Positions 1 to 64,000 of a stretch of 64,000 nucleotides of DNA are shown here, in pieces (the stretch's first letter is position 1; each line of letters opens with the position of its first letter). The position numbers were made by a program, and so were the translations under genes. The DNA comes from Candidatus Fimadaptatus faecigallinarum (GTDB taxonomy: Bacteria > Bacillota > Clostridia > Christensenellales > Aristaeellaceae), in the NCBI GenBank assembly GCA_018714445.1, contig DVNK01000005.1, positions 1-64,000 of the forward strand. The letters run 5' to 3'. A model generated the notes under the pieces. That model did not search any database. It had not been told where the DNA came from and saw nothing but the letters and a program-made list of their open reading frames with translations.

Positions 1-941
1 TGACCGTTCTCGTCCACGGTGACGTTCTCAAGCAGCGCGTCGCGACGTATGGCGTTGTAGATGTCGGGCTCGGAGTCCTTGTCCAGATTTATGACCTTGG
101 CATAGCAGCCGCCCTCGAAGTTGAACACGCCATTGTCGTCCCAGCCGTGCTCGTCGTCGCCGATCAGCAGGCGCTTGGGGTCGGTGGACAGCGTGGTCTT
201 GCCGGTGCCGGACAGGCCGAAGAACAGCGCGGTATTCTGGCCGTTCATGTCGGTGTTGGCCGAGCAGTGCATCGAAGCGATGCCCTTGAGCGGCAGGTAG
301 TAGTTCATCATCGAGAACATGCCCTTCTTCATCTCGCCGCCGTACCAGGTGTTCAGTATGACCTGCTCACGGCTGGTGATGTTGAACACGACCGCGGTCT
401 CAGAGTTCAGGCCCAGTTCCTTGTAGTTCTCGACCTTGGCCTTGGAGGCGTTGTAGGAAATGAAGTCAGGCTCGAACTTCTCCAGCTCCTCCGCGGTGGG
501 CTGTATGAACATGTTCTTTACGAAGTGCGCCTGCCACGCAACTTCCATTATGAAGCGGATGGCCATGCGGGTGTCGGCGTTGGCGCCGCAGAACACGTCC
601 ATGACGTAGAGCTTCTTGTTGGACAGTTCCTTTATAGCCAGCTCCTTGCAGGCCTGCCAGGCCTCCTGGGACGCGGGCTTGTTGTCGTTCTTGAAGGTGT
701 CGGAGGTCCACCACACGGTGTCCTTGGAGTTCTCGTCCATGACGATGAACTTGTCCTTGGGAGAACGGCCGGTGTATATGCCAGTCATGACGTTCACGGC
801 GCCCAGATCAGTGACCTGGCCCTTGTCATAACCTTCCAGACCGGGCTTGGTCTCCTCTTCGAACAGCGTCTCATAAGACGGGTTATATACGATCTCGGTC
901 GTACCGGTGATGCCGTATTTGGTAAGATCAATTTTCTTCAT
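1..941 (-). CDS. pckA: ATP-dependent phosphoenolpyruvate carboxykinase, 3' end beyond the window
   Basis: Cytosolic enzyme (EC 4.1.1.49) that interconverts oxaloacetate plus ATP with PEP, CO2 and ADP. In anaerobes it often works in the PEP-carboxylating, ATP-forming direction. About 313 N-terminal residues are present and the C-terminal part lies off the left edge. Visible family motifs are GRSPKDKF (about 58-65), the P-loop [11 protein letters not shown] (about 242-252), and LIGDDEHGW and NFEGGCYAK after it. The ATG at 941 is preceded by a clear AAGGAGG at 951-957, which fixes the start. It is transcribed alone from a good promoter at 983-1011, divergently from the acetyltransferase at 1165. 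The GTP-type enzyme is excluded by the motif set. Confidence 0.96.
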
Positions 942-982
942 CGAGAAGTACCTCCTTTAATTGAGCTCCCTCACTGTTCACT

Positions 983-1011
983 AGTATACCTTAATTACCA
1001 TGAAACTGCAA
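983..1011 (-). promoter_or_regulatory. sigma-A promoter of pckA
   Basis: On the minus strand the -35 is TTGCAG (1006-1011), the spacer is 17 bases and the -10 is TATACT (983-988), about 45 bases upstream of the pckA start codon. Confidence 0.7.
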
Positions 1012-1090
1012 CACGGCGAACGCTAATTCTTGAAAAAGTATGGCAAATTTTTCATGATGAAATCATGTCGTCACTGCATATATCAACCGG

Positions 1091-1119
1091 TTGCGCCACG
1101 TCGCAGCGCATGGTATACT
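1091..1119 (+). promoter_or_regulatory. sigma-A promoter of the acetyltransferase at 1165
   Basis: TTGCGC (1091-1096), a 17-base spacer and TATACT (1114-1119) sit about 46 bases before the start codon. Confidence 0.6.
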
Positions 1120-1164
1120 TTGCTTATACGCCTTAAGCACGCACCTGCAACTGGAGGTAATGTC

Positions 1165-1578
1165 ATGTCTGATATAACCATTGTTTGCGACCGCAGTCTG
1201 CCCGAAGCCGCACTGCTGGAGCTTTACGGCGCGGCCGGCTGGCAAGCGTATCTCGCGCCCGGATTGCTGCGCGAAGCATACTCGCGCTCGCTGTACGCAT
1301 TGGGCGCGTTCGACGGCGGGAGGTTGGTCGGCGCTGTGCGGGCTGTCGGCGACGGCTGCACGATAATATTGATACAGGATCTGCTGGTGCTGCCCGAATA
1401 CCGGCGTCGCGGCATCGGCCGACTGCTGCTGAACAGAACGCTGAACGACTTTCCAAATGTGCGTCAACGGCTGCTGCTGGCCGACGACACGCCCGCACTG
1501 AACGACTTCTATTCGCACGCAGGCTTTGTACCGGTAGCCGAGCTGGGCTGCAAGGCATACTGGTGCACAAGCAGATAG
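1165..1578 (+). CDS. GNAT family N-acetyltransferase
   Basis: A 137-residue single-domain GNAT protein. It shows the acetyl-CoA binding core: strand IILIQDLLVLPEYRRRGIGRLLL, in which Q/R-x-x-G-x-G/A appears as RRRGIG, followed by the typical late segment NDFYSHAGF. The acceptor substrate cannot be told from the sequence. A longer frame opens at 1030, but the ATG at 1165 has GGAGG at 1153-1157 and a promoter ends just before it, so this start is preferred. It is monocistronic, with 354 bases before the next gene and no clear terminator. Confidence 0.85.
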   Translation: MSDITIVCDRSLPEAALLELYGAAGWQAYLAPGLLREAYSRSLYALGAFDGGRLVGAVRAVGDGCTIILIQDLLVLPEYRRRGIGRLLLNRTLNDFPNVRQRLLLADDTPALNDFYSHAGFVPVAELGCKAYWCTSR

Positions 1579-1932
1579 ACTTGCTTGTCACTGACACGCC
1601 TGTTTGCGCCGGCGCAGCAGGCCGAATTCGAATGCGCAAGGCATCTACGCGTGACTGCATGCGGCGGATGTGATACGCCACTACCGTCTGTGCCCTGCGC
1701 TGCGAATCGCGCCGGCAGCCCCATTATCCATGCCCCGTGCATGCTGCTTTGCAATGGCAATGGCGTCGTAAAAGCCGCACAGTTACGCAGTCGCACATGA
1801 TGCCGCGCGTCAGTGCGCATGCGGCTGCGACTTACAGCAACGCATTAAATATGTAGCAACTCCTACGCGCGGTCAAGCGGCTCGGCAATTCGTGTTTCAA
1901 CAGTGCTCCACCATCATAAGGAGTTGAATATT
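1579..1932. other. Intergenic stretch without recognised content
   Basis: About 350 bases between two rightward genes. I see no credible reading frame with a ribosome binding site, no strong hairpin with a T-run and no repeat array. The only clear element is the AAGGAG just before the ATG at 1933. Confidence 0.5.
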
Positions 1933-2448
1933 ATGAACGGCCTCGTACTGCTGCTGCCATTTCTGTGCGTGCGATTTGCACTTCCCGCGCTGATAAACCG
2001 CGATTCACTGCGCCGCGCCGCTCGCTTTGCACCCATGCACGGCCGCGAGCGCTGGGCGTACTGGGCGTATCAAGCGCTGACCGCCGCGATATTGCTGTAT
2101 CTGCCTGCGCTGCGTGTAACCGCCGTTCAAACATGGACATTCGCTGTGGGGCTGTTGGTCTATACCGCAGGTATAGCGCTGTGTGCCGCCGCATGTCTGA
2201 GCTTTGCGCGATGCGACGGCCTGTGCACTAGCGGCGCATACTGCCTGTCGCGCAACCCGATGTACGTGGCTTACCCGCTGTGCTTTGCAGGCATGGCGCT
2301 TATGACCCGTTCAATGGCGTTTATGGCGCTGACGTTCGCGTTCCAGGCGTCCGCACGCTGGATAGTGCGCGCTGAGGAGCGCGAATGCGCCCGGCGGTTC
2401 GGTGACGAGTACGCGCGCTATGCGGCCAAAGTGCGGCGCTGGCTGTAA
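1933..2448 (+). CDS. Integral membrane methyltransferase, isoprenylcysteine carboxyl/phospholipid methyltransferase type
   Basis: A 171-residue hydrophobic protein with about four membrane segments. The C-terminal half carries the signature of the ICMT/PEMT superfamily: SRNPMYVAYPL (the R-x-P-x-Y element) followed by a hydrophobic stretch and AEERECARRFGDEYARY, which resembles the SAM-binding E-E-x-x-L-x-x-x-F-x-x-x-Y element. It probably methylates a lipid or an unknown small membrane substrate using SAM. The start ATG at 1933 follows AAGGAG with good spacing. Family-level assignment is fairly safe and the substrate is unknown. Confidence 0.75.
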   Translation: MNGLVLLLPFLCVRFALPALINRDSLRRAARFAPMHGRERWAYWAYQALTAAILLYLPALRVTAVQTWTFAVGLLVYTAGIALCAAACLSFARCDGLCTSGAYCLSRNPMYVAYPLCFAGMALMTRSMAFMALTFAFQASARWIVRAEERECARRFGDEYARYAAKVRRWL

Positions 2449-2565
2449 ACGGGCCGTCTCGCCAAGGATATACACCAGCACACGCTTTGCATCAGTTGCG
2501 GCGGCGCCTTGACGTGGCTCAAGCTTATTAGCCGATAGAGCGCCATGCACGCCTATGGCGACAGC

Positions 2566-3126
2566 TCAATCGCCCGTCAACAGCTCAGATAGCAGTTGAT
2601 CTATGTTCGGCGAGTAACCGTCCGTCGTATCTACTATAAATGTAGGCGCATTCAATCGCGGCGGCTGATAGTCCAGCCAGGCGGCCATTGGATTTATGCC
2701 CGGTGCCATACGGGGCGGCGCGCCGTGGTAGTACTCGCGCAACGGGTCAGCCTGAGCGCGCGCGACAAAACGCGCATACGACGTTGCAGGCCCGCCCGGC
2801 TCACAGACGCACACGCGCACGCGTGCACGCGGCAACAACGGTTCCACCCTTGCAGCCCATACGGCATGCTGGAATGCAGCCTCGGCCACCAGCGACGCTC
2901 CGCCTTCAACCAGACATTCTACCGATCTGAAAAACAGCTCGGTAGCGCGCAGATTGGCATCCGGAGGCAATTCGTCATGCGGCCGGCCTGCCGTGCGCAC
3001 CCAGCCTTCCTTTATGGCGTCGCGACTGACCAGCGGCAAGCGCGCCGCGCGCGCCAGCTCGCCAGCCAGCGTTGTCTTGCCCGAGCCCGGGCAGCCGGTC
3101 ACTATTATCAGAAATGGTCTGGCCAT
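2566..3126 (-). CDS. P-loop kinase-like ATP-binding protein (zeta-toxin/AAA_33 type)
   Basis: A 186-residue protein starting MARPFLIIVTG with a Walker A motif GCPGSGKTT near residues 11-19, then LPLVSRDAIKEGW. That layout fits small nucleoside or sugar kinases and zeta-like phosphotransferases. The substrate is not identifiable. The start at 3126 is chosen over the longer frame to 3270 because GGAGGTG lies at 3133-3139 and the promoter at 3229-3257 precedes it. A second protein of the same type is encoded at 25664-26248. No antitoxin-like partner is adjacent, so a toxin role is unlikely. Confidence 0.7.
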   Translation of the reverse strand: MARPFLIIVTGCPGSGKTTLAGELARAARLPLVSRDAIKEGWVRTAGRPHDELPPDANLRATELFFRSVECLVEGGASLVAEAAFQHAVWAARVEPLLPRARVRVCVCEPGGPATSYARFVARAQADPLREYYHGAPPRMAPGINPMAAWLDYQPPRLNAPTFIVDTTDGYSPNIDQLLSELLTGD

Positions 3127-3228
3127 ATGTTCCACCTCCGATTGCACACTGGCGCAGTTTGCGTGCAAAGCGCAGATCGCGCTGCGCAAGCGGTATTTGG
3201 CGCGCCTGTCGCGCATGCACATATTTAA

Positions 3229-3257
3229 ATGATACTCACCGCCGAATACACTGTCAA
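3229..3257 (-). promoter_or_regulatory. sigma-A promoter of the P-loop kinase gene
   Basis: On the minus strand TTGACA (3252-3257), a 17-base spacer and TATCAT (3229-3234). Confidence 0.65.
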
Positions 3258-3316
3258 GCGCGCCCGCCAAACCGCAAAGTCAAGCTGAACTCGACACATT
3301 TGAAAGGATGATAGAT

Positions 3317-3931
3317 ATGCCCCAAACCGATGCAATCCCCACGCTCGCACAGGCCGAAGAACTGCTCACATGGGCGCAATCGCTCAACCCCGGCCCCTGG
3401 GTGCAACACAGCCAGGCCGCCGCACGGGCCGCTCAGGCGATAGCAGCCCGCTGCAACCTGGACCCCGAACGCGCATACGTGCTGGGCCTTATGCACGACA
3501 TAGGCCGCTATGAAGGCGTGCGCGACCTGCACCACGTGGTGGCCGGCTACTCGCTTGCGCTTAATCACGGCTGGCCGGGCGTGGCGCGCATATGTCTGAC
3601 GCATTCGTTCCCGGTGCGCGAACTGGACTCATACGCCGGCAGGCACGACTGCTCGCCCGATGAGCTTGCCATGCTGCGCTCGTTCATCGCCAGCGTGGAA
3701 TATGACATATACGACGAGCTGATACAGCTTTGCGACGCGCTGGCGCTGCCCGGCCGCATCTCGCTGATGGACAGCCGCCTGATAGACGTCGCACTGCGCC
3801 ATGGGTTGAACGATTACACGCTGGACAGGTGGAAGCTGTACTACGCGCGCAAGGCGCACTTTGATGCGCTCAGCGGATCAAACATTTACGAACTGTTTCG
3901 CGACGAAATCATCCACAGCGTGTTCGATTGA
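3317..3931 (+). CDS. HD domain-containing phosphohydrolase
   Basis: A 204-residue protein of the HD superfamily. It has the metal-binding pattern: an upstream His in WVQHSQAAARAAQAIA (about 31-46), then LGLMHDIGRYEG with the HD pair at residues 60-61, and further His residues in HHVVAGYSLA and LTHSFP. Proteins of this size commonly hydrolyse phosphomonoesters or nucleotides, but the substrate here is unknown. The frame also has an ATG at 3308, but AAAGG at 3303-3307 has correct spacing only for the ATG at 3317. It converges on the ABC operon ending at 4355. Confidence 0.8.
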   Translation: MPQTDAIPTLAQAEELLTWAQSLNPGPWVQHSQAAARAAQAIAARCNLDPERAYVLGLMHDIGRYEGVRDLHHVVAGYSLALNHGWPGVARICLTHSFPVRELDSYAGRHDCSPDELAMLRSFIASVEYDIYDELIQLCDALALPGRISLMDSRLIDVALRHGLNDYTLDRWKLYYARKAHFDALSGSNIYELFRDEIIHSVFD

Positions 3932-4068
3932 ATGGCATACCAATCCGGTTTGCAATGCGCCCGCCTCGCGCAAGTGTATTTGGCATACGTTCGATTGAGC
4001 CTCATCACATATGTGCTTTTCAGCGCAGCATTGAATGCTTGCTCATACCTGATTGCGCATAGCTTAAC

Positions 4069-4281
4069 CCGCGCTCTGACTTGGGCAGACTCACTCGACA
4101 CGCGCTATAACACGGCATGCAGCGTTCAACCGAACGCACATAATTCAAGCCACACCCTAACTTGGGCGTGCGTCGCTCAACACGCGCCCTAACTCGGGCA
4201 AGCATCGCTCGACCCACGCTCTGGCTCTGGCGCGCATCGCTCACCCCGCGCTATAACGCAAACGCGCATAGTTAACCCATG
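4069..4281. repeat. Degenerate tandem array, about 32-bp unit
   Basis: Four well-aligned 32-base units lie at 4151-4182, 4183-4214, 4215-4246 and 4247-4278, with two or three more diverged copies to the left. The core is approximately CGCGCCCTAACTCGGGCA followed by a CATCGCTCGACC-like end. It lies between the convergent HD gene and ABC operon and has no open frame of interest. Confidence 0.7.
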
Positions 4282-4302
4282 CTCTCGCGCAGTCGCGCAA
4301 GC

Positions 4303-4346
4303 AAAAACCGGCGTCGCTGCAATCGAGCCGCAGGGCGCCGGTTTTG
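4303..4346 (-). terminator. Intrinsic terminator of the ABC efflux operon
   Basis: A stem made of AACCGGCG and its complement, CGCCGGTT, brackets about 20 bases. On the minus strand it is followed by TTTTT (4303-4307), nine bases after the stop codon of the last operon gene. Confidence 0.8.
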
Positions 4347-4354
4347 TATATATT

Positions 4355-5296
4355 CTATTTTTCGAGCGCGGCATTAACCGCATCCTCCACCGTCGCCTTG
4401 TCCGGGTCGACGGGCTTTTCAATGACTATGCGGTCGTCCTGCAACTCGAGCTTCACCTTGTTGCCCTCCACGCCCAGCTGATTTAGCATCTCGCGAGGTA
4501 TCTGCAGCCGGCCCGCGCGGTCGAGCACCGCGAACTCCTCATGCGTGTCGTTGCCCTCGTCGAAGCCGTGCAGCTCGGCCATCTCCTTGGCATAGGAGTG
4601 CATTATGCGCTCGGAGCTGGTCTTGCCGTCGCGTATGGACACCACGCGGTTGACCTTGTGGGCCAGCATGCGATCGTGCGTGACTATGACTATCGTCAGA
4701 CCCAGCTCGCTGTTGAGCTTGCGGAACACGTCCAGCAGATAATTGGACGTCTTTACGTCGACCGAACCGGTAGGCTCGTCGGCCAGCAGTATCTTGGGAT
4801 TGTTGGCCAGTGCTATCGCTATCGCCACGCGCTGCTGTTCGCCGCCCGACAGCTGATTGAGCCGGCTGCGCCGCCGCTGCTCCATGCCGACCAGCTCCAG
4901 CAGCTCTATCGCGCGCTGGCGCTTGGCGTGGCCCTTGTTGAACAGCATCGGCATCTGCACATTGCGCCACGCACTCAGCCACGGCAGCAGATTACGCGCG
5001 TTGTTCTGCCACACAAACCCCACCGTCGAGCGCTTGTACTCGACCAGTTCGCGCTCGCTGAGCTTGAACAGGTCCTTGCCGTCGACTATCAGCCGCCCCG
5101 CCGACGGCCGGTCCAGGCCGCCTATCATGTTCAGGAACGTGCTCTTGCCGCTGCCGCTGTTGCCGATTATCGCCATCAGCTCGCCGCGCGCTATCTCCAG
5201 CTCCAGCCCCTGCAGCGCCAGCACCTCTATGTCCTTGGTCTTGTATATCTTGACCAGGTTTTCGCATGTGATAATGGGTTCCTGACGCTTATCCAA
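4355..5296 (-). CDS. ABC transporter ATPase (MacB/LolD type) with C-terminal SpoVT/AbrB-like domain
   Basis: Energises export by the FtsX-type permease encoded at 5974-8811. Residues 1-225 are a full ABC domain: Walker [10 protein letters not shown] (45-53), signature LSGGEQQ (149-155), Walker B ILLADEP (169-175) and H-loop THD (His 207). The usual LolD/MacB ATPase ends near 225-235 residues. This one has 313. The extra tail at about 253-295 contains [20 protein letters not shown] and then a V-x-L-x-x-x-x-x-R-I-x-I pattern, which looks like the swapped-hairpin AbrB/SpoVT fold. That fold usually binds DNA or acts in dimerisation. The last 20 residues are acidic and helical. Its start overlaps the next upstream gene by 8 bases. 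The domain call for the tail is inference from sequence pattern. Confidence 0.9.
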
Positions 5297-5963
5297 CTAT
5301 CTCACCGTCCTGCAGCTCGTATACCATGTCGCCTATCTCCATAAGCCCCGTGTCGTGCGTCGTCATCACTATTGTTATATGCTCGCCGGCGCACAGGTTC
5401 TTGAATATCTTGACCACCTGAAGGCCGGTCGCGGTGTCGAGTTCAGCCGTGGGCTCGTCGGCGAATATCACCTTGGGCTTGTGCGCAATCGCGCGCGCTA
5501 TCGCCACGCGCTGCTGCTCGCCGCCCGACATCTCCTGCGGCATGTGGTTCATGCGCTGCGCCAGACCCACCATGCGCAGGCACTCGCTCGCGCGCTCACG
5601 CCGGTCGCCCTTGTACCCCGCCAGCCTGAGCGCGTACTCGACGTTCTCATATGCGCTCATCATCGGTATCAGCGCCACCGACTGAAAGACATATCCTATG
5701 CTCTTGCGCCTGATCAGTCCCCGTTTGCGCTCGTCCAGCTTTACTATGTCCTCGCCCGCCAGCAGCACGTTGCCCCCGGTGGGCTTATCCAGCGCGCCCA
5801 GTATGTTCATAAGCGTCGTCTTGCCCGAACCCGAGCGCCCCTTGAGTATCGTCAGCTTGCCCTCCGGCGCCGCCATGTTTATGTCGTGCAGCGCCCAGAA
5901 CTGCCCGCTCGGCGTAGCAAAGCAGCGCGATACGTTGATCGTCCTAAGCATATCCTCCGCCAT
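5289..5963 (-). CDS. ABC transporter ATPase (MacB/LolD type)
   Basis: A 224-residue ATPase of the same export family as its downstream neighbour but with no extra tail. It shows Walker A GRSGSGKTT (42-50), signature MSGGEQQRV (145-153), Walker B VIFADEP (165-171) and H-loop THD (about 202-204). It probably pairs with the other ATPase as a heterodimer under the single permease. A GTG at 5972 would add three residues. I prefer the ATG at 5963 because GAGGTG ends six bases before it. The frame begins right after the permease stop codon, so the genes are translationally coupled. Confidence 0.93.
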   Translation of the reverse strand: MAEDMLRTINVSRCFATPSGQFWALHDINMAAPEGKLTILKGRSGSGKTTLMNILGALDKPTGGNVLLAGEDIVKLDERKRGLIRRKSIGYVFQSVALIPMMSAYENVEYALRLAGYKGDRRERASECLRMVGLAQRMNHMPQEMSGGEQQRVAIARAIAHKPKVIFADEPTAELDTATGLQVVKIFKNLCAGEHITIVMTTHDTGLMEIGDMVYELQDGEIVG

Positions 5964-5973
5964 GTCCGCCACC

Positions 5974-8811
5974 TCAATCCTCTCCGAGCTTGAGCGCCTG
6001 CGCTATCTTGATGCGCGAGATTATTACGCCCAGTATCACCATGCATATCAGCATCACCGCGCCTATCACGCTGAACAGCCGCACAAAATCGCTCGTGTCC
6101 GTTATTATGCTCAGCGGCAGCACGTTGTCCGACGCCGCGTACGCTATCTGTATCAGCGGTATGAACAGCCGCGACGCGCCTATGCCTATCGCCGCGCCCG
6201 TCGCTATCGACAGCCCCGAAATGAACAGCTGCTCGTTTATCAGCATCGAGATTATCTCCCTGAGCGACATGCCCATCGCCCGGAATATGCCGAACTGCAG
6301 CGCCCGCGACTGTATCGACAGTATCCAGTATATCAAAAAGCCCGTCGTGCACAGCAGCAGCACCACAATGAACCCGACCGTCAATATGCCGTTGGTGCCC
6401 TGGAATATCGGGTCGTTCTTCTTTTCGACGAGCAGCTCGGACGTGTCGGTGAACGACGTCATCTCTATGCCCTTTTGTTCGATGTAGTCGTACATGAACT
6501 GCGTCGAGCCGTCGACCTTCATCCAGATCTGATACGGCAGCACGCCGCACGACGCCTGTATCTGGCTCAGGTTGCCCACGACCAGGTAGTTGGGCGTCTC
6601 GGTGTACAGCCCGTCGCTGCCCTTGGACATTATAACCGGCGCGTAGGTCGGCCAGTAGTCCACAAAGCCGTATATTATGCCGCGCGTCGACTTGCCGTTG
6701 CCCAGCTTGTAGGTTATCACATCGCCTATCTTCATGCCCTGCAAGTCGCGGAAATTGCTCGACACCAGCACCGCCTTGGAGTTCTGCGCCATAACGTTCA
6801 GGTACTCATACCAGTGCCGGCTCAGCAGCGAGGGCTTGAACCACGCCGTCTCGCCGAACTCCTTGGTGTTTATGCCCATTATCTGCACATTCTTGACCGT
6901 CGCGCCGCCCGCCGACACCGTGCCGTCGTCGGCCGCGTATACGCGCGTCACGCTCTTAACGCCATCTATATTCAAATACTTGCCATAGTCCGGCTCTATG
7001 TACACTATATCGTCGCTGGATGCGGACATGGTGCCGTCAGAGCCCATAGACTGCGAATTGTCCTGCCACTTCTCGCGCATGACCAGGTCGGCTCCGGTCA
7101 TATACATGACCTGTTCCTCGGCGTTGGTGTTGACCGTGCGCGCGGTCTGCGCGTTGAATATGCCCAGCGCGACCGTCAGCATCAAAAACACCATTATAAA
7201 GCCCTGGCTCGAGCGCGTGCGCAGTACCCTCAGGAACGACGCATACAGCGCCGGACTCCACGCGCGCTTGAACACCGTGAATATCACCCATACTATCGCC
7301 GGTATGATCCGCAGCGCCACCAGTCCCGCGCCGATTATGAACAGCGACGAGCACAAAAACAGCAGCGGGTCCAGCGACGCGCCCTCCATGACGCGCTGCG
7401 CCAACACGTCCTTCTGGTTGTTGAACGAGTACAGCCCGTACACCGCCACGCCCAACAACACCACGTCCAAATATACCTTTTGCCAAAACGGCTTATCCGA
7501 ACGCCGGCTCTTGCGCTGCTTGTGCGCCACTATCGACACATTGGCAAACCGCATCACCGGGAATACCATCACGCATATCGAAAACACCGCCGCCGCCGCC
7601 CCAAACAGCAGCACCTCGGGCGAAAACTCGACCGTGAGCGACTTGCGCCGCACGAACTCCAGAAACGCGTTCGCCGAGCCCAGCACCTGGCACAGCCACG
7701 CGCTCAGCGGCAACGCCACTATGAAGCTTATCAGCGATATGCCCAGCGACTGCACAAAGTACACGCTGATTATCTGGCGCCGCGCCGCGCCACGGCTCTT
7801 GAGAATCGATATCTCGTTCTGCTCGAGCTGGAGCATCTGCCGCGACACCATGAATATGAACGCGCACAACAGCACAAGTATCGGCACCTGCAACACCCAC
7901 AGCGTAATATCGACCTGATTGGCCTTGACCAGGTAGCTCTCAAGCGTCGACTTGAAGTTTGTGCTGTACCTGAACGAATACAGGTCGCCGAACTGTTCCT
8001 CGAGTTTGAGCGTCAGGTCGTACATCTGCTGCGCGCAGTCTCCGCGCATCTGCTCGTAGTCCAGCAGCACATACCACTGCGCGTTTACGGGATACGCTGT
8101 GTCGGTGCGCTCCATGAACAGCTGCTCAAACAGCGTCTTGGACATAAACGCCGTGTTGACATACGACGAAGGCGTCTTGACCCAGTACACGTCGTCGGCC
8201 GCGCTGTTTTTGAACACGCCCACTACCTTCAAGCGCAGCGGCTCGCCATTCTGATCGGTCACGTTCTTGAGCGTCAGCGTCTCGTCCAGCAGCAGGTCCA
8301 TCTTGACCATGCCGCTTTGACTGACGACGACCTCTATCGTGCCATCGTCGGCTATGGCGTCGGAGTACATGCGCCCGCCGACCAGTTCGGCGTGTTCGGG
8401 CAGGCCGCTCATGCCGCCCAGTTGCATGCCGACCGTATCGCTCTTTTCATTGCGCACGACGTCGTACATGCCGGTCATATTGCCCAGGTAGTAGTACTCG
8501 ACGCTCTCGCGCGCCGGCACGCCGTACCACTCGGCTACGTGCAGGTAGTTGTTGCGCGCGCTTTCAAACATGTCCATGTTGGTCACGGCGTTCTCGCGCA
8601 CGCTCAGCGCCGCCGTTATCGATATGGTGCCCGGATAGCGGTTGTTCTCCTCCATGTAGTCGGCCAGGTTGCGCGTGAGCATTCGTTGCAACACGGCCTG
8701 AGTGTACATCGGATTCACGCACGCTATCGATATGAGCAGTATATTGCCTATCAGCAGGCTGAGCACCATCCACTTTTTATTGAGCATCTTGTTGAAGACG
8801 AATTTAAACAT
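5974..8811 (-). CDS. FtsX-like ABC export permease, duplicated 10-TM type
   Basis: A 945-residue membrane protein. One membrane segment near residues 13-33 is followed by a large extracytoplasmic domain (about 34-300), then segments near 300-325, 345-375, 400-425, 445-465 and 485-515. A further segment lies near 535-560, before a second extracytoplasmic domain (about 561-805), and three more segments (about 815-840, 855-885 and 905-935) close the protein. The two FtsX modules each end in the typical three-helix block, the last with FRAMGMSLREI between helices, an FtsX coupling motif. MacB has four TM segments, so this is the larger fused form that can work with two different ATPases. AAAGGGG precedes the ATG. 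The transported substrate is unknown. Confidence 0.9.
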   Translation of the reverse strand: MFKFVFNKMLNKKWMVLSLLIGNILLISIACVNPMYTQAVLQRMLTRNLADYMEENNRYPGTISITAALSVRENAVTNMDMFESARNNYLHVAEWYGVPARESVEYYYLGNMTGMYDVVRNEKSDTVGMQLGGMSGLPEHAELVGGRMYSDAIADDGTIEVVVSQSGMVKMDLLLDETLTLKNVTDQNGEPLRLKVVGVFKNSAADDVYWVKTPSSYVNTAFMSKTLFEQLFMERTDTAYPVNAQWYVLLDYEQMRGDCAQQMYDLTLKLEEQFGDLYSFRYSTNFKSTLESYLVKANQVDITLWVLQVPILVLLCAFIFMVSRQMLQLEQNEISILKSRGAARRQIISVYFVQSLGISLISFIVALPLSAWLCQVLGSANAFLEFVRRKSLTVEFSPEVLLFGAAAAVFSICVMVFPVMRFANVSIVAHKQRKSRRSDKPFWQKVYLDVVLLGVAVYGLYSFNNQKDVLAQRVMEGASLDPLLFLCSSLFIIGAGLVALRIIPAIVWVIFTVFKRAWSPALYASFLRVLRTRSSQGFIMVFLMLTVALGIFNAQTARTVNTNAEEQVMYMTGADLVMREKWQDNSQSMGSDGTMSASSDDIVYIEPDYGKYLNIDGVKSVTRVYAADDGTVSAGGATVKNVQIMGINTKEFGETAWFKPSLLSRHWYEYLNVMAQNSKAVLVSSNFRDLQGMKIGDVITYKLGNGKSTRGIIYGFVDYWPTYAPVIMSKGSDGLYTETPNYLVVGNLSQIQASCGVLPYQIWMKVDGSTQFMYDYIEQKGIEMTSFTDTSELLVEKKNDPIFQGTNGILTVGFIVVLLLCTTGFLIYWILSIQSRALQFGIFRAMGMSLREIISMLINEQLFISGLSIATGAAIGIGASRLFIPLIQIAYAASDNVLPLSIITDTSDFVRLFSVIGAVMLICMVILGVIISRIKIAQALKLGED

Positions 8812-8829
8812 GCTCGCGCCCCTTTGCTG

Positions 8830-9912
8830 TTAATCGATTATGACCTGCTGGCCCTCGGTGAGGCCCTGCACGACCCACGTATCGCCGGCGGTATTGTGTC
8901 CCGATACGATGATGCGCTTTTGCACCATATCGCCATCGAGTATCGACACATAGCTCTTGCCGCCATCAAACGTTATAGCGGTGCGCGGTATCATAAGCAC
9001 GTCGTTCAGCTCAATGCTGTTACCGGTAACTGTGATGTTCTTCAACCCGTTTTCGTCCGGCTCGCCGTACAGCTCTACCAGGGCGTAGCTTATCTTGTCC
9101 TCGTTGGGCAGTATGTTGGCCGCCGCGATTATCCGTCCATCGATGTACTCCTTGTTGTTGCGCGGGCCCAGCCCCACGCTCACGCGCATGCCGTACCGGA
9201 AATTGCCCGACGAGTTGTCCAGCCCTATCACATATCGCGCCTGCGACTGCAGCGTGACCAGCGTCTCGCCCGCATAGATCGTATCGCCTTCGCTCTTGGT
9301 CGTCAACCAGGTGATAACGCCGTCAAACGGCGCCACCAGCTCGGTGTCGGCATAGAACTCTGTCAGCTCGTCGATCTGCTCGCGCTGCTCGTCAAGACTG
9401 TGCTCGGTCTCGAACACGTATCGCTCGTAGTCCAGCTGCGCGCGCTGCAACTCCAGCTGCCCCAACTGCGCCTGATATGTATCGGTCTGCGCGGCAAGCT
9501 GTGTGCGCAGCACTTCGATTTGATCCATGCGCTCGCGCTTGCCGTCCTCAAAGCTCTGCTTTGCGCGCTCCAGCTCCAGCTCCATGCGCTCCAGCTCCGC
9601 GCGCGAGCCCTCCTTTTCGTACGTGGCTATCACATCGCCAGCCTTGACCTGGCCATTGCGTATCACGTTCAGCCCGCGCAGCCGCGCGCTGCCCTCCTCC
9701 ATGGACAGGTTCTGCTCTACGACAAACACCTGATACCCCGACGCTGTGACCTCCTTGGTGTAGTCGCCATAGGTTATCGTAACGGTGTCATAATTGGCCG
9801 ACTCGGGCACCAGCAGCGTGTCGTCTATCAGGTCGTCGGCCCGCGCGACCGCGCTCAACGCAGTCAACGCCAACCCCAGCGCCAACATGCGCCTCAGCTT
9901 ATTCCTTGACAT
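8830..9912 (-). CDS. Membrane-fusion (HlyD/RND-type) adaptor protein, third of three
   Basis: A 360-residue secreted or membrane-anchored adaptor. A signal-like N-terminus (LALGLALTALSAVARA, cleavage likely after ARA) is followed by a half-lipoyl/barrel segment and a long coiled-coil hairpin (about 105-195, rich in E, R, L and Q). The returning lipoyl half contains ELVAPFDGVITWL, and the C-terminal membrane-proximal domain contains DVLMIPRTAI and ends VVQGLTEGQQVII. These are the standard landmarks of periplasmic adaptor subunits. It lies in an operon with two other adaptors, and its start overlaps the upstream adaptor gene by 14 bases. Confidence 0.88.
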   Translation of the reverse strand: MSRNKLRRMLALGLALTALSAVARADDLIDDTLLVPESANYDTVTITYGDYTKEVTASGYQVFVVEQNLSMEEGSARLRGLNVIRNGQVKAGDVIATYEKEGSRAELERMELELERAKQSFEDGKRERMDQIEVLRTQLAAQTDTYQAQLGQLELQRAQLDYERYVFETEHSLDEQREQIDELTEFYADTELVAPFDGVITWLTTKSEGDTIYAGETLVTLQSQARYVIGLDNSSGNFRYGMRVSVGLGPRNNKEYIDGRIIAAANILPNEDKISYALVELYGEPDENGLKNITVTGNSIELNDVLMIPRTAITFDGGKSYVSILDGDMVQKRIIVSGHNTAGDTWVVQGLTEGQQVIID

Positions 9913-10996
9913 ATACGTAGTCGCCCTCCTCCAGCCCCTCGGTTATCTCGACCAGCGTAGTGGTCGATTGACCGGTCGTGACTTCAGTGCGCACGCGCGT
10001 ATCGCCTTCCATCTTGTATACGTAGCGCCCCTCGCTGTCGGTGTACAGCGCATTGGCCGGCACGACCAGCGCGTCCTCAACCAGCCCCGTCTTCATGAAT
10101 ACCGCCGCGTACTGCCCGCTCTCTATGCCGTCCAGCACCACTCCGTCCGCAAAGTCAAAACCCGTGCGCAGCTCACCGCCCGCCAGCGCGATGGCTACAT
10201 ACTCGCGCCAGTCAAACTCCTGCGGCGTTATGTCGTAGTTGGCGCCGCCTATGCGCGCATATAGCTGATTGGCGATAGCCAGCGAGCTCTCGCTGATGTA
10301 GGCGCTGTCTATGTAAAGGCGCGTGTCGTCGGCTATATAGTACACCACGTCGTACGCCTTTATCTGATCTCCCTTTTGCAGCAATTCCATGTAGACCAGC
10401 CGCCCGTCAAACGGCGCCACGATCTCATTGTTGCCCAGCTCTTCGTTTACGCTGTCCAGCTGGCGCTGCAGCGACGCTATCTCGAACTCGGCCAGCTCGC
10501 GCTGCTGTTGCTGACCGAGCCGCAATATGTCCACATCCGCGGCCTTCAGCTCGACCTGCTGCTGCGTGACCTCGCCCGACGCCACGCCCGCGCGCAACTG
10601 CTCCAGCTCCAATTGGGCCATGCTCAGCTCCAGCTGATCGTCGCGCTGATCGAACTCCAGCTCGGTCGTGAGGTAGTCAATCTGCGCGCTCAGCTCCTCT
10701 GCACGCTCTATCAGGTCATCCTGATTGAGCGTGGCCAGCACATCGCCCTTGTGCACGACGTCGCCAGCCAGCGCGTTTATGCTATCGATCTCGCCGTCCA
10801 CCGTGAACGACAGCTCCTCGACGTAGGGCGCGACGGTCGCGTCATAGTACTTGAGCTCGTATATGTCCTGGCGCACTACCTCGGCAGTGTCCAGTTTGAC
10901 GCCGACCGGCTCCAGCAGTTCGGGCGCCTCATCGGCCAGCGCCGCCGGCATAAGCGCAATCAGCGCCGCCATCAGCACCGTAAGTAGCCTTTTCAT
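9899..10996 (-). CDS. Membrane-fusion adaptor protein, second of three
   Basis: A 365-residue adaptor with a signal peptide (MKRLLTVLMAALIALMPAALA). The first lipoyl half is FTVDGEIDSINALAGDVVHKGDVLATL, so the G-D-x-V-x-K-G-x-x-L-A element is present. A long Q/E/L-rich coiled-coil hairpin follows (about 95-190), then NNEIVAPFDGRLVYMEL and the C-terminal domain ending LVEITEGLEEGDYVYV. GGAGG precedes the ATG. It is clearly related to, but not nearly identical with, the adaptors on either side, so this is not a recent duplication. Confidence 0.88.
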   Translation of the reverse strand: MKRLLTVLMAALIALMPAALADEAPELLEPVGVKLDTAEVVRQDIYELKYYDATVAPYVEELSFTVDGEIDSINALAGDVVHKGDVLATLNQDDLIERAEELSAQIDYLTTELEFDQRDDQLELSMAQLELEQLRAGVASGEVTQQQVELKAADVDILRLGQQQQRELAEFEIASLQRQLDSVNEELGNNEIVAPFDGRLVYMELLQKGDQIKAYDVVYYIADDTRLYIDSAYISESSLAIANQLYARIGGANYDITPQEFDWREYVAIALAGGELRTGFDFADGVVLDGIESGQYAAVFMKTGLVEDALVVPANALYTDSEGRYVYKMEGDTRVRTEVTTGQSTTTLVEITEGLEEGDYVYVKE

Positions 10997-11010
10997 ATGC
11001 GCTCCTCCGT

Positions 11011-12108
11011 TTAAGAAAGTATAATCTCGTCGCCCTCGTCAAGCCCGGAGAGTATCTCGGTGAGCTTGCCGGTCTCCAATCCTACCTCGACTTCCTGCAT
11101 GCGCCGCATGCCCTGCTCATCTATATAGTACACAAACGACCTGCCCTCGGCAGAGCTTATCGCATCGGCCGACACATACAGCACATCCTCGCGCGTGTCA
11201 AGCGTCAGCGTCAGCGTGCCGCGGTCGCCCGACTCCAGGTCCACCGCCGGTTCAAGCAGCTTGAGGAACACCGTACGCTTCTCGCCGTTGGGTTCGGGTT
11301 CGGCTATGCCCAGCTCGGCCGCCGTCACGACCTGGGCCGGATAGACCACCTTGCTGCACGTTATGTCGAATGTATCGCCGGGATGCAGGAAGTCGTAATA
11401 CTCGGTCTCAACGGAGAACATCGACGACTCGGTGTCCGACAGCTTTATGAACGTCGCATTCTCGGTCGACGTGTCGCCATCGTCGTACGTGCGCACGTAC
11501 ATAACCGTGCCATCCATGCCGGCCACTATCTGGCGCTGGTCGCGCTGCTGCTCGAGCTCGGCCAGCTTGAGCTGCTGGATGTATATCGCATCGTCCTGAG
11601 CCTGCATCTCCTGATCCAGCTGGCGGCGCAGTTCGTCAAGCGTCTGCGCCGACTCAAGTTGCGTCGCGTCCAGCGTGGCCAGATACGCGCTGTGACGCTT
11701 AAGCTGGAGTTGTTGCATGCGTTCCGTCTGCTCGCGCACCAGCTCAAGCCGCGCAAGCTCCGATTCGCAGTTGGCGATTTCATCCTTGAGGCTGCCCATT
11801 TGCAGTTCGGCCAGCAGCGTGCCCGCCGTCACGTAGTCGCCCTTTTGAACGTACACGCCTTCGTAGTACACTCCGCCCACGCCAAAGGAAAGATTCTCCT
11901 CCTTGACCGGCTCATAGCGGCAGTACAGCGACTGCGTCAACGCCAGATCGCCGCGCTTTACGGTAGTCGTTTCGTATTCCTGCTCCTGATAGTCGCGTAT
12001 CACCGGCGCGGAGCGGAACTCCTCCTCCTCCGGCAACATCGAACAGCCCGGCAGACAGAACAGCGCCAGCGGTATCAGCGCGCCCGCTATCACCCGTTTG
12101 GCTTTCAT
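11011..12108 (-). CDS. Membrane-fusion adaptor, lipoprotein form, first gene of the operon
   Basis: A 365-residue adaptor with a lipobox, LPGC, near residues 19-22, so it is likely lipid-anchored to the outer face of the membrane. It has the lipoyl element KGDYVTAGTLLAEL, a coiled-coil hairpin (about 105-200), IVAGMDGTVMYVRTY for the returning lipoyl half, and a C-terminal domain ending LTEILSGLDEGDEII. It is the promoter-proximal gene, with AAGGAG upstream and a good promoter at 12148-12176. A lipoprotein adaptor plus two secreted adaptors around one permease is unusual. Confidence 0.88.
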   Translation of the reverse strand: MKAKRVIAGALIPLALFCLPGCSMLPEEEEFRSAPVIRDYQEQEYETTTVKRGDLALTQSLYCRYEPVKEENLSFGVGGVYYEGVYVQKGDYVTAGTLLAELQMGSLKDEIANCESELARLELVREQTERMQQLQLKRHSAYLATLDATQLESAQTLDELRRQLDQEMQAQDDAIYIQQLKLAELEQQRDQRQIVAGMDGTVMYVRTYDDGDTSTENATFIKLSDTESSMFSVETEYYDFLHPGDTFDITCSKVVYPAQVVTAAELGIAEPEPNGEKRTVFLKLLEPAVDLESGDRGTLTLTLDTREDVLYVSADAISSAEGRSFVYYIDEQGMRRMQEVEVGLETGKLTEILSGLDEGDEIILS

Positions 12109-12147
12109 ACTCGCATTAACTCCTTATGGTCTGGACTTTTGCCACAT

Positions 12148-12176
12148 ATTTTATCACAATGCGCCCCGCCGTACAA
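12148..12176 (-). promoter_or_regulatory. sigma-A promoter of the three-adaptor ABC operon
   Basis: Minus strand: TTGTAC (12171-12176), 17-base spacer, TAAAAT (12148-12153), about 40 bases before the first start codon. Confidence 0.7.
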
Positions 12177-12278
12177 GACAATTCTTTACCTAAACCGTCC
12201 AGATCGAACAAAACGTTTTACATTGACTCGCGCAAATCGCTTTTACGCCCATATTTCGCGCCAATGTTTAATAAACGG

Positions 12279-12307
12279 TTGACAGAATGGCGTGCGTTAT
12301 GTAAAAT
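12279..12307 (+). promoter_or_regulatory. sigma-A promoter of the peptidoglycan-binding protein gene
   Basis: Consensus TTGACA (12279-12284), 17-base spacer and TAAAAT (12302-12307). It is divergent from the ABC operon promoter about 100 bases away. Confidence 0.8.
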
Positions 12308-12338
12308 GCACTTATCCAGATCAGTTGAAAGGAAAGCG

Positions 12339-13802
12339 ATGGCTAATATGAACAGAGGATTGGGTAGCCTGTCGGCCGCGCTGGCTCTGCTGCTGGCGGG
12401 CGGGTCGGCGTGCGCGCAGGCCGCGCTGCCGGGCGCTGAGCCGGCCGCAGACATCCGCACGTTTGAGATATATGAGGCATTCCAGCGCGACGCCACGACC
12501 GACGACTGGAGCCTGACGCCCAACGAGGCTGCCGCCGTGCTCGACGCTGTGGCCAATGATTACGTGCGCGGCTACAATTCATCGGGCACGGTGTTCATGT
12601 GCGTGACGCTGGCCGGCAACGCGCTGGAAGCGAGCGCGCTGCCAACGCTGAACATATACATGTTCGGCAATACCGAAATAGGCGCGACCGCCGCATCGCT
12701 GATGATAGACGGCACGCGCTATGACTTCGAAGTGACCAACGAAGAGGTCGAACTCGACGGCAATCGCGCTGAACTCATGCGCGCGCCGCTGAACGCTGAC
12801 GGTATCGCCATGCTCGACAAACTGGCTGGCGTCGACGAGTTCGCAGTGGTACTGCACGGACCCAAGCGCGCCTACCAAAAGGAAATAGAGCTGGACGGCG
12901 ATTACCGCAATGCGCGCGAAGAAGTGCAGGCCGCTTCGGTAAGCTGCGTGGCACGCGGACTCGAACTGTGGCGCAGCATGGGCGATATGCAGTCGGATGC
13001 ACTGATCGGCCGCTGGGAGCGCGAGACCGGACTCAAGTGCGCCTATTCTGCAACCGAAATAGATTCCGATATCGATATTTCAATAGACATAGATGACGAT
13101 TACGGCCTGCTCAAGGCCGGCACCAGTTCCAGCGCAGTGCGCAAACTGCAACAGCTGCTGTGCGATACGGGCTATATGTACGTCGACCCGACGTCCAGCT
13201 TCAGCACGCAGACCCGCGCCGCGGTCGTGCGCGCACAGCGTGAACTGGGCCTGACGCCCACCGGCAGCGCCGACGCACTGCTCATAAGCCTGCTCGAGTC
13301 GGGCGACGTCCCGCAAACCGGTTCGACTACCGCCGCCGAAACCCAGGAAATCCTCGACGCCGGCACCGGCGAGATAGCCGCCGACGCAGGCGCAACCTAT
13401 GAAGTCGCAAACGCGGTGCGGCTGCGGCTGGACGAGTACCGCTTCGCGGCGCGCATATCCCCCAGCGAGGGCGACGGCACGACTTCGATAACCGTAAGCA
13501 ACGACGACAACGTATTCATAGTGTTCGAGGGCGAAGTACAGAGCCTGGCCCCGTCTCAGACCGACCTGGCATGGGACTATTCGGCCGCGTTGACGCTCGA
13601 CGGCCGGTATACCTATGAGTGCACGCTGACCACTGAGCGCGACGGCGGCACGGCATTCGGTTCAACGCTGCTGCCATTGGGCGGCGGGCGGTTCATAGCG
13701 TACGCTGAGGTGCCTGCGGCGCTGGCTGGTCAGACCGGCGACTGGACGCTCGCGCTGACATTCGGCGAGACCACGCTCAACTACGTGGCCGGCAATGAGT
13801 GA
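12339..13802 (+). CDS. Secreted protein with a peptidoglycan-binding (PG_binding_1) domain
   Basis: A 487-residue exported protein. The signal peptide LSAALALLLAGGSACAQA suggests cleavage after AQA; its Cys is not in a good lipobox. Residues about 254-323 form a peptidoglycan-binding repeat: LLKAGTSSSAVRKLQQLL, then FSTQTRAAVVRAQRELGL and DALLISLL. The flanking regions (about 30-250 and 330-487) have no domain I recognise. The C-terminal part looks like a beta-rich module. GAAAGGA before the ATG at 12339 and the promoter at 12279 fix the start, so the open frame upstream to 12126 is not coding. It may be a cell-wall associated partner of the divergent exporter, but nothing proves a functional link. 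Confidence 0.75.
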   Translation: MANMNRGLGSLSAALALLLAGGSACAQAALPGAEPAADIRTFEIYEAFQRDATTDDWSLTPNEAAAVLDAVANDYVRGYNSSGTVFMCVTLAGNALEASALPTLNIYMFGNTEIGATAASLMIDGTRYDFEVTNEEVELDGNRAELMRAPLNADGIAMLDKLAGVDEFAVVLHGPKRAYQKEIELDGDYRNAREEVQAASVSCVARGLELWRSMGDMQSDALIGRWERETGLKCAYSATEIDSDIDISIDIDDDYGLLKAGTSSSAVRKLQQLLCDTGYMYVDPTSSFSTQTRAAVVRAQRELGLTPTGSADALLISLLESGDVPQTGSTTAAETQEILDAGTGEIAADAGATYEVANAVRLRLDEYRFAARISPSEGDGTTSITVSNDDNVFIVFEGEVQSLAPSQTDLAWDYSAALTLDGRYTYECTLTTERDGGTAFGSTLLPLGGGRFIAYAEVPAALAGQTGDWTLALTFGETTLNYVAGNE

Positions 13803-13834
13803 CGGCATCGGCGCCAATTAAGCAACATACATTG

Positions 13835-13865
13835 CGGAGCGGCCCTCCTGACTGCGGGCCGCTCC
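13835..13865 (+). terminator. Terminator-like hairpin after the peptidoglycan-binding protein gene
   Basis: An 11-base perfect stem (CGGAGCGGCCC with its complement) closes a nine-base loop 32 bases after the stop. There is no T-run, so it may be weak or act by another route. Confidence 0.5.
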
Positions 13866-14056
13866 GTCGCATATAGCTATCGCCCGCATGGCGGTCAAGC
13901 CCATTTGCACGCCAAATTGCGTCAATCCCCAATCGTGCGCATAGAGAACTGCCGGTTTTACTCAGCGCATTGCATACGCCGTTAAATGCTCATTGCATAT
14001 ATCCTGGCCATATCCAGGCGCAAAGCTCGCACAGATTCCATAAAGGAGGCGCCGCC

Positions 14057-14503
14057 ATGTTCACATTTCTGGACACAAGCGACCTGAGAAGCGACGAGAT
14101 TTACCTCAGGCTCTCAAATACCAGCGAGGCGATACCCGAAAGGGATTTCGTGCCCTCATACACATTCGACATCTGCCTGCCCGACGGCACCGCGATAGGC
14201 GGGTGCAATCTGCGCATCGGCCACAACGCCCGAACCTACGTCGGCGGCAATATCGGCTATCACATAGACGAACCCTATCGCGGCCACCGGTACGCCGCTA
14301 AAGCCTGCAAGCTGCTGTTCGAGCTGGCCCGCAGGCACGGCATGGATCACATGTTCATAACCTGCGTACCCGACAACGCCGCCTCGGCCCGCACATGCGA
14401 GCTGGCGGGCGGACAGTTCGTCGAGATAGCTCCAATACCCGAGGACGATGACATGTACTTACAGGGCAAGCGTCAGGTTAAGGTATACCGCTTTGAACTG
14501 TGA
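14057..14503 (+). CDS. GNAT family N-acetyltransferase (RimJ/RimL-like)
   Basis: A 148-residue acetyltransferase of the RimJ/RimL subgroup. It has IGGCNLRIGH, then NIGYHIDEPYRGHRYAAKACKLL, which contains the acetyl-CoA loop, and VPDNAASARTCELAGGQFVE, the usual motif B of this group. Many such proteins acetylate N-terminal amines or small molecules, but the target is unknown. AAAGGAGG precedes the ATG at 14057; an upstream frame from 13970 lacks any such signal. A strong hairpin follows at 14517-14548. Confidence 0.85.
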   Translation: MFTFLDTSDLRSDEIYLRLSNTSEAIPERDFVPSYTFDICLPDGTAIGGCNLRIGHNARTYVGGNIGYHIDEPYRGHRYAAKACKLLFELARRHGMDHMFITCVPDNAASARTCELAGGQFVEIAPIPEDDDMYLQGKRQVKVYRFEL

Positions 14504-14516
14504 CGCGCAAACTCTG

Positions 14517-14548
14517 CGGGGCGGCTCACGCTGCGGTGAGCCGCCCCG
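14517..14548 (+). terminator. Hairpin terminator after the RimJ-like gene
   Basis: A 13-base perfect stem (CGGGGCGGCTCAC and its complement) has a six-base loop, 13 bases after the stop codon. There is no T-run. Confidence 0.55.
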
Positions 14549-14569
14549 TCTGTCGCGATCGGTCGCGCG

Positions 14570-15093
14570 CTGCTAAAGCCGGCTGACATCACATGCGCGG
14601 CATTCTGCAGCCTGGCTTGTCAACGACCGCATCCGCACGTAGTTGCCTTAACACGCGTGGCATTCTGTGCTGCCGGAAGCAAGTATTGTGCGGGTGACAA
14701 ACGGCTGACCTCACTTACTTAGCATTCAGCAGTCCCGACTCGTCACTACCTGCACCCGCGCGCATCTGCCTTAACACGCGCGGCATTCTGCGCTGATGGG
14801 CGCAAGCCCTGTGCATGTGCCAACTGTTAGCCCCTCACGCATGGCATTCAGCAGCTCCGAATCGTCACCACACGCATCCGCGCATAGTTGCCTTAACACG
14901 CGCGGCATTCTGCGCTGCTTGGCGCAAGCATTGTGCGGGTGACAAACGGCTGACCTCACTTGCGTGGCATTCAGCAGCCCCGACTCGTCACTACCCGCAC
15001 CCGCGCATAGCTGCCTTAACACGCGTGGCATTCTGCGCTGGTGGGCGTAAACCATGTGCAGGTGACAACCGTTTGCCCTCACACTTGGCATTC
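14570..15093. repeat. Higher-order tandem array: about 61-bp half-units paired into a 123-bp unit
   Basis: GGCATTC (once AGCATTC) recurs at 14599, 14659, 14721, 14782, 14843, 14904, 14966, 15027 and 15087, which is every 60-62 bases. CCTTAACACGCG recurs only in every second half-unit, at 14646, 14769, 14891 and 15014, giving a period of 122-123. So A and B half-units alternate, in about four double units. The array lies between the convergent RimJ-like and SSB-like genes. Frames open across it (14771-15091 minus, 14815-15114 plus) have no ribosome binding site and are taken as by-products. Confidence 0.9.
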
Positions 15094-15289
15094 AGACATT
15101 TGATGCGAACATGATCGCACAACCCGAACCCGCTCAACCGTACCACCGCGGGCCGTTGTTACGGTGCCCTTGACAGACAAAACCACATCATAAGCCTTCG
15201 CAGAATTGGCCTGTTCAATAAACGCACTCCGAAATAATACCGCATAATACTGCGCCAATAAAAGCGCGCCGGATAGGCCTGCGCCATGC

Positions 15290-15319
15290 AAAAAAGGCGA
15301 CCCGCTCAAGCGAATCGCC
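15290..15319 (-). terminator. Intrinsic terminator of the SSB-like gene
   Basis: On the minus strand a 10-base stem (GGCGATTCGC with GCGGGTCGCC, two G-U pairs) with loop TTGA is followed by TTTTTT (15290-15295). It lies about 35 bases after the stop codon. Confidence 0.85.
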
Positions 15320-15352
15320 CCGGATAAGCGCTCTCCTGCCCGAGCGCCGCGC

Positions 15353-16006
15353 TCACTGCGCCTCATCAAGCACCGTCTGCGCCTCGGCCTCTTCGACCGG
15401 CGCCGTCTCATCCTCCAGCCAAAATACCGATATTTCATATACTTGCCGCTTTTGCGACGTGCCGTCGGGCAGTTGCTTGTCGTACTGCCGCGACTGCAGC
15501 CGACCTTTTATGTGCAGTTTGCAACCCACTTTGAGCTGGGACACATGCCGCGCCGTGCGGCCCCAGGTGATCGAGGGTATATAATCGCTCTTGCCAAACG
15601 AGCGGTTCACAGCCAGCATCATGTCGCATATCTCACGCCCAAATGGCGTCGTCCTGAAGATCGGTTGTTTGCATATCGTGCCATGCAGCTCGACCTGATT
15701 GTGGTTTTCGGTCAGCTCGGCCACCTCCAGATGCTGCACAAATACTGTGACCACCAGCCGCCCCACGCCTTCCACCATGCGGTTATACGTGCGCACCTGA
15801 CCGTCGAGCGATATCGCAGTGCCGGGCTTGATCTCGGCATCCAGCAGTCGTTCCGATACCGTCAGCGGCAGATAGTCCGGCACGCCGGACAGCCTGTCCA
15901 CCTTCAGCATGCACGTATAGAACATCTCGCCCATCACCTGATGATCCGGCACCGGCTTATCCTCCAGCACACCCGAAAGCACTATATGATTGTTGTCCCG
16001 ATCCAT
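15353..16006 (-). CDS. Single-stranded DNA-binding protein-like, two OB domains
   Basis: A 217-residue protein with two successive OB-fold/SSB-like modules, about 4-95 and 99-198. Each starts with a short strand of the N-x-V/I-x-L-x-G type (NNHIVLSGVLEDKP and NHNQVELHGTICKQP). The second has the SSB-like FGREICDMMLAVNRSFGKSDYIP and WGRTARHVSQLKVG. The C-terminus (EEAEAQTVLDEAQ) is acidic but lacks the DIPF-type tip of a classical bacterial SSB. It may be an accessory SSB rather than the replicative one. AGGAGGA precedes the ATG. Confidence 0.75.
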   Translation of the reverse strand: MDRDNNHIVLSGVLEDKPVPDHQVMGEMFYTCMLKVDRLSGVPDYLPLTVSERLLDAEIKPGTAISLDGQVRTYNRMVEGVGRLVVTVFVQHLEVAELTENHNQVELHGTICKQPIFRTTPFGREICDMMLAVNRSFGKSDYIPSITWGRTARHVSQLKVGCKLHIKGRLQSRQYDKQLPDGTSQKRQVYEISVFWLEDETAPVEEAEAQTVLDEAQ

Positions 16007-16166
16007 AACTGAGTCCTCCTAACGCGGGCCATCGCTTATGTTCCCCGCCTGTTTATTCTCGGGCGCCTACGCCCGGCCCAAGTTCCGCTCTCGACCGGCG
16101 CATGCCAGTCCCCCGAATAACCCCGGCGCATATTGCGCCCGCCCGCCTGCCTCGACGCGGAGCGCA

Positions 16167-16940
16167 TCATACCAGATGCGCACCGCGTCCCATAAGTTCC
16201 GACACCGTACCGGGCTTGAGTCTTCGCGCCAGCATGTCGTCCAACGCCGCACCCAGCACCTCCCCCAGCGCCGCGTCGCTCAAACCCATCAGCACTATGT
16301 CGCCACTGCGCGCCGAATCCAGCGCCGCGCTCAGATTCGCCGGGCTCAGCGACTGCGCGTCCACGCTCCATGTGACCGCAATCTGGCCCTGCTGCCGCAC
16401 GCGCCTGAGCAACCGCAGATCCCAGTCGCCGTACGGCGGCCGAAAATACCGCGGCATCCCACCGGCCAGTTCCCAGATCCGTGCGCTGACCCCGGTTATC
16501 TCGGCATCCAGCGCGCCATCGTCCATGCCGACCATGCGGCTGTGCGTGACCGAATGGCCGCCCAACTCGTGTCCGGCTTCGACTATCAGGCGCGCGCTGT
16601 CCGGGTTCTCGTCTATCCAGTATCCGGTCAGGAAAAACGTCGCGCGCAGTTGACGCGCCTCCAGCTCGTTCAGCACCAGCTCCGTCAGATCCTCACCCCA
16701 GCCCGAATCGAACGTGAGCGCTATGCGGCCGTCGTCGCGCCGCACTCGACTGACCGGCGCGCGCGCGTCCCACTGTGCCGCAAACGAGAGTATCGCCACA
16801 TCGCCGCGCAACGCCATAAGCGCCGCTATCGCCAGCGCCAGTGCCGACACAGCGACGCGCATCGCCAGCCTGCCCTTCGCCGCTCGCACCCCCAGTCCCC
16901 GGATATTTTCGGACACGATATTTATATGCTCGCGCCACAT
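16167..16940 (-). CDS. Polysaccharide deacetylase family protein, PdaB-like, with altered active site
   Basis: A 257-residue NodB-homology protein with one N-terminal membrane segment (about 27-50). Motif 1 is ALTFDSGWGED (74-84), similar to the TFDxSWGD version of the sporulation protein PdaB, in which the second metal Asp is absent. Motif 2 is GGHSVTH with both metal His (129, 133). Motif 3 is FRPPYGDWD (about 166-174). The last motif, normally Leu-His in I-I-L-L-H, reads DIVLMGLSD, so the usual catalytic His is missing. Deacetylase activity is therefore doubtful. The start at 16940 has only a weak ribosome binding site. The ATG at 16862, preceded by AAGGGCAGG, would give a cleaner signal-anchor and is a real alternative. 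Confidence 0.8.
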   Translation of the reverse strand: MWREHINIVSENIRGLGVRAAKGRLAMRVAVSALALAIAALMALRGDVAILSFAAQWDARAPVSRVRRDDGRIALTFDSGWGEDLTELVLNELEARQLRATFFLTGYWIDENPDSARLIVEAGHELGGHSVTHSRMVGMDDGALDAEITGVSARIWELAGGMPRYFRPPYGDWDLRLLRRVRQQGQIAVTWSVDAQSLSPANLSAALDSARSGDIVLMGLSDAALGEVLGAALDDMLARRLKPGTVSELMGRGAHLV

Positions 16941-16971
16941 GTTTTATGTATTCATCCACTGCATATTTTCA

Positions 16972-17014
16972 AAAAAAGCTGCGCCCGGCCGTGCCACAGC
17001 CGGATGCAGCTGAA
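16972..17014 (-). terminator. Intrinsic terminator just upstream of the PdaB-like gene (possible leader attenuator)
   Basis: On the minus strand AGCTGC-A-TCCGGC pairs with GCCGGG-C-GCAGCT around a nine-base loop and is followed by TTTTTTT (16972-16978). It lies only about 32 bases before the deacetylase start and about 770 bases after ribulokinase. A TATAAT on the minus strand lies just upstream at 17024-17029, so a very short leader transcript could end here. Confidence 0.65.
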
Positions 17015-17535
17015 TTTCTTCATTATATTATGTCAAATGTGTACAGTTGAATCGGCAGCATTCGCCACTCGCGACAGTATGGCCACGTTGAGCACATGAC
17101 AGGTATATTTATTATTCACCCGTTCCGAACGTTTCATTGATATGTATAACGACACTTAAAATTCCGGCTGAATGCTCTGGTGCATGCCCACCCAAAGCGC
17201 CAAAGTTTAAATGTGGTCTCCAGCAAATACACGACCGCTGCCGGCAGCCGCAGCATCCCAAATTATGCAGCATCGCGGAAAACTGACATCTTGACCCGCC
17301 CCAGTCCAAACAGCCAATACGAAGTGCCATGAAGGCCGCATGGCACGCAGGTAAAACCCGTAGGCCGCAAAATCACCGACAGCCGCGGAATGCGACCGCG
17401 ATCTGCCCGGCTTCATGCGAATATAGCCCGGCAAGCGCTCAATTTAAAAATCGGCCTTACTATTGCACGCGCTGTCAGCGGCGTGCCTCACGGCTAATAC
17501 ATGCCATATAAACGATGTTTCACTCACCAAATCAG
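17015..17535. other. Intergenic stretch, mostly without recognised content
   Basis: About 520 bases between the terminator at 16972 and the repeat array at 17536. GC is lower than in the genes. A minus-strand TATAAT at 17024-17029, overlapped upstream by CATTTGACATAA, is the only promoter-like element. I see no convincing reading frame, tRNA or riboswitch. Confidence 0.4.
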
Positions 17536-17747
17536 CAGCCACCCGCTAAACAGCGCGCCATATGCAAATCGGCGCGTCTCGCGCTAAGCAGCACACACAT
17601 GCAAATCGGCGCGCCTCGCGCTAAGCAGCGCACACATGCAAATCGGCGCGTCTCGCGCTAAGCAGCGCACACATGCAAATCGGCGCGCCTCGCGCTAAGC
17701 AGCGCATCACATGCAAATCGGCGCGCCACCCGCAATCACACTTGCAG
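17536..17747. repeat. 37-bp tandem array merging into the ribulokinase terminator
   Basis: ATGCAAATCGGCGCG starts at 17562, 17599, 17636, 17673 and 17711, giving periods of 37, 37, 37 and 38. Each unit contains a small hairpin, GCGCTAAGCAGCGC, and most contain the palindrome GGCGCGCC. The last unit continues directly into the left arm of the terminator at 17719-17758, so unit and terminator share sequence. There are no spacers, which rules out CRISPR. Confidence 0.92.
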
Positions 17748-17758
17748 GTGGCGCGCCG
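17719..17758 (-). terminator. Hairpin terminator of ribulokinase
   Basis: A 17-base stem with one mismatch (CGGCGCGCCACC... with its complement) and a six-base loop lies 26 bases after the stop codon. The T-run on the minus strand is short (ATTTG). Confidence 0.6.
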
Positions 17759-17784
17759 TTGCTCACGCGTTTACGCGCCGCACA

Positions 17785-19455
17785 TCACTTGGACTGCGCG
17801 CGCTTTATGTCCTTGAGCCGCTTCATGACGTCGTTGCCGCCACGGCCGAAATAGTCGTGCAACGTCACATACTCGGCATACAGCTTCTCATAGATCGCCT
17901 GGTTCTCGGGTATCGGACGGTAGACTACGTCTTTGACGCCGCCCATGTGCTTGGCCGCATCGACTATCGAGTCATAGCCGCCGCGCGCTGCGCCCGCCGC
18001 AACCGCGCCGAACATCGCCGCACCCAGCGCCGGGGCCTGAGCCGAACGCGCTATGCGTATCTCATAGCCCAGCACGTCGGCGTAGATCTGCATCATAAAC
18101 GCGTTCTTCTGCGCTATGCCGCCGCACGCGTATATCTCTTCTATCTTGACGCCGCTCTTATTGAACGTATCGACTATCATGCGCGCGCCATACGCCGTGG
18201 CCTCGACCAGCGCGCGATACATCTCCTCGGGCTTGGTCGTCAGCGTCATGCCCATCATCATGCCTGTCAGGTTGGTGTCGACCAGCACGCTGCGGTTGCC
18301 GTTCCACCAGTCCAGCGCCAGCAGACCGCTCTCGCCGGGCTTGAACTTGCTGGCCTTCTCGGTCAGCAGCACGTGCAGGCTGATGCCGCGCGCGTCGGCT
18401 TCGCGCTTGTAGTCCTCGGGCACGCAGTTGTCGACGAACCAGTTGAAGTGGTCGCCGACGCAGCTCTGACCGGCCTCATAGCCCATAAGCCCCGGTATTA
18501 CGCCGTCCTCGACGACGCCGCACATGCCGGGCACAATCAGCTCCTCGTCATGCAGCATTATGTCGCAGGTCGACGTGCCCATTATCATAAGCATCTTGCC
18601 CTTTTCGGTGAGGCCGGTCGGCGGCAGCGACACATGCGCGTCCACGTTTGCGACTGCGACCGCGGTGCCCTCAGCCAGGCCCGACCACTTGGCCGCCTCA
18701 GCCGTAACTTCGCCCGCCTTTGAGCCTATCGGGTATATGTCGGTGCTGAGCTTGTCCTCGACCAGGTTCTCCAGCCGCGGGTCGAGCGCCTTGAAGAACT
18801 CCTTGCTCGGATAACCTTCCTTCTTGGACCACATGGCCTTATAGCCTGCGGTGCAGCTGTTGCGCGCTTCCTTGCCGGTCAGCTGCATTATGACCCAGTC
18901 AGCCGCCTCCATGAAGCGATCGGTGGCCGCGTATACCTCGGGCGCCTCCAGCAGCACCTGCCAGATCTTGGGTATCATCCACTCGCTGGAGATCTTGCCG
19001 CCGTAGCGCTTGAGGAAGGTCTCGCCGCGCTCCTCGGCTATCGCGTTGAGCCTGTCGGCCAGGTACTGCGCGGCGTGATGTTTCCACAGCTTCACATAGG
19101 AGTGCGGATTGGACTTGAACTCGTCCTTGCAGCACAGCGGCACGCCCGCCTTGTCGACCGCTATCATCGTACAGGCGGTAAAGTCTATCGACATGCCAAC
19201 CACGTCCGCATTGTTCACGCCCGACTGACGCAGCACCTCATTTACCGTATAGCTCAGCGTGTCAATGTAGTCCTGGGGATGTTCCAGCGCCCAATCCGGC
19301 GGGAGCTTGGTGCCATCGGGCAGTTGTTCGTCCATAACCGCATGGGGATAATCCATAGTAGCCGTGGCCAGTTCGCGGCCGTCCGCCACATCGACCAGCA
19401 ACGCGCGCGCCGACAGCGTGCCAAAGTCCACGCCTATACAATACTTCGCAGCCAT
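17785..19455 (-). CDS. araB: Ribulokinase
   Basis: Phosphorylates L-ribulose with ATP in the L-arabinose pathway (EC 2.7.1.16). At 556 residues it has the normal length for AraB. FGGY-family landmarks are [18 protein letters not shown] at the N-terminus, [38 protein letters not shown], and [10 protein letters not shown] near the C-terminus, followed by [21 protein letters not shown] precedes the ATG. No isomerase (araA), epimerase (araD) or transporter is adjacent, so arabinose use would rely on genes elsewhere. A different FGGY kinase is possible but AraB is the best match. Confidence 0.9.
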
Positions 19456-19631
19456 TGATATGCCTCCCGAAAGATGTATTCATAGCTTTAATATTTCGAC
19501 CAAAGTCTAACAATTCCTGCTTTTGCGCGCGCACATGCTTCCATTTTACACGGTTTAACGGTAAATTTGCGCAATCCGCTTTAAACAAATGGCATATCAA
19601 TGGTTAATCGATACTTTTTTGTGTCGGGCGA

Positions 19632-19659
19632 TTGTAAATTGCCGCGCATATGATATAAT
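19632..19659 (+). promoter_or_regulatory. sigma-A promoter of the secreted protein gene at 19699
   Basis: TTGTAA (19632-19637), 16-base spacer and TATAAT (19654-19659), about 40 bases before the start codon. Confidence 0.7.
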
Positions 19660-19698
19660 ATACACGGCAACAAGATACAACACTTGAGGAGGATAACC

Positions 19699-20388
19699 AT
19701 GCGCAAATTTGTTTCATGCCTGATAGCGCTGTGCCTTATGTTGACCCCTGTGATGTCGCTGGCCGACAGCGATGTGTCCAGCTACGCCTGGGTGAGCGAC
19801 GTGCAGTTCGACATGTATGATCTGGGCTTTTCGATAGTCATGCCAGAAGGCTGGACGCGCGCCGATGACGAGACGCTGGCCAAGATGAACGAAGACATAC
19901 TCAACACCAGCAACGCCATGATCGACGGCGCCGACACGGCCGCGACTGATCCCGCGGCAACCGACGCCGCCGCAACCGACGCCACCGCGGCCAACACGGC
20001 GCTGTACCCCTACGTCATAGCCATGATGACCAACGCCGACGAGAGCGTAAAGCTGGTCATCACCTGCGAGGAGCTCGAGTCCGAGCTCCAGATCGACACC
20101 GCCGACAAGTACATCGAGCTGTTTGCCAACGACATAGTGGCCTCCGGCGCGGCTGAGGGCGTGACCTATACATACGACATGTCCACGGTAGCCGATGCCA
20201 CGCTGTCGACGCAGACCTTCCGCGAGCTGGCCGTGGTCGGCTCCGACGGTTCGCTGATCGACCTGCTGGTGTGCTTCAGCGGCATGGGCTCGTTCTACAC
20301 GATAGCCATCAACGGCACCCAGGACAGCATCTCCACTTTCGCAACCGAGTTCGTCAACTCGATACAGGAGATCGAAGCTGTGGGCTGA
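19699..20388 (+). CDS. Secreted protein of unknown function with an Ala/Thr/Asp-rich linker
   Basis: A 229-residue exported protein with signal peptide MRKFVSCLIALCLMLTPVMSLA. A low-complexity segment of repeated AATD-type residues (about 75-98, e.g. DPAATDAAATDATAA) interrupts the mature part. The rest (FDMYDLGFSIVMPEGWTRAD; later FRELAVVGSDGSLIDLL and YTIAINGTQDSI) resembles small PsbP/DUF-type lipid- or ligand-binding exported domains, but I do not recognise a named family. GAGGAGG at 19686-19692 selects the ATG at 19699 over one at 19684. It is followed by a good terminator. Confidence 0.7.
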   Translation: MRKFVSCLIALCLMLTPVMSLADSDVSSYAWVSDVQFDMYDLGFSIVMPEGWTRADDETLAKMNEDILNTSNAMIDGADTAATDPAATDAAATDATAANTALYPYVIAMMTNADESVKLVITCEELESELQIDTADKYIELFANDIVASGAAEGVTYTYDMSTVADATLSTQTFRELAVVGSDGSLIDLLVCFSGMGSFYTIAINGTQDSISTFATEFVNSIQEIEAVG

Positions 20389-20405
20389 TGCCGTCACGCT
20401 TATCG

Positions 20406-20437
20406 ACCCGCTGCCCCGCGTGGGCGGCGGGTATTTT
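20406..20437 (+). terminator. Intrinsic terminator of the secreted protein gene
   Basis: An 11-base stem (ACCCGCTGCCC with GGGCGGCGGGT, one G-U pair) and a five-base loop are followed by ATTTTGTT, 18 bases after the stop codon. Confidence 0.75.
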
Positions 20438-20546
20438 GTTGCCATGCTTCCACGCCCCGCATATGCGGCCGCTTTCACCTGACCAACGCGCGTGGCGTCA
20501 TGCCGCACTCCCGCGCCGCGCTTCACGATATGTTAACCCGACGCGC

Positions 20547-20575
20547 TTGACAGCCCCGGCGCGCGTGGATATAAT
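20547..20575 (+). promoter_or_regulatory. Strong sigma-A promoter of the alaS leader
   Basis: Perfect TTGACA (20547-20552), 17-base spacer, perfect TATAAT (20570-20575). Confidence 0.85.
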
Positions 20576-20581
20576 ATGGAT

Positions 20582-20855
20582 AAATGCTGAGACAGGGATG
20601 TGCCCTTGCGCATAAGCGCTTCAGAGAGCCGGCGGCAGGTGCGAGCCGGTGCGCGGCGGAACGGCCGGCCCCCCTGAGTCGACTTGGATTGACGCGTCGC
20701 GCTGATCGGTCGCCAGCACCGCGCCCCGTAGCGCTTCCGCTAAGGCGCGGCGGATTTCGCCGTTATCGATCGCAAAGAGGCTCGCGCAAGCGGGCAATCA
20801 AGGTGGTACCGCGAGAGCGCCATTTCGTCCTTGAACGAGATGGCGCCTTTTTATG
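20582..20855 (+). promoter_or_regulatory. T-box riboswitch leader controlling alaS
   Basis: The leader runs about 320 bases from promoter to start codon. Stem I begins with the AGAGAGCCGGCGGC/GGTGCGAGCCGG pair. The conserved T-box sequence AAGGTGGTACCGCG is at 20800-20813. It is followed by a terminator stem, 20817-20827 with 20836-20846, and a T-run at 20847-20852. Uncharged tRNA-Ala should pair with the specifier codon and with the T-box bulge, which stabilises the antiterminator and lets alaS be transcribed. I could not locate the specifier codon with confidence; the amino-acid assignment rests on the downstream gene. Confidence 0.93.
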
Positions 20856-20907
20856 CGTCCGGCCCGATGCGGCCCACGCGCCAATACTGTTTAAGGAGTG
20901 AATGCAA

Positions 20908-22707
20908 ATGAACATCTCGACCGCCGCAGAACTGCGCGCGCTGTTTCTCAAGTTCTTCCAGCAGAAGGGCCACGCGCTGATACCCAGCGCCTCGGTCATA
21001 CCCGAAAACGACCCCACCGTGCTGTTCACGACCGCCGGCATGCACCCGCTCGTGCCTTACCTGATGGGCGCCAAGCACCCGATGGGCACTCGCCTGACCG
21101 ACGTGCAAAAGTGCGTGCGCACCGGCGATATCGACGACGTGGGCGACGCCTCCCACTGCACGTTCTTTGAGATGCTGGGCAACTGGTCGCTGGGCGACTA
21201 CTTCAAGAAGGAAGCTATATCCTGGAGCTGGGAGTTCCTGACCAGCCCTGAGTGGCTGGGCCTGGATCCTGACAAGCTCGCGTTTACCGTGTTCGCCGGC
21301 GACGAAAACTGCCCCCGCGATGACGAGAGCTACGAGCTGTGGCGCTCGATGGGCGTCAAGGAAGATCACATATTCTTCCTGCCCAAGGAGAACAACTGGT
21401 GGGGACCTGCCGGCGTGACCGGCCCGTGCGGCCCCGATACCGAGATGTTCATAATACGCGACGTGCCCGACTGCGGCCCGAACTGCTCGCCCGCGTGCTC
21501 GTGCGGCAAGTACCTCGAGATCTGGAACGACGTGTTCATGCAGTACAACAAGCAGGCCGACGGCAGCTATGCCCCGCTGGCTCAAAAGAACGTCGATACC
21601 GGCATGGGACTGGAGCGCACTATAAGCGTGCTGACCGGCAAGTCCACCGTCTATGAGACCGACCTGTTCAGCGACATAATCGCGCGCATTGGCGAGCTGT
21701 GCGGCCACAAGTACGGCGAGAATGAGGAAGTCACTCGCTCTATGCGCATAGTCGCTGACCACATGCGCACCGCCACCATGATACTCGGCGACGACAAGGG
21801 CGTCAGCCCGTCCAACGTCGACCAGGGCTATGTGCTGCGCCGCCTGATACGCCGCGCTGTGCGCCATGGCATGAAGCTGGGCATGCCCGAAAATGCAACC
21901 GGCGAGATCGCCAAGGTCGTAATCAAGCAGTACGAAAATGTCTACCCCGAGCTGACCCGCAACACCGCATTCATACTCGAACAGCTCCAGCTCGAAGAGG
22001 CGCGCTTCCAGAAGACGCTGCGCCAGGGCCTCAAGGAGTTCGAAAAGGCCGTGTCCAAGCTGGGCGAGGCGCGCATGATAGACGGTGTGACCGCGTTCCA
22101 CCTGTACGATACCTTCGGCTTCCCGATAGAGATAACCAAGGAAATGGCGGCCGAGCGCGGTCTGAGCGTGGACGAACCCGCGTTCGAGAAAGCGTTCAAG
22201 AAGCATCAGGCCACCAGCCACGCCGGCGCCGAGCAGCGCTTCAAGGGCGGCCTGGCCGACAACACCGAGGCCACCGCGCGCCTGCACACCGCCACTCACC
22301 TGCTGCACGCCGCGCTGCGCAAGGTAATCGGACCCGAGGTCGCACAGAAAGGCTCCAACATAACCGCCGAGCGCCTGCGCTTTGACTTCTCGTGCCCGCG
22401 CAAGCTGACCAAGGATGAGCTCAAGGAAGTCGAGCGCCTGGTCAATGAGGCGATTGACGCTCACGCTCCGATAACCTGCGAGGAGATGACCGTGGACGAG
22501 GCCAAGGCTCAGGGCGCTATCGGCCTGTTCGAGAGCAAGTACGGCGAGCGCGTCAAGGTCTACACGATGGGCGAGTTCTCCAAGGAGATCTGCGGCGGCC
22601 CTCATGCGAACAACACCGGCGACCTGGTGCACTTCCACATCCAGAAAGAGGAGTCCTCCTCGGCGGGCGTGCGCCGCATAAAGGCCACCATCGACGCCAA
22701 CAAGTAA
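20908..22707 (+). CDS. alaS: Alanyl-tRNA synthetase, short form lacking the C-terminal region
   Basis: Charges tRNA-Ala (EC 6.1.1.7). It has the class II catalytic core: TFFEMLGNWSLGDYFK, TGPCGPDTEM and GMGLERTISVL. The tRNA-recognition helices contain RIVADHMRTATMILGD and DQGYVLRRLIRRAVRHG. The editing-domain zinc residues are HTATHLLH and CGGPH. The protein has about 599 residues, whereas a typical bacterial AlaRS has about 875. The chain jumps from the helical domain (KKHQATSHAGAEQRF) almost directly to HTATH, so the beta-barrel insert is missing. It ends at DANK, so the DHHA1/C-Ala region is missing too. The sequence after the stop does not encode them. The ATG at 20908 is preferred to 20902 because of AAGGAG at 20893-20898. 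CGGTH, usual in the family, is CGGPH here. Confidence 0.92.
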   Translation: MNISTAAELRALFLKFFQQKGHALIPSASVIPENDPTVLFTTAGMHPLVPYLMGAKHPMGTRLTDVQKCVRTGDIDDVGDASHCTFFEMLGNWSLGDYFKKEAISWSWEFLTSPEWLGLDPDKLAFTVFAGDENCPRDDESYELWRSMGVKEDHIFFLPKENNWWGPAGVTGPCGPDTEMFIIRDVPDCGPNCSPACSCGKYLEIWNDVFMQYNKQADGSYAPLAQKNVDTGMGLERTISVLTGKSTVYETDLFSDIIARIGELCGHKYGENEEVTRSMRIVADHMRTATMILGDDKGVSPSNVDQGYVLRRLIRRAVRHGMKLGMPENATGEIAKVVIKQYENVYPELTRNTAFILEQLQLEEARFQKTLRQGLKEFEKAVSKLGEARMIDGVTAFHLYDTFGFPIEITKEMAAERGLSVDEPAFEKAFKKHQATSHAGAEQRFKGGLADNTEATARLHTATHLLHAALRKVIGPEVAQKGSNITAERLRFDFSCPRKLTKDELKEVERLVNEAIDAHAPITCEEMTVDEAKAQGAIGLFESKYGERVKVYTMGEFSKEICGGPHANNTGDLVHFHIQKEESSSAGVRRIKATIDANK

Positions 22708-22792
22708 ACGCAAGCTCAGCATTGAACACTGCGCAATTGAACTAAGCGACCGCCGCGACCCGCATATGGCGGGTTGCGGCCGGCATCGCAGG

Positions 22793-22829
22793 GCGCGGCC
22801 TGCCAGTCCGGCAGGTCGCGCTTGTTTTG
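22793..22829 (+). terminator. Intrinsic terminator after alaS
   Basis: A 12-base stem (GCGCGGCCTGCC with GGCAGGTCGCGC, one G-U pair) is followed by TTGTTTTGT. A second stem, GCCGCGACCCGC with GCGGGTTGCGGC, lies just upstream. Confidence 0.75.
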
Positions 22830-22851
22830 TACAGCTGCGGTTTGTTTGCAC

Positions 22852-22882
22852 TTGACTGTGCCCCTGGGGCCGGGTGTATCAT
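22852..22882 (+). promoter_or_regulatory. MerR-type promoter with 19-base spacer
   Basis: TTGACT (22852-22857) and TATCAT (22877-22882) are separated by 19 bases. The spacer holds the inverted repeat GCCCCTGGGGC. A long spacer with a dyad inside is the hallmark of promoters activated by MerR proteins. The gene just downstream encodes a MerR protein, so autoregulation is likely. Confidence 0.65.
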
Positions 22883-22900
22883 CACAGCGAGGTGATTGTT

Positions 22901-23785
22901 ATGTTGATAGGCGACGTCTGCCAATGCACTGGACTTACCCGCAAGGCGATACGCTACTATGTAGATCAGCGTTTGATCGCGCCAACTGCACTTCCAAACG
23001 GATATCTTGACTTTGATGAAGCTGCCGTTGAGCGGCTCAAGCAGATAAACGTGCTCAGGCGGCTGGGGCTGTCAGTTGCCGACACGCGCCGGGCGCTCGA
23101 CGGCGGCGTTTCCGCGCTGCGCGACATATGCGCGCAACATCAGCTCGCCGCTCAGGCCCGACAACAGCGCGAAGCCATACTCGCTCGGCTCGCACAGGAT
23201 ATGGACTATGCCGCCGCCAGCCGCGCGCTGGACTGCGTCAACCGGCGCGCGACGCTGTCCGAAAAGCTGCTCGACGCATTCCCCGGATACTTCGGGCGAT
23301 TTCTGTGCATGCATTTCGGCGCGTTTCTTAGCGACGAGCTCAAGACCGATGACCAGCGCGCAGCTTATGCGGAAGTGATCTCGTTCCTGGACGGCATGCC
23401 CGACATACCCCGGGAAGTACAGCAATACTTCGAGCAATTGGACGCACTGCCCCAGGATATGATCTCGGACGTACAACAGGCAGCGGCAACCGCTTTGCGC
23501 GCGGTGGCTGAATCGCCTGAACGCTACCTCAGCGATAATGCCGAGCTGATCGCGCAATACATGGAATACGCCAAATCGCCCGAACACCTCGCCTCAACCG
23601 AATACCGCATCAAGCAAGCGCTGGGCGACTTCTGCCGCACAAGCGGTTACAACGACGTATTCATACCGGCGCTCATGCGCCTCAGCCCCAGCTATGCACA
23701 GTACAAGCGCGAGCTGGAGCGCACAAACCTGGCGCTGATTGAGCGCTTTGGGCCCGACCTGCCAGGTGCGTCGAGCGATACCTGA
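22901..23785 (+). CDS. MerR family transcriptional regulator with long C-terminal domain
   Basis: A 294-residue regulator. Residues 1-70 are the MerR winged helix: MLIGDVCQCTGLTRKAIRYY, then YLDFDEAAVERLKQI and LRRLGLSVADTRRAL. A coiled-coil linker follows (about 85-115). The remaining 180 residues form a helical domain without a recognised ligand-binding fold. It is not GyrI-like and has no Cys cluster, so metal sensing is not suggested. GAGGTG at 22889-22894 selects the ATG at 22901 over an upstream ATG at 22874. The last five codons already belong to the first, partial unit of the 41-bp array that follows. The target genes are unknown. Confidence 0.85.
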   Translation: MLIGDVCQCTGLTRKAIRYYVDQRLIAPTALPNGYLDFDEAAVERLKQINVLRRLGLSVADTRRALDGGVSALRDICAQHQLAAQARQQREAILARLAQDMDYAAASRALDCVNRRATLSEKLLDAFPGYFGRFLCMHFGAFLSDELKTDDQRAAYAEVISFLDGMPDIPREVQQYFEQLDALPQDMISDVQQAAATALRAVAESPERYLSDNAELIAQYMEYAKSPEHLASTEYRIKQALGDFCRTSGYNDVFIPALMRLSPSYAQYKRELERTNLALIERFGPDLPGASSDT

Positions 23786-24022
23786 AATGGTTAACATGCC
23801 GCCCCGAGCGATTCGAGCGATTCTTAAGTGGTTAACACGCCGCCCCGAGCGCATCGAGCTATCATTAAGTGGTTAACATGACGCCCCGGGCGCTTCGAGC
23901 TATCATTAAGTGGTTGACATGCCGCACCGAGCGCATCGAGCTATCATTAAGTGGTTGACATGCTACACCGAGCGCGTCGAGCTACCATTAAGTTTTTAAC
24001 ATGCCGCCACGAGCGCGTCGAG
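23769..24022. repeat. 41-bp tandem array starting inside the merR 3' end
   Basis: GGTTAACATG and close variants start at 23789, 23830, 23871, 23912, 23953 and 23994, every 41 bases exactly. The other conserved part of the unit is CGAGCGCATCGAGCTATCATTAAGT. A partial first copy, GCGTCGAGCGATACCTGAAAT, overlaps the last codons and stop of the MerR gene. There are no spacers, and copies drift gradually from one end of the array to the other. Confidence 0.95.
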
Positions 24023-24220
24023 CCGGATGGCGTCGCGCCTTGAGCTCTGCGCATCATGTCGCGCCGGAAACGCCTGATACATATTTGTCTTCAATGTCTC
24101 AGGCTGACCTTGAGCGCGCCGCTTCATTAAACTTGACACCGCCGCCTCTGCGCCGAGTATAGCGACATTTACCCAAATCGCATATCGCCTGCCGCCTCTG
24201 CCCGAGCGCGATGTTTGCGC
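24023..24220. other. Intergenic stretch between the 41-bp array and the next promoter
   Basis: About 200 bases with no recognisable gene. TGCCGCCTCTGCCCGAGCGCG and TGCCGCCTCTGC-like pieces occur around 24141 and 24190, which may be weak repeats. Nothing else stands out. Confidence 0.35.
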
Positions 24221-24249
24221 TTGCGCTATGGCGGCAAATGTTGTATCAT
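24221..24249 (+). promoter_or_regulatory. sigma-A promoter of the glycerol-1-phosphate dehydrogenase operon
   Basis: TTGCGC (24221-24226), 17-base spacer and TATCAT (24244-24249), 40 bases before the start codon. Confidence 0.6.
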
Positions 24250-24289
24250 GGGCATATAAAAGCGCTGTGGCGCGCAAAGGAGAATCGAC

Positions 24290-25654
24290 ATGGCATATAA
24301 TATAAGTTACGATGAATCCGGCAAGCTGCTGGTTACTGGCATAGAGTGCGCCTGCCCCGGCCCGCACACTTTGCCCCGGCAGGACATATATGTGGGTAGT
24401 GGGCTGGTGCCCAACATACCCGGCTACATACGCGCGCGCGGACTGGGCACACATTGCGTTCTGGTGGCCGACAACAACACCTATGAAGTCGCCGGGCGGC
24501 GCGTCAGCGAGACGCTGCGCGGCGCGGGCTTTGACGTGATCGAGTGCGTTATAGTGCGCGACGGCCACATGGAACCCGATGAGCGCGCCGTGGGCGAGGT
24601 GCTGCTGAGCATTCAGCCCGAGACCGAGTTTCTGGTCGCGGTCGGCTCCGGCTCGATAACAGATACCACTCGCGTCAACGCGGCGCGCACCGGACTGCCA
24701 TTCGTAAGCGTAGGTACCGCGCCATCCATGGACGGCTACACTTCGGTAGTCGCGCCGCTGACGTTCAAGGGCCTCAAGATACATCGCAACGGCCCCTGCC
24801 CGGAGATAATAGTCTGCGATACCGAGATATTGCGCACCGCACCGCTGGACATGGTGCGCGCCGGCGTCGGCGACGTGCTGGGCAAGTTCATAGCCAAGTG
24901 CGACTGGATGATAGGTAACATCATAAACGACGAGCCGTACTGCTTTGTCTGTGGCGAGATTGTCACCGACGCGATTAACAAGCTGCTGGGCAATATAGAC
25001 GAAATCCTCGCCCGCACTGAAAAGGGCATGCGCGTGCTGATAGAGGCGCTGCTGCTTGCCGGCGTTACGATTATGATCGTCGGCCATACCCGCGCAGTGG
25101 CGTCGGTAGAGCACAACATCGCCCATTACTGGGAGATGCAACAGATGCTGCGCGGCAAGCCCGCCCCCTCGCACGGCGCTTCGGTCGGCGTAGCCACACT
25201 GCTGGTGTGGCCGATATTCGAGCGTTTTGCCACTGAGGACATATCCAATCTCGACATAGACGCGATCAAGTCGCATCGCATCGGCCATGACGAGCGCGTC
25301 AAGTGGATGATTCATGCCTACGGCGAGGCCAACGCCCGCGCGATCATGGATGACAACCCGGGCGACTTCCTGAGTTGGGACGAGCAGCTGCGCCGCATAC
25401 GCCGCGCTCAAGAGCGCATATCCGACATACGCCAGGCGATAGCGCTGTTGCCGCCGTACCAGCAGATACTGGACGCCATGACCCGGCTGGGCGCGCCGCT
25501 CACTCCCGCCGAGTGCGGCATAGACGACGAACTGCTCAACATGTCGATGCACTGCGCCAAGGACTATCGCACCCGCTATACACTGTTTAAGTTGATAGAT
25601 GAGTGCGGCCTGACCGATAAATACCTGAGCGGTTACCCGCTCGCAACCAGGTAG
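24290..25654 (+). CDS. sn-glycerol-1-phosphate dehydrogenase (AraM/EgsA family)
   Basis: A 454-residue iron-alcohol-dehydrogenase-superfamily enzyme. Family features are VLVADNNTYEVAGRRV, the nucleotide-binding AVGSGSITDTTR, the substrate loop VGTAPSMDGYTS and the metal-site segments RAGVGDVLGKFIAKCDW and SHGASVGVATLLV. AraM/EgsA proteins reduce DHAP to glycerol-1-phosphate (EC 1.1.1.261). In Gram-positive bacteria this feeds heptaprenylglyceryl phosphate. No prenyltransferase gene (pcrB) is nearby. AAAGGAG precedes the ATG, and the next gene follows after nine bases, so the two form an operon. No arabinose gene is adjacent despite the historical AraM name. Confidence 0.88.
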   Translation: MAYNISYDESGKLLVTGIECACPGPHTLPRQDIYVGSGLVPNIPGYIRARGLGTHCVLVADNNTYEVAGRRVSETLRGAGFDVIECVIVRDGHMEPDERAVGEVLLSIQPETEFLVAVGSGSITDTTRVNAARTGLPFVSVGTAPSMDGYTSVVAPLTFKGLKIHRNGPCPEIIVCDTEILRTAPLDMVRAGVGDVLGKFIAKCDWMIGNIINDEPYCFVCGEIVTDAINKLLGNIDEILARTEKGMRVLIEALLLAGVTIMIVGHTRAVASVEHNIAHYWEMQQMLRGKPAPSHGASVGVATLLVWPIFERFATEDISNLDIDAIKSHRIGHDERVKWMIHAYGEANARAIMDDNPGDFLSWDEQLRRIRRAQERISDIRQAIALLPPYQQILDAMTRLGAPLTPAECGIDDELLNMSMHCAKDYRTRYTLFKLIDECGLTDKYLSGYPLATR

Positions 25655-25663
25655 GTGACGCGC

Positions 25664-26248
25664 ATGTACTGCATACTGGTCGCAGGCATGCCCGCCAGCG
25701 GCAAGTCGCGCTTTGCCAAATGGCTGAGCGCGCGCCGCGCACTGCCGATGATGTCCAAAGACTCGATAAAGGAGCGGCTGTTCGACACGGTGGGCTTCGC
25801 CAACCGCGCTGAAAAGGTCAAGCTGGGCCAGGCCGCCGAGTTAGTGCTGCTGGACTTTGCCCGCACTCAGCTGGACGCAGGCCGGCCGTTCATAGTCGAA
25901 AACAATTTCGAATCAGCCAATGAGCCCGCCTGGCGCGAACTGCTTACGCGCGAAGGCTGCAAACCCATAACGGTGCGCTTTGACGGCGACCCGGCCGCCA
26001 TATACGCGCGATTCGCTGCGCGCGAACGCTCGCCCGAGCGCCATCGCGGTCACGTCGTAAACACGTGTTATCCCGAGATCACACCCACGCCCTGCACGCC
26101 GCCAGCACTTGATGCATTTTGCGCCGGAATCGAAGCGCGCGGCTTCCGGCGGTTTGCAATAGGGCAGCTGATCCAAGTTGACAGCACCATACTGTCACAA
26201 ATCGATTACGAGGCAATCGACCGGGAAATCAGCGCGGCAATTGGCTAA
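25664..26248 (+). CDS. P-loop kinase-like ATP-binding protein, second copy
   Basis: A 194-residue protein with Walker A GMPASGKSRF near the N-terminus, then LPMMSKDSIKERLFDTVGF, and FIVENNFES later. It is the same type as the protein encoded at 2566-3126, which has GCPGSGKTTL and LPLVSRDAIKE. The stop of the dehydrogenase (25652-25654) is followed at once by GGTGA, and the ATG at 25664 has correct spacing. A GTG at 25655 is less likely. Tight coupling suggests a role linked to glycerol-1-phosphate or related sugar phosphates, but that is inference. Confidence 0.72.
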   Translation: MYCILVAGMPASGKSRFAKWLSARRALPMMSKDSIKERLFDTVGFANRAEKVKLGQAAELVLLDFARTQLDAGRPFIVENNFESANEPAWRELLTREGCKPITVRFDGDPAAIYARFAARERSPERHRGHVVNTCYPEITPTPCTPPALDAFCAGIEARGFRRFAIGQLIQVDSTILSQIDYEAIDREISAAIG

Positions 26249-26340
26249 CCCCGCATGACGCTCTAATTGGACAGCCGGGTTGAGCTGCTACTACAATTCG
26301 GCATGTGGTTGCACTGCCGGACGAGGCAACCTTGTTCGAG

Positions 26341-26510
26341 GGACGGTAACGCTCAATGGACGATCAGGCCCAAGGGACGACCAAGCCCAAGGGACGATCA
26401 GGCCCAAGGGACGTTCAAGCCCAACGGACGATCAAGCCCAACGGACGATCAAGCCCAACGGACAACCAGGCCCAACGGACGACCAGGCCCAACGGACGAC
26501 CACGCTCAGC
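26341..26510. repeat. 17-bp tandem array, ten copies
   Basis: GGACGATCAGGCCCAAG and variants repeat every 17 bases from 26341 to 26510. The first and last copies are degraded. Because 17 is not a multiple of three, all three forward frames stay open through the array and read similar 17-residue cycles (for example DDQAQRTIKPNGRSSPT). None has a convincing ribosome binding site. The array lies between the convergent P-loop kinase and inositol-phosphatase genes. Confidence 0.95.
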
Positions 26511-26827
26511 GGCAAATACCCGTTGTTTTGAATCACGCCAGCATTGACGCCACCACCGGGCATTCGGCTTCCTTACTGGCTTTTTGCACAACTTGGCAAC
26601 ATAGTCGCTGGCACCGGGAGTGTTACACATATTGGTTCCGGCAACTATGACTGCATGACCAATACCTGTTGGCATTGAGCTGTTCATTGGCTTTTGCACC
26701 GCACTGCCGGGCACGGACATGTGCGCAGGTCATGGCTGCCCCATTGAGCATAAATTGCCTGCTTCGCATCATACTTCCCGTGCGCGGGCCGATTCAAACG
26801 TGAACATTGGCTCCATATGACGCAAAT
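26511..26827. other. Intergenic stretch without recognised content
   Basis: About 320 bases of mixed composition, with somewhat lower GC than the genes, between the 17-bp array and the terminator at 26828. I see no gene, hairpin or repeat that I can defend. Confidence 0.4.
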
Positions 26828-26865
26828 GCGCACCGGTTGCCGCCTGATAGCAGCATCCGGTGCGC
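26828..26865 (-). terminator. Hairpin terminator of the inositol-phosphatase gene
   Basis: A nine-base perfect stem (GCGCACCGG/CCGGTGCGC) lies 23 bases after the stop. Only a short T-run follows on the minus strand. Its loop contains GCCGCCTGATAGCAGC, which is identical to a stretch within the 3' end of the gene (near 26923-26938). Confidence 0.6.
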
Positions 26866-26888
26866 AAAATCATTATATCGCCGATGCG

Positions 26889-27674
26889 TCACACGCCATG
26901 CCGCATCAGCACGTCCAGCGCCGCCTGATAGCAGCGCGCGTTGGTAGCCAGCACGCAGCCCGGCACGCCAAAGTCCAACTCGTCGGCGCGCCCGTTCCGC
27001 GGCAGCGCAAACCGTCCGCCCGCCTCGCTCACTATCAGCGCGCCCGCCGCAAAATCCCACGGCGACAGTTGCAGCTCGTAGTACACATCGGCGCGCCCGC
27101 AGGCTATGTAACACAGGTCAAGCGCCGCCGAGCCTATGCGCCGCAGGTCGCCTGCGCTGAGCAGGAATTCACACGCTATGTCCAGCGTGCGCCGCGCCAG
27201 CGCCGGATTGTATGGCGATGTGCCTATGCCGACCATCGCGCGTTCCAGCGGCACATCCGATACGCGTATCTCATGTCCGTTCAGCCGCGCGCCGCCACCC
27301 AGCGTCGCCGTGAACAGTTCGTCTCGATACGGGTCATATATCAGTCCCAGCACCGGCCGCCGCTCGCGCAACAGCGCTATCGATATGGCTGAGCACTGCC
27401 GGCTGCGCATGAAGTTCAGCGTGCCGTCTATCGGATCGATTATGAACGTCGGCGCAGCGCTCAGGCGCTGATTATCCTGCTCCTCGGCCAGGAATTCCGC
27501 GTCCGGCACCAGCGCGTGCAGCCGCTCTATCAACAGCTTTTGCACCTGCACGTCCGCGTCGGTCACGTAGTTGTAATGGCCTTCCTTGGCATGCGCCGGC
27601 GAGTTGCCGGCTTTAAGCATGATTTGCGCGGCTTCACGCGCTGTCGCCTCTATATCCGCAAGCAGTCTGTCCAT
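26889..27674 (-). CDS. Inositol-1-monophosphatase family protein
   Basis: A 261-residue Mg-dependent phosphatase of the SuhB/IMPase family. The metal-binding motifs are all visible: LAEEQ in place of the usual G-E-E, FIIDPIDGTLNF (about 97-108) and LSPWDFAAGALIVSEAGG (about 208-225). The likely substrate is myo-inositol phosphate or another sugar phosphate. The family also includes CysQ-like and FBPase-like members, so the exact substrate is open. GGAAGGAAG precedes the ATG at 27674 and a strong promoter lies at 27710-27738. It is divergent from the LCP gene. Confidence 0.88.
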   Translation of the reverse strand: MDRLLADIEATAREAAQIMLKAGNSPAHAKEGHYNYVTDADVQVQKLLIERLHALVPDAEFLAEEQDNQRLSAAPTFIIDPIDGTLNFMRSRQCSAISIALLRERRPVLGLIYDPYRDELFTATLGGGARLNGHEIRVSDVPLERAMVGIGTSPYNPALARRTLDIACEFLLSAGDLRRIGSAALDLCYIACGRADVYYELQLSPWDFAAGALIVSEAGGRFALPRNGRADELDFGVPGCVLATNARCYQAALDVLMRHGV

Positions 27675-27709
27675 AGCTACTTCCTTCCCGCAGCAGTTTA
27701 TTTACATAA

Positions 27710-27738
27710 ATTATAGACTGTTTTTGTAATTCTGTAAA
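27710..27738 (-). promoter_or_regulatory. sigma-A promoter of the inositol-phosphatase gene
   Basis: Minus strand: TTTACA (27733-27738), 17-base spacer, TATAAT (27710-27715). Confidence 0.8.
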
Positions 27739-27889
27739 CCCGTATTCCATTTTTTTACTGTATTGACGAAAAAGTTCGCGTCATGCTGCTAATTTGCCGC
27801 GGATATGCAACTAATATGCGACAGCTTTCGTCAAATCGACACATACTCCGTGATGATATTCGAGCGACTGTTCTGTAAGAGGTGTTACG

Positions 27890-28987
27890 ATGAACCGGAA
27901 TATACTCAAGGGCGCACTGGCGACCATGCTGTGTGCGCTGATGATGGTCACCGCCATCTTTGGTGCGGCACTCGCCGAGGACTCGACAACTGTGACCGAA
28001 CCCACAAACAGCGGCATGCCCGAGGACAATCCGCTGACCAGCGAAAACAGCATAAACAACCTCGACGAGATAGCCCGCACGTTGGGCCTCACCGACGAGG
28101 AACGCGAACTGCTGACCGAACTCGACCCGTCCGAACAGGTCATAATACAGGACGGCGATCTGTCGATACGCGAAGGTCTGGGCGAAGGCTGGCGCAACAT
28201 ACTGCTGCTGGGCAACGACTCCCGCTCGCTGGACGACAACGGCCGCACCGACACGATGATAATCGCGTCGATCAATCAGCAGACCGGCGAGATCAAGCTG
28301 ACCTCGATAATGCGCGATATGCTGGTCAGCATACCCGGTAAGTCCGCCAAAAACAAGATCAACGCCGCCTACCGCTTTGGCGGCCCCAACCTGGCGATGA
28401 AAACCGTCAATGAGGCGTTCGACATGAACATCAGCGAATACGTCGTCGTCAACCTGGCCAACTTCGCCGAAATCATCGACTCAATTGGCGGCATCGACAT
28501 GGATGTCACATATGATGAGATGCTTCATGTGAACAACATACTCAACTACTACAAGGAGGATGCCGAAAAGAACGGCCTCGCCGAGGGCAAGGACTTCAGC
28601 GAACTCGACCAGTATGGCGAGAATATCCACCTGACCGGGCAGCAGGCCCTTGCCTACTCCCGCATCCGCAAACTGGACACCGACTACAAGCGCACCGAAC
28701 GTCAGCGCGACGTGCTGGTGGCCATAGCCAATAAGCTGTCCACTCAGTCGGTTGCTGAATTGATGGTCACCGCGCTGAACCTGTGGAACAACGTGCGCAC
28801 TAACCTGCCGTTCTTTGACGCGGTCCAGCTGGGCATAAAGGGCGCCAGCGCGATATCGGGCGGCGTTGAGCAGTTCCGCATTCCCGCCGACGGCACGTTC
28901 GACAGCGGCACCTACGATGGCCGCTGGGAGATCCACCCCAATTTCAGCAAGAACATAGATTTGCTGCACGAGTTCATATACGGTTGA
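27890..28987 (+). CDS. LytR-CpsA-Psr (LCP) family cell-wall polymer transferase
   Basis: A 365-residue exported enzyme. LCP proteins attach teichoic acid, capsule or other glycopolymers from undecaprenyl-phosphate carriers to peptidoglycan. The N-terminus has one signal or anchor helix (LATMLCALMMVTAIFGAALA). The LCP core begins with WRNILLLGNDSRSLDDNGRTDTMIIASI, which has the Arg and Asp residues that bind the pyrophosphate, then LTSIMRDMLVSIPG, NEAFDMNISEYVVVNL, GIDMDV and YSRIRKLDTDYKRTERQR, with further catalytic Arg residues. AGAGGTG precedes the ATG. The region between signal and core (about 31-95) is acidic and probably flexible. Confidence 0.92.
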   Translation: MNRNILKGALATMLCALMMVTAIFGAALAEDSTTVTEPTNSGMPEDNPLTSENSINNLDEIARTLGLTDEERELLTELDPSEQVIIQDGDLSIREGLGEGWRNILLLGNDSRSLDDNGRTDTMIIASINQQTGEIKLTSIMRDMLVSIPGKSAKNKINAAYRFGGPNLAMKTVNEAFDMNISEYVVVNLANFAEIIDSIGGIDMDVTYDEMLHVNNILNYYKEDAEKNGLAEGKDFSELDQYGENIHLTGQQALAYSRIRKLDTDYKRTERQRDVLVAIANKLSTQSVAELMVTALNLWNNVRTNLPFFDAVQLGIKGASAISGGVEQFRIPADGTFDSGTYDGRWEIHPNFSKNIDLLHEFIYG

Positions 28988-29001
28988 GTTCCCACAAAAA
29001 T

Positions 29002-29042
29002 TGCCGCGCGCCTGTAAATGTTCAGGCGCGCGGCAGTTTTTT
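29002..29042. terminator. Bidirectional intrinsic terminator between LCP and FAD oxidoreductase genes
   Basis: A 13-base perfect stem (TGCCGCGCGCCTG and complement) closes an eight-base loop, with GTTTTTT on the right and a T-run on the minus strand to the left. It serves both convergent genes. Confidence 0.9.
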
Positions 29043-29068
29043 GTATATATAAGGCGAATGTCGCGCAG

Positions 29069-30331
29069 TTAGATATGATCGGACGCCACATGTTCGCCCG
29101 CGTCGGGGCCGGCGGGCAACAGCGCGTCGTCAAAGTGTATCATCAGGCCTGCATCATTGAGCGCGCGCTGCAATCTGCAAATGTCGACATCGGCAACTCC
29201 GCAGTGCTGCTCCAACGCATGCGCCGCAGCCTGACCGGCGGCCTGACCCGTCACAATCGCCGGCGGTATCACGCGCAGCACATCCCATGCATATTCACGC
29301 GCACTTGCCGAGCGCCCGGCCGTAATCAAATTCGGCCAGTCGCGCCGCGCAATGCAGCGCAACGGCACCTCGAACAGATAGTCGCGCCTGTCAAAGTCGC
29401 AGATTGCACCTATCGAATCGTCAAAGTGACGGTATGCATCCTCGGGCGCAAGTACATAGTCGCCGTCAAGCCGACGCGTCGTGCGGAACTGCGGCATGCC
29501 CGGCAGCTGCACTACGTCGCGCTCAGCGCGCTGCGCCTCATCGAGTTGAGCCAGCAGCAGCCGATGGTTATCGATTATGTACCGTGTGATCTCGTGCGCG
29601 TCGACTCCGCCGATCAACGGCATCCCTTCGGGATGACCGCCGCCATACAGATTGGCATGACCGCCCGATATGCCATATAATGCATCCTGTATGCGACCGG
29701 ACTGCGCCGCACGGCGGCAGTGCTCGATATCTATCGCCGTGCCCAGATATGTAAAGTAGTTGCCACCCTGCACAGTGGGTACGCCTGCGCGCTGCAGCAG
29801 GTCGGCGTCGCCGGTCGCGTCTATCACAACGCCCGCGCCATAGAATTCGCGTCCACCCTTGCTCTCCACGACCACTCCCTCGCACCGCTGTTGCGCCATG
29901 ACCGGCCGCACCGCCAGCGCGTCGTAAAGCAGCTCTATGCCTTCGTCATCCAGCAACGCGCTGAGCTCCAGTGCAAATATATTCGCTGAGAACCGCGTCG
30001 CATAGCGCTCGCGCGAGTCGGGCGCCGGACCGCCGTCGCGCCAGCAATCAGGCAAGGTGTCAAACCCGCGCCGTATCGCCAGCCGCATCAGCTCCTCGCA
30101 CATGCCGCCGATTATCGGTACGCCGCGCCCATTGCACATGGGCACAAAGTAGTTTATCAACCCAAGCGTTGCCAAGCCGCCCAACATTAGACTCTTTTCA
30201 ATCAGCAACACACTGCATCCCGCGCGTCGCGCTGCCAGTGCCGCCGCGATGCCCGCAACGCCGCCGCCCGCAACTATGACATCGTACTCGCCCACGACCG
30301 GCGTCTGTTCCCGCTCCTCTATGTAGCGCAT
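29069..30331 (-). CDS. FAD-dependent oxidoreductase (FAD_oxidored family)
   Basis: A 420-residue flavoprotein. Near the N-terminus is the dinucleotide-binding motif YDVIVAGGGVAGIAAALAARRAG, then LLIEKSLMLGGLAT, which is typical of the FAD_oxidored family often found near carbohydrate genes. Later it has VVIDATGDADLLQRAGVP and, near the C-terminus, NLITAGRSASAREYAWDVLRVIPPAIVTGQAAGQAAA, the second FAD-contacting region. Substrate unknown. A frame extends upstream to 30421, but AAGGAGG at 30341-30347 fixes the ATG at 30331, and the promoter at 30393-30421 overlaps that extension. Confidence 0.85.
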   Translation of the reverse strand: MRYIEEREQTPVVGEYDVIVAGGGVAGIAAALAARRAGCSVLLIEKSLMLGGLATLGLINYFVPMCNGRGVPIIGGMCEELMRLAIRRGFDTLPDCWRDGGPAPDSRERYATRFSANIFALELSALLDDEGIELLYDALAVRPVMAQQRCEGVVVESKGGREFYGAGVVIDATGDADLLQRAGVPTVQGGNYFTYLGTAIDIEHCRRAAQSGRIQDALYGISGGHANLYGGGHPEGMPLIGGVDAHEITRYIIDNHRLLLAQLDEAQRAERDVVQLPGMPQFRTTRRLDGDYVLAPEDAYRHFDDSIGAICDFDRRDYLFEVPLRCIARRDWPNLITAGRSASAREYAWDVLRVIPPAIVTGQAAGQAAAHALEQHCGVADVDICRLQRALNDAGLMIHFDDALLPAGPDAGEHVASDHI

Positions 30332-30392
30332 GTGGTCCGTCCTCCTTGGCATGTTAATAAGTGGCCCTGCCAAACACCTCTTTCTTCCATAT

Positions 30393-30421
30393 ATTATACG
30401 ATCACGTTGCCCGGTTTGCAA
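30393..30421 (-). promoter_or_regulatory. sigma-A promoter of the FAD oxidoreductase gene
   Basis: Minus strand: TTGCAA (30416-30421), 17-base spacer, TATAAT (30393-30398). Confidence 0.8.
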
Positions 30422-30463
30422 GCCTGCATCGGCCGTTTACTTATAAGCATTGCGCCGGCCATC

Positions 30464-30499
30464 AAAAAAACCGGGCGCAGCATTCCGCCTGCACCCGGT
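30464..30499 (-). terminator. Intrinsic terminator of the sugar operon
   Basis: Minus strand: ACCGGGTGCAG pairs with CTGCGCCCGGT around a short loop and is followed by seven T residues (30464-30470), 26 bases after the GH2 stop codon. Confidence 0.9.
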
Positions 30500-30524
30500 A
30501 AGTATTTGAGGTTTATCGCCTGAA

Positions 30525-32819
30525 TCAGCGCTGCTCCAGCTCAACACACGCCCGCAGTCCCGAACGCGTATGCGCATACAGCGTCACGGCGCCCGCCGTC
30601 TCGCCCGCGCGCACATACACTATCGCACGGCCGTCGCGCGTCGCACGGTGGTTCTCCGCATATGGAGTCAGGTCATCCGGTGCGCCGTTCTCTATGCCGA
30701 TTATGCGCGCATCGCCCACCAGCTGGTATGTCACACATTCGTCATAGGCCGCAGCTACATTGCCCTGCTCATCGCGCAGCGTGACCTCTATCTGTGCCAG
30801 ATCCTGCCCATCGGCATGCAGCGCGCGCTTATCGGAGGTCAGCTCGATAGCAGTCGCCACGCCGGTGCTGACCAGCACGTCTTCGGCGCCGTCTACCCTG
30901 GCGCGCAGCTCGCCCGGCGCATAGGGCACCTGCCACTTGGCGCAGCAGCCGTTGTCCAGTCCGGCCTCATGCACGCCCAGCGACTCGCCATTGAGCAGCA
31001 GCTCAACGCGCGGCGCATTGGTATACACGCTGACGGTCTGATGCACGCCCGGCTCGCCCGCCCATACAAAGCGCTCGTCATACGGGCCATGGCCGTGGCC
31101 TACCGCGATCTTGGCAAACGGCTCATCCGACCAGAGCGCCTTGCGCTGGTAGTATATCGGTTTTTCATAGCCCGCCAGCGTCAGCAGACCCGCCTGCGAT
31201 ATGCGCAACGGCCAACCGAGGCACTCGCCCAGGAAGTCCACACCAGTCCACAGGAACTGACCGCAGATGTAGTCGTGATCCGACACCGCGCGCCATGCTT
31301 CTATGCTGTGGCCGTTTTCACTGCCATAGATCACGCGGCCCGGATATTTGGCGTGATCCTCCTCATAGAACTGCTCCTTGTAGTTGTAACCCGCCGCGTC
31401 CAGCACCTCGGCATAACCGGTGCGATTGGACAGCTCCGGGAAGGACAGCGCACTGGTCACCAGGCGCGTCGTATCCACCGCATGCACTATGTCGGTCAGC
31501 TCGCGCGCTATGACTGCCAGCCGGCCTGCATCGGGCTTGCGCGGGTCATACCGGCGCTCCGCCGCGGGCTTGTTGGCATCGTTGTTGCCCAGCACCTCGT
31601 CAAACAGCGGCGTGACATACGGATCGTTCGGATAGTCGATCTCGTTGCCTATGCTCCAGAGTATTATTGAAGGATGATTGCGGTCGCGCTTTACCATGCC
31701 TTCCAAATCCGCCTTGTGCCAGAGCGGGAAATCCTCGGCATAGCCAAACCGCTTGGGCGGGTACACATTGTGGCCCTGCCACCACTTGTTCTTGGAGCCT
31801 TCCCACTCGTCGAACGCCTCGTCCATTACCATGAAGCCCATCTCGTCGCACAGGTCGAGCAGACCCGTGTCCGGCGGATTGTGCGCAGTGCGCACCGCGT
31901 TGCAGCCCATGGCCTTGAGCTTGCTCAGCCTGCGCGCCCACACTCCGCGCGGTACCGCCGCGCCCAGCGCGCCCGCATCATGATGCACGCACACGCCCTT
32001 GAGCTTGACGTTCTGGCCATTTATGAAGAAGCCCTTATCCGCATCAAACAGTATGGTGCGTATGCCAAAGCGCACCTGCTGCTCGTCGGTGACCTCGCCG
32101 CCAGCCAGCACCGCTGCGCGCAACGTGTACAGGTTCGGCGAATCGGGACTCCACAGCGCCGGCGCCTTGACAGTCAGCAGCGCCTCACCGCTCTCGCCCT
32201 GCGCCTCAGCAGTCGCCACTACAACGTCCTGAGCGTCGACTATCTCAAAGCGCGCGCCTTCGCCGCCCAGCGTCTCGTAGGCAACCTTGACCAGCGCTTC
32301 GCTGGCGTCGGCGCGCTCGGTGGTCACGAATATGCCATCAGTCGCAAATGCCCGCATGTCGCTAATCTCAAGCGTGACATCGCGATATATGCCGCTGCCG
32401 GTAAACCAGCGCGAGTCCGCCACTTCATTGTGCTCGACGCGCACGCAGACCACGTTCTCGCCCGGATGCACAAACGCGCTCACGTCAAACGTAAACGTCG
32501 AATAGCCATACGCACGCTGTCCCAGATAATTGCTGTTTACCCATACGCGCGCATGCTTGTACACGCCGCCAAACGTTATGCGCACGCGCTTGCCCGCAGC
32601 GCAATCGGGCAATTCAAAGTGCTTGCGATACCATGCGGTGCCGCCGGGCAGATAGCCGGTTCCGGAAGCATTGTGCTTGTCAAACGGATGCTCGACCGAC
32701 CAGTCGTGCGGCAACGTGACCTCGCGCCACCCCGAATCGTCAAATCCCATGAAGTCGGCGCCCGGCTCATCCCCCAGATAGAAGCGCCAGCCCAGGTTCA
32801 TGTTAACCTTGCTGCTCAT
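30525..32819 (-). CDS. Glycoside hydrolase family 2 protein (beta-galactosidase-like)
   Basis: A 764-residue cytoplasmic glycosidase with no signal peptide. The order is a jelly-roll sugar-binding domain (WRFYLGDEPGADFMGFDDSGW..., LPHDW), an Ig-like domain, a TIM barrel and a C-terminal beta domain. Barrel landmarks are GVCVHHDAGALG, RTAHNPPD, the acid/base in ILWSIGNEID (Glu 393) and the nucleophile in IYGSENGHS (Glu 501). GH2 covers galactosidase, glucuronidase and mannosidase, so beta-galactoside is only the likeliest substrate. The start at 32819 follows AAGGAG. A longer frame to 32900 runs through the intergenic hairpin. It is the last gene of the transporter operon, so it should hydrolyse the imported oligosaccharide. 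Confidence 0.88.
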   Translation of the reverse strand: MSSKVNMNLGWRFYLGDEPGADFMGFDDSGWREVTLPHDWSVEHPFDKHNASGTGYLPGGTAWYRKHFELPDCAAGKRVRITFGGVYKHARVWVNSNYLGQRAYGYSTFTFDVSAFVHPGENVVCVRVEHNEVADSRWFTGSGIYRDVTLEISDMRAFATDGIFVTTERADASEALVKVAYETLGGEGARFEIVDAQDVVVATAEAQGESGEALLTVKAPALWSPDSPNLYTLRAAVLAGGEVTDEQQVRFGIRTILFDADKGFFINGQNVKLKGVCVHHDAGALGAAVPRGVWARRLSKLKAMGCNAVRTAHNPPDTGLLDLCDEMGFMVMDEAFDEWEGSKNKWWQGHNVYPPKRFGYAEDFPLWHKADLEGMVKRDRNHPSIILWSIGNEIDYPNDPYVTPLFDEVLGNNDANKPAAERRYDPRKPDAGRLAVIARELTDIVHAVDTTRLVTSALSFPELSNRTGYAEVLDAAGYNYKEQFYEEDHAKYPGRVIYGSENGHSIEAWRAVSDHDYICGQFLWTGVDFLGECLGWPLRISQAGLLTLAGYEKPIYYQRKALWSDEPFAKIAVGHGHGPYDERFVWAGEPGVHQTVSVYTNAPRVELLLNGESLGVHEAGLDNGCCAKWQVPYAPGELRARVDGAEDVLVSTGVATAIELTSDKRALHADGQDLAQIEVTLRDEQGNVAAAYDECVTYQLVGDARIIGIENGAPDDLTPYAENHRATRDGRAIVYVRAGETAGAVTLYAHTRSGLRACVELEQR

Positions 32820-32840
32820 AAGTACTCCTTTAACATCAAA

Positions 32841-32903
32841 GGGATGCCGGGCAGACCCGGCCCCGGCCTTTCGGCCGAATGCCATCCTCATGCCAGGCAT
32901 CCC
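32841..32903 (-). other. Long stem-loop between the binding-protein and GH2 genes
   Basis: GGGATGCC at one end pairs with GGCATCCC at the other, with further GC-rich pairing inside (CCGGCC...GGCCG). There is no proper T-run. Such hairpins after solute-binding-protein genes often protect the upstream mRNA or partly stop transcription, so the binding protein is made in excess over the enzyme. Confidence 0.65.
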
Positions 32904-32934
32904 ATTTTTAAAGTATCAATCAGTTCGCGTCCGA

Positions 32935-34506
32935 TTATTCGGCAGCGGTCTCCTCGGTCGTCGCAGCGGTGTCGCCGTACACAGCGTCTATCTGGCGCTG
33001 CACTTCAGCCATGACGTTCTCGATGCCAGCGGCCTGCAGCTGAGAACGGAACTCAGCCACGAAGGACTCCGGATCCTGCGCCATGCCGAACACGATCTGC
33101 GGCATGTAGGTGTTGTACACGTTGGAGATGTTGTCGATGTACATCGAGATCTCGGGCACGGTACGGTCTATAACCAGCTGGCCATAGGGGTAGTCAGCCG
33201 CGATGGAGTCGTACTCAGCGTACAGCGCATCGATGGCTTCCCAGTCGCGATCCGCGGCGCGCAGGCCCAGATCGTCGTTGCGGCCCCACCAGAAGTTGAA
33301 GGACACGTCGTCGGTGGTGGACTCGAAGTCATCGGGACGAACGAGGTAGCCTTCCTCGTTGATGGTGTAGCTCTCGCCCTCGATGCCGTACATCATCAGG
33401 CGGTAGATCTCCTGATCGTTGCGCATGAGGTCATAGACCATCAGCGCGCGCTCGGGGCAGTCGCTCTGAGCGGCCACAGCCATAGCGCCGTGGGTTATGT
33501 TCATACGGACAATGTTCTGCATCTCTTCGCCGAAGTAGAAGAACTGCAGGTCGGAGCCGGGCTGCTCCTTCTCCATGTTGGTGCGCTCGCCGGTCCAGGT
33601 CTCGGTGTGATGCTGATGGGCGCCGGTCAGGCCTTCCTTCATCTCACCCATGGTGTCGCCGTTGTAGTTGAGCACGTCGGAGCGCCAGTAGCCAGCGTCC
33701 GCCCACTCCTTCATGGTCTTGGCATACTCGACGAACTCGTCGCCTTCCAGATAGTAACGGCTCAGCGTGTAGGGATCGTCCTTGCTCACGCCCTGGAACA
33801 ACGACACGGGCATACCGTCTATAGCGATGTTGGTGGTGTGCGAGAACTGCCAGCCGGTGGACAGCTGCGGGCTGTAGGAGGAGCCGCTTCCGCCCGCATC
33901 CCACGGTATGACGCCTTCCTTGTTGTCAACGATGTACTGGAAGTACACGCCCAGGTCTTCCCAGGAATTCACACCGTCTTCCAGGCCAGCCTCAGCCGCC
34001 CAGTCGCCGCGGTACATGAAGCCGTGGTTGATCCATTGCGCATAGTTGTCCTCGGGGATCATGTAGATCTCGCCGTTGTAGCGGCACATATCCCAGTGCT
34101 CAGCGGACACGGAAGCCCAGGTCTGCGGAGCATAGGTCTGCAGCATCTCCTCGCTCAGCGGGAGGAACGCGCCGCGCTGGCTGTTGGGCCACGCGTCGAG
34201 CCAGTCGGTCGCAGTGCCGACCAGGTCAACAGTGCCGTCCTGAGCCGCCAGCTGCAGGTTGTACTTGGTGGTGTAGTCGGTCCACTCTATCCACTGGAAC
34301 GCGAGCTCGGCGTTCACCTTTTCGGTGAGCTTCTCGTTGACCAGCGCCAGCACTTCGTTGGTGCGGTTGGTGGGTATATCGCCGGTGGCCATGTAGGTTA
34401 CGACAACGTGCTCCGAGGTGTCGATGGTAGAAGCCTCTTCAGCCATGACAGGCATGCAAGCCAGCACCATCGTCAGAGCGATGAGCAAAGCAACCAGTTT
34501 CTTCAT
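32935..34506 (-). CDS. Carbohydrate ABC transporter substrate-binding protein (LplA-like)
   Basis: A 523-residue exported binding protein of the family 1/LplA type. The N-terminus MKKLVALLIALTMVLACMPVMAEE is a signal peptide; Cys 17 in VLAC could act as a lipobox, or cleavage could follow VMA. Lipidation is needed if the protein must stay cell-bound in a Gram-positive. The mature part has YMATGDIPTNRTNEVLALVNEKL at its start and WIEWTDYTTKYNLQLAAQDG, typical of the group. AAGGAGG precedes the ATG. It is third in the operon, after both permeases. No ATPase gene is present, as is usual for families that share a common MsmK-type ATPase. Confidence 0.9.
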   Translation of the reverse strand: MKKLVALLIALTMVLACMPVMAEEASTIDTSEHVVVTYMATGDIPTNRTNEVLALVNEKLTEKVNAELAFQWIEWTDYTTKYNLQLAAQDGTVDLVGTATDWLDAWPNSQRGAFLPLSEEMLQTYAPQTWASVSAEHWDMCRYNGEIYMIPEDNYAQWINHGFMYRGDWAAEAGLEDGVNSWEDLGVYFQYIVDNKEGVIPWDAGGSGSSYSPQLSTGWQFSHTTNIAIDGMPVSLFQGVSKDDPYTLSRYYLEGDEFVEYAKTMKEWADAGYWRSDVLNYNGDTMGEMKEGLTGAHQHHTETWTGERTNMEKEQPGSDLQFFYFGEEMQNIVRMNITHGAMAVAAQSDCPERALMVYDLMRNDQEIYRLMMYGIEGESYTINEEGYLVRPDDFESTTDDVSFNFWWGRNDDLGLRAADRDWEAIDALYAEYDSIAADYPYGQLVIDRTVPEISMYIDNISNVYNTYMPQIVFGMAQDPESFVAEFRSQLQAAGIENVMAEVQRQIDAVYGDTAATTEETAAE

Positions 34507-34572
34507 CTGATTGTGCCTCCTTATTATATTCTCAACGGCAATGCCGCTGAAACCTGAATTATATTGGGGCTA

Positions 34573-35502
34573 TTAACCCTTGACCGAACCAACGGTCAGG
34601 CCGGCAACGAAGTACTTCTGCACGAAGGGGTACAGCAGTATGATGGGGCCGGTCGCCACAACTGCGGTCGCCATCTTCAGCGTCTCGGAGGGCAGGTCGG
34701 TATCCAGCACTATGTTAGAACCTGCAACCGAGTTCTTCAGGCTGGCGACCTTGTTTATGACGTTATACAGGTGGTACTGCAGGGGCTTGGGCATGTCCTT
34801 GGTCAGGAACAGCGAAGAGTAGTACCACTCGTTCCAGTAGCCCAGCGCGAGGAACAGGCCTATGGTCGCCAGCGCCGGCTTCATCGAGGGCAGTATCAGC
34901 GCGTAGAATATGCGGAAGTCGCCCGCGCCGTCTATCTTGCCCGATTCGGTTATCTCGTGGGGTATCGCCTTTACGAAGTTCTTCATCAGCACTATGACCC
35001 ACGGGCTCATCATCAGCGGCAGCAGCACGGCCCAGTAGGTATCGCGCAGGCCCAGCGTCTGCACCATCAGCAGGTAGAACGGAACCAGGCCGGCCGAGAA
35101 CAGCGACGTAAAGTAGATGTAGAACATTATCGCGTTGCGGAACGGGAAGTCCTTGCGCTGGAGCGCGTAGCCGGTCATCGAGACCACGAACAGACCTACC
35201 AGCGTGCCTACGACCGTCATGCCTATCGTGACCGCATAAGCGCCCAGCATCTGCTCCGGCGCCCGGAACAGCAGCTCATACGAATAGGTGGACACGTCCG
35301 TGGGCCACAGCGTGAAGCCCGTCAGCCTTATGGCCGCCTCGGACGAGAACGACGAGGCGACTATCAGCCAGAACGGCAGTATGCAGAATATGCAGAATAT
35401 CGTAACTATCGTATAGGTAACTCCGCGTATTACCTTATCCGATGAATCCAGTTTCACATGAGTGGGATGGTCATGCGCACTGGAACTCACGTGGTTTGCC
35501 AT
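34573..35502 (-). CDS. Carbohydrate ABC transporter permease (LplC/MalG-like)
   Basis: A 309-residue permease with six membrane helices. The cytoplasmic coupling loop is ITESGKIDGAGDFRIFYALILPSMKP (about 195-220), the MalG-type EAA motif. The end VQKYFVAGLTVGSVKG is the characteristic C-terminus of this family. It pairs with the LplB-like permease 23 bases upstream. Confidence 0.93.
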   Translation of the reverse strand: MANHVSSSAHDHPTHVKLDSSDKVIRGVTYTIVTIFCIFCILPFWLIVASSFSSEAAIRLTGFTLWPTDVSTYSYELLFRAPEQMLGAYAVTIGMTVVGTLVGLFVVSMTGYALQRKDFPFRNAIMFYIYFTSLFSAGLVPFYLLMVQTLGLRDTYWAVLLPLMMSPWVIVLMKNFVKAIPHEITESGKIDGAGDFRIFYALILPSMKPALATIGLFLALGYWNEWYYSSLFLTKDMPKPLQYHLYNVINKVASLKNSVAGSNIVLDTDLPSETLKMATAVVATGPIILLYPFVQKYFVAGLTVGSVKG

Positions 35503-35525
35503 TTTGACACACTCCCTTTCTCAGT

Positions 35526-36488
35526 TTAGAACAGCGCGTAATCCGCCTCGAACTTCTTGACGATGGCGTTGGCGGTCAACACTATGAAGAAGCCGACCAC
35601 GCTCTGGAACAGACCGACCGCACTGCTCTGCGAGAAATTGAAGCTGTTCATCATCGAGCGGTAAACGTAGGTCTCTATGATGTCGGTGGTGTTAAAGAGC
35701 ATCGAGTTGTTGCCAACCAGGTTGTAGAACAGGCCGAAGTTGCCCTTGAGTATGCCGCCTATGGCGAACAGGAACAGTATGACGACGGTGGGCTTGAGCG
35801 TAGGCAGCGTGATGTACCATATCCTCTGGTAGCCGTTCGCGCCGTCTATCTCGGCCGCTTCCATCATCGAGGTATCCATGCCGGTTATCGCCGCGAAGTA
35901 CACGACCGTGCCGTAGCCGGTGCCCTTCCACAGGTTGACCAGTATGATGATCGCCGGCCAGGCGCTGGCCATCTGGTATACCTTGGGCATGTCGCCGCCC
36001 ATCGAGCGCACCAGGTTCGATATGAAGCCGTAGTCGTAGTTGAGCATGTTGTAAACCAGCAGCGACACAAGCACGTCCGATATGAAGTACGGCAGGAACA
36101 TCAGCGACTGGCTGACCTTCTTAAACAGCTTGCAGCGCACTTCGTTGAGCAGTATCGCAAACGCCAGCTGCAGCACGTTGCCCAGCACTATGAACGCCAC
36201 GTTGTAAAGTATCGTGTTGCGCAGTAGCAGCGTCAGCTGGCCGGACGTGAACAGAAACTTGAAGTTCTGCAGTCCGATGAACGGGCTCTTCCAGATGCCC
36301 GCGTTGTAGTTAAAGTTCGTGAACGCTATGTACGCGCCCGGCATGGGCATGTACGAGAACACGAAGAAGAAGACGATTGCCGGCACGCACATAAGCAGCA
36401 GCGCCTTGTTCTGCGCTACCAGCTTAAAGAAGCTGGGCCTTTTGTACGCCGGCGTTTCAGCTCCATTCGCCTTTCCCTGATTGACCAA
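35526..36488 (-). CDS. Carbohydrate ABC transporter permease (LplB/MalF-like), TTG start
   Basis: A 320-residue permease with six membrane helices and the coupling loop TSMMEAAEIDGANGYQRIWYITLPTLKP. The reading frame begins with TTG at 36488. AAGGGG lies 10 bases upstream and there is no ATG before residue 33, which is already in the first helix, so TTG is the likely start. It is the first gene of the sugar operon, about 190 bases after the transcription start predicted from the promoter at 36683. Confidence 0.92.
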   Translation of the reverse strand: MVNQGKANGAETPAYKRPSFFKLVAQNKALLLMCVPAIVFFFVFSYMPMPGAYIAFTNFNYNAGIWKSPFIGLQNFKFLFTSGQLTLLLRNTILYNVAFIVLGNVLQLAFAILLNEVRCKLFKKVSQSLMFLPYFISDVLVSLLVYNMLNYDYGFISNLVRSMGGDMPKVYQMASAWPAIIILVNLWKGTGYGTVVYFAAITGMDTSMMEAAEIDGANGYQRIWYITLPTLKPTVVILFLFAIGGILKGNFGLFYNLVGNNSMLFNTTDIIETYVYRSMMNSFNFSQSSAVGLFQSVVGFFIVLTANAIVKKFEADYALF

Positions 36489-36560
36489 TGCGATCCCGCC
36501 CCTTTCACAAGCGACTCCCCCGTCATCCTGCGTGGTCTGCCGCCGCGCGGGGAAGCGTAG

Positions 36561-36576
36561 TTGAAATCGGTTTCAA
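36561..36576. promoter_or_regulatory. LacI-type operator in the sugar-operon leader
   Basis: TTGAAATCGGTTTCAA is a 16-base near-perfect palindrome with a central CG, the usual form of LacI/GalR operators. It lies about 100 bases downstream of the predicted transcription start. Confidence 0.7.
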
Positions 36577-36660
36577 GCCGTCCGCAAAAAAGAGCGCCAA
36601 GCCATATCTCATCTAACTTGCGCGCAGTCAAGCATGAATCCTAATCATCAACCTGCCAGT

Positions 36661-36676
36661 TTGAAACCCATTTCAT
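36661..36676. promoter_or_regulatory. Second LacI-type operator overlapping the transcription start
   Basis: TTGAAACCCATTTCAT is a weaker version of the operator at 36561. It lies immediately downstream of the -10 box (36683-36688), where a bound repressor would block initiation. Confidence 0.6.
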
Positions 36677-36682
36677 ATGACT

Positions 36683-36711
36683 AGTTTACCACATGCATAT
36701 TGAAAAGTCAA
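36683..36711 (-). promoter_or_regulatory. sigma-A promoter of the sugar transport operon
   Basis: Minus strand: TTGACT (36706-36711), 17-base spacer, TAAACT (36683-36688). An extra TTGAAA half-site (36700-36705) lies in the spacer. Confidence 0.75.
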
Positions 36712-37212
36712 GCCGATTTTGTCACATTTCTTCAAATTATTCCATCACGATTAAATACAATCGCATTGCATTTGGCAGTGCGGCATCTACCAATTACAAA
36801 CAAAAACGCGTCGGATATGTGGCGATATTGCATCAGCGCGGCTTGCAACTTACAGTTTACCGTTTCTCGTAGGCGTCCAGCTCATTTGAGCGTTATGTTA
36901 AAAGTCAGCACACCGTGGGAACTCTGAGGCTAAAAGCATGCCCGCGGCGACCGGTGTGATGCCAATCGACAGCGTTCATCGCCATTGCCAGCGCATATTT
37001 GACGACATATTTTCGCCATAAATCTGCGCCACGCCATAAATTGGTCGTGTAAACATTGTGCGTCAGATCATGTCATTTTGCGCAAATGATTCCTGCACTC
37101 GCTTCACACGCCCGCCATGCGTGACATACCGTAAAACAATGTGCACATTGACCATGCATGTCACACAAACATCACTTTGGTTATATGCATTCACTGTCAG
37201 TCCCAGCCACAC
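36712..37212. other. Intergenic stretch, AT-richer than its surroundings
   Basis: About 500 bases between the sugar-operon promoter and the terminator of the LacI gene. GC is clearly lower than in flanking genes. No reading frame with a ribosome binding site, no repeat and no RNA gene was recognised. Confidence 0.4.
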
Positions 37213-37239
37213 AAAAAGCGCGCAGCCGCAGCTGCGCGC
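37213..37239 (-). terminator. Intrinsic terminator of the LacI-family gene
   Basis: Minus strand: GCGCGCAGC and GCTGCGCGC pair around a short loop, followed by TTTTT (37213-37217). Confidence 0.85.
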
Positions 37240-37276
37240 AAACATATCATATATAGAAACATCGATCCCACTGGCG

Positions 37277-38335
37277 TCAGATCATGCCGCGCAACTCACG
37301 CCGCTTGAGCGGCGCGCAGGACTTCTTTATCGACAGCGACGGCGCAATCAGATGAGTGTACGGAGAGCGCGTGCCGTCTATGGCGCACATGGCCGCATCC
37401 AGCAATTCCCTGCCGTAGTGAGCGTAATCAAAGTCGACCGCGGTCAATTCGGGCGAGGTTATCGTCGTTATATACGTATCATCGAACCCCATCAGCGATA
37501 TATCCTCGGGCACGCGCATGCCGTATGCGCTCAATCCCTGCAGCGCGCCGGCGGTCACCATGTCGTTTATGCCCAGCAGCGCAGTCGGCAACTGGCGGCA
37601 GCGCATCAGCTTTTTGATGCCCTCGCGCCCGGACATGCAGTCATAACCGTCCACCGATATCATCCATTCATCGCGGATGCGCAAACCGGAGCGCTGCATC
37701 GTGCGGTAAAACCGCGTCAGATACGCCTGAGTGCCGTAGAACTGCTTGCCGGTGTACATAAAGCCTATGTCGGTATGGCCCAGGCTTATCAGGTACTCCA
37801 ACGCCAGATCCATGCTGCGCTCGTGGTCCACGCCCACGCCGTAAACGCGCTTGTGCGGCGAGCGGCTGCCCACGATTATCGGCGTCGATTCCAGCGCGTT
37901 GTCCAGCAGGCGCATGAAGTCCGGATCGTTCTCGATAAGATCGACGCGGCCGCCGCACAGTATGATCGCATCCACGCGCTGTTCGCGCAGCTTCAGCAGC
38001 GCCGCCTCTTCCAGTTCCGGCCGGGAGCACGTGTTGAACAGCATGAGCACATACCCACGCCTGTGCGCTTCATTTTCGCATGCGGTAAACACGCTATTGT
38101 AGTACGGATTATTGGCGTCGGCCGATATCATTCCGATGATATGCGAATGCGTCTCGGTCAGCGCGCGCGCCATCGCATTGGGGCGAAAGCTGTACTTGTC
38201 TATCAGCGCAGTAACCGCATCGCGTTTGGCCTTGCTAACCGTCGTGTTTCCTGTCAATATCCGCGATACGGTCGCCGGTGAAACGTGTGCCTCGCGCGCG
38301 ATATCGTATATAGTTATATTCTTTTTGACGGGCAT
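37277..38335 (-). CDS. LacI family transcriptional regulator
   Basis: A 352-residue repressor. Its N-terminal helix-turn-helix and hinge read ITIYDIAREAHVSPATVSRIL, NTTVSKAKRDAV and SFRPNAMARAL. The rest is the periplasmic-binding-protein-like effector domain: IIGMISADANNPYYNSVF, DAIILCGGRVD, LGINDMVTAGALQGL and GFDDTYITTITSPELTAVD. It is encoded upstream of the sugar operon on the same strand, so it is the obvious candidate to bind the two TTGAAA...TTTCAA operators there. The ribosome binding site is weak (AAAGG, 15 bases away), which suits a low-abundance repressor. Confidence 0.92.
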   Translation of the reverse strand: MPVKKNITIYDIAREAHVSPATVSRILTGNTTVSKAKRDAVTALIDKYSFRPNAMARALTETHSHIIGMISADANNPYYNSVFTACENEAHRRGYVLMLFNTCSRPELEEAALLKLREQRVDAIILCGGRVDLIENDPDFMRLLDNALESTPIIVGSRSPHKRVYGVGVDHERSMDLALEYLISLGHTDIGFMYTGKQFYGTQAYLTRFYRTMQRSGLRIRDEWMISVDGYDCMSGREGIKKLMRCRQLPTALLGINDMVTAGALQGLSAYGMRVPEDISLMGFDDTYITTITSPELTAVDFDYAHYGRELLDAAMCAIDGTRSPYTHLIAPSLSIKKSCAPLKRRELRGMI

Positions 38336-38379
38336 ACGTCTCTTACACTTACCTTTCGTAAATAGTCCAAGCCGTTCTT

Positions 38380-38409
38380 ATCTTACTCTTTACATCAGCG
38401 TTTTGTCAA
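38380..38409 (-). promoter_or_regulatory. sigma-A promoter of the LacI-family gene
   Basis: Minus strand: consensus TTGACA (38404-38409), 18-base spacer, TAAGAT (38380-38385). Confidence 0.65.
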
Positions 38410-38589
38410 CCCCCCATACAGGATGAATCTCCAAGCAACCGACCTGCGCGCACGCCCGGCGCGCACTGCCCTGCCAGCGACGCCGGTTGACCGGGCACTG
38501 CTCAAACCGCGCGATTACAGGCATTTAACGCACAGAAAACCGCGATTTGTCCGCCCGCTGCCATGTCGCATCCGCGCGTGCACGCGTGC

Positions 38590-38618
38590 AAAAAGAGCGC
38601 CGGACATCCGCCCGGCGC
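38590..38618 (-). terminator. Intrinsic terminator of the trkA-trkH operon
   Basis: Minus strand: GCGCCGG pairs with CCGGCGC around eight bases, followed by TCTTTTT. Confidence 0.85.
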
Positions 38619-38640
38619 AACCGATTTTTAACAATTCATA

Positions 38641-40095
38641 TCACCACTGCTGCCATGTGCGGCGCGTCATCAGCAGCAAAATCGGGAATATCTCAAGGCG
38701 CCCGGCCAACATGTCGAATATCAGCACGAGCTTGGCCAGATTGCTGAACATCGAATAGTTGCGCACCGGCCCCACCAGTTCCAACCCCGGGCCGACGTTG
38801 TTAAAGCATGAGAGCACCGCCGTGAAGTTGGTTGTTATCGACAGTCCGTCCAGCGATACCACCATAAAGCTTATAAGCACTATCGTCACATATGCCGCCA
38901 GATACGCGTTTGTCTTTTCGAGCACCTTTTCATCCATGACATGTCCGTTCATGCGGATCGACTGGACGTTGTGCGGATGCAGCACCTGGTTTATATTGCG
39001 GTGCAACAGCTTAAACAGCAGCAACACGCGCGAGCACTTTATGCCGCCGCCGGTGCTGCCGGCGCTGGCGCCTATCACCATGAGCACCAACAGTATCGAT
39101 TTTGAAAAGCTCGGCCACAGGTCGAAGTCGGTCGTGGCAAAGCCGGTCGTCGTCATTATGCTCGACACCTGGAACGTCGCGTGGCGTATGGACTCGCTCC
39201 ACGTGCTGTACATGTCGCGTATGTCCAGCGTTATCAGCGCCGCGCTGACCAGCGCCACGCCCACGTACAGCCTCAACTCGTCGTCGCGCGCCACCGCGCC
39301 GAACTTGCGCATCACCAGCAGATAGTATATATTGAAGTTCACGCCGAACAGGAACATGAATATCGTACACACGTTCTGCAGATACGGACTGTAACCGGCT
39401 ATGCTGTCATTGCGCACGCCGAATCCGCCCGTGCCCGCCGTGCCGAACGCCGTGCACACCGCGTCGAACAGCGACATGCCGCCCGCCAACAGAAAGCCGA
39501 CATTCAATACGGTCAACAGTATATACAGCACGTACAATATCAGCGCGGTCTGGCGCATCTTGGGCACCAGCTTGCCCACATCCGGTCCCGGGCTCTCGGC
39601 GCGCAGCAGATGCATCGTAAAGCCGCGATTGCGCCCGCTCAGCGGCAGCACTGCCAGCAAAAACACCAGCACGCCCATGCCGCCCAGCCAGTGGCTGAAG
39701 CTGCGCCAGTACAGCAGTCCGCGCGGCACTACCTCCACGTCGGTCAATATCGACGCGCCCGTCGTCGTAAAGCCCGACACTATCTCAAACAGCGCATCCA
39801 CAAACGACGGTATCGCACCCGATAACCAAAACGGCAGTCCGCCGAATATGCTCATCACTATCCAGCCCATGCCCACGCACACCAGTCCATCGCGCGCAAA
39901 CAGCCCCATGCGCGCGCGACGGCCGACCATGTACAGCACCAGCGCCGCCGCCAGTGTCAGCCCCATGCTCAGCGCAAACGCATGAACCGCCTCCAGTTCG
40001 CCCAGGCAGGCGCTTATGACCAGCGCCGGCGTCATGAAAGCGGCCTCCAGCAACAGTATCCAGGACAGTATCCGCCCTATCATTTTGTAATTCAT
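38641..40095 (-). CDS. trkH: Potassium uptake protein, TrkH family
   Basis: A 484-residue channel-like membrane subunit with four M1-P-M2 repeats. Selectivity-filter loops are visible as FEIVSGFTTTGASIL, AFGTAGTGGFGVRND, SSIMTTTGFATTD and SCFNNVGPGLE, each with the conserved Gly. Potassium enters through this subunit and TrkA gates it. The gene lies 12 bases after trkA in the same operon. Confidence 0.95.
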   Translation of the reverse strand: MNYKMIGRILSWILLLEAAFMTPALVISACLGELEAVHAFALSMGLTLAAALVLYMVGRRARMGLFARDGLVCVGMGWIVMSIFGGLPFWLSGAIPSFVDALFEIVSGFTTTGASILTDVEVVPRGLLYWRSFSHWLGGMGVLVFLLAVLPLSGRNRGFTMHLLRAESPGPDVGKLVPKMRQTALILYVLYILLTVLNVGFLLAGGMSLFDAVCTAFGTAGTGGFGVRNDSIAGYSPYLQNVCTIFMFLFGVNFNIYYLLVMRKFGAVARDDELRLYVGVALVSAALITLDIRDMYSTWSESIRHATFQVSSIMTTTGFATTDFDLWPSFSKSILLVLMVIGASAGSTGGGIKCSRVLLLFKLLHRNINQVLHPHNVQSIRMNGHVMDEKVLEKTNAYLAAYVTIVLISFMVVSLDGLSITTNFTAVLSCFNNVGPGLELVGPVRNYSMFSNLAKLVLIFDMLAGRLEIFPILLLMTRRTWQQW

Positions 40096-40107
40096 ATCCG
40101 GCCTCAG

Positions 40108-41466
40108 CTATTCGAATATCTCGTTTAGTTGGTGGATTATGGTATCGCCACTTGTGACGATCACCAACGTATCGCCGCGTGCGAACGTCGAATCGCCGTT
40201 TGGTATTATGATCTTGGAGCCCTTGGTCATGCACACCACCAGCACGTTCTTGCGCAGGCGGATGTGCTTTAACTGCTCGCCGCAGTGCAGCGTCTTGTCG
40301 TCGACGCGGAACTCAACCGCCTCGACCTGACCATTGGCTATGGAATGCACAGTCAGCGCTGCGCCGACCTGGTTTTGCAGCGCGCGCACATATCGCACTA
40401 TCGAATAGCAGCACAGCTCCTTGGGACAGACCACGCTGCCCAACGGCAGGCTGTTGATTATATTGCTGTTTTCAATGCGGCCCAGCTTGGTTACTATGTG
40501 CGGCACGCCCATGCTGCGTCCGTAGAGCGATATTATCATGTTCAGCTCGTCCAGGCCGGTCATCGTTATCAGCGCGTCACAGCCGCCCAGCCGTTCGCTC
40601 TCCAGCAGCGCCGGATCGGACGCGTCGCCATGGATTATGCTTGCGCCGGGCAGCATGCCGCCCAGCTGCACGCACCGCTGGTAATCCTGTTCGATTATCT
40701 GCACTGCCACGCCGTTTGACAGCAGCCGCGTAGCCAGGTAATACCCCAGCCGCCCGCCGCCACAGATTATCACGCGGCGTATCTTGCGATTTATTATGCC
40801 CAGATTATTAAGCAGCATCGAGAGGTTGTTCGACGGCGCCGTGACGAATATTCTGTCGTTTTCGCGCAGCACGAAATTGCCGTCGGGCGCTATCGCGTCG
40901 CCGTCGCGCAGCACGGTGCACACCAGCACCTTGCATTTTACTATGCTGTCCAGCCGGTTGAGCGGCACATCGCGCAGTTTGCTCTTTGAGTCGACCATAA
41001 GCTCGACTATCTCCGCGCGGCCCTTGGCAAACGTGTCGCGCTTTAAGAACCCCGGATATTTGAGCAGCCGCTCTATCTCCAGCGCGGCCTGCTGCTCGGG
41101 GTTTACAGCCAGCGACAGCGCAAAGATATCGCGCATCTTGTATGCCTGCTCGGCATATTCGGGATTACGTATGCGCGCTATCGTGTGCAGCCGCGGATTG
41201 AGCCCGTGCGCAGTCATGCAGCACAACAGGTTCACCTCGTCGGCGCTGGTGGCGGCGATCAGCAGGTCGGCCTCCTCGACATTGGCCTGCTTGAGTATCG
41301 CCATCGACGCGCAATTGCCATAAACCGCCATTACGTCGTAGCGCTCTATGCTGGCCTCCAGCACATCGTTATTTGAATCTATCAGCGTCAGATCGTAGCC
41401 TTCGGCGGAAAGCTGCTTGGTCAGCGCTATGCCTACCTTTCCGTTTCCCGCAATAATTATCTTCAC
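40108..41466 (-). CDS. trkA: Trk potassium transport regulatory subunit TrkA, GTG start
   Basis: A 452-residue cytoplasmic protein with two RCK modules in tandem. Each starts with a Rossmann NAD-binding motif, IIIAGNGKVGIALTKQL and VIICGGGRLGYYLATRL, and each ends with a TrkA_C domain. The open frame extends to 41718, but the protein should begin at the GTG at 41466, where KIIIAGNGKVG starts and GGGAG lies eight bases upstream. The promoter at 41522-41549 confirms this. Confidence 0.94.
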   Translation of the reverse strand: MKIIIAGNGKVGIALTKQLSAEGYDLTLIDSNNDVLEASIERYDVMAVYGNCASMAILKQANVEEADLLIAATSADEVNLLCCMTAHGLNPRLHTIARIRNPEYAEQAYKMRDIFALSLAVNPEQQAALEIERLLKYPGFLKRDTFAKGRAEIVELMVDSKSKLRDVPLNRLDSIVKCKVLVCTVLRDGDAIAPDGNFVLRENDRIFVTAPSNNLSMLLNNLGIINRKIRRVIICGGGRLGYYLATRLLSNGVAVQIIEQDYQRCVQLGGMLPGASIIHGDASDPALLESERLGGCDALITMTGLDELNMIISLYGRSMGVPHIVTKLGRIENSNIINSLPLGSVVCPKELCCYSIVRYVRALQNQVGAALTVHSIANGQVEAVEFRVDDKTLHCGEQLKHIRLRKNVLVVCMTKGSKIIIPNGDSTFARGDTLVIVTSGDTIIHQLNEIFE

Positions 41467-41521
41467 TGCTGTTCTCCCCGCACCACAAATTGTGCGCTCG
41501 CTTGCGCGGCGACCTGACTTT

Positions 41522-41549
41522 ATTATAGCATACGCTGCCAAAATATCAA
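41522..41549 (-). promoter_or_regulatory. sigma-A promoter of the trkA-trkH operon
   Basis: Minus strand: TTGATA (41544-41549), 16-base spacer, TATAAT (41522-41527). Confidence 0.75.
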
Positions 41550-41965
41550 CATTTTTCCCTGCTTTTGGCTGGATTTCGCGCATATGTGCGTTCCGCGTTA
41601 AATATTGTCGTGATTGTTTGTGCATGAATCCGCATGAAATTAGTATACATCCTCCATATTCAGCAACTGGCCGCGCAGTCATCGTGTTAACTTTACTCGA
41701 TATCGCCTTAATGAACACTCAGCACCGCTCATGTAAAGCTCAATAAAGCATCCATTTTCAGGCTCTGCATCGGTCAAACTCATCGGATGAAATGCTTAGC
41801 ATATTTATACGCCCCATTCTTTCCTGCGCATGCCGCCGGCAGGCACGCGCCATATCGCGCACAAGTGTGCCGCGCGCAATCGCATGTCCAAAAGCGCCTG
41901 AAAGCTCCTCACCGCTATACGCACGACCTTTGCGCCGCGGCATATACGCTTTCGCAATCACACGC
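41550..41965. other. Intergenic stretch without recognised content
   Basis: About 415 bases between the trkA promoter and the terminator of the LonB gene. Frames are open through part of it on both strands, but none has a ribosome binding site or a familiar motif. Confidence 0.4.
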
Positions 41966-42001
41966 AAAAGGCGCGCCGGGCCTTTGCCCAACACGCCTTT
42001 T
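41966..42001 (-). terminator. Terminator of the LonB-type protease gene
   Basis: AAAAGGCG and CGCCTTTT flank an inner GGGC/GCCC stem, forming a long hairpin with built-in A and T runs, 66 bases after the stop codon. Confidence 0.7.
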
Positions 42002-42067
42002 GGTCCTTCGCCGCGCTCATGCGCACCATACCTTGGCACAACCAAATCCGCAAGCTCCCCCGGAAAC

Positions 42068-43717
42068 TCACGCGCCGGCTTCGTCCAGACCCACGCACGC
42101 CGCGTCCGCCGGCAGATCCTCCACATCGGCAAGATAGCTCAGCGCATCCTTGAAGCTCGATACCGGTATCACGCGCACCGGCAACTGCGCATAGCGCTCC
42201 AGGTAGTTGTCGGCGGGAATTATCACGCGCCGCATGCCGGCCTTGATCGCGGCGCTTATCTTGTCGGGCACTCCGCCCACCGCGCGCACCTCGCCGCGCA
42301 CGGTTATCTCGCCTGTCACGGCGGTCAGCGAGTCCAGCGGACACCCGGTCAGCGCCGAATAGGCTGCCGCCGCCATGGCCACGCCCGCCGACGGCCCGTC
42401 CACCGGCATGCCGCCCGGGAAATTGATGTGCACATCGCGCCCAGACATGTCCAGTCCCATGCCGCGCAGCAGCGTAGCTATGTTCTCCACCGACGCGCGC
42501 GCCGTGGAGCGGCGACGCAGCTTGTGACCGGCGCTGCCCAGCTCCTCCTCCTCGATTATGCCCGTCACGTTTATGCGGCCTTCGCCCGGCAGCGCCACAG
42601 CCTCTATGTCCAGCATTGCGCCCTGGAAGCCCTGCACCGCCAGCCCGTTGACTATGCCCACGCGCTGGCCGCCGACATGCGCGTGCCCGCCGGTATGCGG
42701 CGCGTAGTGGCACGAGTCCACGACCCACTCCACATCCTCGCGCTTAATCACATGGCGGCCGTCCATCTGCGCCAGTCCCGAGGCCATCTGCACTATGTTG
42801 ACCGCGTCGCGGCCTGACGCCGAATAACCGCCGATCAGCGTCGCCTCGCTCTGGGCCATATCAAACCCCACGCGCGCCGCCGCACCCGCCGCTATGCGCG
42901 CAAGTTCATCCGGCTCCAGCGCGCGGAAGTATATCTCCATACAGCGCGAGCGCAGCGCCGGCGGCAACTCCTCGGGCGAGCGCGTCGTGGCGCCGACGAG
43001 CCGGAAGTCCGCCGGCAGGCCGTTGTCGAATATGTCGCGTATGTGGCGAGGCACCGACGTGTCGTCGGGGTTGTAGTAGGCGCTCTCGAACCGCACCATG
43101 CGATCCTCCAGCACCTTGAGGAGCTTGTTCATCTGCGTTGGATGCAGCTCGCCTATCTCGTCCAGGAACAGCACGCCGCCATGCGCGCGCGTGACCGCGC
43201 CTTCCTTGGGCTGCGGTATGCCGCTCACGCCCAGCAGTCCCGCGCCCTGATATATCGGGTCGTGCACCGAGCCTATAAGACTGTCGGCTATCGAGCGCTC
43301 GTCAAACCGCACGCAGGTCGCGTCGACCTCTATGAACGGCGCGTCGGCCTTGAACGGCGAGCCGGGCGTGCGCTTGGCCGCCTCCAGCACCAGCCGCGCC
43401 GCACAGGTCTTGCCTATGCCGGGCGGGCCATAGATTATGACGTGCTGCGGATTGGGCGAACACAATATCGCCTTGAGTGCGCGTATGCCCTCCTCCTGGC
43501 CTATTATGTCGTTGAAATCAGTCGGGCGCACCTGCTCGCCCAGCGGACGCGACAGGTGTACCTTGCGCAGGTTGGACAGGTGTTCCAGCTCCCGCATTGA
43601 TGAGCCCCGCACGCGCGGCGCGTTTGTGTCGCGCCCCTGCGCGCGCAGCTGCCTGAAAAAGTATATTCCCACTACGATCGTTACCGCCAGTTGTATCAGC
43701 ATTATTGCCGTCAGCAT
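42068..43717 (-). CDS. lonB: Lon-type ATP-dependent protease, LonB family
   Basis: A 549-residue membrane-anchored AAA+ protease similar to Bacillus LonB. One N-terminal membrane helix (AIMLIQLAVTIVVGIYFF) replaces the long substrate-binding domain of LonA. The AAA+ part has Walker A GPPGIGKT (97-104) and Walker B VLFLDEIGEL, with sensor residues in RLVGATTRSPEELPPALRSR. The C-terminal Ser-Lys protease domain has the Ser in VDGPSAGVAM and the Lys in GGVPDKISAAIKAG. In Bacillus this protein acts in the forespore. The start at 43717 follows GGGAGG; an ATG at 43738 is less likely. Confidence 0.9.
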   Translation of the reverse strand: MLTAIMLIQLAVTIVVGIYFFRQLRAQGRDTNAPRVRGSSMRELEHLSNLRKVHLSRPLGEQVRPTDFNDIIGQEEGIRALKAILCSPNPQHVIIYGPPGIGKTCAARLVLEAAKRTPGSPFKADAPFIEVDATCVRFDERSIADSLIGSVHDPIYQGAGLLGVSGIPQPKEGAVTRAHGGVLFLDEIGELHPTQMNKLLKVLEDRMVRFESAYYNPDDTSVPRHIRDIFDNGLPADFRLVGATTRSPEELPPALRSRCMEIYFRALEPDELARIAAGAAARVGFDMAQSEATLIGGYSASGRDAVNIVQMASGLAQMDGRHVIKREDVEWVVDSCHYAPHTGGHAHVGGQRVGIVNGLAVQGFQGAMLDIEAVALPGEGRINVTGIIEEEELGSAGHKLRRRSTARASVENIATLLRGMGLDMSGRDVHINFPGGMPVDGPSAGVAMAAAAYSALTGCPLDSLTAVTGEITVRGEVRAVGGVPDKISAAIKAGMRRVIIPADNYLERYAQLPVRVIPVSSFKDALSYLADVEDLPADAACVGLDEAGA

Positions 43718-43938
43718 GGCATTACCTCCCTCGCGCATTCGTGGCGCGCATTGCGCCGCGCGCCCTGCATCCCTATTATGCCAATCCGCGCCGATTTAAT
43801 GCCCGGTCGCGCGGGGCTTATATTGTCATATAATGGACACAGATTGTTTAAAAAATCAGGAATAATCTGGGCAACCAACGCGGCGTGCGGCACGTCATAT
43901 TTATATATTTAAATCGCCAAATCGGGAGGATATCGCAG

Positions 43939-44628
43939 ATGTTCAATAAATTTATATCGCTTTTGCTCGGAATATGTCTGTGCGCGCCGATGGCGCAGGG
44001 CCTCGCAGATCAGGCCAGCCCCACGCCCCAGCCCACGCTGACGTCCGTCGAGTTTGAGACTCCCGCCGCAAACGCTGCACAGACCGCCGCTTTGACGATC
44101 ATGCGCGTGGCTCAGATGGAGCGGCTGCTGGGCACGCTGGCGCTGGATGCGCAGAGCGTCGGCCAGGGCTGGTCGGCTCAGGACGACATCGCTGACTATT
44201 GGGCCCCGATATATTCTTATATAAACGCATACGAGCTCAACGCCGATAACGACTGGGAGCACACCGAGCAGGGCTTCGTGCGCGTGCCCGCCGACTACGT
44301 CAAGCAGCTGTTTTGCGACATGTATGGCGTAGAGTTTGAAGAGCTGCCGCCCGTCAGCCGCAACTATTCGTCGCTTATAGTATATGATTCCACATCCGAC
44401 ATGTACGATGTGACCGGTTCCGACGTTAGCGCCGATGTGCGCCAGGCCGTGCTGCGCTCGGTCGAGATCAACGACAACGGCTTCGCTACGGTCAGCTACG
44501 ACATAGTTACCGGCGAGGGCGATGACGCGCTCACCGCCGCCGTGGCCACGATATACCTCGAAACCGGCGCGCCGTCCACCTACGGACTCAAGCCGATCAA
44601 GGTCGATATGGCCGGCGCGGTAGGTTGA
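43939..44628 (+). CDS. Secreted protein of unknown function
   Basis: A 229-residue exported protein with a signal peptide (FISLLLGICLCAPMAQGLA) and a short Pro/Thr-rich stretch after it (ASPTPQPTLT). The mature part is acidic, with VPADYVKQLFCDMYGVEF and ELPPVSRNYSSLIVYDSTSDMYDVTGSDV. I do not recognise a family. GGGAGG precedes the ATG. It is 132 bases upstream of a two-component system on the same strand, so it may be the extracellular partner or a target, but no terminator or overlap settles this. Confidence 0.7.
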   Translation: MFNKFISLLLGICLCAPMAQGLADQASPTPQPTLTSVEFETPAANAAQTAALTIMRVAQMERLLGTLALDAQSVGQGWSAQDDIADYWAPIYSYINAYELNADNDWEHTEQGFVRVPADYVKQLFCDMYGVEFEELPPVSRNYSSLIVYDSTSDMYDVTGSDVSADVRQAVLRSVEINDNGFATVSYDIVTGEGDDALTAAVATIYLETGAPSTYGLKPIKVDMAGAVG

Positions 44629-44653
44629 GCACTCAAACTTAACGCGCAATGGC

Positions 44654-44682
44654 TTGCGCAAATCGCATAAAACTGTTAAATT
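44654..44682 (+). promoter_or_regulatory. Possible promoter of the two-component system
   Basis: TTGCGC (44654-44659), 17-base spacer, TAAATT (44677-44682). The -10 is a weak match. Confidence 0.35.
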
Positions 44683-44760
44683 TATATCATAAAAGCGCTG
44701 TGTCCGCGCGCGCATTTGGCCTAGACGCGCGCGCCGCTCAGCGGTACTGGAGGTAATGTT

Positions 44761-45465
44761 ATGGAAAATACTCGCGCGGGCTACCGTGTGCTGATAGCTG
44801 ACGACGACGCCAATGTGCATCAGTCGCTAAACGTATACTTCCGCAAGGAGGGCTATGAGGTGATCTCCGCCTACGACGGCGAAGAGGCCATAGAAAAGGC
44901 CAAGTCCACTCACCCCGACATGATTGTGCTGGACATAATGATGCCCAAGCTGGACGGGCTGGCGGTGTGCCGCGAGATACGCCGCGATATGACCACGCCC
45001 ATAATCATGCTGACCGCCAAGGGCGAGGAGATAGACAAGCTCCTGGGCCTCGAGCTGGGCGCTGACGACTACATCACCAAGCCGTTCTCGCCGCGCGAAG
45101 TCGTGGCGCGCATCAAGGCAGTGCTGCGCCGCATACACGAACAGCGCGATGAAAAGAAAAACACCGAGCTGCGCATTGACAACCTGGAGATCAATATGGC
45201 CTCGTTCACCGTCAAGCTCGACGGCCAGGTCATCGCCTGCACGCCCAAGGAGATCGAGATAATCTGGTGCCTGGCCAGCAATCCGGGATTGGTATTTTCA
45301 CGCGAACACCTGTTGCAGAGCATCTGGGGCTACGACTTCCTGGGCGATACCCGCGCCGTCGACAGCCACATAAAGCGCATACGCGCCAAACTCTGCCGCG
45401 ACACCAACCATTGGGATATCAAGACCGTATGGGGAGTGGGATATCGCTTTGAAATGGTCTCATGA
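44761..45465 (+). CDS. OmpR/PhoB-family response regulator
   Basis: A 234-residue regulator. The receiver domain (8-122) has the acidic pocket IADDD, phospho-acceptor Asp 58 in LDIMMPKLDG, Thr in MLTAKGEE and Lys 107 in ITKPFSP. The winged-helix output domain (about 135-232) has CTPKEIEIIWCLA, FSREHLLQSIWGYDFLGDTRAVDSHIKRIRAKL and VWGVGYRF. GGAGG precedes the ATG. The reading frame overlaps the kinase gene by 17 bases. The closest named types are PhoB, WalR and YycF-like, and the exact regulon is unknown. Confidence 0.95.
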   Translation: MENTRAGYRVLIADDDANVHQSLNVYFRKEGYEVISAYDGEEAIEKAKSTHPDMIVLDIMMPKLDGLAVCREIRRDMTTPIIMLTAKGEEIDKLLGLELGADDYITKPFSPREVVARIKAVLRRIHEQRDEKKNTELRIDNLEINMASFTVKLDGQVIACTPKEIEIIWCLASNPGLVFSREHLLQSIWGYDFLGDTRAVDSHIKRIRAKLCRDTNHWDIKTVWGVGYRFEMVS

Positions 45466-48385
45466 CGCCACGAGCGCACCGGCGGCGCTGCTGACCGACG
45501 ATCAGCGCCGCGCACAGGAGAACGCGCACGGTCGCGCCCATAGAAAAAAGCATAAGTCTTCATCAGCGGGAGCGCGTTCCAGACGTGCGCCCGCTAAAAA
45601 GCATATGACCTTCAAAAACCGCGTGCGCGCACTGCTGGGCAAGCCGCCGCTGCCCGATGCGCCGCCCAAGCGCACTCGCCTGTTTACGCAGATGCTGCTC
45701 AGCTTCATAGTGCTGACGCTGGTAACGTCGTTTGTAGCCGGCGCGCTGAACGTCACGCTGGTGCGCAATTACGTGCAGGATTCGTCGATGGAGACGCTGC
45801 TGGACCGCGTGGCGGCGATAGCCGATATGGTCGTGCGCCCCGGCGGCAGCCTGAAAGTCATAAACGTACAGCAGCTCGACGAGTGGGAGCGCCTGACCAA
45901 CGCCCAGGTGATACTGATAAACACCGACATGACACTGGTGACGCGCCAGATGCTGCGCAATCGCCGCCTCACCGTCACAATGGACATGGACACGACCCAG
46001 ACCCAGGCCGTGGACGACGAGGGCGCGGCTCAGGACGCCGTCGACGCCGAGGCCTCCGGCGACGCGTCGGATGTGGACAATACCCAGATACTCAGCGCGA
46101 TAGATTACGAGCTGGTCTCCAGCATACTCTCCGGTCAGACCGTTGCCGACGTGCGGCAGTTCGACTTCATGGAGGGCACATGGCTGTTCGCCGGCGTGCC
46201 GATAATATCGGGCGGACAGGTCGACGGCGGCGTGCTGCTGTGCCAGCCGCTGTCGCAGATCGACGGCGTGTCGCGCAATATATCGCTGATAATGAGTTTG
46301 GCGGTGTCGATATCGACGCTGTTTGCAATAATGCTGTCGCTGCTGCTGACCCAGCGCATCGTGCAGCCCGTGGCCGCAATGACCCGCACCGCACAGCGCA
46401 TGGCCAACGGCAACTACGGCGAGCGCGTCACGATACCCACCACTACCGAAATCGCTCAGCTTGGCGAGTCGCTCAATCACCTTTCGGGCAACCTGTACAC
46501 CACCATTCGCTCGCTCAATCAGGAGAAGATAAAGATGGAGCTGGTGCTCTCGGGCATAGGCGAGGGCATAATGGCGATCAACCAGATCGGCAAGATGGTG
46601 CACTGCAACGACGCCGCGGTAAAGCTGCTCGAGCTGCGCGAGGAGGACGCTCAGTGCGATGTGTACGAGCTGACCGAGCGCAGTCCGCTGATAGGAATGC
46701 TGATACAGGTGCTCGAAACCGGCGAAACGCTTGACGGCGGCTGGAAAAACGGCGCCGGTCAGTCGGTGTCCGCCACTGTGTCGCCGATTCGCATGGGCGA
46801 CGATCTGGTCGGCGCGGTCGGACTGGTGCGCGATGTCAGCGAGGCCGAGCGGCTGGAGCAGTTGCGCCGCGACTATGTGGCCAACATATCACACGAACTG
46901 CGCACTCCGCTGACCGGCATACGCGGCATGGTAGAGCCGCTCATAGACGGCGTCTACGATACCGAGGCCGAAAAGCAGGACTGCTATCATATTATCTATC
47001 AGGAGACGCTCCGCCTTGAGCGCCTTATAACCGACATGCTCGACATAAGCCGCCTGCAGGATGGCCGCATCCACATCGATCTGGAGGAGATGCAGGTGCA
47101 TGGCGTGCTCGAAGCCGCTGCGCGCAGGCTTGAAAAGCGCGCCGACGACGAGGGCGTGCGCCTTATCGTAGAACAGGGCGAAGATCCGGTTGTGCTCGGC
47201 AACGAGGACCGGATAATGCAGGTGCTGATAATACTCATCGACAACGCGCTCAAGTTCACGCCCGCAGGCGGTTCAGTCACACTGCGCACGCGCCTGGCTG
47301 AGGGCATGCTGTGGCTGTCGGTGCGCGACACCGGCGCCGGCATAGCCAAGGATGATCTGCCATATATATTCGAGCGCTTCTATAAGGCCGACAAGTCGCG
47401 CATGGAGACGCGCGGCACAGGCCTGGGCCTGGCAATTGCGCGGCTGGTCGTTGAGCTGATGGGCGGCACGATATGGTGTGAGAGCGAGCTGGGCCATGGC
47501 TCGACGTTCGAGTTCTCACTGAAGCTGGCAGGGCAGACCGACGAGCCTGATGCCGACACGGAGCCGATACCACGTCCTCGCGCCGCTGACGCAGATGCGG
47601 AGCCGATACCACGTTCCCGTGCCGCTGACGCAGATGCGGAACCGATACCACGTTCACGCGCCGCTGACGCAGATGCGGAACCGATACCACGTCCCCGCGC
47701 CGCTGATGCAGATGCGGAGCCGATACCACGTCCCCGCGCCGCTGATGCAGACACGGAGCCGGTACCCCGTCCTCGCGCCGCTGATGCAGATGCGGAGCCG
47801 ATACCACGTCCTCGCGCCGCTGATGCAGATACAGATCCGGCATCCAGTTTCCGTACCTCCGACGCCGATGAGGAGCCAATACCCCGTTCCCGCGCTGCCG
47901 ACGCAGATGCGGAACTCGGCATGGAGCCGATACCCCGTCCTCGCGCCACCCACGAAGCTGAGCCAACGTCCGACGCCGATATTGACCAACCAGCGCCCCG
48001 TCGTACCGCTCAATCCGCCGACGGTCCCGTTGAAACGCACGCAGAGCGAATATCCGTGACGGCGCTGCAGCCTGCGGCCCACGGCGAACGCGCATCCGAA
48101 GTTCCCGCACAGGAGCCCGCGCCGCCGGAGACGGTGTTGCCTAGCGTCAGCCCATCCGAATCGCTGATAACGCGCGCACAGCTGCACGAGGCTGCCGTGC
48201 TGGCCGGCATCGACGACGAGGGCATGGAGTTTGACGAGCTGCTCAAACAACTGCTGCGCGTGCGCCGAGGCGCCGCACATGGCGACGCATCGCATGCACC
48301 ACAGTCCACAGCACAGGACGGCGCGCCCGCTGAGCATAGCGAGCCCCTGCGCCCCTGCAAAGGCCGTCACAGCACTCCGCAGTGA
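45449..48385 (+). CDS. Sensor histidine kinase (WalK/PhoR-like) with a 13-residue tandem-repeat tail
   Basis: Partner of the response regulator. It runs as follows: a basic N-terminal tail (1-75), TM1 (about 80-101), an extracellular sensor domain (about 102-275), TM2 (about 278-300) and HAMP (about 300-355). A PAS domain (about 362-465) and HisKA with ANISHELRTPLTGIRG (His 482) come next. The ATPase domain has N-box ILIDNALKFTP, G1 DTGAGI and G2 GTGLGLAI, ending near 695. Residues about 699-835 are ten units of a 13-residue repeat, typically DADAEPIPRPRAA. Unit eight and the last unit are altered. A Pro-rich stretch follows, and then a helical C-terminus (LITRAQLHEAAVLAGIDDEG, about 906-925, then FDELLKQLLRVRRG). 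A normal WalK ends near the ATPase domain. The start at 45449 is translationally coupled; a start at 45604 has no better ribosome binding site. Confidence 0.92.
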   Translation: MKWSHDATSAPAALLTDDQRRAQENAHGRAHRKKHKSSSAGARSRRAPAKKHMTFKNRVRALLGKPPLPDAPPKRTRLFTQMLLSFIVLTLVTSFVAGALNVTLVRNYVQDSSMETLLDRVAAIADMVVRPGGSLKVINVQQLDEWERLTNAQVILINTDMTLVTRQMLRNRRLTVTMDMDTTQTQAVDDEGAAQDAVDAEASGDASDVDNTQILSAIDYELVSSILSGQTVADVRQFDFMEGTWLFAGVPIISGGQVDGGVLLCQPLSQIDGVSRNISLIMSLAVSISTLFAIMLSLLLTQRIVQPVAAMTRTAQRMANGNYGERVTIPTTTEIAQLGESLNHLSGNLYTTIRSLNQEKIKMELVLSGIGEGIMAINQIGKMVHCNDAAVKLLELREEDAQCDVYELTERSPLIGMLIQVLETGETLDGGWKNGAGQSVSATVSPIRMGDDLVGAVGLVRDVSEAERLEQLRRDYVANISHELRTPLTGIRGMVEPLIDGVYDTEAEKQDCYHIIYQETLRLERLITDMLDISRLQDGRIHIDLEEMQVHGVLEAAARRLEKRADDEGVRLIVEQGEDPVVLGNEDRIMQVLIILIDNALKFTPAGGSVTLRTRLAEGMLWLSVRDTGAGIAKDDLPYIFERFYKADKSRMETRGTGLGLAIARLVVELMGGTIWCESELGHGSTFEFSLKLAGQTDEPDADTEPIPRPRAADADAEPIPRSRAADADAEPIPRSRAADADAEPIPRPRAADADAEPIPRPRAADADTEPVPRPRAADADAEPIPRPRAADADTDPASSFRTSDADEEPIPRSRAADADAELGMEPIPRPRATHEAEPTSDADIDQPAPRRTAQSADGPVETHAERISVTALQPAAHGERASEVPAQEPAPPETVLPSVSPSESLITRAQLHEAAVLAGIDDEGMEFDELLKQLLRVRRGAAHGDASHAPQSTAQDGAPAEHSEPLRPCKGRHSTPQ
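47543..47953 (+). repeat. In-frame 39-bp tandem array inside the sensor-kinase gene
   Basis: Ten approximately 39-base units encode Asp-Ala-Asp-(Ala/Thr)-Glu-Pro-Ile-Pro-Arg-(Pro/Ser)-Arg-Ala-Ala. Units differ mostly at third codon positions. One unit is diverged (DADTDPASSFRTS) and the last carries a four-residue insertion. Confidence 0.95.
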
Positions 48386-48432
48386 GCTTGCATGCCAACG
48401 GCAAATCTTCCAGAATAGAGTATACTATATGC

Positions 48433-48469
48433 AAAGCCGGAGCCTGCACAGTAGCAGGTCTCCGGCTTT
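48433..48469 (+). terminator. Terminator-like hairpin after the sensor-kinase gene
   Basis: AAAGCCGGAGCCTGC pairs with GCAGGTCTCCGGCTTT with one bulge; the stem itself ends in a short T-run. Confidence 0.75.
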
Positions 48470-48637
48470 GTGAATTTAAAACGCCCTGGCTGAGTTCTAC
48501 GCCTGATATTCGTGCTGCACAGCCCGTTCGCGCACACGCGCATTTCTTGATGATATTTGCACGGCATGCTGTCCGCGCTCTTGGGGATGGAATATCGCCT
48601 CATACTTCGGAGGTGCAATTGGTACGATAATCTATCT

Positions 48638-49258
48638 TCACAGGTGTCCATCTGTCAATTCATTCTTGTTGAACTGCCTGTCAAATGCCTCCACCTGCTC
48701 CCGATTCAAATTATCGTCATATATGTCCGACTCAAAATACCGTCCGCCATATGCGCAAGCCAAATACCCCGGTATCAGTTCCATGGCCATAAACGCGGCG
48801 TAGTTTTGACCTTCACAGTCGCTTATCCCATAGTGTGCCGCCGCTTTGAATCCAAACTGCGGGTAATATTCCGGCCGTCCAAAGAACAGAATCGCACCAT
48901 ATCCCTGTCTGCTTGCCTTTTCGAGCATGGCATTCATCAGTGCCTTGCCCACGCCCTGCCGCTGATATTCAGGCAGGACGCTCAAAGGGCCAAAGTTTAA
49001 TACCGGAAGCTCCCGCTCATCAGTTCGCACGATGGCATTGCTGCAAATAATGTGCCCTACTATCTTGCCCGCTACCTCGGCCACCAAACTCAGCTCCCGG
49101 ATACCGTCACGCTTTCTCAGTTCATGTACCATCCAGTGCTCATATGGACAAGCTAGACCCCCTCGGTCTATTCTTGCAGGATAATCAAAGGCGGCGCGTG
49201 TTATCTCTTCAACCCGTCTGTAATCCCTTGCTTCCTCGACTCTAACCGATATATTCAA
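48638..49258 (-). CDS. GNAT family N-acetyltransferase (YhbS-like), TTG start
   Basis: A 206-residue acetyltransferase. ELSLVAEVAGKIVGHIICS and FGPLSVLPEYQRQGVGKALM contain the acetyl-CoA loop (QRQGVG). GAILFFGRPEYYPQFGFKAA is the hallmark of the YhbS/predicted N-acetyltransferase group. The frame starts with TTG at 49258, with AAGGGG eight bases upstream; the overlapping ATGATG is out of frame. GC and codon choice are noticeably less GC-rich than in neighbours, which suggests later acquisition. Substrate unknown. Confidence 0.85.
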   Translation of the reverse strand: MNISVRVEEARDYRRVEEITRAAFDYPARIDRGGLACPYEHWMVHELRKRDGIRELSLVAEVAGKIVGHIICSNAIVRTDERELPVLNFGPLSVLPEYQRQGVGKALMNAMLEKASRQGYGAILFFGRPEYYPQFGFKAAAHYGISDCEGQNYAAFMAMELIPGYLACAYGGRYFESDIYDDNLNREQVEAFDRQFNKNELTDGHL

Positions 49259-49335
49259 TCATCATAAACCCCTTGTGAGCGCCTCGTTGCATGTAGACAT
49301 GGATGCAAACACTATAATACAGCCGGTGCTGAATA

Positions 49336-49357
49336 GCCCGGACGCATTCTCGGGCTT
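49336..49357 (-). terminator. Weak hairpin after the MBL hydrolase gene
   Basis: AGCCCG and CGGGCT pair around ten bases, about 20 bases beyond the stop codon. The T-run on the minus strand is poor. Confidence 0.4.
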
Positions 49358-49377
49358 TCAGATTTAGCCCGCATCCG

Positions 49378-50112
49378 TCAAATCTCAACCGACATCCATG
49401 CCTCTGCCAACCGCGCGTCGGGATATGCGGCGCGCACCTCGTCCAGCAGTTCGGCGCGGCTTACTCGCGGATGTATATGGGTGGCCAACAACGCGCCTAC
49501 GCCGGCATCCCGTGCCAGTTCGCCGACGTGGACGGCGCTCAGGTGCGGCGCATTCTCGCTCCACTGTGCCCGCGTGAGCCCCGCGTCGCACAACAGCATA
49601 TCGGCGCCGCGGCAGAAGTCCACAAGCCCCGGACAGGTATTGGTGTCGCCTGAATATACCAGCGTCCGGCCCTGCGCGCTTATGCGCACCGCAAACGCCG
49701 GCACCGGATGGCGCACCGGCATGAACTCAAGCTCAACGCCGCCCAACTCAAACGGCGTGCCCGCCTGCGCATTCAACGATATCAGCTCAAATGCCCCGCC
49801 CGTAAGACCCGCGCGCGCATTTGACGGCGCATCCGGTAGCATCAGCTTGACCGGCGCGTTTATCAAATTCAGTGCCAGCTGCTGTTGCAGGTTGTACGCG
49901 CCTGAGTACATGTCGGACATATGATCGTAATGCAGGTGGCTGAGCACTATCAGATCCACATCTGCCAGCAGACAGACCATCTCCAGCCGCGCCAGCGCGC
50001 CCGGACCACAGTCCAGCAGTATGCGCCGCCCCGCGGCCTCGACCAGGTACGCCGAACACGCGCCGCCCGCCGCCGCAAACGGCCCGTTTTCGCCCAATAT
50101 CGTCAGCTTCAT
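49378..50112 (-). CDS. MBL-fold metallo-hydrolase
   Basis: A 244-residue metallo-beta-lactamase-fold hydrolase. The zinc motif is SHLHYDHMSD (His 59, His 61, Asp 63, His 64). Further ligands probably lie in MPVRHPVPAF, VYSGDTNTC and LATHIHPRV. The layout fits the RNase Z/ribonuclease-like or cyclic-phosphodiesterase branch, but it is shorter than RNase Z and lacks its exosite, so the substrate is left open. The start at 50112 follows AAGGGAG; a longer frame to 50394 is not supported. Confidence 0.85.
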   Translation of the reverse strand: MKLTILGENGPFAAAGGACSAYLVEAAGRRILLDCGPGALARLEMVCLLADVDLIVLSHLHYDHMSDMYSGAYNLQQQLALNLINAPVKLMLPDAPSNARAGLTGGAFELISLNAQAGTPFELGGVELEFMPVRHPVPAFAVRISAQGRTLVYSGDTNTCPGLVDFCRGADMLLCDAGLTRAQWSENAPHLSAVHVGELARDAGVGALLATHIHPRVSRAELLDEVRAAYPDARLAEAWMSVEI

Positions 50113-50397
50113 GCTATCGCTCCCTTTTGATTTATCTATCGATGCATAGGCTGCATGTTTATGCAGCGCTATTGCCCGGCAGTGAATTAAACTGCATACA
50201 CCAATTCCACATAATGCGCCGCGCCATGCACATCCGATACAACCACGTTCCGCATCGCCACAACATGCCAACACCAACGCCATTAACGCATGCGCCTCGA
50301 GCCAGCCTTTGGTCGCCGTTTGGGTCAACTCATCCAAATCTGCGCCCGCGCCATTATGCCGCGCAGAGCCCCTGCGCGCCCGCACAAGCCCCAAACC
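50113..50397. other. Intergenic stretch without recognised content
   Basis: About 285 bases between the MBL gene and the clpX terminator. A short inverted element, GCTGCATGTTTATGCAGC, lies at 50150-50167. No clear promoter or reading frame is visible. Confidence 0.4.
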
Positions 50398-50429
50398 AAA
50401 AAGAGGCCCAACCCATCAGGTTGAGCCTC
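50398..50429 (-). terminator. Intrinsic terminator of the tig-clpP-clpX operon
   Basis: Minus strand: GAGGCTCAACC pairs with GGTTGGGCCTC around a four-base loop, followed by TTTTT, 10 bases after the clpX stop codon. Confidence 0.85.
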
Positions 50430-50439
50430 GGACGGCCTC

Positions 50440-51732
50440 TCAGCCCGCGCTGCCGCGCCGGTCGAGGTGTTGGTTCGTATTTACCGGGCGCGCGGTCGGT
50501 ATGCCCTCTATCAGCACGGGTTTCGCAATTCCGCGCACCGCGTCCTCGGTTATGACGCACTTGGCCACATCTGTGCGCGAAGGCAGCTCGAACATCGTGT
50601 CCATCATGACATTCTCGATGATCGCACGCAGACCACGCGCGCCGCTCTTGCGCTCCAGCGCCTGCTCGGCTATGGCCTTGAGCGCCTCGGGGGTGAAGTC
50701 CAGCTCTATGCCGTCCAGCTCCATGAGCCGCTGGTACTGCTTGACCAGCGCGTTTTTGGGCTCGGACAGTATGCTGACCAGCGCCGACTCGTCCAGCGGG
50801 TCCAGCGCCACCATCACCGGCAGACGACCCACAAACTCCGGTATCAGGCCGTATTTGAGCAGGTCTTCGGGCCGCAGCTGGCGCAGTATGTTGTCGCTGA
50901 GCCGCTCGTGCGCGTTGTGTATCTCCGCGCCAAAGCCCATAACCTTTTTGCCGACACGGCTTTCGATTATCTTGTCTATGCCGTCGAACGCGCCGCCGCA
51001 TATGAACAGTATGTTCGTGGTATCTATCTGTATGAACTCCTGATGCGGATGCTTGCGCCCGCCCTGCGGCGGCACGCTGGCTATCGTGCCCTCGAGCATC
51101 TTGAGCAGCGCCTGCTGCACGCCCTCGCCGGACACGTCGCGCGTTATCGACACGTTCTCACTCTTGCGAGCGATCTTGTCTATCTCATCGATGTATATTA
51201 TGCCGCGCTGCGCAAGCTCGATGTCGTAATCGGCATTCTGTATGAGCCTGAGCAGTATGTTCTCGACGTCCTCGCCGACGTAACCGGCCTCGGTCAGGCT
51301 GGTCGCGTCGCCTATTGCAAACGGCACGTTCAGCACCTTGGCCAGCGTCTGGGCAAGGTAGGTCTTGCCGCAGCCGGTGGGGCCGATCATGACGATGTTG
51401 GACTTTTGCAGTTCGACATCGCTCTTGCGGCTGGGATTCTGTATGCGCTTGTAGTGGTTATACACCGAGACTGCAAGCACCTTTTTGGCGGCCTCCTGGC
51501 CGACCACGTACTGATCGAGCACCGCCTTGAGTTCGGCGGGCTTGGGCAGCGCCGCGCCGTCAAATTCATTGCGTGCGACGGTGTCCTCGGCAACGATCTC
51601 CTGGCACAGGCTGACGCACTCGTCACAGATGTACACGCCCGGCCCGGCGACGATTCGGCGCACCTGATCCTGCGGTTTGCCGCAGAAAGAGCATTTAACG
51701 AGCTTGCCGACCCGCTCATCACCTTTAGCCAT
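50440..51732 (-). CDS. clpX: ATP-dependent Clp protease ATP-binding subunit ClpX
   Basis: A 430-residue unfoldase that feeds substrates to ClpP. The N-terminal zinc finger has CSFCGKPQ and CDECVSLC. The AAA+ domain has Walker A GPTGCGKT, Walker [12 protein letters not shown], pore loop GYVGED and arginine-finger region [11 protein letters not shown]. The loop that binds ClpP should be the I-G-F equivalent, here VMGFGAEI. Length and motif order are normal. It is last in the tig-clpP-clpX operon. Confidence 0.98.
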
Positions 51733-51761
51733 GTTTCACCTCATATCTGGATATATGCCTG

Positions 51762-52346
51762 TCAACGCCGCGGCTTGATTATCTCATCGATCAGGCCGTA
51801 GGCGAGCGCCTCATCAGCGCTCATATAGTTATCGCGCTCGACATCCTTTTCGATGGTTTCAAGCGGCTGGCCGGTCATCTCACTGAGCAACTGGTTCATC
51901 TTGCGCTTGGTCTTGAGTATCTGTTCGGCCTGTATGGCGATATCGGTAGCCTGACCGCGCGCGCCGCCCGAAGGCTGATGAATCATTACCTCCGCATTGG
52001 GCAGGGCCTTGCGCTTGCCTTTGGCGCCCGCCGCCAGCAAAAACGCACCCATCGACGCCGCCATGCCCACGCACAGCGTGGATACTTCACATTTGAGATA
52101 GCGCATCGTGTCGAAAATCGCCATACCAGCGGTCACCGATCCGCCCGGGCTGTTGATGTAAAGCGATATATCCTGATCGGGATCATCCATTTCAAGGAAC
52201 AGCAGCTGAGCCACGATGATGTTAGCCGTATCATCGTCTATCTCGCCGCCCAGGAACACGATGCGATCCTTGAGCAGGCGCGAATAGATGTCGTATGACC
52301 GTTCGCCTCTGTTGGTTTGTTCAACTACTACTGGCACCAGATTCAT
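51762..52346 (-). CDS. clpP: ATP-dependent Clp protease proteolytic subunit ClpP
   Basis: A 194-residue serine peptidase that forms the tetradecameric chamber. The catalytic Ser is in GMAASMGA, the His in VMIHQP and the Asp in [12 protein letters not shown]. The start at 52346 ([22 protein letters not shown]) follows AAGGAGGTG with nine-base spacing. An upstream GTG at 52370 would overlap that site, so it is rejected. Confidence 0.98.
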
Positions 52347-52381
52347 ATCGGAACGCACCTCCTTGTGCACGGGTCAACCGT

Positions 52382-52412
52382 AGCGCATCGGGCCGCGTGG
52401 GCCCGACGCATC
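52382..52412 (-). other. Stem-loop between tig and clpP
   Basis: ATGCGTCGGGCC pairs with GGCCCGATGCGC around a short loop in the 78-base gap. There is no T-run, so it more likely tunes mRNA processing between tig and clpP than ends transcription. Confidence 0.5.
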
Positions 52413-52424
52413 GTCACAATCTTG

Positions 52425-53783
52425 TTATTCAGCCTTGTCGGCCTCAGCCGGCGCCTCGGTCTTGGCTTCCTCGGCGGGCTTGGGCTCCTCAGCGGGCTTG
52501 TCGACGTACTTGGCCTGCGCCTTGAGCATGTCGACGGTCTTCTGCAGGCGCACTATGTCGCGGATATACTCCATATCGCCTTCGGCGAGCTTTTCCTTGA
52601 ACTCCTCGGGAGTCTGGTTGGCCTGCTTGGCGAATTCGTCGATCTTGTCGGAGATCTCATCGTCGGTGGGCTGGATGTCCTCGGCGTCGGCGACGGCCTT
52701 GAGCGTCAACTCAGTGCGCACGCGATGCTCGGCCTCGGGCGCATACTGCTGGCGCATCATGTCCAGAGTCTGGCCGGTGTACTTCATGAAGTCGTCCAGC
52801 GACAGGCCCTGATAGCGCAGGCGCTGCGCCATGCTGTTTATCATCTGGTTGGCCTGGCTGGTTATCATCGCCTGGGGCACGTCTATCGTGGCGTTGGCGA
52901 CGACCTTATCGACCAGCGCGTTTTCCATCTGGACGTCGGCGCGCTCCTGAGCCTCGGCGCGCTTCTTATCCTCTACGCTCTTTTTGTACTCATCGAAGGT
53001 GTCGAACTCGGACACGTCCTGCGCGAACTCATCGTCCAGCTCAGGCAGCTCCTTCTGCTGCACGGCCTTGACCTTGCACTTGAACACGACCGGCTTGCCC
53101 GCCAGATCAGCGGCATGGTAATGCTCGGGGAAGGTGACGTTGACCTCGCGATCCTCGCCGGCCACAGCGCCCACCAGCTGATCCTCAAAGCCGGGTATGA
53201 ACGCGTTGGAGCCCAGCTCAAGCTCATGATCCTGCGCGGTGCCGCCTTCAAACTGCTTGTCGCCATCGAAACCGGCGTAGTCGATTATGACGGTATCGCC
53301 CTTTTGCGCGGGACGCTCGACCTCTATCATGCGCGCGGCATTCTCGCGAGCGCGCTCTATCTCGCGATCCACATCGGCGGCGTCAAACTCGGGCTCGACC
53401 TTTTCGACCTCAACGCCCTTGTACTCGCCCAGCGTCACGTCGGGTATCACGTACACTTCGCAGGTGAATATCAGGTCCTTGCCGCGCTCGATCTGAGAAA
53501 AATCCACGCTGGGACGATCCACTACCCGCAGCTTGTTCTCCTCGACCACCTTATCGTATATTTCGGGGAATATTTCTTCAAACGCGTCCTCGTAGAACAC
53601 CGTGGGGCCATAGTGCGCCTCAATGACCTTAAGGGGCGCCTTGCCCTTGCGGAAGCCCGGGATGCTTATGCGCTTTACGTTTTTGCGATAGGCCGCGTCC
53701 AGGCCCTGCTGGAACTTTTCCGCCTCGATCTCAAACGAAATCTTGACCTTATTGGACGAGACCTTTTCCACTGTTGCCTTCAT
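52425..53783 (-). CDS. tig: Trigger factor (ribosome-associated chaperone and peptidyl-prolyl isomerase)
   Basis: A 452-residue chaperone. The N-terminal ribosome-binding domain carries the signature PGFRKGKAPLKVIEAHYG (about 45-62). The FKBP-type isomerase domain spans about 150-245 (KGDTVIIDYAGFDGDKQFEGG, PGFEDQLVGAVAGEDREV). The long helical C-terminal domain ends in an Ala/Glu/Lys-rich tail. GGGAGG favours the ATG at 53783 over one six bases upstream. It is the first gene of the operon, with a good promoter. Confidence 0.98.
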   Translation of the reverse strand: MKATVEKVSSNKVKISFEIEAEKFQQGLDAAYRKNVKRISIPGFRKGKAPLKVIEAHYGPTVFYEDAFEEIFPEIYDKVVEENKLRVVDRPSVDFSQIERGKDLIFTCEVYVIPDVTLGEYKGVEVEKVEPEFDAADVDREIERARENAARMIEVERPAQKGDTVIIDYAGFDGDKQFEGGTAQDHELELGSNAFIPGFEDQLVGAVAGEDREVNVTFPEHYHAADLAGKPVVFKCKVKAVQQKELPELDDEFAQDVSEFDTFDEYKKSVEDKKRAEAQERADVQMENALVDKVVANATIDVPQAMITSQANQMINSMAQRLRYQGLSLDDFMKYTGQTLDMMRQQYAPEAEHRVRTELTLKAVADAEDIQPTDDEISDKIDEFAKQANQTPEEFKEKLAEGDMEYIRDIVRLQKTVDMLKAQAKYVDKPAEEPKPAEEAKTEAPAEADKAE

Positions 53784-53836
53784 GTACATCCTCCCAAATC
53801 GACTATTCGCCGCTTATTGTTGCTCACAGTCTTTAG

Positions 53837-53865
53837 ATTTTACCATACCACCGCCGATTTTGCAA
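53837..53865 (-). promoter_or_regulatory. sigma-A promoter of the tig-clpP-clpX operon
   Basis: Minus strand: TTGCAA (53860-53865), 17-base spacer, TAAAAT (53837-53842). No CtsR-type heptad repeat is visible nearby. Confidence 0.75.
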
Positions 53866-53917
53866 CAGTTATCCTATTAACCTATTGCCACGGCGCAGGT
53901 TTTTGTGTTATTATTCT

Positions 53918-53926
53918 GGTATACTT
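53918..53926 (+). promoter_or_regulatory. Extended -10 promoter of the homocysteine methyltransferase gene
   Basis: TGGTATACT is an extended -10 element (TG-N-TATACT). No good -35 is present, which is usual for this class. Confidence 0.5.
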
Positions 53927-53995
53927 TGCCTCACAACCGCCTGTTGCGCCTTATGGCGGCCTCTTTATTATAAGACCAAACTGAGGAGATTAAAC

Positions 53996-55180
53996 ATGAA
54001 AAGCGCTAACATTATGATAAATCGCCGTGTACTCTTTGACGGCGGCATGGGCACGCAGCTCACTGCCCGCGGGCTTGCCGGCAATTGCCCCGAGATGCAC
54101 CTGGTCGACGACTTTGACGAGGTCGTAAAGATACACGCCGACTACATCGCCGCCGGCGCGACGGTCGTCACGACAAATACATTCGGCGCCAACGCCGTCA
54201 AGCTCAAAAAACACGGACTGGCCGACCGCGCCGCCGAGCTGGCACGGCTGGGCGTACAGGCCGCGCGCAAGGCCGCCGGCGATAAGGCGCTTGTTGCGTT
54301 CGACATGGGCCCCACCGGCGAACTTATGGAGCCGTTTGGCACGCTGAGTTGCACCGCCGCATACGACGCATATTACCAGCAGGCTCAAGCCGCGCAGGCC
54401 GCCGGCGCCGACCTGGCCATGATCGAGACCATGTCCTCGCTGCTTGAAGCCAAGCAGGCCGCGCTGGCGGCGCATGACGCGGGCCTGCCGTTTGTGCTGT
54501 CGTTCACGTTCGAGGGCAATAACCGCACGCTGATGGGCGACGCGCCCGAGGCATGCGCGGTACTGGCCGGCGCGCTGGGCGCGTGCATGCTGGCCACGAA
54601 CTGCTCGGGCGGGCCGGAGCAAATGCTTCCTATTATAGATGCATATGCGCAATATTCGTCGCTGCCGCTGCTGTGCGAGCCAAATGCCGGCCTGCCGCGG
54701 GTGGTCGGCGGCATAACTACTTTTCCCTATTCGCCCGAAAACATGCTTGATCCCATGCGCGCGCTGATCGCAGCCGGCGCGGATGCGATAGGCGGCTGCT
54801 GCGGCACCACGCCGGCGCACATAGCGGCATTCAATACGCTCGAATTCGGCTACAAGCCGCGTCCCCAGCTCGCCGCGATGATATGCTCGTCGCGCAATGT
54901 GGCGCGCGTCAGCGAGCTGCACGACCTGCCCCGACTGACGCTGGACGATGCCGCCGACTACGATGGCGACGCACCCGCTGTGATTATCGACCTGTCAGGC
55001 GTTGACGCCGATGACGCCTGCGAGCAGCTGATGGATCTGACCAGCATGATATACCTGCCGCTGGTGTTCAGCGGCGACGACGAGGCCGTGCTGAAGGCCG
55101 TGCTGCGCGCGTATCCGGGCGCGGCGGGCGTGCTGGGCCATGCAGTGCTGGCGGCCGAATGCGGCGCGGTAGCGCTCTGA
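53996..55180 (+). CDS. Homocysteine S-methyltransferase domain protein
   Basis: A 394-residue protein. Residues 1-295 are the homocysteine-binding TIM barrel of MetH and BHMT: LFDGGMGTQL, TNTFGANAVKL, AFDMGPTGELMEP, and the zinc ligands in ATNCSGGPEQM and GGCCGTTPAHI. After that comes a 95-residue tail with no pterin- or cobalamin-binding motif, so this is not a full MetH. It may act with separate corrinoid and folate modules or use another methyl donor. GAGGAG precedes the ATG at 53996; the frame open to 53885 includes the promoter. No SAM riboswitch is visible. Confidence 0.88.
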   Translation: MKSANIMINRRVLFDGGMGTQLTARGLAGNCPEMHLVDDFDEVVKIHADYIAAGATVVTTNTFGANAVKLKKHGLADRAAELARLGVQAARKAAGDKALVAFDMGPTGELMEPFGTLSCTAAYDAYYQQAQAAQAAGADLAMIETMSSLLEAKQAALAAHDAGLPFVLSFTFEGNNRTLMGDAPEACAVLAGALGACMLATNCSGGPEQMLPIIDAYAQYSSLPLLCEPNAGLPRVVGGITTFPYSPENMLDPMRALIAAGADAIGGCCGTTPAHIAAFNTLEFGYKPRPQLAAMICSSRNVARVSELHDLPRLTLDDAADYDGDAPAVIIDLSGVDADDACEQLMDLTSMIYLPLVFSGDDEAVLKAVLRAYPGAAGVLGHAVLAAECGAVAL

Positions 55181-55203
55181 GAGGGCATTATGCGCGCGGC
55201 GTA

Positions 55204-55232
55204 TTGCGAATTTGACCGCATTCTGATATAAT
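55204..55232 (+). promoter_or_regulatory. sigma-A promoter of the Eis-like acetyltransferase gene
   Basis: TTGCGA (55204-55209), 17-base spacer, TATAAT (55227-55232). Confidence 0.75.
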
Positions 55233-55288
55233 CTACTGAGCCGGGCGCGGACTGTCCGCGCAGCCAACACGAATGGAGGCAAAGCACA

Positions 55289-56461
55289 ATGACCGACGTA
55301 AAGTATTCCATGGCTACCAGCGCGGACTATGACGAGATAATCGAACACGCGAATTTCGTGTTCAGCTACGCGCATTGCCCGCACGAGTTCAAGACGCTTA
55401 TCCCCAAAGCCTACGGCGAGGCGCGCACGATGTGGCCTGAGCACTTCATAGCGCGCGAAAACGGCCGCATACGCGGGCTGGTGGGATTGCTGCCATTTGA
55501 GCAGCGCGTGCTGGACGAGCGCCTGAAAGTGGGATTTATAGGCACTGTAAGCGTACACCCGTACTCACGCGGCATGGGCCACATGAAAAAGTGCATGGCG
55601 ATGTCGACCGAGTACGCGCACACGCATGGCATAGACATAATGGCGCTGGGCGGCCAGCGCCAGCGCTACGAGTACTACGGCTACGAAAGCGGCGGTCAGA
55701 GCCGCTCATATCAGCTGACGGCTACCAACTGCCGCCACGCGCTCAAGGACGTGGATACCACCGGCCTGAGCTTCGTGCCGTTTGAGCAGGCTCGCGAGCA
55801 CATCGCCGCACTGCACGCGATATATGAGCAAAGCCCGGTCGCCGGCGCAAGGCCCGTCGAACTGTTCGAGCAGATCTGCGGCACATGGCGCAAGCAGCCC
55901 TACGCAATAATGCTCAACGATTGCCCGACAGGCTACGCGATAGCCTCATCCGATCATCGCTCGATTTCCGAGCTGCGCCTGGCGGACGTGAGCCTGCTGC
56001 AGGCGGTGCTCAAGGCGTACCTGAAGCGCTTCGAACTCGACAGCGTAAGCATAGACGTGCCGCCATACCTGCCCGATTACGCACGCGCGTTGAGCCGGCT
56101 GTGCGAGGGCTGCACGCTCGAGCACAACGAGATGTTCATGATATGCAACTACGAGCGCGTCGTGAGCGCATACCTGAAGCTCAAGCAGCGCATCGAAGGC
56201 GCACTGCCTGAGGGCCGCGTAGTGCTGGGCATAACCGGCATCAATGGCGACCAGGCGCCACGGTCACTTGAGATCGCGGTTCAGAGCGGCGAGGTGATAT
56301 GCCGCTTCGGCGATTTGAAGCCCGACATCGTACTGGACACGCTGGCTGCGCAGAGCCTGCTGCTGTCGCCGTTTACATTTGTGGACATGACGGCGTTGCC
56401 GCTGTGTGCGCGCGCGTACTTCCCGCTGCCGGCGTACATCGAAAGCGCGGATGGTTTCTGA
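55289..56461 (+). CDS. GNAT acetyltransferase of the Eis family
   Basis: A 390-residue two-GNAT-domain protein with a C-terminal SCP2-like region, the layout of Eis proteins. The N-terminal GNAT domain has FIGTVSVHPYSRGMGHMKKCM, where R-G-M-G-H-M is the acetyl-CoA loop, followed by IDIMALGGQRQRYEYYGYESGG. The middle domain has YLPDYARALSRLCE. Eis relatives acetylate amines such as aminoglycosides or protein lysines, and the target here is not known. GGAGG precedes the ATG, and a strong terminator follows. Confidence 0.85.
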   Translation: MTDVKYSMATSADYDEIIEHANFVFSYAHCPHEFKTLIPKAYGEARTMWPEHFIARENGRIRGLVGLLPFEQRVLDERLKVGFIGTVSVHPYSRGMGHMKKCMAMSTEYAHTHGIDIMALGGQRQRYEYYGYESGGQSRSYQLTATNCRHALKDVDTTGLSFVPFEQAREHIAALHAIYEQSPVAGARPVELFEQICGTWRKQPYAIMLNDCPTGYAIASSDHRSISELRLADVSLLQAVLKAYLKRFELDSVSIDVPPYLPDYARALSRLCEGCTLEHNEMFMICNYERVVSAYLKLKQRIEGALPEGRVVLGITGINGDQAPRSLEIAVQSGEVICRFGDLKPDIVLDTLAAQSLLLSPFTFVDMTALPLCARAYFPLPAYIESADGF

Positions 56462-56507
56462 GCATTGTGTTATTAGTATAGACATGGGCATATGTGTATG
56501 TTATCCG

Positions 56508-56540
56508 GCCGCGCGATAGCTCTGCTGTCGCGCGGCTTTA
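56508..56540 (+). terminator. Intrinsic terminator of the Eis-like gene
   Basis: A 12-base stem, GCCGCGCGATAG with CTGTCGCGCGGC (one G-U pair), and a five-base loop are followed by TTTA. Confidence 0.8.
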
Positions 56541-56567
56541 TATATTGCGCATTGCGCATGCTTTGAA

Positions 56568-57075
56568 TTGGCACCGCAAAACATCGCACGGCGCGACTGC
56601 GCCCATGCCGCAGAATAGTCGTTACCGGCAAACGCTGGTCATACGCATTCCGCTCAAACAAACAGGTAGATCACCGCGCACAACTTGCGCTTGTTACTGA
56701 ATTGCGGGTACGCTGCATCCAAATCGCTGCATGCCACATACCGGACAACCGTCCATGCCGCATAATAGCCGCTATGCGTTGGATGCTAGTCTTACGCATT
56801 CCGCTCAAACCAACAAGTACATCACCGCGCACAACTTGTGCCTGTTACTGAATTGCGGGTGCGCTGCATCCAAATCGCTGCATGCCACATACCGGACAAC
56901 CGTCCATGCCGCATAATAGCCGCTATGCGTTAGATGCTAGTCTTACGCATTCCGCTCAAACCAACAGCGCACAACTTGCGCTTGTTACTGAGTTGCGGAT
57001 ACGCTACATACAAATCGCAGCAGGCCACATACCGGCCAACCGCTCATGCCGCATAATAATTGCTACGCGTTAGAC
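56568..57075. repeat. About 151-bp tandem array, just over three copies, next to the rpsU terminator
   Basis: GCGCACAACTTG recurs at about 56676, 56827 and 56967 (spacings 151 and 140; one copy lacks 11 bases). The other shared blocks, such as ACGCATTCCGCTCAAAC, CCACATACCGG and CATGCCGCATAATAG, repeat with the same spacing. The first and last copies are more diverged. The sequence GCGCACAACTTGCGC occurs once more at 57121, inside the loop of the rpsU terminator. Confidence 0.92.
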
Positions 57076-57101
57076 GCTCGCTCCGCGGTCCACGATAACG
57101 C

Positions 57102-57150
57102 AAAAAGAGGACGCGTCATCGCGCACAACTTGCGCACATGACACATCCTC
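57102..57150 (-). terminator. Intrinsic terminator of rpsU
   Basis: Minus strand: GAGGATGTGTCATGTGCGCA pairs imperfectly with TGCGCGATGACGCGTCCTC, followed by TTTTT. It lies about 90 bases after the stop codon. Confidence 0.8.
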
Positions 57151-57239
57151 TGACTGCGTTATACAATTATGTATCAAGCCCTCGCGCCCTGCACTCGGCA
57201 TACGGCGCTAAGACGCGCGACGCACTTGCGCACGCAGCA

Positions 57240-57413
57240 TCAATACTTGCGCTTGCGAGCGGCCTCAGCCTTCTTCTTACGCTTTACACTGGGCTTTTCA
57301 TAATGCTCCCTCTTGCGGACTTCCTGGATAACGCCCGCCCTGGCGCATTGACGCTTGAATCTCCTCAGTGCGCTTTCCAGGGATTCATTCTCCTTAACAT
57401 GAACCTCAGACAT
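57240..57413 (-). CDS. rpsU: 30S ribosomal protein S21
   Basis: A 57-residue ribosomal protein. It begins [19 protein letters not shown], followed by [20 protein letters not shown], and ends in a Lys/Arg-rich tail [18 protein letters not shown]. The pattern is unmistakable for S21 and the length is normal. GGGAGGG precedes the ATG. A consensus promoter lies 180 bases upstream, leaving a leader of about 175 bases. In Firmicutes rpsU usually follows the dnaJ-prmA-rsmE-mtaB block, and it does so here with the peptidase and hinT genes between. Confidence 0.98.
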
Positions 57414-57595
57414 CGTGTTTTCCCTCCCCTCTTTCGCACATCACGCACATACTGCGCTCGATGTACGCGCGCCGCAGTGCGCTGCCTTGCGCTTGGGTCG
57501 CGTCGCATTCCGAATGCTTACGCACCTTTATGCTCGCCCTTACAAACCCATTGCATGGCTTAGCCATTGTGGGACGGGTTCGTCGCACGCATTTC
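57414..57595 (-). other. rpsU leader region
   Basis: About 175 bases between the rpsU promoter and its start codon on the minus strand. I did not recognise a known ribosomal-protein leader motif. A short frame through it (57406-57624) overlaps the promoter and is not credible. Confidence 0.45.
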
Positions 57596-57624
57596 ATTAT
57601 ACCGCACTTGCCCCGTTCCGTCAA
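57596..57624 (-). promoter_or_regulatory. sigma-A promoter of rpsU
   Basis: Minus strand: TTGACG (57619-57624), 17-base spacer, TATAAT (57596-57601). Confidence 0.85.
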
Positions 57625-57751
57625 GTAAATAACGAAGAATTAGATGCTATAATTTCTCGCTTTTCAATGAAGATTTTGTGGCGCACCGGCAAGCTTGCGC
57701 ACTGCGCTGGCCACGCCGATACGCCCGGCTGCATAATGTCCGTACAGGCGC

Positions 57752-59356
57752 TCAGCGCGCCTTGGACAGGTATTGCCGGATAAGCTCCTGCGCCGCGGCA
57801 TCGTCCAGGATATACGGCTCAAGCGCCGCTATGAACCCGGCCGTATCCGCCTCACTGAACTTGTATTGGGCATAGTACCCGCGCATGAACTCGCCAAACT
57901 CCTGTGCGCCCAGCGCCTGCTCCAACTCGTACAGGAACGCCGCCCCGCGCCGGTATACCGACGCTGTGTAGCCGCCCACCGCCAGCTCCGGGTCGCTGAA
58001 CTCGTCATACGCCCTGTCGACCGCCTGGTCTCCGGCATCGGCGTGCTCATTCAGGTATTCCGCCATCAGCGCCGATATGTCGGCCTCGTCGCGCCCGCAC
58101 GCGCGCCAGTACACCTGCTCGCTGTACGCCGCAAAGCTCTCGTCCAACCACGCATCGCGGTACTGGTCGTTGCCCACCACGGCGTAGAACCACTCATGCG
58201 CCACCTCGTGTGCGACCGTGCCGCGCAGACTGCCGGCGTAATCCACGCGATCCTCTTCATAATCGGAATCAAGCATCATAGCATACAACATGCTTATGCG
58301 CACCAGTCCCGGCGCTTCCATGCCGCCGTACTCATAGTTCGACTCTACCACATCCAGCTCGTCATATGGATACTCTCCATATGCGTCGGTAAACGCGTCC
58401 ACCGCAGTGCACGCGGCTTCAAGCGATGTCTCGCCCTGTTCGCGCCCCGTGCCGTAGTCGATGAAATAGCTGTTTATGTCAACGCCCCGGCTCTGCGCCG
58501 ACAGGCACGTCAGCTCATTGCTTATTATCAGCGTCACATCGCGCATCATGTCGGCGTCGACCGTCCAGTCCACAGTGCCGTCACCGCGCGGCGCGCTTTC
58601 CTCACGTCCGCTGGCAATCAGCGTATAGTCCGCAGGCAGGCTTATCGATATGTCGTAATCCGCACAGCGCGTGTAAAAGCACTCGCCATCGAATATGTAC
58701 GGCTCGCAGATCCACTCGCCCGCTTCGTATACCGCCAGCATCGGATAGAACTGCGCCAGCTCCAGCGTGCGCGCATCCGACTCCGACGCGCCAACCCAAC
58801 CGCTCAGCCGCTCCTGCGCCAGCCGGTACGCGCCTGTCGGTATGTCCGCGTAGTAGTCCATATCCAGCGTCATGCGCTCGCCCGGCGCAAGCGGCTCGGC
58901 CAACGTCACGCATATGACCGACGGGTCGTCCTCAACCACGCTGAACTCCAGCTCGCTGCCGCCCTGGCGCACGCTGGTCAGGGCGCTGTCGCCGTTTATG
59001 TGCTGGCCTTGCGGCGCGGCTGTCGGCGGAGTATAGTCGCCATCCATGGCCGCGCCCACGCCGTTGCGCACGTCATCCTCAGCCAGCACCGAATCCGCAA
59101 AGTCGCGCAGATACACCTCGCTCCACGTATCGGCGCTGTCGTTTGTAAACGTCAGGCTCACGCGCTCGGTCAACCGGCGCATTTCGGCGTCCAGCTCCAG
59201 CTGCATATCATAGTGCAGCGCCGCTGCATCGGCGGGCAAATCCACATCCGCCATGGCGCGCGCATATCCCGCGCATCCCGCCACCGCGCACAGCATCATC
59301 GCGCACGCCAGCACATATGCAAACGCGCGCCTCATCGATAGTTCAGTCATGTTCAT
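57752..59356 (-). CDS. M1 family (aminopeptidase N-like) metallopeptidase, lipoprotein
   Basis: A 534-residue surface peptidase. The N-terminus has a lipobox (AVAGC, Cys 28), so the protein should be anchored outside the membrane. The M1 motifs are YGGMEAPGLV, in the place of GAMEN, the zinc site HEVAHEW (His 383, His 387) and the third ligand Glu 406 in WLDESFAAYSE, which matches HEXXH-X18-E. A beta-sheet domain precedes the catalytic one, and the C-terminal helical domain is short. The start at 59356 follows GGAAGGGAG; an upstream ATG at 59386 is rejected. It is inserted between hinT and rpsU, a place usually free of such a gene. Confidence 0.9.
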   Translation of the reverse strand: MNMTELSMRRAFAYVLACAMMLCAVAGCAGYARAMADVDLPADAAALHYDMQLELDAEMRRLTERVSLTFTNDSADTWSEVYLRDFADSVLAEDDVRNGVGAAMDGDYTPPTAAPQGQHINGDSALTSVRQGGSELEFSVVEDDPSVICVTLAEPLAPGERMTLDMDYYADIPTGAYRLAQERLSGWVGASESDARTLELAQFYPMLAVYEAGEWICEPYIFDGECFYTRCADYDISISLPADYTLIASGREESAPRGDGTVDWTVDADMMRDVTLIISNELTCLSAQSRGVDINSYFIDYGTGREQGETSLEAACTAVDAFTDAYGEYPYDELDVVESNYEYGGMEAPGLVRISMLYAMMLDSDYEEDRVDYAGSLRGTVAHEVAHEWFYAVVGNDQYRDAWLDESFAAYSEQVYWRACGRDEADISALMAEYLNEHADAGDQAVDRAYDEFSDPELAVGGYTASVYRRGAAFLYELEQALGAQEFGEFMRGYYAQYKFSEADTAGFIAALEPYILDDAAAQELIRQYLSKAR

Positions 59357-59481
59357 TTGAGCTCCCTTCCAGATCATGTCTCCCACATATTAGATGTCCA
59401 TAAAAGTAGGATCGATTGGAAGGTCGCTTGCATTTACATCGGCTTAACGTCGCGTCTCCGGTTCATGGCGTGCCGCACGCC

Positions 59482-59826
59482 TTAAGCCATCTTGTCGGCC
59501 ATCTTGCGCCCGCCCAGTATGTGTATGTGCCAGTGATGCACGCTCTGGCACGCGTCGTCGCCGCAGTTGCTGACGATGCGGAAGCCGGTCTTGTCCAGCC
59601 CCTCGGCGCGCGCTATGTCGCCGCACACCTTCATCAGCCGGTCGCACATGCCCTCAGGCAGCGCCGCGCACTCAAGTACGCTCGCCACATGCGCCTTGGG
59701 TATCACAAGTATATGCACCGGCGCCTGCGGATTTATGTCCCTGAATGCGTATACGTATTCGTCCTCATAGACCTTGTTCGACGGGATCTCACCCGCCGCT
59801 ATCTTGCAAAACAGGCAATCGCTCAA
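59482..59826 (-). CDS. hinT: HIT family protein (HinT-like nucleotide phosphoramidase), TTG start
   Basis: A 114-residue nucleotide-binding hydrolase. It has SDCLFCKIAAGEIPSNKVYED at the N-terminus, DINPQAPVHILVIPKAH, and the histidine triad HHWHIHILGG near the C-terminus. Relatives start with Met-x-D-C-I-F-C-K, which matches TTG at 59826 exactly. GGAGGTG lies seven bases upstream. An ATG at 59841 overlaps that site. It follows mtaB by 35 bases. Confidence 0.94.
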   Translation of the reverse strand: MSDCLFCKIAAGEIPSNKVYEDEYVYAFRDINPQAPVHILVIPKAHVASVLECAALPEGMCDRLMKVCGDIARAEGLDKTGFRIVSNCGDDACQSVHHWHIHILGGRKMADKMA

Positions 59827-59861
59827 AGGAAACACCTCCATAAATATGCGCATACCGCGCG

Positions 59862-61139
59862 TCATTCCCTTACACCAAGCATACTATCTTCTGATATATC
59901 TGTCAACCGCAAATTCACGATCTCGCCGGGCACGCCTTGGGCGCGCACGCGCAGATACTCGCGCGTATAACCCTCGCACAGCCCCGGAGCAACCTCCTCC
60001 TCCAGCAGCACTTCGCGCACACTGCCCAGCGCCGCGCGCTGATACGCCGCGCTCAGCCGCCCGCCCAGCTCTATCAGCTCGGCAGTGCGGCGTCGCTTTA
60101 CGTCGACAGGCACCTGTCCGGGCAGCCGCGCGGCCACCGTGCCGGCGCGCTGCGAGTACGGGAATACATGTATCCTCGAAAATCCTATGCGCTCTATAAA
60201 TCTGAGCGTCTCGCGGGCCTCCTCCTCGGTCTCGCCCGGGAAGCCCGCAATCACGTCGGTGGTTATCGCGCAGCCCGGCATGTACTGCCGCAACAGTTCT
60301 ACGCTGTGCGCGTATTCCTCGGGCGTATACCTCCGGTGCATACGCTCAAGCACGCCCGCGCTGCCCGACTGCATCGACAGATGGAACTGCCGGCACAGCT
60401 TGGGCATGCCGGCCAGTCGCTGTGCGCGCTCCTCAGTCACGTAGTACGGCTCCAGCGACCCAAGCCGTATGCGGCGCACGCCCGGCGCACAGCTCACCGC
60501 ATCCAGCGCATCGCACAGCTCACAGTCCATGCCCCGGCCATAGCTGGTCAGGTGTATGCCGGTCACGACTATCTCGGCGTAGCCCGCCGCGCCCAGCCGC
60601 GCCGCCTCTCTTTCAACCGCGCCCAGCTCCAGCGACCGCACCGGCCCGCGCACATACGGTATTATGCAGTACGAGCAGTAGCGGTCGCAGCCCTCCTGTA
60701 TCTTCATCGTGGCGCGGGTGTGCCCCTCGTGGCTGTTGACCGTCAACGGCTCAAACGCCGCGCCCTTGAGCGGGTTGACCTCTATCAGGCATCCGTCGCC
60801 CTGCAGCGCGCGCTCCAGCAGTTCGACGACCTGCGCGCGCTTGGCCGTGCCCAGCACCAGCTTCACACCCGGCAGTGCCACCTGCTCCGGCACGCGCTGC
60901 GCCAGGCATCCGGTCACGATTATAGCCGCCTGCGGATGCTCGCCGTGCACATGGCGTATCAGCCTCAGCGACTTGCGGTCGCCGGTGCCGGTCACGGTGC
61001 ACGTGTTTATCAGGTACGCGTCGGCATCCTCGCCGAACTCGCACACCTGCCAGCCCGCCGCCTGGAAGCTCTCCAGCATCGCCTGTGTGTCGTACTGGTT
61101 GACCTTGCAGCCCAGCGTGTGAAACGCGATTCGTCTCAT
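59862..61139 (-). CDS. mtaB: tRNA t6A37 methylthiotransferase MtaB
   Basis: A 425-residue radical-SAM enzyme that adds a methylthio group to t6A37 of tRNAs reading ANN codons. The N-terminal UPF0004 domain has FHTLGCKVNQYDTQ, INTCTVTGTGDRKS and IIVTGCLAQR, three Cys for one cluster. The radical-SAM cluster is EGCDRYCSYCIIPYVRG (CxxxCxxC). A TRAM domain follows at the C-terminus (VLLEEEVAPGLCEGYTREYLRV). The start at 61139 follows GGAGG. It belongs to the dnaJ-prmA-rsmE-mtaB cluster. Confidence 0.95.
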   Translation of the reverse strand: MRRIAFHTLGCKVNQYDTQAMLESFQAAGWQVCEFGEDADAYLINTCTVTGTGDRKSLRLIRHVHGEHPQAAIIVTGCLAQRVPEQVALPGVKLVLGTAKRAQVVELLERALQGDGCLIEVNPLKGAAFEPLTVNSHEGHTRATMKIQEGCDRYCSYCIIPYVRGPVRSLELGAVEREAARLGAAGYAEIVVTGIHLTSYGRGMDCELCDALDAVSCAPGVRRIRLGSLEPYYVTEERAQRLAGMPKLCRQFHLSMQSGSAGVLERMHRRYTPEEYAHSVELLRQYMPGCAITTDVIAGFPGETEEEARETLRFIERIGFSRIHVFPYSQRAGTVAARLPGQVPVDVKRRRTAELIELGGRLSAAYQRAALGSVREVLLEEEVAPGLCEGYTREYLRVRAQGVPGEIVNLRLTDISEDSMLGVRE

Positions 61140-61388
61140 CTGTATCCTCCATGTCGCGCGCGGCGTTGGCGGCGCGCCTTTATTATGTAACTCCGGCCCT
61201 GCGCGCTGCTTAACGGGCATACGGCCCCTGTCGCGCATGCGCACTTGCGCACGCAACTCGCGCACGCCATAAGCCCGCGCGGCACGCCGCTCATACAAGC
61301 CTTGGCCCCTAGCATGCGCGTGCAGCATCCGCTTTCGGCGCTTATCTGCGGCAAGGCCTCTTGCAGGCACATCTGCCGCAGCGCCCAC

Positions 61389-61416
61389 AAAGGGCCGCCC
61401 TCATCAGGACGGCCCC
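61389..61416 (-). terminator. Hairpin terminator after rsmE
   Basis: Minus strand: GGGCCGTCCT pairs with AGGGCGGCCC (one mismatch) around four bases, followed by TTTG. It may be partial, because mtaB continues the cluster about 290 bases on. Confidence 0.6.
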
Positions 61417-61425
61417 CCGTAAAAC

Positions 61426-62169
61426 TCATTCCACTGCACCGCCCGCATCGCCAAATCGCAGCATTGCCATCGCCAGCGCGGCTATTGCGGCAGTCTCGGT
61501 GCGCAGTATGCGCGGACCCAGCGTCACCGGCAGCGCGCCCACCGCCTGCGCCGCCTGCGCTTCCTCCGGGGCTATGCCGCCCTCCGGGCCGATCAGCATG
61601 CCTATATCGCGCGCGCCCGGCGCTATCGCATTCAGGCCCCTGCCCTGATGCAGTTCATACGGCATCAGCATCAGCTCGCGCGCCGCCATGTCTGCCGTGA
61701 CCTTATCAAAGCTCACCGGCAGCGCCACCTCGGGCACCAGCGCACGGCCGCACTGCTTGGCGGCTTCAACCGCTATGCGCTGCCAGCGTTCGCGCTTGCG
61801 CTCAGCGTCGCGGCCGTCCACCCGCGCCACTGAGCGCGCCATGCCCACCGGCACTATGCGCCACGCGCCCAGTTCGGTCGCCTTTTGCACAATCAGGTCG
61901 AGCTTGTCCAGCTTGGGCAAACCCTGGTACAGCGTGAGCCTTATCGGGCTCTCGTTCGACGCGAGCGGCTCGCGCGCGCACACCGTCGCCCGCGCGCCGT
62001 CAAACCTCAACGAACACAGCCACGCATGGCCGCGCCCGTCGAAGCACTCAACCTCATCGCCGGTCTTGAGCCTGAGCACCTTGCCCGCATGCTGGGCTTC
62101 CTCGGCGCTGAGCGCGCACTCAAAACCCGCCTCACCCGTGGGAGCATCCGGCAGATAAAACCTGTGCAT
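61426..62169 (-). CDS. rsmE: 16S rRNA (uracil-1498-N3)-methyltransferase RsmE
   Basis: A 247-residue SPOUT methyltransferase. The N-terminal PUA-like domain has HRFYLPD and HAGKVLRLKTGDEV. The core has YQGLPKLDKLDLIVQKATELG, AVEAAKQCGRALVPEV, and the SAM-binding knot LIGPEGGIAPEEAQ with LGPRILRTETAAIAAL. The ATG at 62169 overlaps the stop of prmA by one base, so the two are translationally coupled. An ATG at 62202 is less likely. Confidence 0.96.
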   Translation of the reverse strand: MHRFYLPDAPTGEAGFECALSAEEAQHAGKVLRLKTGDEVECFDGRGHAWLCSLRFDGARATVCAREPLASNESPIRLTLYQGLPKLDKLDLIVQKATELGAWRIVPVGMARSVARVDGRDAERKRERWQRIAVEAAKQCGRALVPEVALPVSFDKVTADMAARELMLMPYELHQGRGLNAIAPGARDIGMLIGPEGGIAPEEAQAAQAVGALPVTLGPRILRTETAAIAALAMAMLRFGDAGGAVE

Positions 62170-63116
62170 CAGTCCACCCTCTGGGCGCAGATAGCCACCC
62201 ACTCGCCGCGCCGGCGAATCTCGACCACCTCAAACCCCGCGCCTTCAAGCGCCGCCACGACGTCGGCCTCGCGCTCGCGGATGATGCCCGAGCAGATGAA
62301 CTTGCCCTGCGACCGCAGCACGCTCACTATCTGCCCGCACAGCGCTATTATCACATCGGCGATTATGTTGGCAATCGCCAGATCGAACACCGCGCCCGGC
62401 TCTACTGCCGACAGCAGGTCGCCCTGGCGCACCGTGACCTGCTGGCCATTGCGCTCTATGTTCTCCGCAGCCACCCGCACCGCCACATTGTCGATGTCAG
62501 TCGCAAACGTATCGCCCGCGCCTGACAGCTTGGCAGCTATCGCCAGTATGCCCGTGCCGGTGCCCACGTCTATCACGCGGTCGCCCGGACGCACGTACTT
62601 CTCGACCAGCTCCACGCACATACCGGTCGTCTCATGAGTGCCGGTGCCAAACGCCATGCCCGGATCTATCTCGATTACCTTGTCGCCCTCGGCCGGCTCG
62701 TAGGTCTCCCACGAGGGTTTGACTACCAGATGCCGGCCCGCGCGGAACGGCTTGTAATACTTCTTCCAGTTTTCCGACCAGTCCTGATCGTGCACGGTCT
62801 TTATATCCATGCTGAGCGCGCCGACGTCGAACGGCAGCTCCAGCGCGCGCACCTGGCGGAACTGCGCCTCCAGCTGCGCCACGGTGTCGCGTATGCGCTC
62901 GTCGTCGCCAAAGTAGCCGTGCACCAGCACGTCCTCGGGCATGTTGGCCAGCACCTGCTCGTCAATCAAGTCCCACTGGCCGGGCGCGCGCTGGTTCTCG
63001 TCAAAGTCGTTGCGGTCCTCTATGCTCACGCCGTTGGAGCCGGCGTCGCACAGCGCCTGCGAGGCTATGTCCGCGCCTTCAGTCGTAGTGTGCACCGTTA
63101 TCTCTATCCAGTCCAT
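62169..63116 (-). CDS. prmA: Ribosomal protein L11 methyltransferase
   Basis: A 315-residue SAM enzyme that trimethylates ribosomal protein L11. It starts MDWIEITVHTTTEGADIAS and carries DQDWSENWKKYYKPFRAG. The SAM motif is VIDVGTGTGILAIAAKLSGA, preceded by DPGMAFGTGTHETTGMC. The later motif is FDLAIANIIADVIIAL. Length is normal, and the gene follows dnaJ by 18 bases. Confidence 0.97.
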   Translation of the reverse strand: MDWIEITVHTTTEGADIASQALCDAGSNGVSIEDRNDFDENQRAPGQWDLIDEQVLANMPEDVLVHGYFGDDERIRDTVAQLEAQFRQVRALELPFDVGALSMDIKTVHDQDWSENWKKYYKPFRAGRHLVVKPSWETYEPAEGDKVIEIDPGMAFGTGTHETTGMCVELVEKYVRPGDRVIDVGTGTGILAIAAKLSGAGDTFATDIDNVAVRVAAENIERNGQQVTVRQGDLLSAVEPGAVFDLAIANIIADVIIALCGQIVSVLRSQGKFICSGIIREREADVVAALEGAGFEVVEIRRRGEWVAICAQRVD

Positions 63117-63134
63117 ACGCTACCCCTTTGCCCT

Positions 63135-64000
63135 TCAATTTGAGAACGCGTCCTTGACGCGGTCAAAGAACGACTTTTTGCCCTCGTACTCCTTGCCGGT
63201 AACCGACTCGTCGAACTGCCGCAGCAGTTCCTTCTGCTTTTCGGTGAGCCGGCGCGGTATCTCGACGTTTATCTTGATGTACAGATCGCCCTTGCCTGCG
63301 CCGCGCAGGTTCTGTATGCCCTGACCGCGCAGCCGCACGACCGCGCCGGGCTGCGTGCCTTCGGGCAGATTGTACTTGGTCATGCCGTTCAGCGTGGGCA
63401 CGTCGATCTCGCCGCCCAGCGCCGCCTGCGTGAACGACACCGTCACGTCGCAGTACAGGTCGTAATTTTCGCGAGTGAACAGCTTGTGCGGCCGCACAGT
63501 CACGAATATGTACAGGTCGCCGTTCTCGCCGCCGCGCAGACCCGGCTCACCCTGCCGCCTGAGCGGTATCTGCATGCCGTTGTCTATGCCGGCGGGTATC
63601 TTTATCGATATCTTGCGGTTGCGCCGCACGCGACCACGGCCATTGCACTTGGGGCACGGATCCTTGATTATCTTGCCCGAGCCATGGCACGCGTCGCACA
63701 CGCGCACATTGCTGACGCGCCCTATCGGCGTATTTATGAAGCTCTGCACCTGACCGGTGCCCTTGCAGGTCGGGCAGGTCGTGGGCGAGGTGCCCTTCTT
63801 GGCGCCGGTGCCGCCGCAATCCTCGCAGTTCTCCTCGCGCGTTACGGTTATCTCCTTCTCGCAGCCAAACGCGGCTTCCTCAAACGTTATCGTCAGGTCA
63901 TACCTGAGGTCGTTGCCGCGCTCCGGGCCGCGCGCGCGCTGCGCGCCGCCAAACCCGCCGCCGAAAAATGCGCTGAATATGTCGTCAAATCCGCCGCCGA
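63135..64000 (-). CDS. dnaJ: Chaperone protein DnaJ, N-terminus beyond the window
   Basis: Co-chaperone of DnaK. About 288 residues of the C-terminal part are present. They include a Gly/Phe-rich stretch (FDDIFSAFFGGGFGG) and the four zinc-finger repeats CEDCGGTG, CPTCKGTG, CDACHGSG and CPKCNGRG. The two substrate-binding domains follow (KISIKIPAGIDNGMQIPL, LPEGTQPGAVVRLRGQGIQ). The J domain with HPD must lie to the right of 64000. Confidence 0.98.
   Translation of the reverse strand, partial: GGGFDDIFSAFFGGGFGGAQRARGPERGNDLRYDLTITFEEAAFGCEKEITVTREENCEDCGGTGAKKGTSPTTCPTCKGTGQVQSFINTPIGRVSNVRVCDACHGSGKIIKDPCPKCNGRGRVRRNRKISIKIPAGIDNGMQIPLRRQGEPGLRGGENGDLYIFVTVRPHKLFTRENYDLYCDVTVSFTQAALGGEIDVPTLNGMTKYNLPEGTQPGAVVRLRGQGIQNLRGAGKGDLYIKINVEIPRRLTEKQKELLRQFDESVTGKEYEGKKSFFDRVKDAFSN

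Follow-up and report, generated by a model that had tools for sequence, protein, structure and literature searches.

A 37-bp minisatellite behind araB of Candidatus Fimadaptatus faecigallinarum shares its unit with the 3' half of the predicted araB terminator

The ribulokinase gene araB of Candidatus Fimadaptatus faecigallinarum is followed by a hairpin and then by a tandem array, and a sequence-only reading of the locus had claimed that this array adjoins the ribulokinase terminator and shares sequence with it. This claim holds in part: the array (17544-17727) runs into the hairpin (17719-17758), but some details of the shared sequence differ from those stated. The question is how the two came to share sequence, and whether the array grew out of the hairpin, the hairpin was made from the array, or the two abut by coincidence; furthermore, the repeat units could have a role of their own at RNA 3' ends. 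The window, that is, the whole stretch of 64,000 nucleotides that was analyzed, is contig C18 of a draft genome of 2.6 Mb, for which completeness is 91% and contamination 0%. The features of the window that bear on the question are as follows.

17785-19455, minus strand: araB, ribulokinase (TIGR01234 L-ribulokinase, 799.5 bits against a cut-off of 583.25)
17719-17758 (40 nt), minus strand: predicted terminator hairpin, 17-bp stem and 6-nt loop, then ATTTGCAT
17699-17735, minus strand: unit 1, the 3' arm of the predicted terminator, its T-rich tail and 12 nt further, aligned with the array units
17550-17698, minus strand: units 2-5, interior, 37-38 bp (TRF, unit table and alignment)
17521-17549, minus strand: unit 6, degenerate, at the far edge, keeping GCGGGTGGC of the terminator arm
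14580-15082, 23788-24023, 26354-26499 and 56634-57078: further intergenic arrays with unrelated units

A gap of 844 nt separates araB from the downstream gene, which is also on the minus strand and is polysaccharide-deacetylase-like, with scores below all its curated cut-offs. Elsewhere in the window, a short-kind alanine--tRNA ligase of 599 aa is predicted at 20908-22707 (NF002436, 951 bits, above the cut-off), and a PRK05813-family single-stranded DNA-binding protein, encoded at 15353-16006, adjoins a 123-bp intergenic array.

The hairpin has one characteristic of an intrinsic terminator, a stable G+C stem right after the stop codon of araB, at a spacing of 26 nt. The z-score of the hairpin stretch is -5.18, none of 200 shuffles folds as well, and the stem score is the highest among those printed for the 3' ends of the window. 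Comparison was made with a 416.6 kb sample of the same genome (16% of it), which consists of the window and 20 stretches (L108-L127) chosen by hand from the contigs and thus not random. Only gene 3' ends followed by a gap of 100 nt or more were counted in the sample, and 59 of these 190 have a stem score of at least 26, versus 6 of 189 gene 5' sides. The tail of the araB hairpin, ATTTGCAT, contains 4 T in 8 nt and accordingly does not appear in the consensus terminator scan, which demands 5 T in 8; the mean over 58 strong 3'-end hairpins of the sampled genome is 3.9 T, compared with 2.2 T for the opposite-strand control tails. Judged by its sequence, the araB hairpin is a typical, though weak-tailed, candidate terminator of the sampled genome.

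The array was detected by TRF as 4.9 copies of a 37-bp unit (93% matches, score 308) and, as its copies follow one another head to tail without interruption and its unit exceeds ~10 bp, is a bacterial minisatellite that is by itself ordinary. Because the terminator arm, the tail and the next 12 nt align with the other units, more is shared than the sequence-only reading had stated, and the array is better given as 17521-17735, with ~5.8 units of 37 bp downstream of araB. On the minus strand, cuts at TTAGCG divide it into six units, with the interior ones at 17662-17698, 17625-17661, 17588-17624 and 17550-17587. Unit 1 takes in all 17 nt of the arm (TTGCGGGTGGCGCGCCG), then the tail ATTTGCAT and a further 12 nt, and by a visual count it agrees with unit 2 at 33 of the 36 positions that align, the alignment having two single-base gaps. 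The earlier statement that the array runs into the left arm of the hairpin is correct for the plus strand but not for the araB transcript, in which this arm is the 3' (right) one; similarly, CGGCGCGCC, which had been assigned to every unit, is found at three of five places (17607, 17681 and 17719, of which the last is the arm of the hairpin), the remaining two having CGGCGCGTC, and GCGCTAAGCAGCGC, also assigned to every unit, is exact in three of five.

Two patterns within the array bear on its history. One site in units 2-5 alternates GG, GA, GG, GA, a 74-bp step that is the pattern expected from two-unit duplication. Within the arm, the first and the last units have GCGGGTGGC, in contrast to the four interior units, which have GCGCGAGGC or GCGCGAGAC. 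Unit 6, despite its degeneration, is truly related to the array units: its alignment score of 28 is reached by 4 of 5000 shuffles and by 28 of 20000 genomic 29-mers. The interior units depart from the terminator arm at two sites, and unit 6 has the letters of the arm at both, for which the chance is ~0.004 under a simple model of 6 changes in 29 positions.

The account that we favor, with a probability of about 0.6, is that a minisatellite was seeded by the 3' half of the araB terminator and then enlarged, and that the resulting array most likely has no function. In this account, a duplication would have copied the 3' half of this terminator, from the arm through the T-rich tail to ~12 nt downstream, after which the array would have been enlarged through replication slippage or unequal exchange, partly two units (74 bp) at a time; the interior units would then have been homogenized and have drifted, with older letters remaining in the edge units. 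The terminator would still serve as the stop signal of araB, and the array behind it may be tolerated, we propose, because its position 3' of the gene keeps it clear of promoters. Growth from the terminator is favored because unit 1 contains the whole arm and the far-edge unit retains arm letters lost inside. Thus, terminator first and array second, as suggested earlier, stands as the better-supported order (the arm belongs to a full unit, GCGGGTGGC is present at both edges and GCGCGAGGC in the interior), although the direction of growth is one that we infer.

The araB loci of relatives were compared for the sequence behind the gene. Of the 106 loci given, 78, including our own, were kept under the requirements of at least 55% identity, a match extending as far as residue 500 and a downstream sequence of 90 nt or more (L032, being too short, was left out). 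The 77 others are all from outside the genus, and they are not fully independent, with some organisms apparently present twice (L008/L055 and L010/L065). None of the 77 has the araB array. Tandem arrays of score above 100 follow araB in one of them (L092, an Anaerolineae MAG), with unrelated periods of 139 and 203. L099, whose protein is the most similar (78.5% over the C-terminal part), lacks arrays, and its hairpin is an unrelated one. A hairpin of score at least 22 lies within 90 nt of araB in just 13 of the 77 loci, so that a conserved ancestral terminator does not appear to be supported by the relatives. Nevertheless, some other araB genes are followed by terminator-like hairpins but by no array of the present type, and the array combined with a different terminator is found in 0 of the 77 loci, at distances too great to decide the order of events.

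The reverse order, in which the array came first and an inverted nearby copy, made by template switching, gave the left arm and turned the edge unit into a terminator, appears unlikely. It would explain why the right arm fits the array as one of its regular units and why the 17-bp stem is perfect and of unusual length, the expected product of an inverted duplication; however, it requires one extra event, the relatives show array-free hairpins behind araB, and the arm letters are kept at the far edge as if they were ancestral.

Coincidence, that is, an independent G+C-rich minisatellite that abuts the terminator and has in common with it only the self-complementary octamer GGCGCGCC, frequent in this genome, is quite improbable. 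The octamer occurs 83 times in the 416.6 kb sample, compared with 29 expected from base composition, and its presence in both arms of the hairpin is automatic because it is self-complementary. The extension of the match along the arm is by itself only modestly significant: the eight arm letters preceding GGCGCGCC are matched equally by 669 out of 20000 8-mers drawn at random from the genome and by 5 of the 165 8-mers that precede GGCGCGCC (the array's own copies counted), so that, taken alone, they would carry modest weight. Against coincidence, the match extends in a single register from the arm across the tail into the spacer, and the arm's letters are present in the far-edge unit. A possible homology of the left half and loop of the hairpin to the unit (TGCAnGTGTG) was also considered and rejected, with no match beyond chance; the inner left half is equalled by 690 of 5000 shuffles and by 966 of 20000 genomic 22-mers, a result that counts against the account favored above.

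The sequence-only reading had further proposed that each unit carries its own hairpin and acts as a weak 3'-end processing site, and a related possibility is that the units are weak terminators backing up the main one. Each interior unit has a possible short G+C stem with ATTTGCAT closely after it, and, by inspection, a hairpin GCGCG-AGR-CGCGC is possible, the loop of which contains the interior G/A change. Folding, however, is no greater than composition yields: the array RNA has a folding energy of -80.3 kcal/mol, compared with a shuffle mean of -85.7 (z +1.42), and 190 of 200 shuffles equal or exceed it in stability. In single-unit folds, the small hairpin is not the best structure, the 14-mer pointed out earlier is exact in just three of five copies, and the left arm of the terminator hairpin is present in no array unit. 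Moreover, transcripts from araB would meet the terminator before the array, and only read-through RNA would include the latter. A search of Rfam gave 5 matches, all far below gathering scores, and hence no known RNA family. Given that there is no sign of structure kept for its own sake, neither individual hairpins nor processing are upheld, and a backup role is the least credible of these explanations. An origin from a mobile element was rejected, with no match in phage or plasmid records.

The araB array is one of many in this genome. The sample contains 46 arrays of score at least 150 (genic ones included, 6 of them supplied by the window), while the 763 kb taken from 29 genomes of the family contain 7, a ratio of ~12 per base for a sample chosen as described above. 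The araB array is present at one place in the whole genome, and none of the 630 pairs among the 36 intergenic arrays of the sample (score at least 100) shows resemblance; therefore, the arrays appear to arise locally. With genes called by a simple codon-usage script and gaps of 100 nt or more considered, arrays occupy 11 of the 28 convergent gaps, 22 of the 124 co-directional ones and 1 of the 29 divergent ones; the difference is significant both for all gaps with a gene 3' end (33 of 152) against divergent ones (Fisher p 0.019) and for convergent against divergent ones (p 0.001). The period is a multiple of three in 22 of the 36 intergenic arrays (binomial p 0.001), which is unexpected for non-coding arrays, and several of them remain open in a frame, which points to coding stretches, missed or decayed, among them. 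Within a gene, a 39-bp x 9.1 array (47559-47913) occupies part of the C-terminal region of a predicted sensor histidine kinase (45605-48385), and its period, a multiple of three, would give a repeated peptide tail.

Sharing of sequence between terminator and array as a general rule was rejected by a rank comparison of 20 hairpin/array pairs among 83 hairpins (ranks 1, 1, 2, 5, 8, 10, 14, 17, 19, 24, 24, 35, 45, 48, 49, 57, 58, 60, 75 and 76). The two rank-1 pairs are the araB pair and that of an array in L126 which overlaps a gene end and contains the hairpin. Apart from the araB pair and one array located within a gene, the 18 other pairs rank from 2 to 76 of 83, the rank-2 pair being that of the window array 14580-15082; this lack of a general likeness also counts against seeding by the terminator. 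Loss of repair genes, for which mutS (TIGR01070), recJ (TIGR00644) and sbcD (TIGR00619) were searched, was rejected as the cause of the many arrays, all three being above their cut-offs. Taken as sequence evidence, these data make it seem that the genome makes or tolerates many arrays on the 3' sides of genes. It is conceivable, although we put this forward only tentatively, that an active lineage-specific process makes locus-specific minisatellites far more often than in the rest of the family, 3' of genes and with terminator hairpins among the seeds; if so, the araB array would be a case in which the seed is still legible. Given many unrelated arrays that are absent from the sampled relatives, array origin and birth rate become testable by comparison of strains, and the genome-wide richness in arrays is the part of these observations that deserves further attention.

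A limited search of the open-licence literature returned no description of an array seeded by a terminator arm, and the locus is best placed by comparison with three known systems. REP and BIME elements are dispersed palindromic repeats with many copies over the genome; they resemble the present case in being palindromic and located 3' of genes, but the araB array occupies a single genomic place and thus differs from them in dispersal. With intrinsic (Rho-independent) terminators, araB shares a strong G+C hairpin and a T-rich tail typical for the genome, the differences being that the tail ATTTGCAT is weak and that the repeated part is the 3' half only. MIRU-VNTR and MLVA markers are bacterial minisatellite or VNTR loci, and these consist of intergenic head-to-tail units of tens of bases with degenerate edge units and a homogenized interior, as does the araB array. 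The difference from these loci is that the unit of the araB array contains one arm of the adjoining terminator; the origins of minisatellites are seldom legible in sequence, and here the seed that we propose, the terminator arm, is recognizable at both edges of the array.
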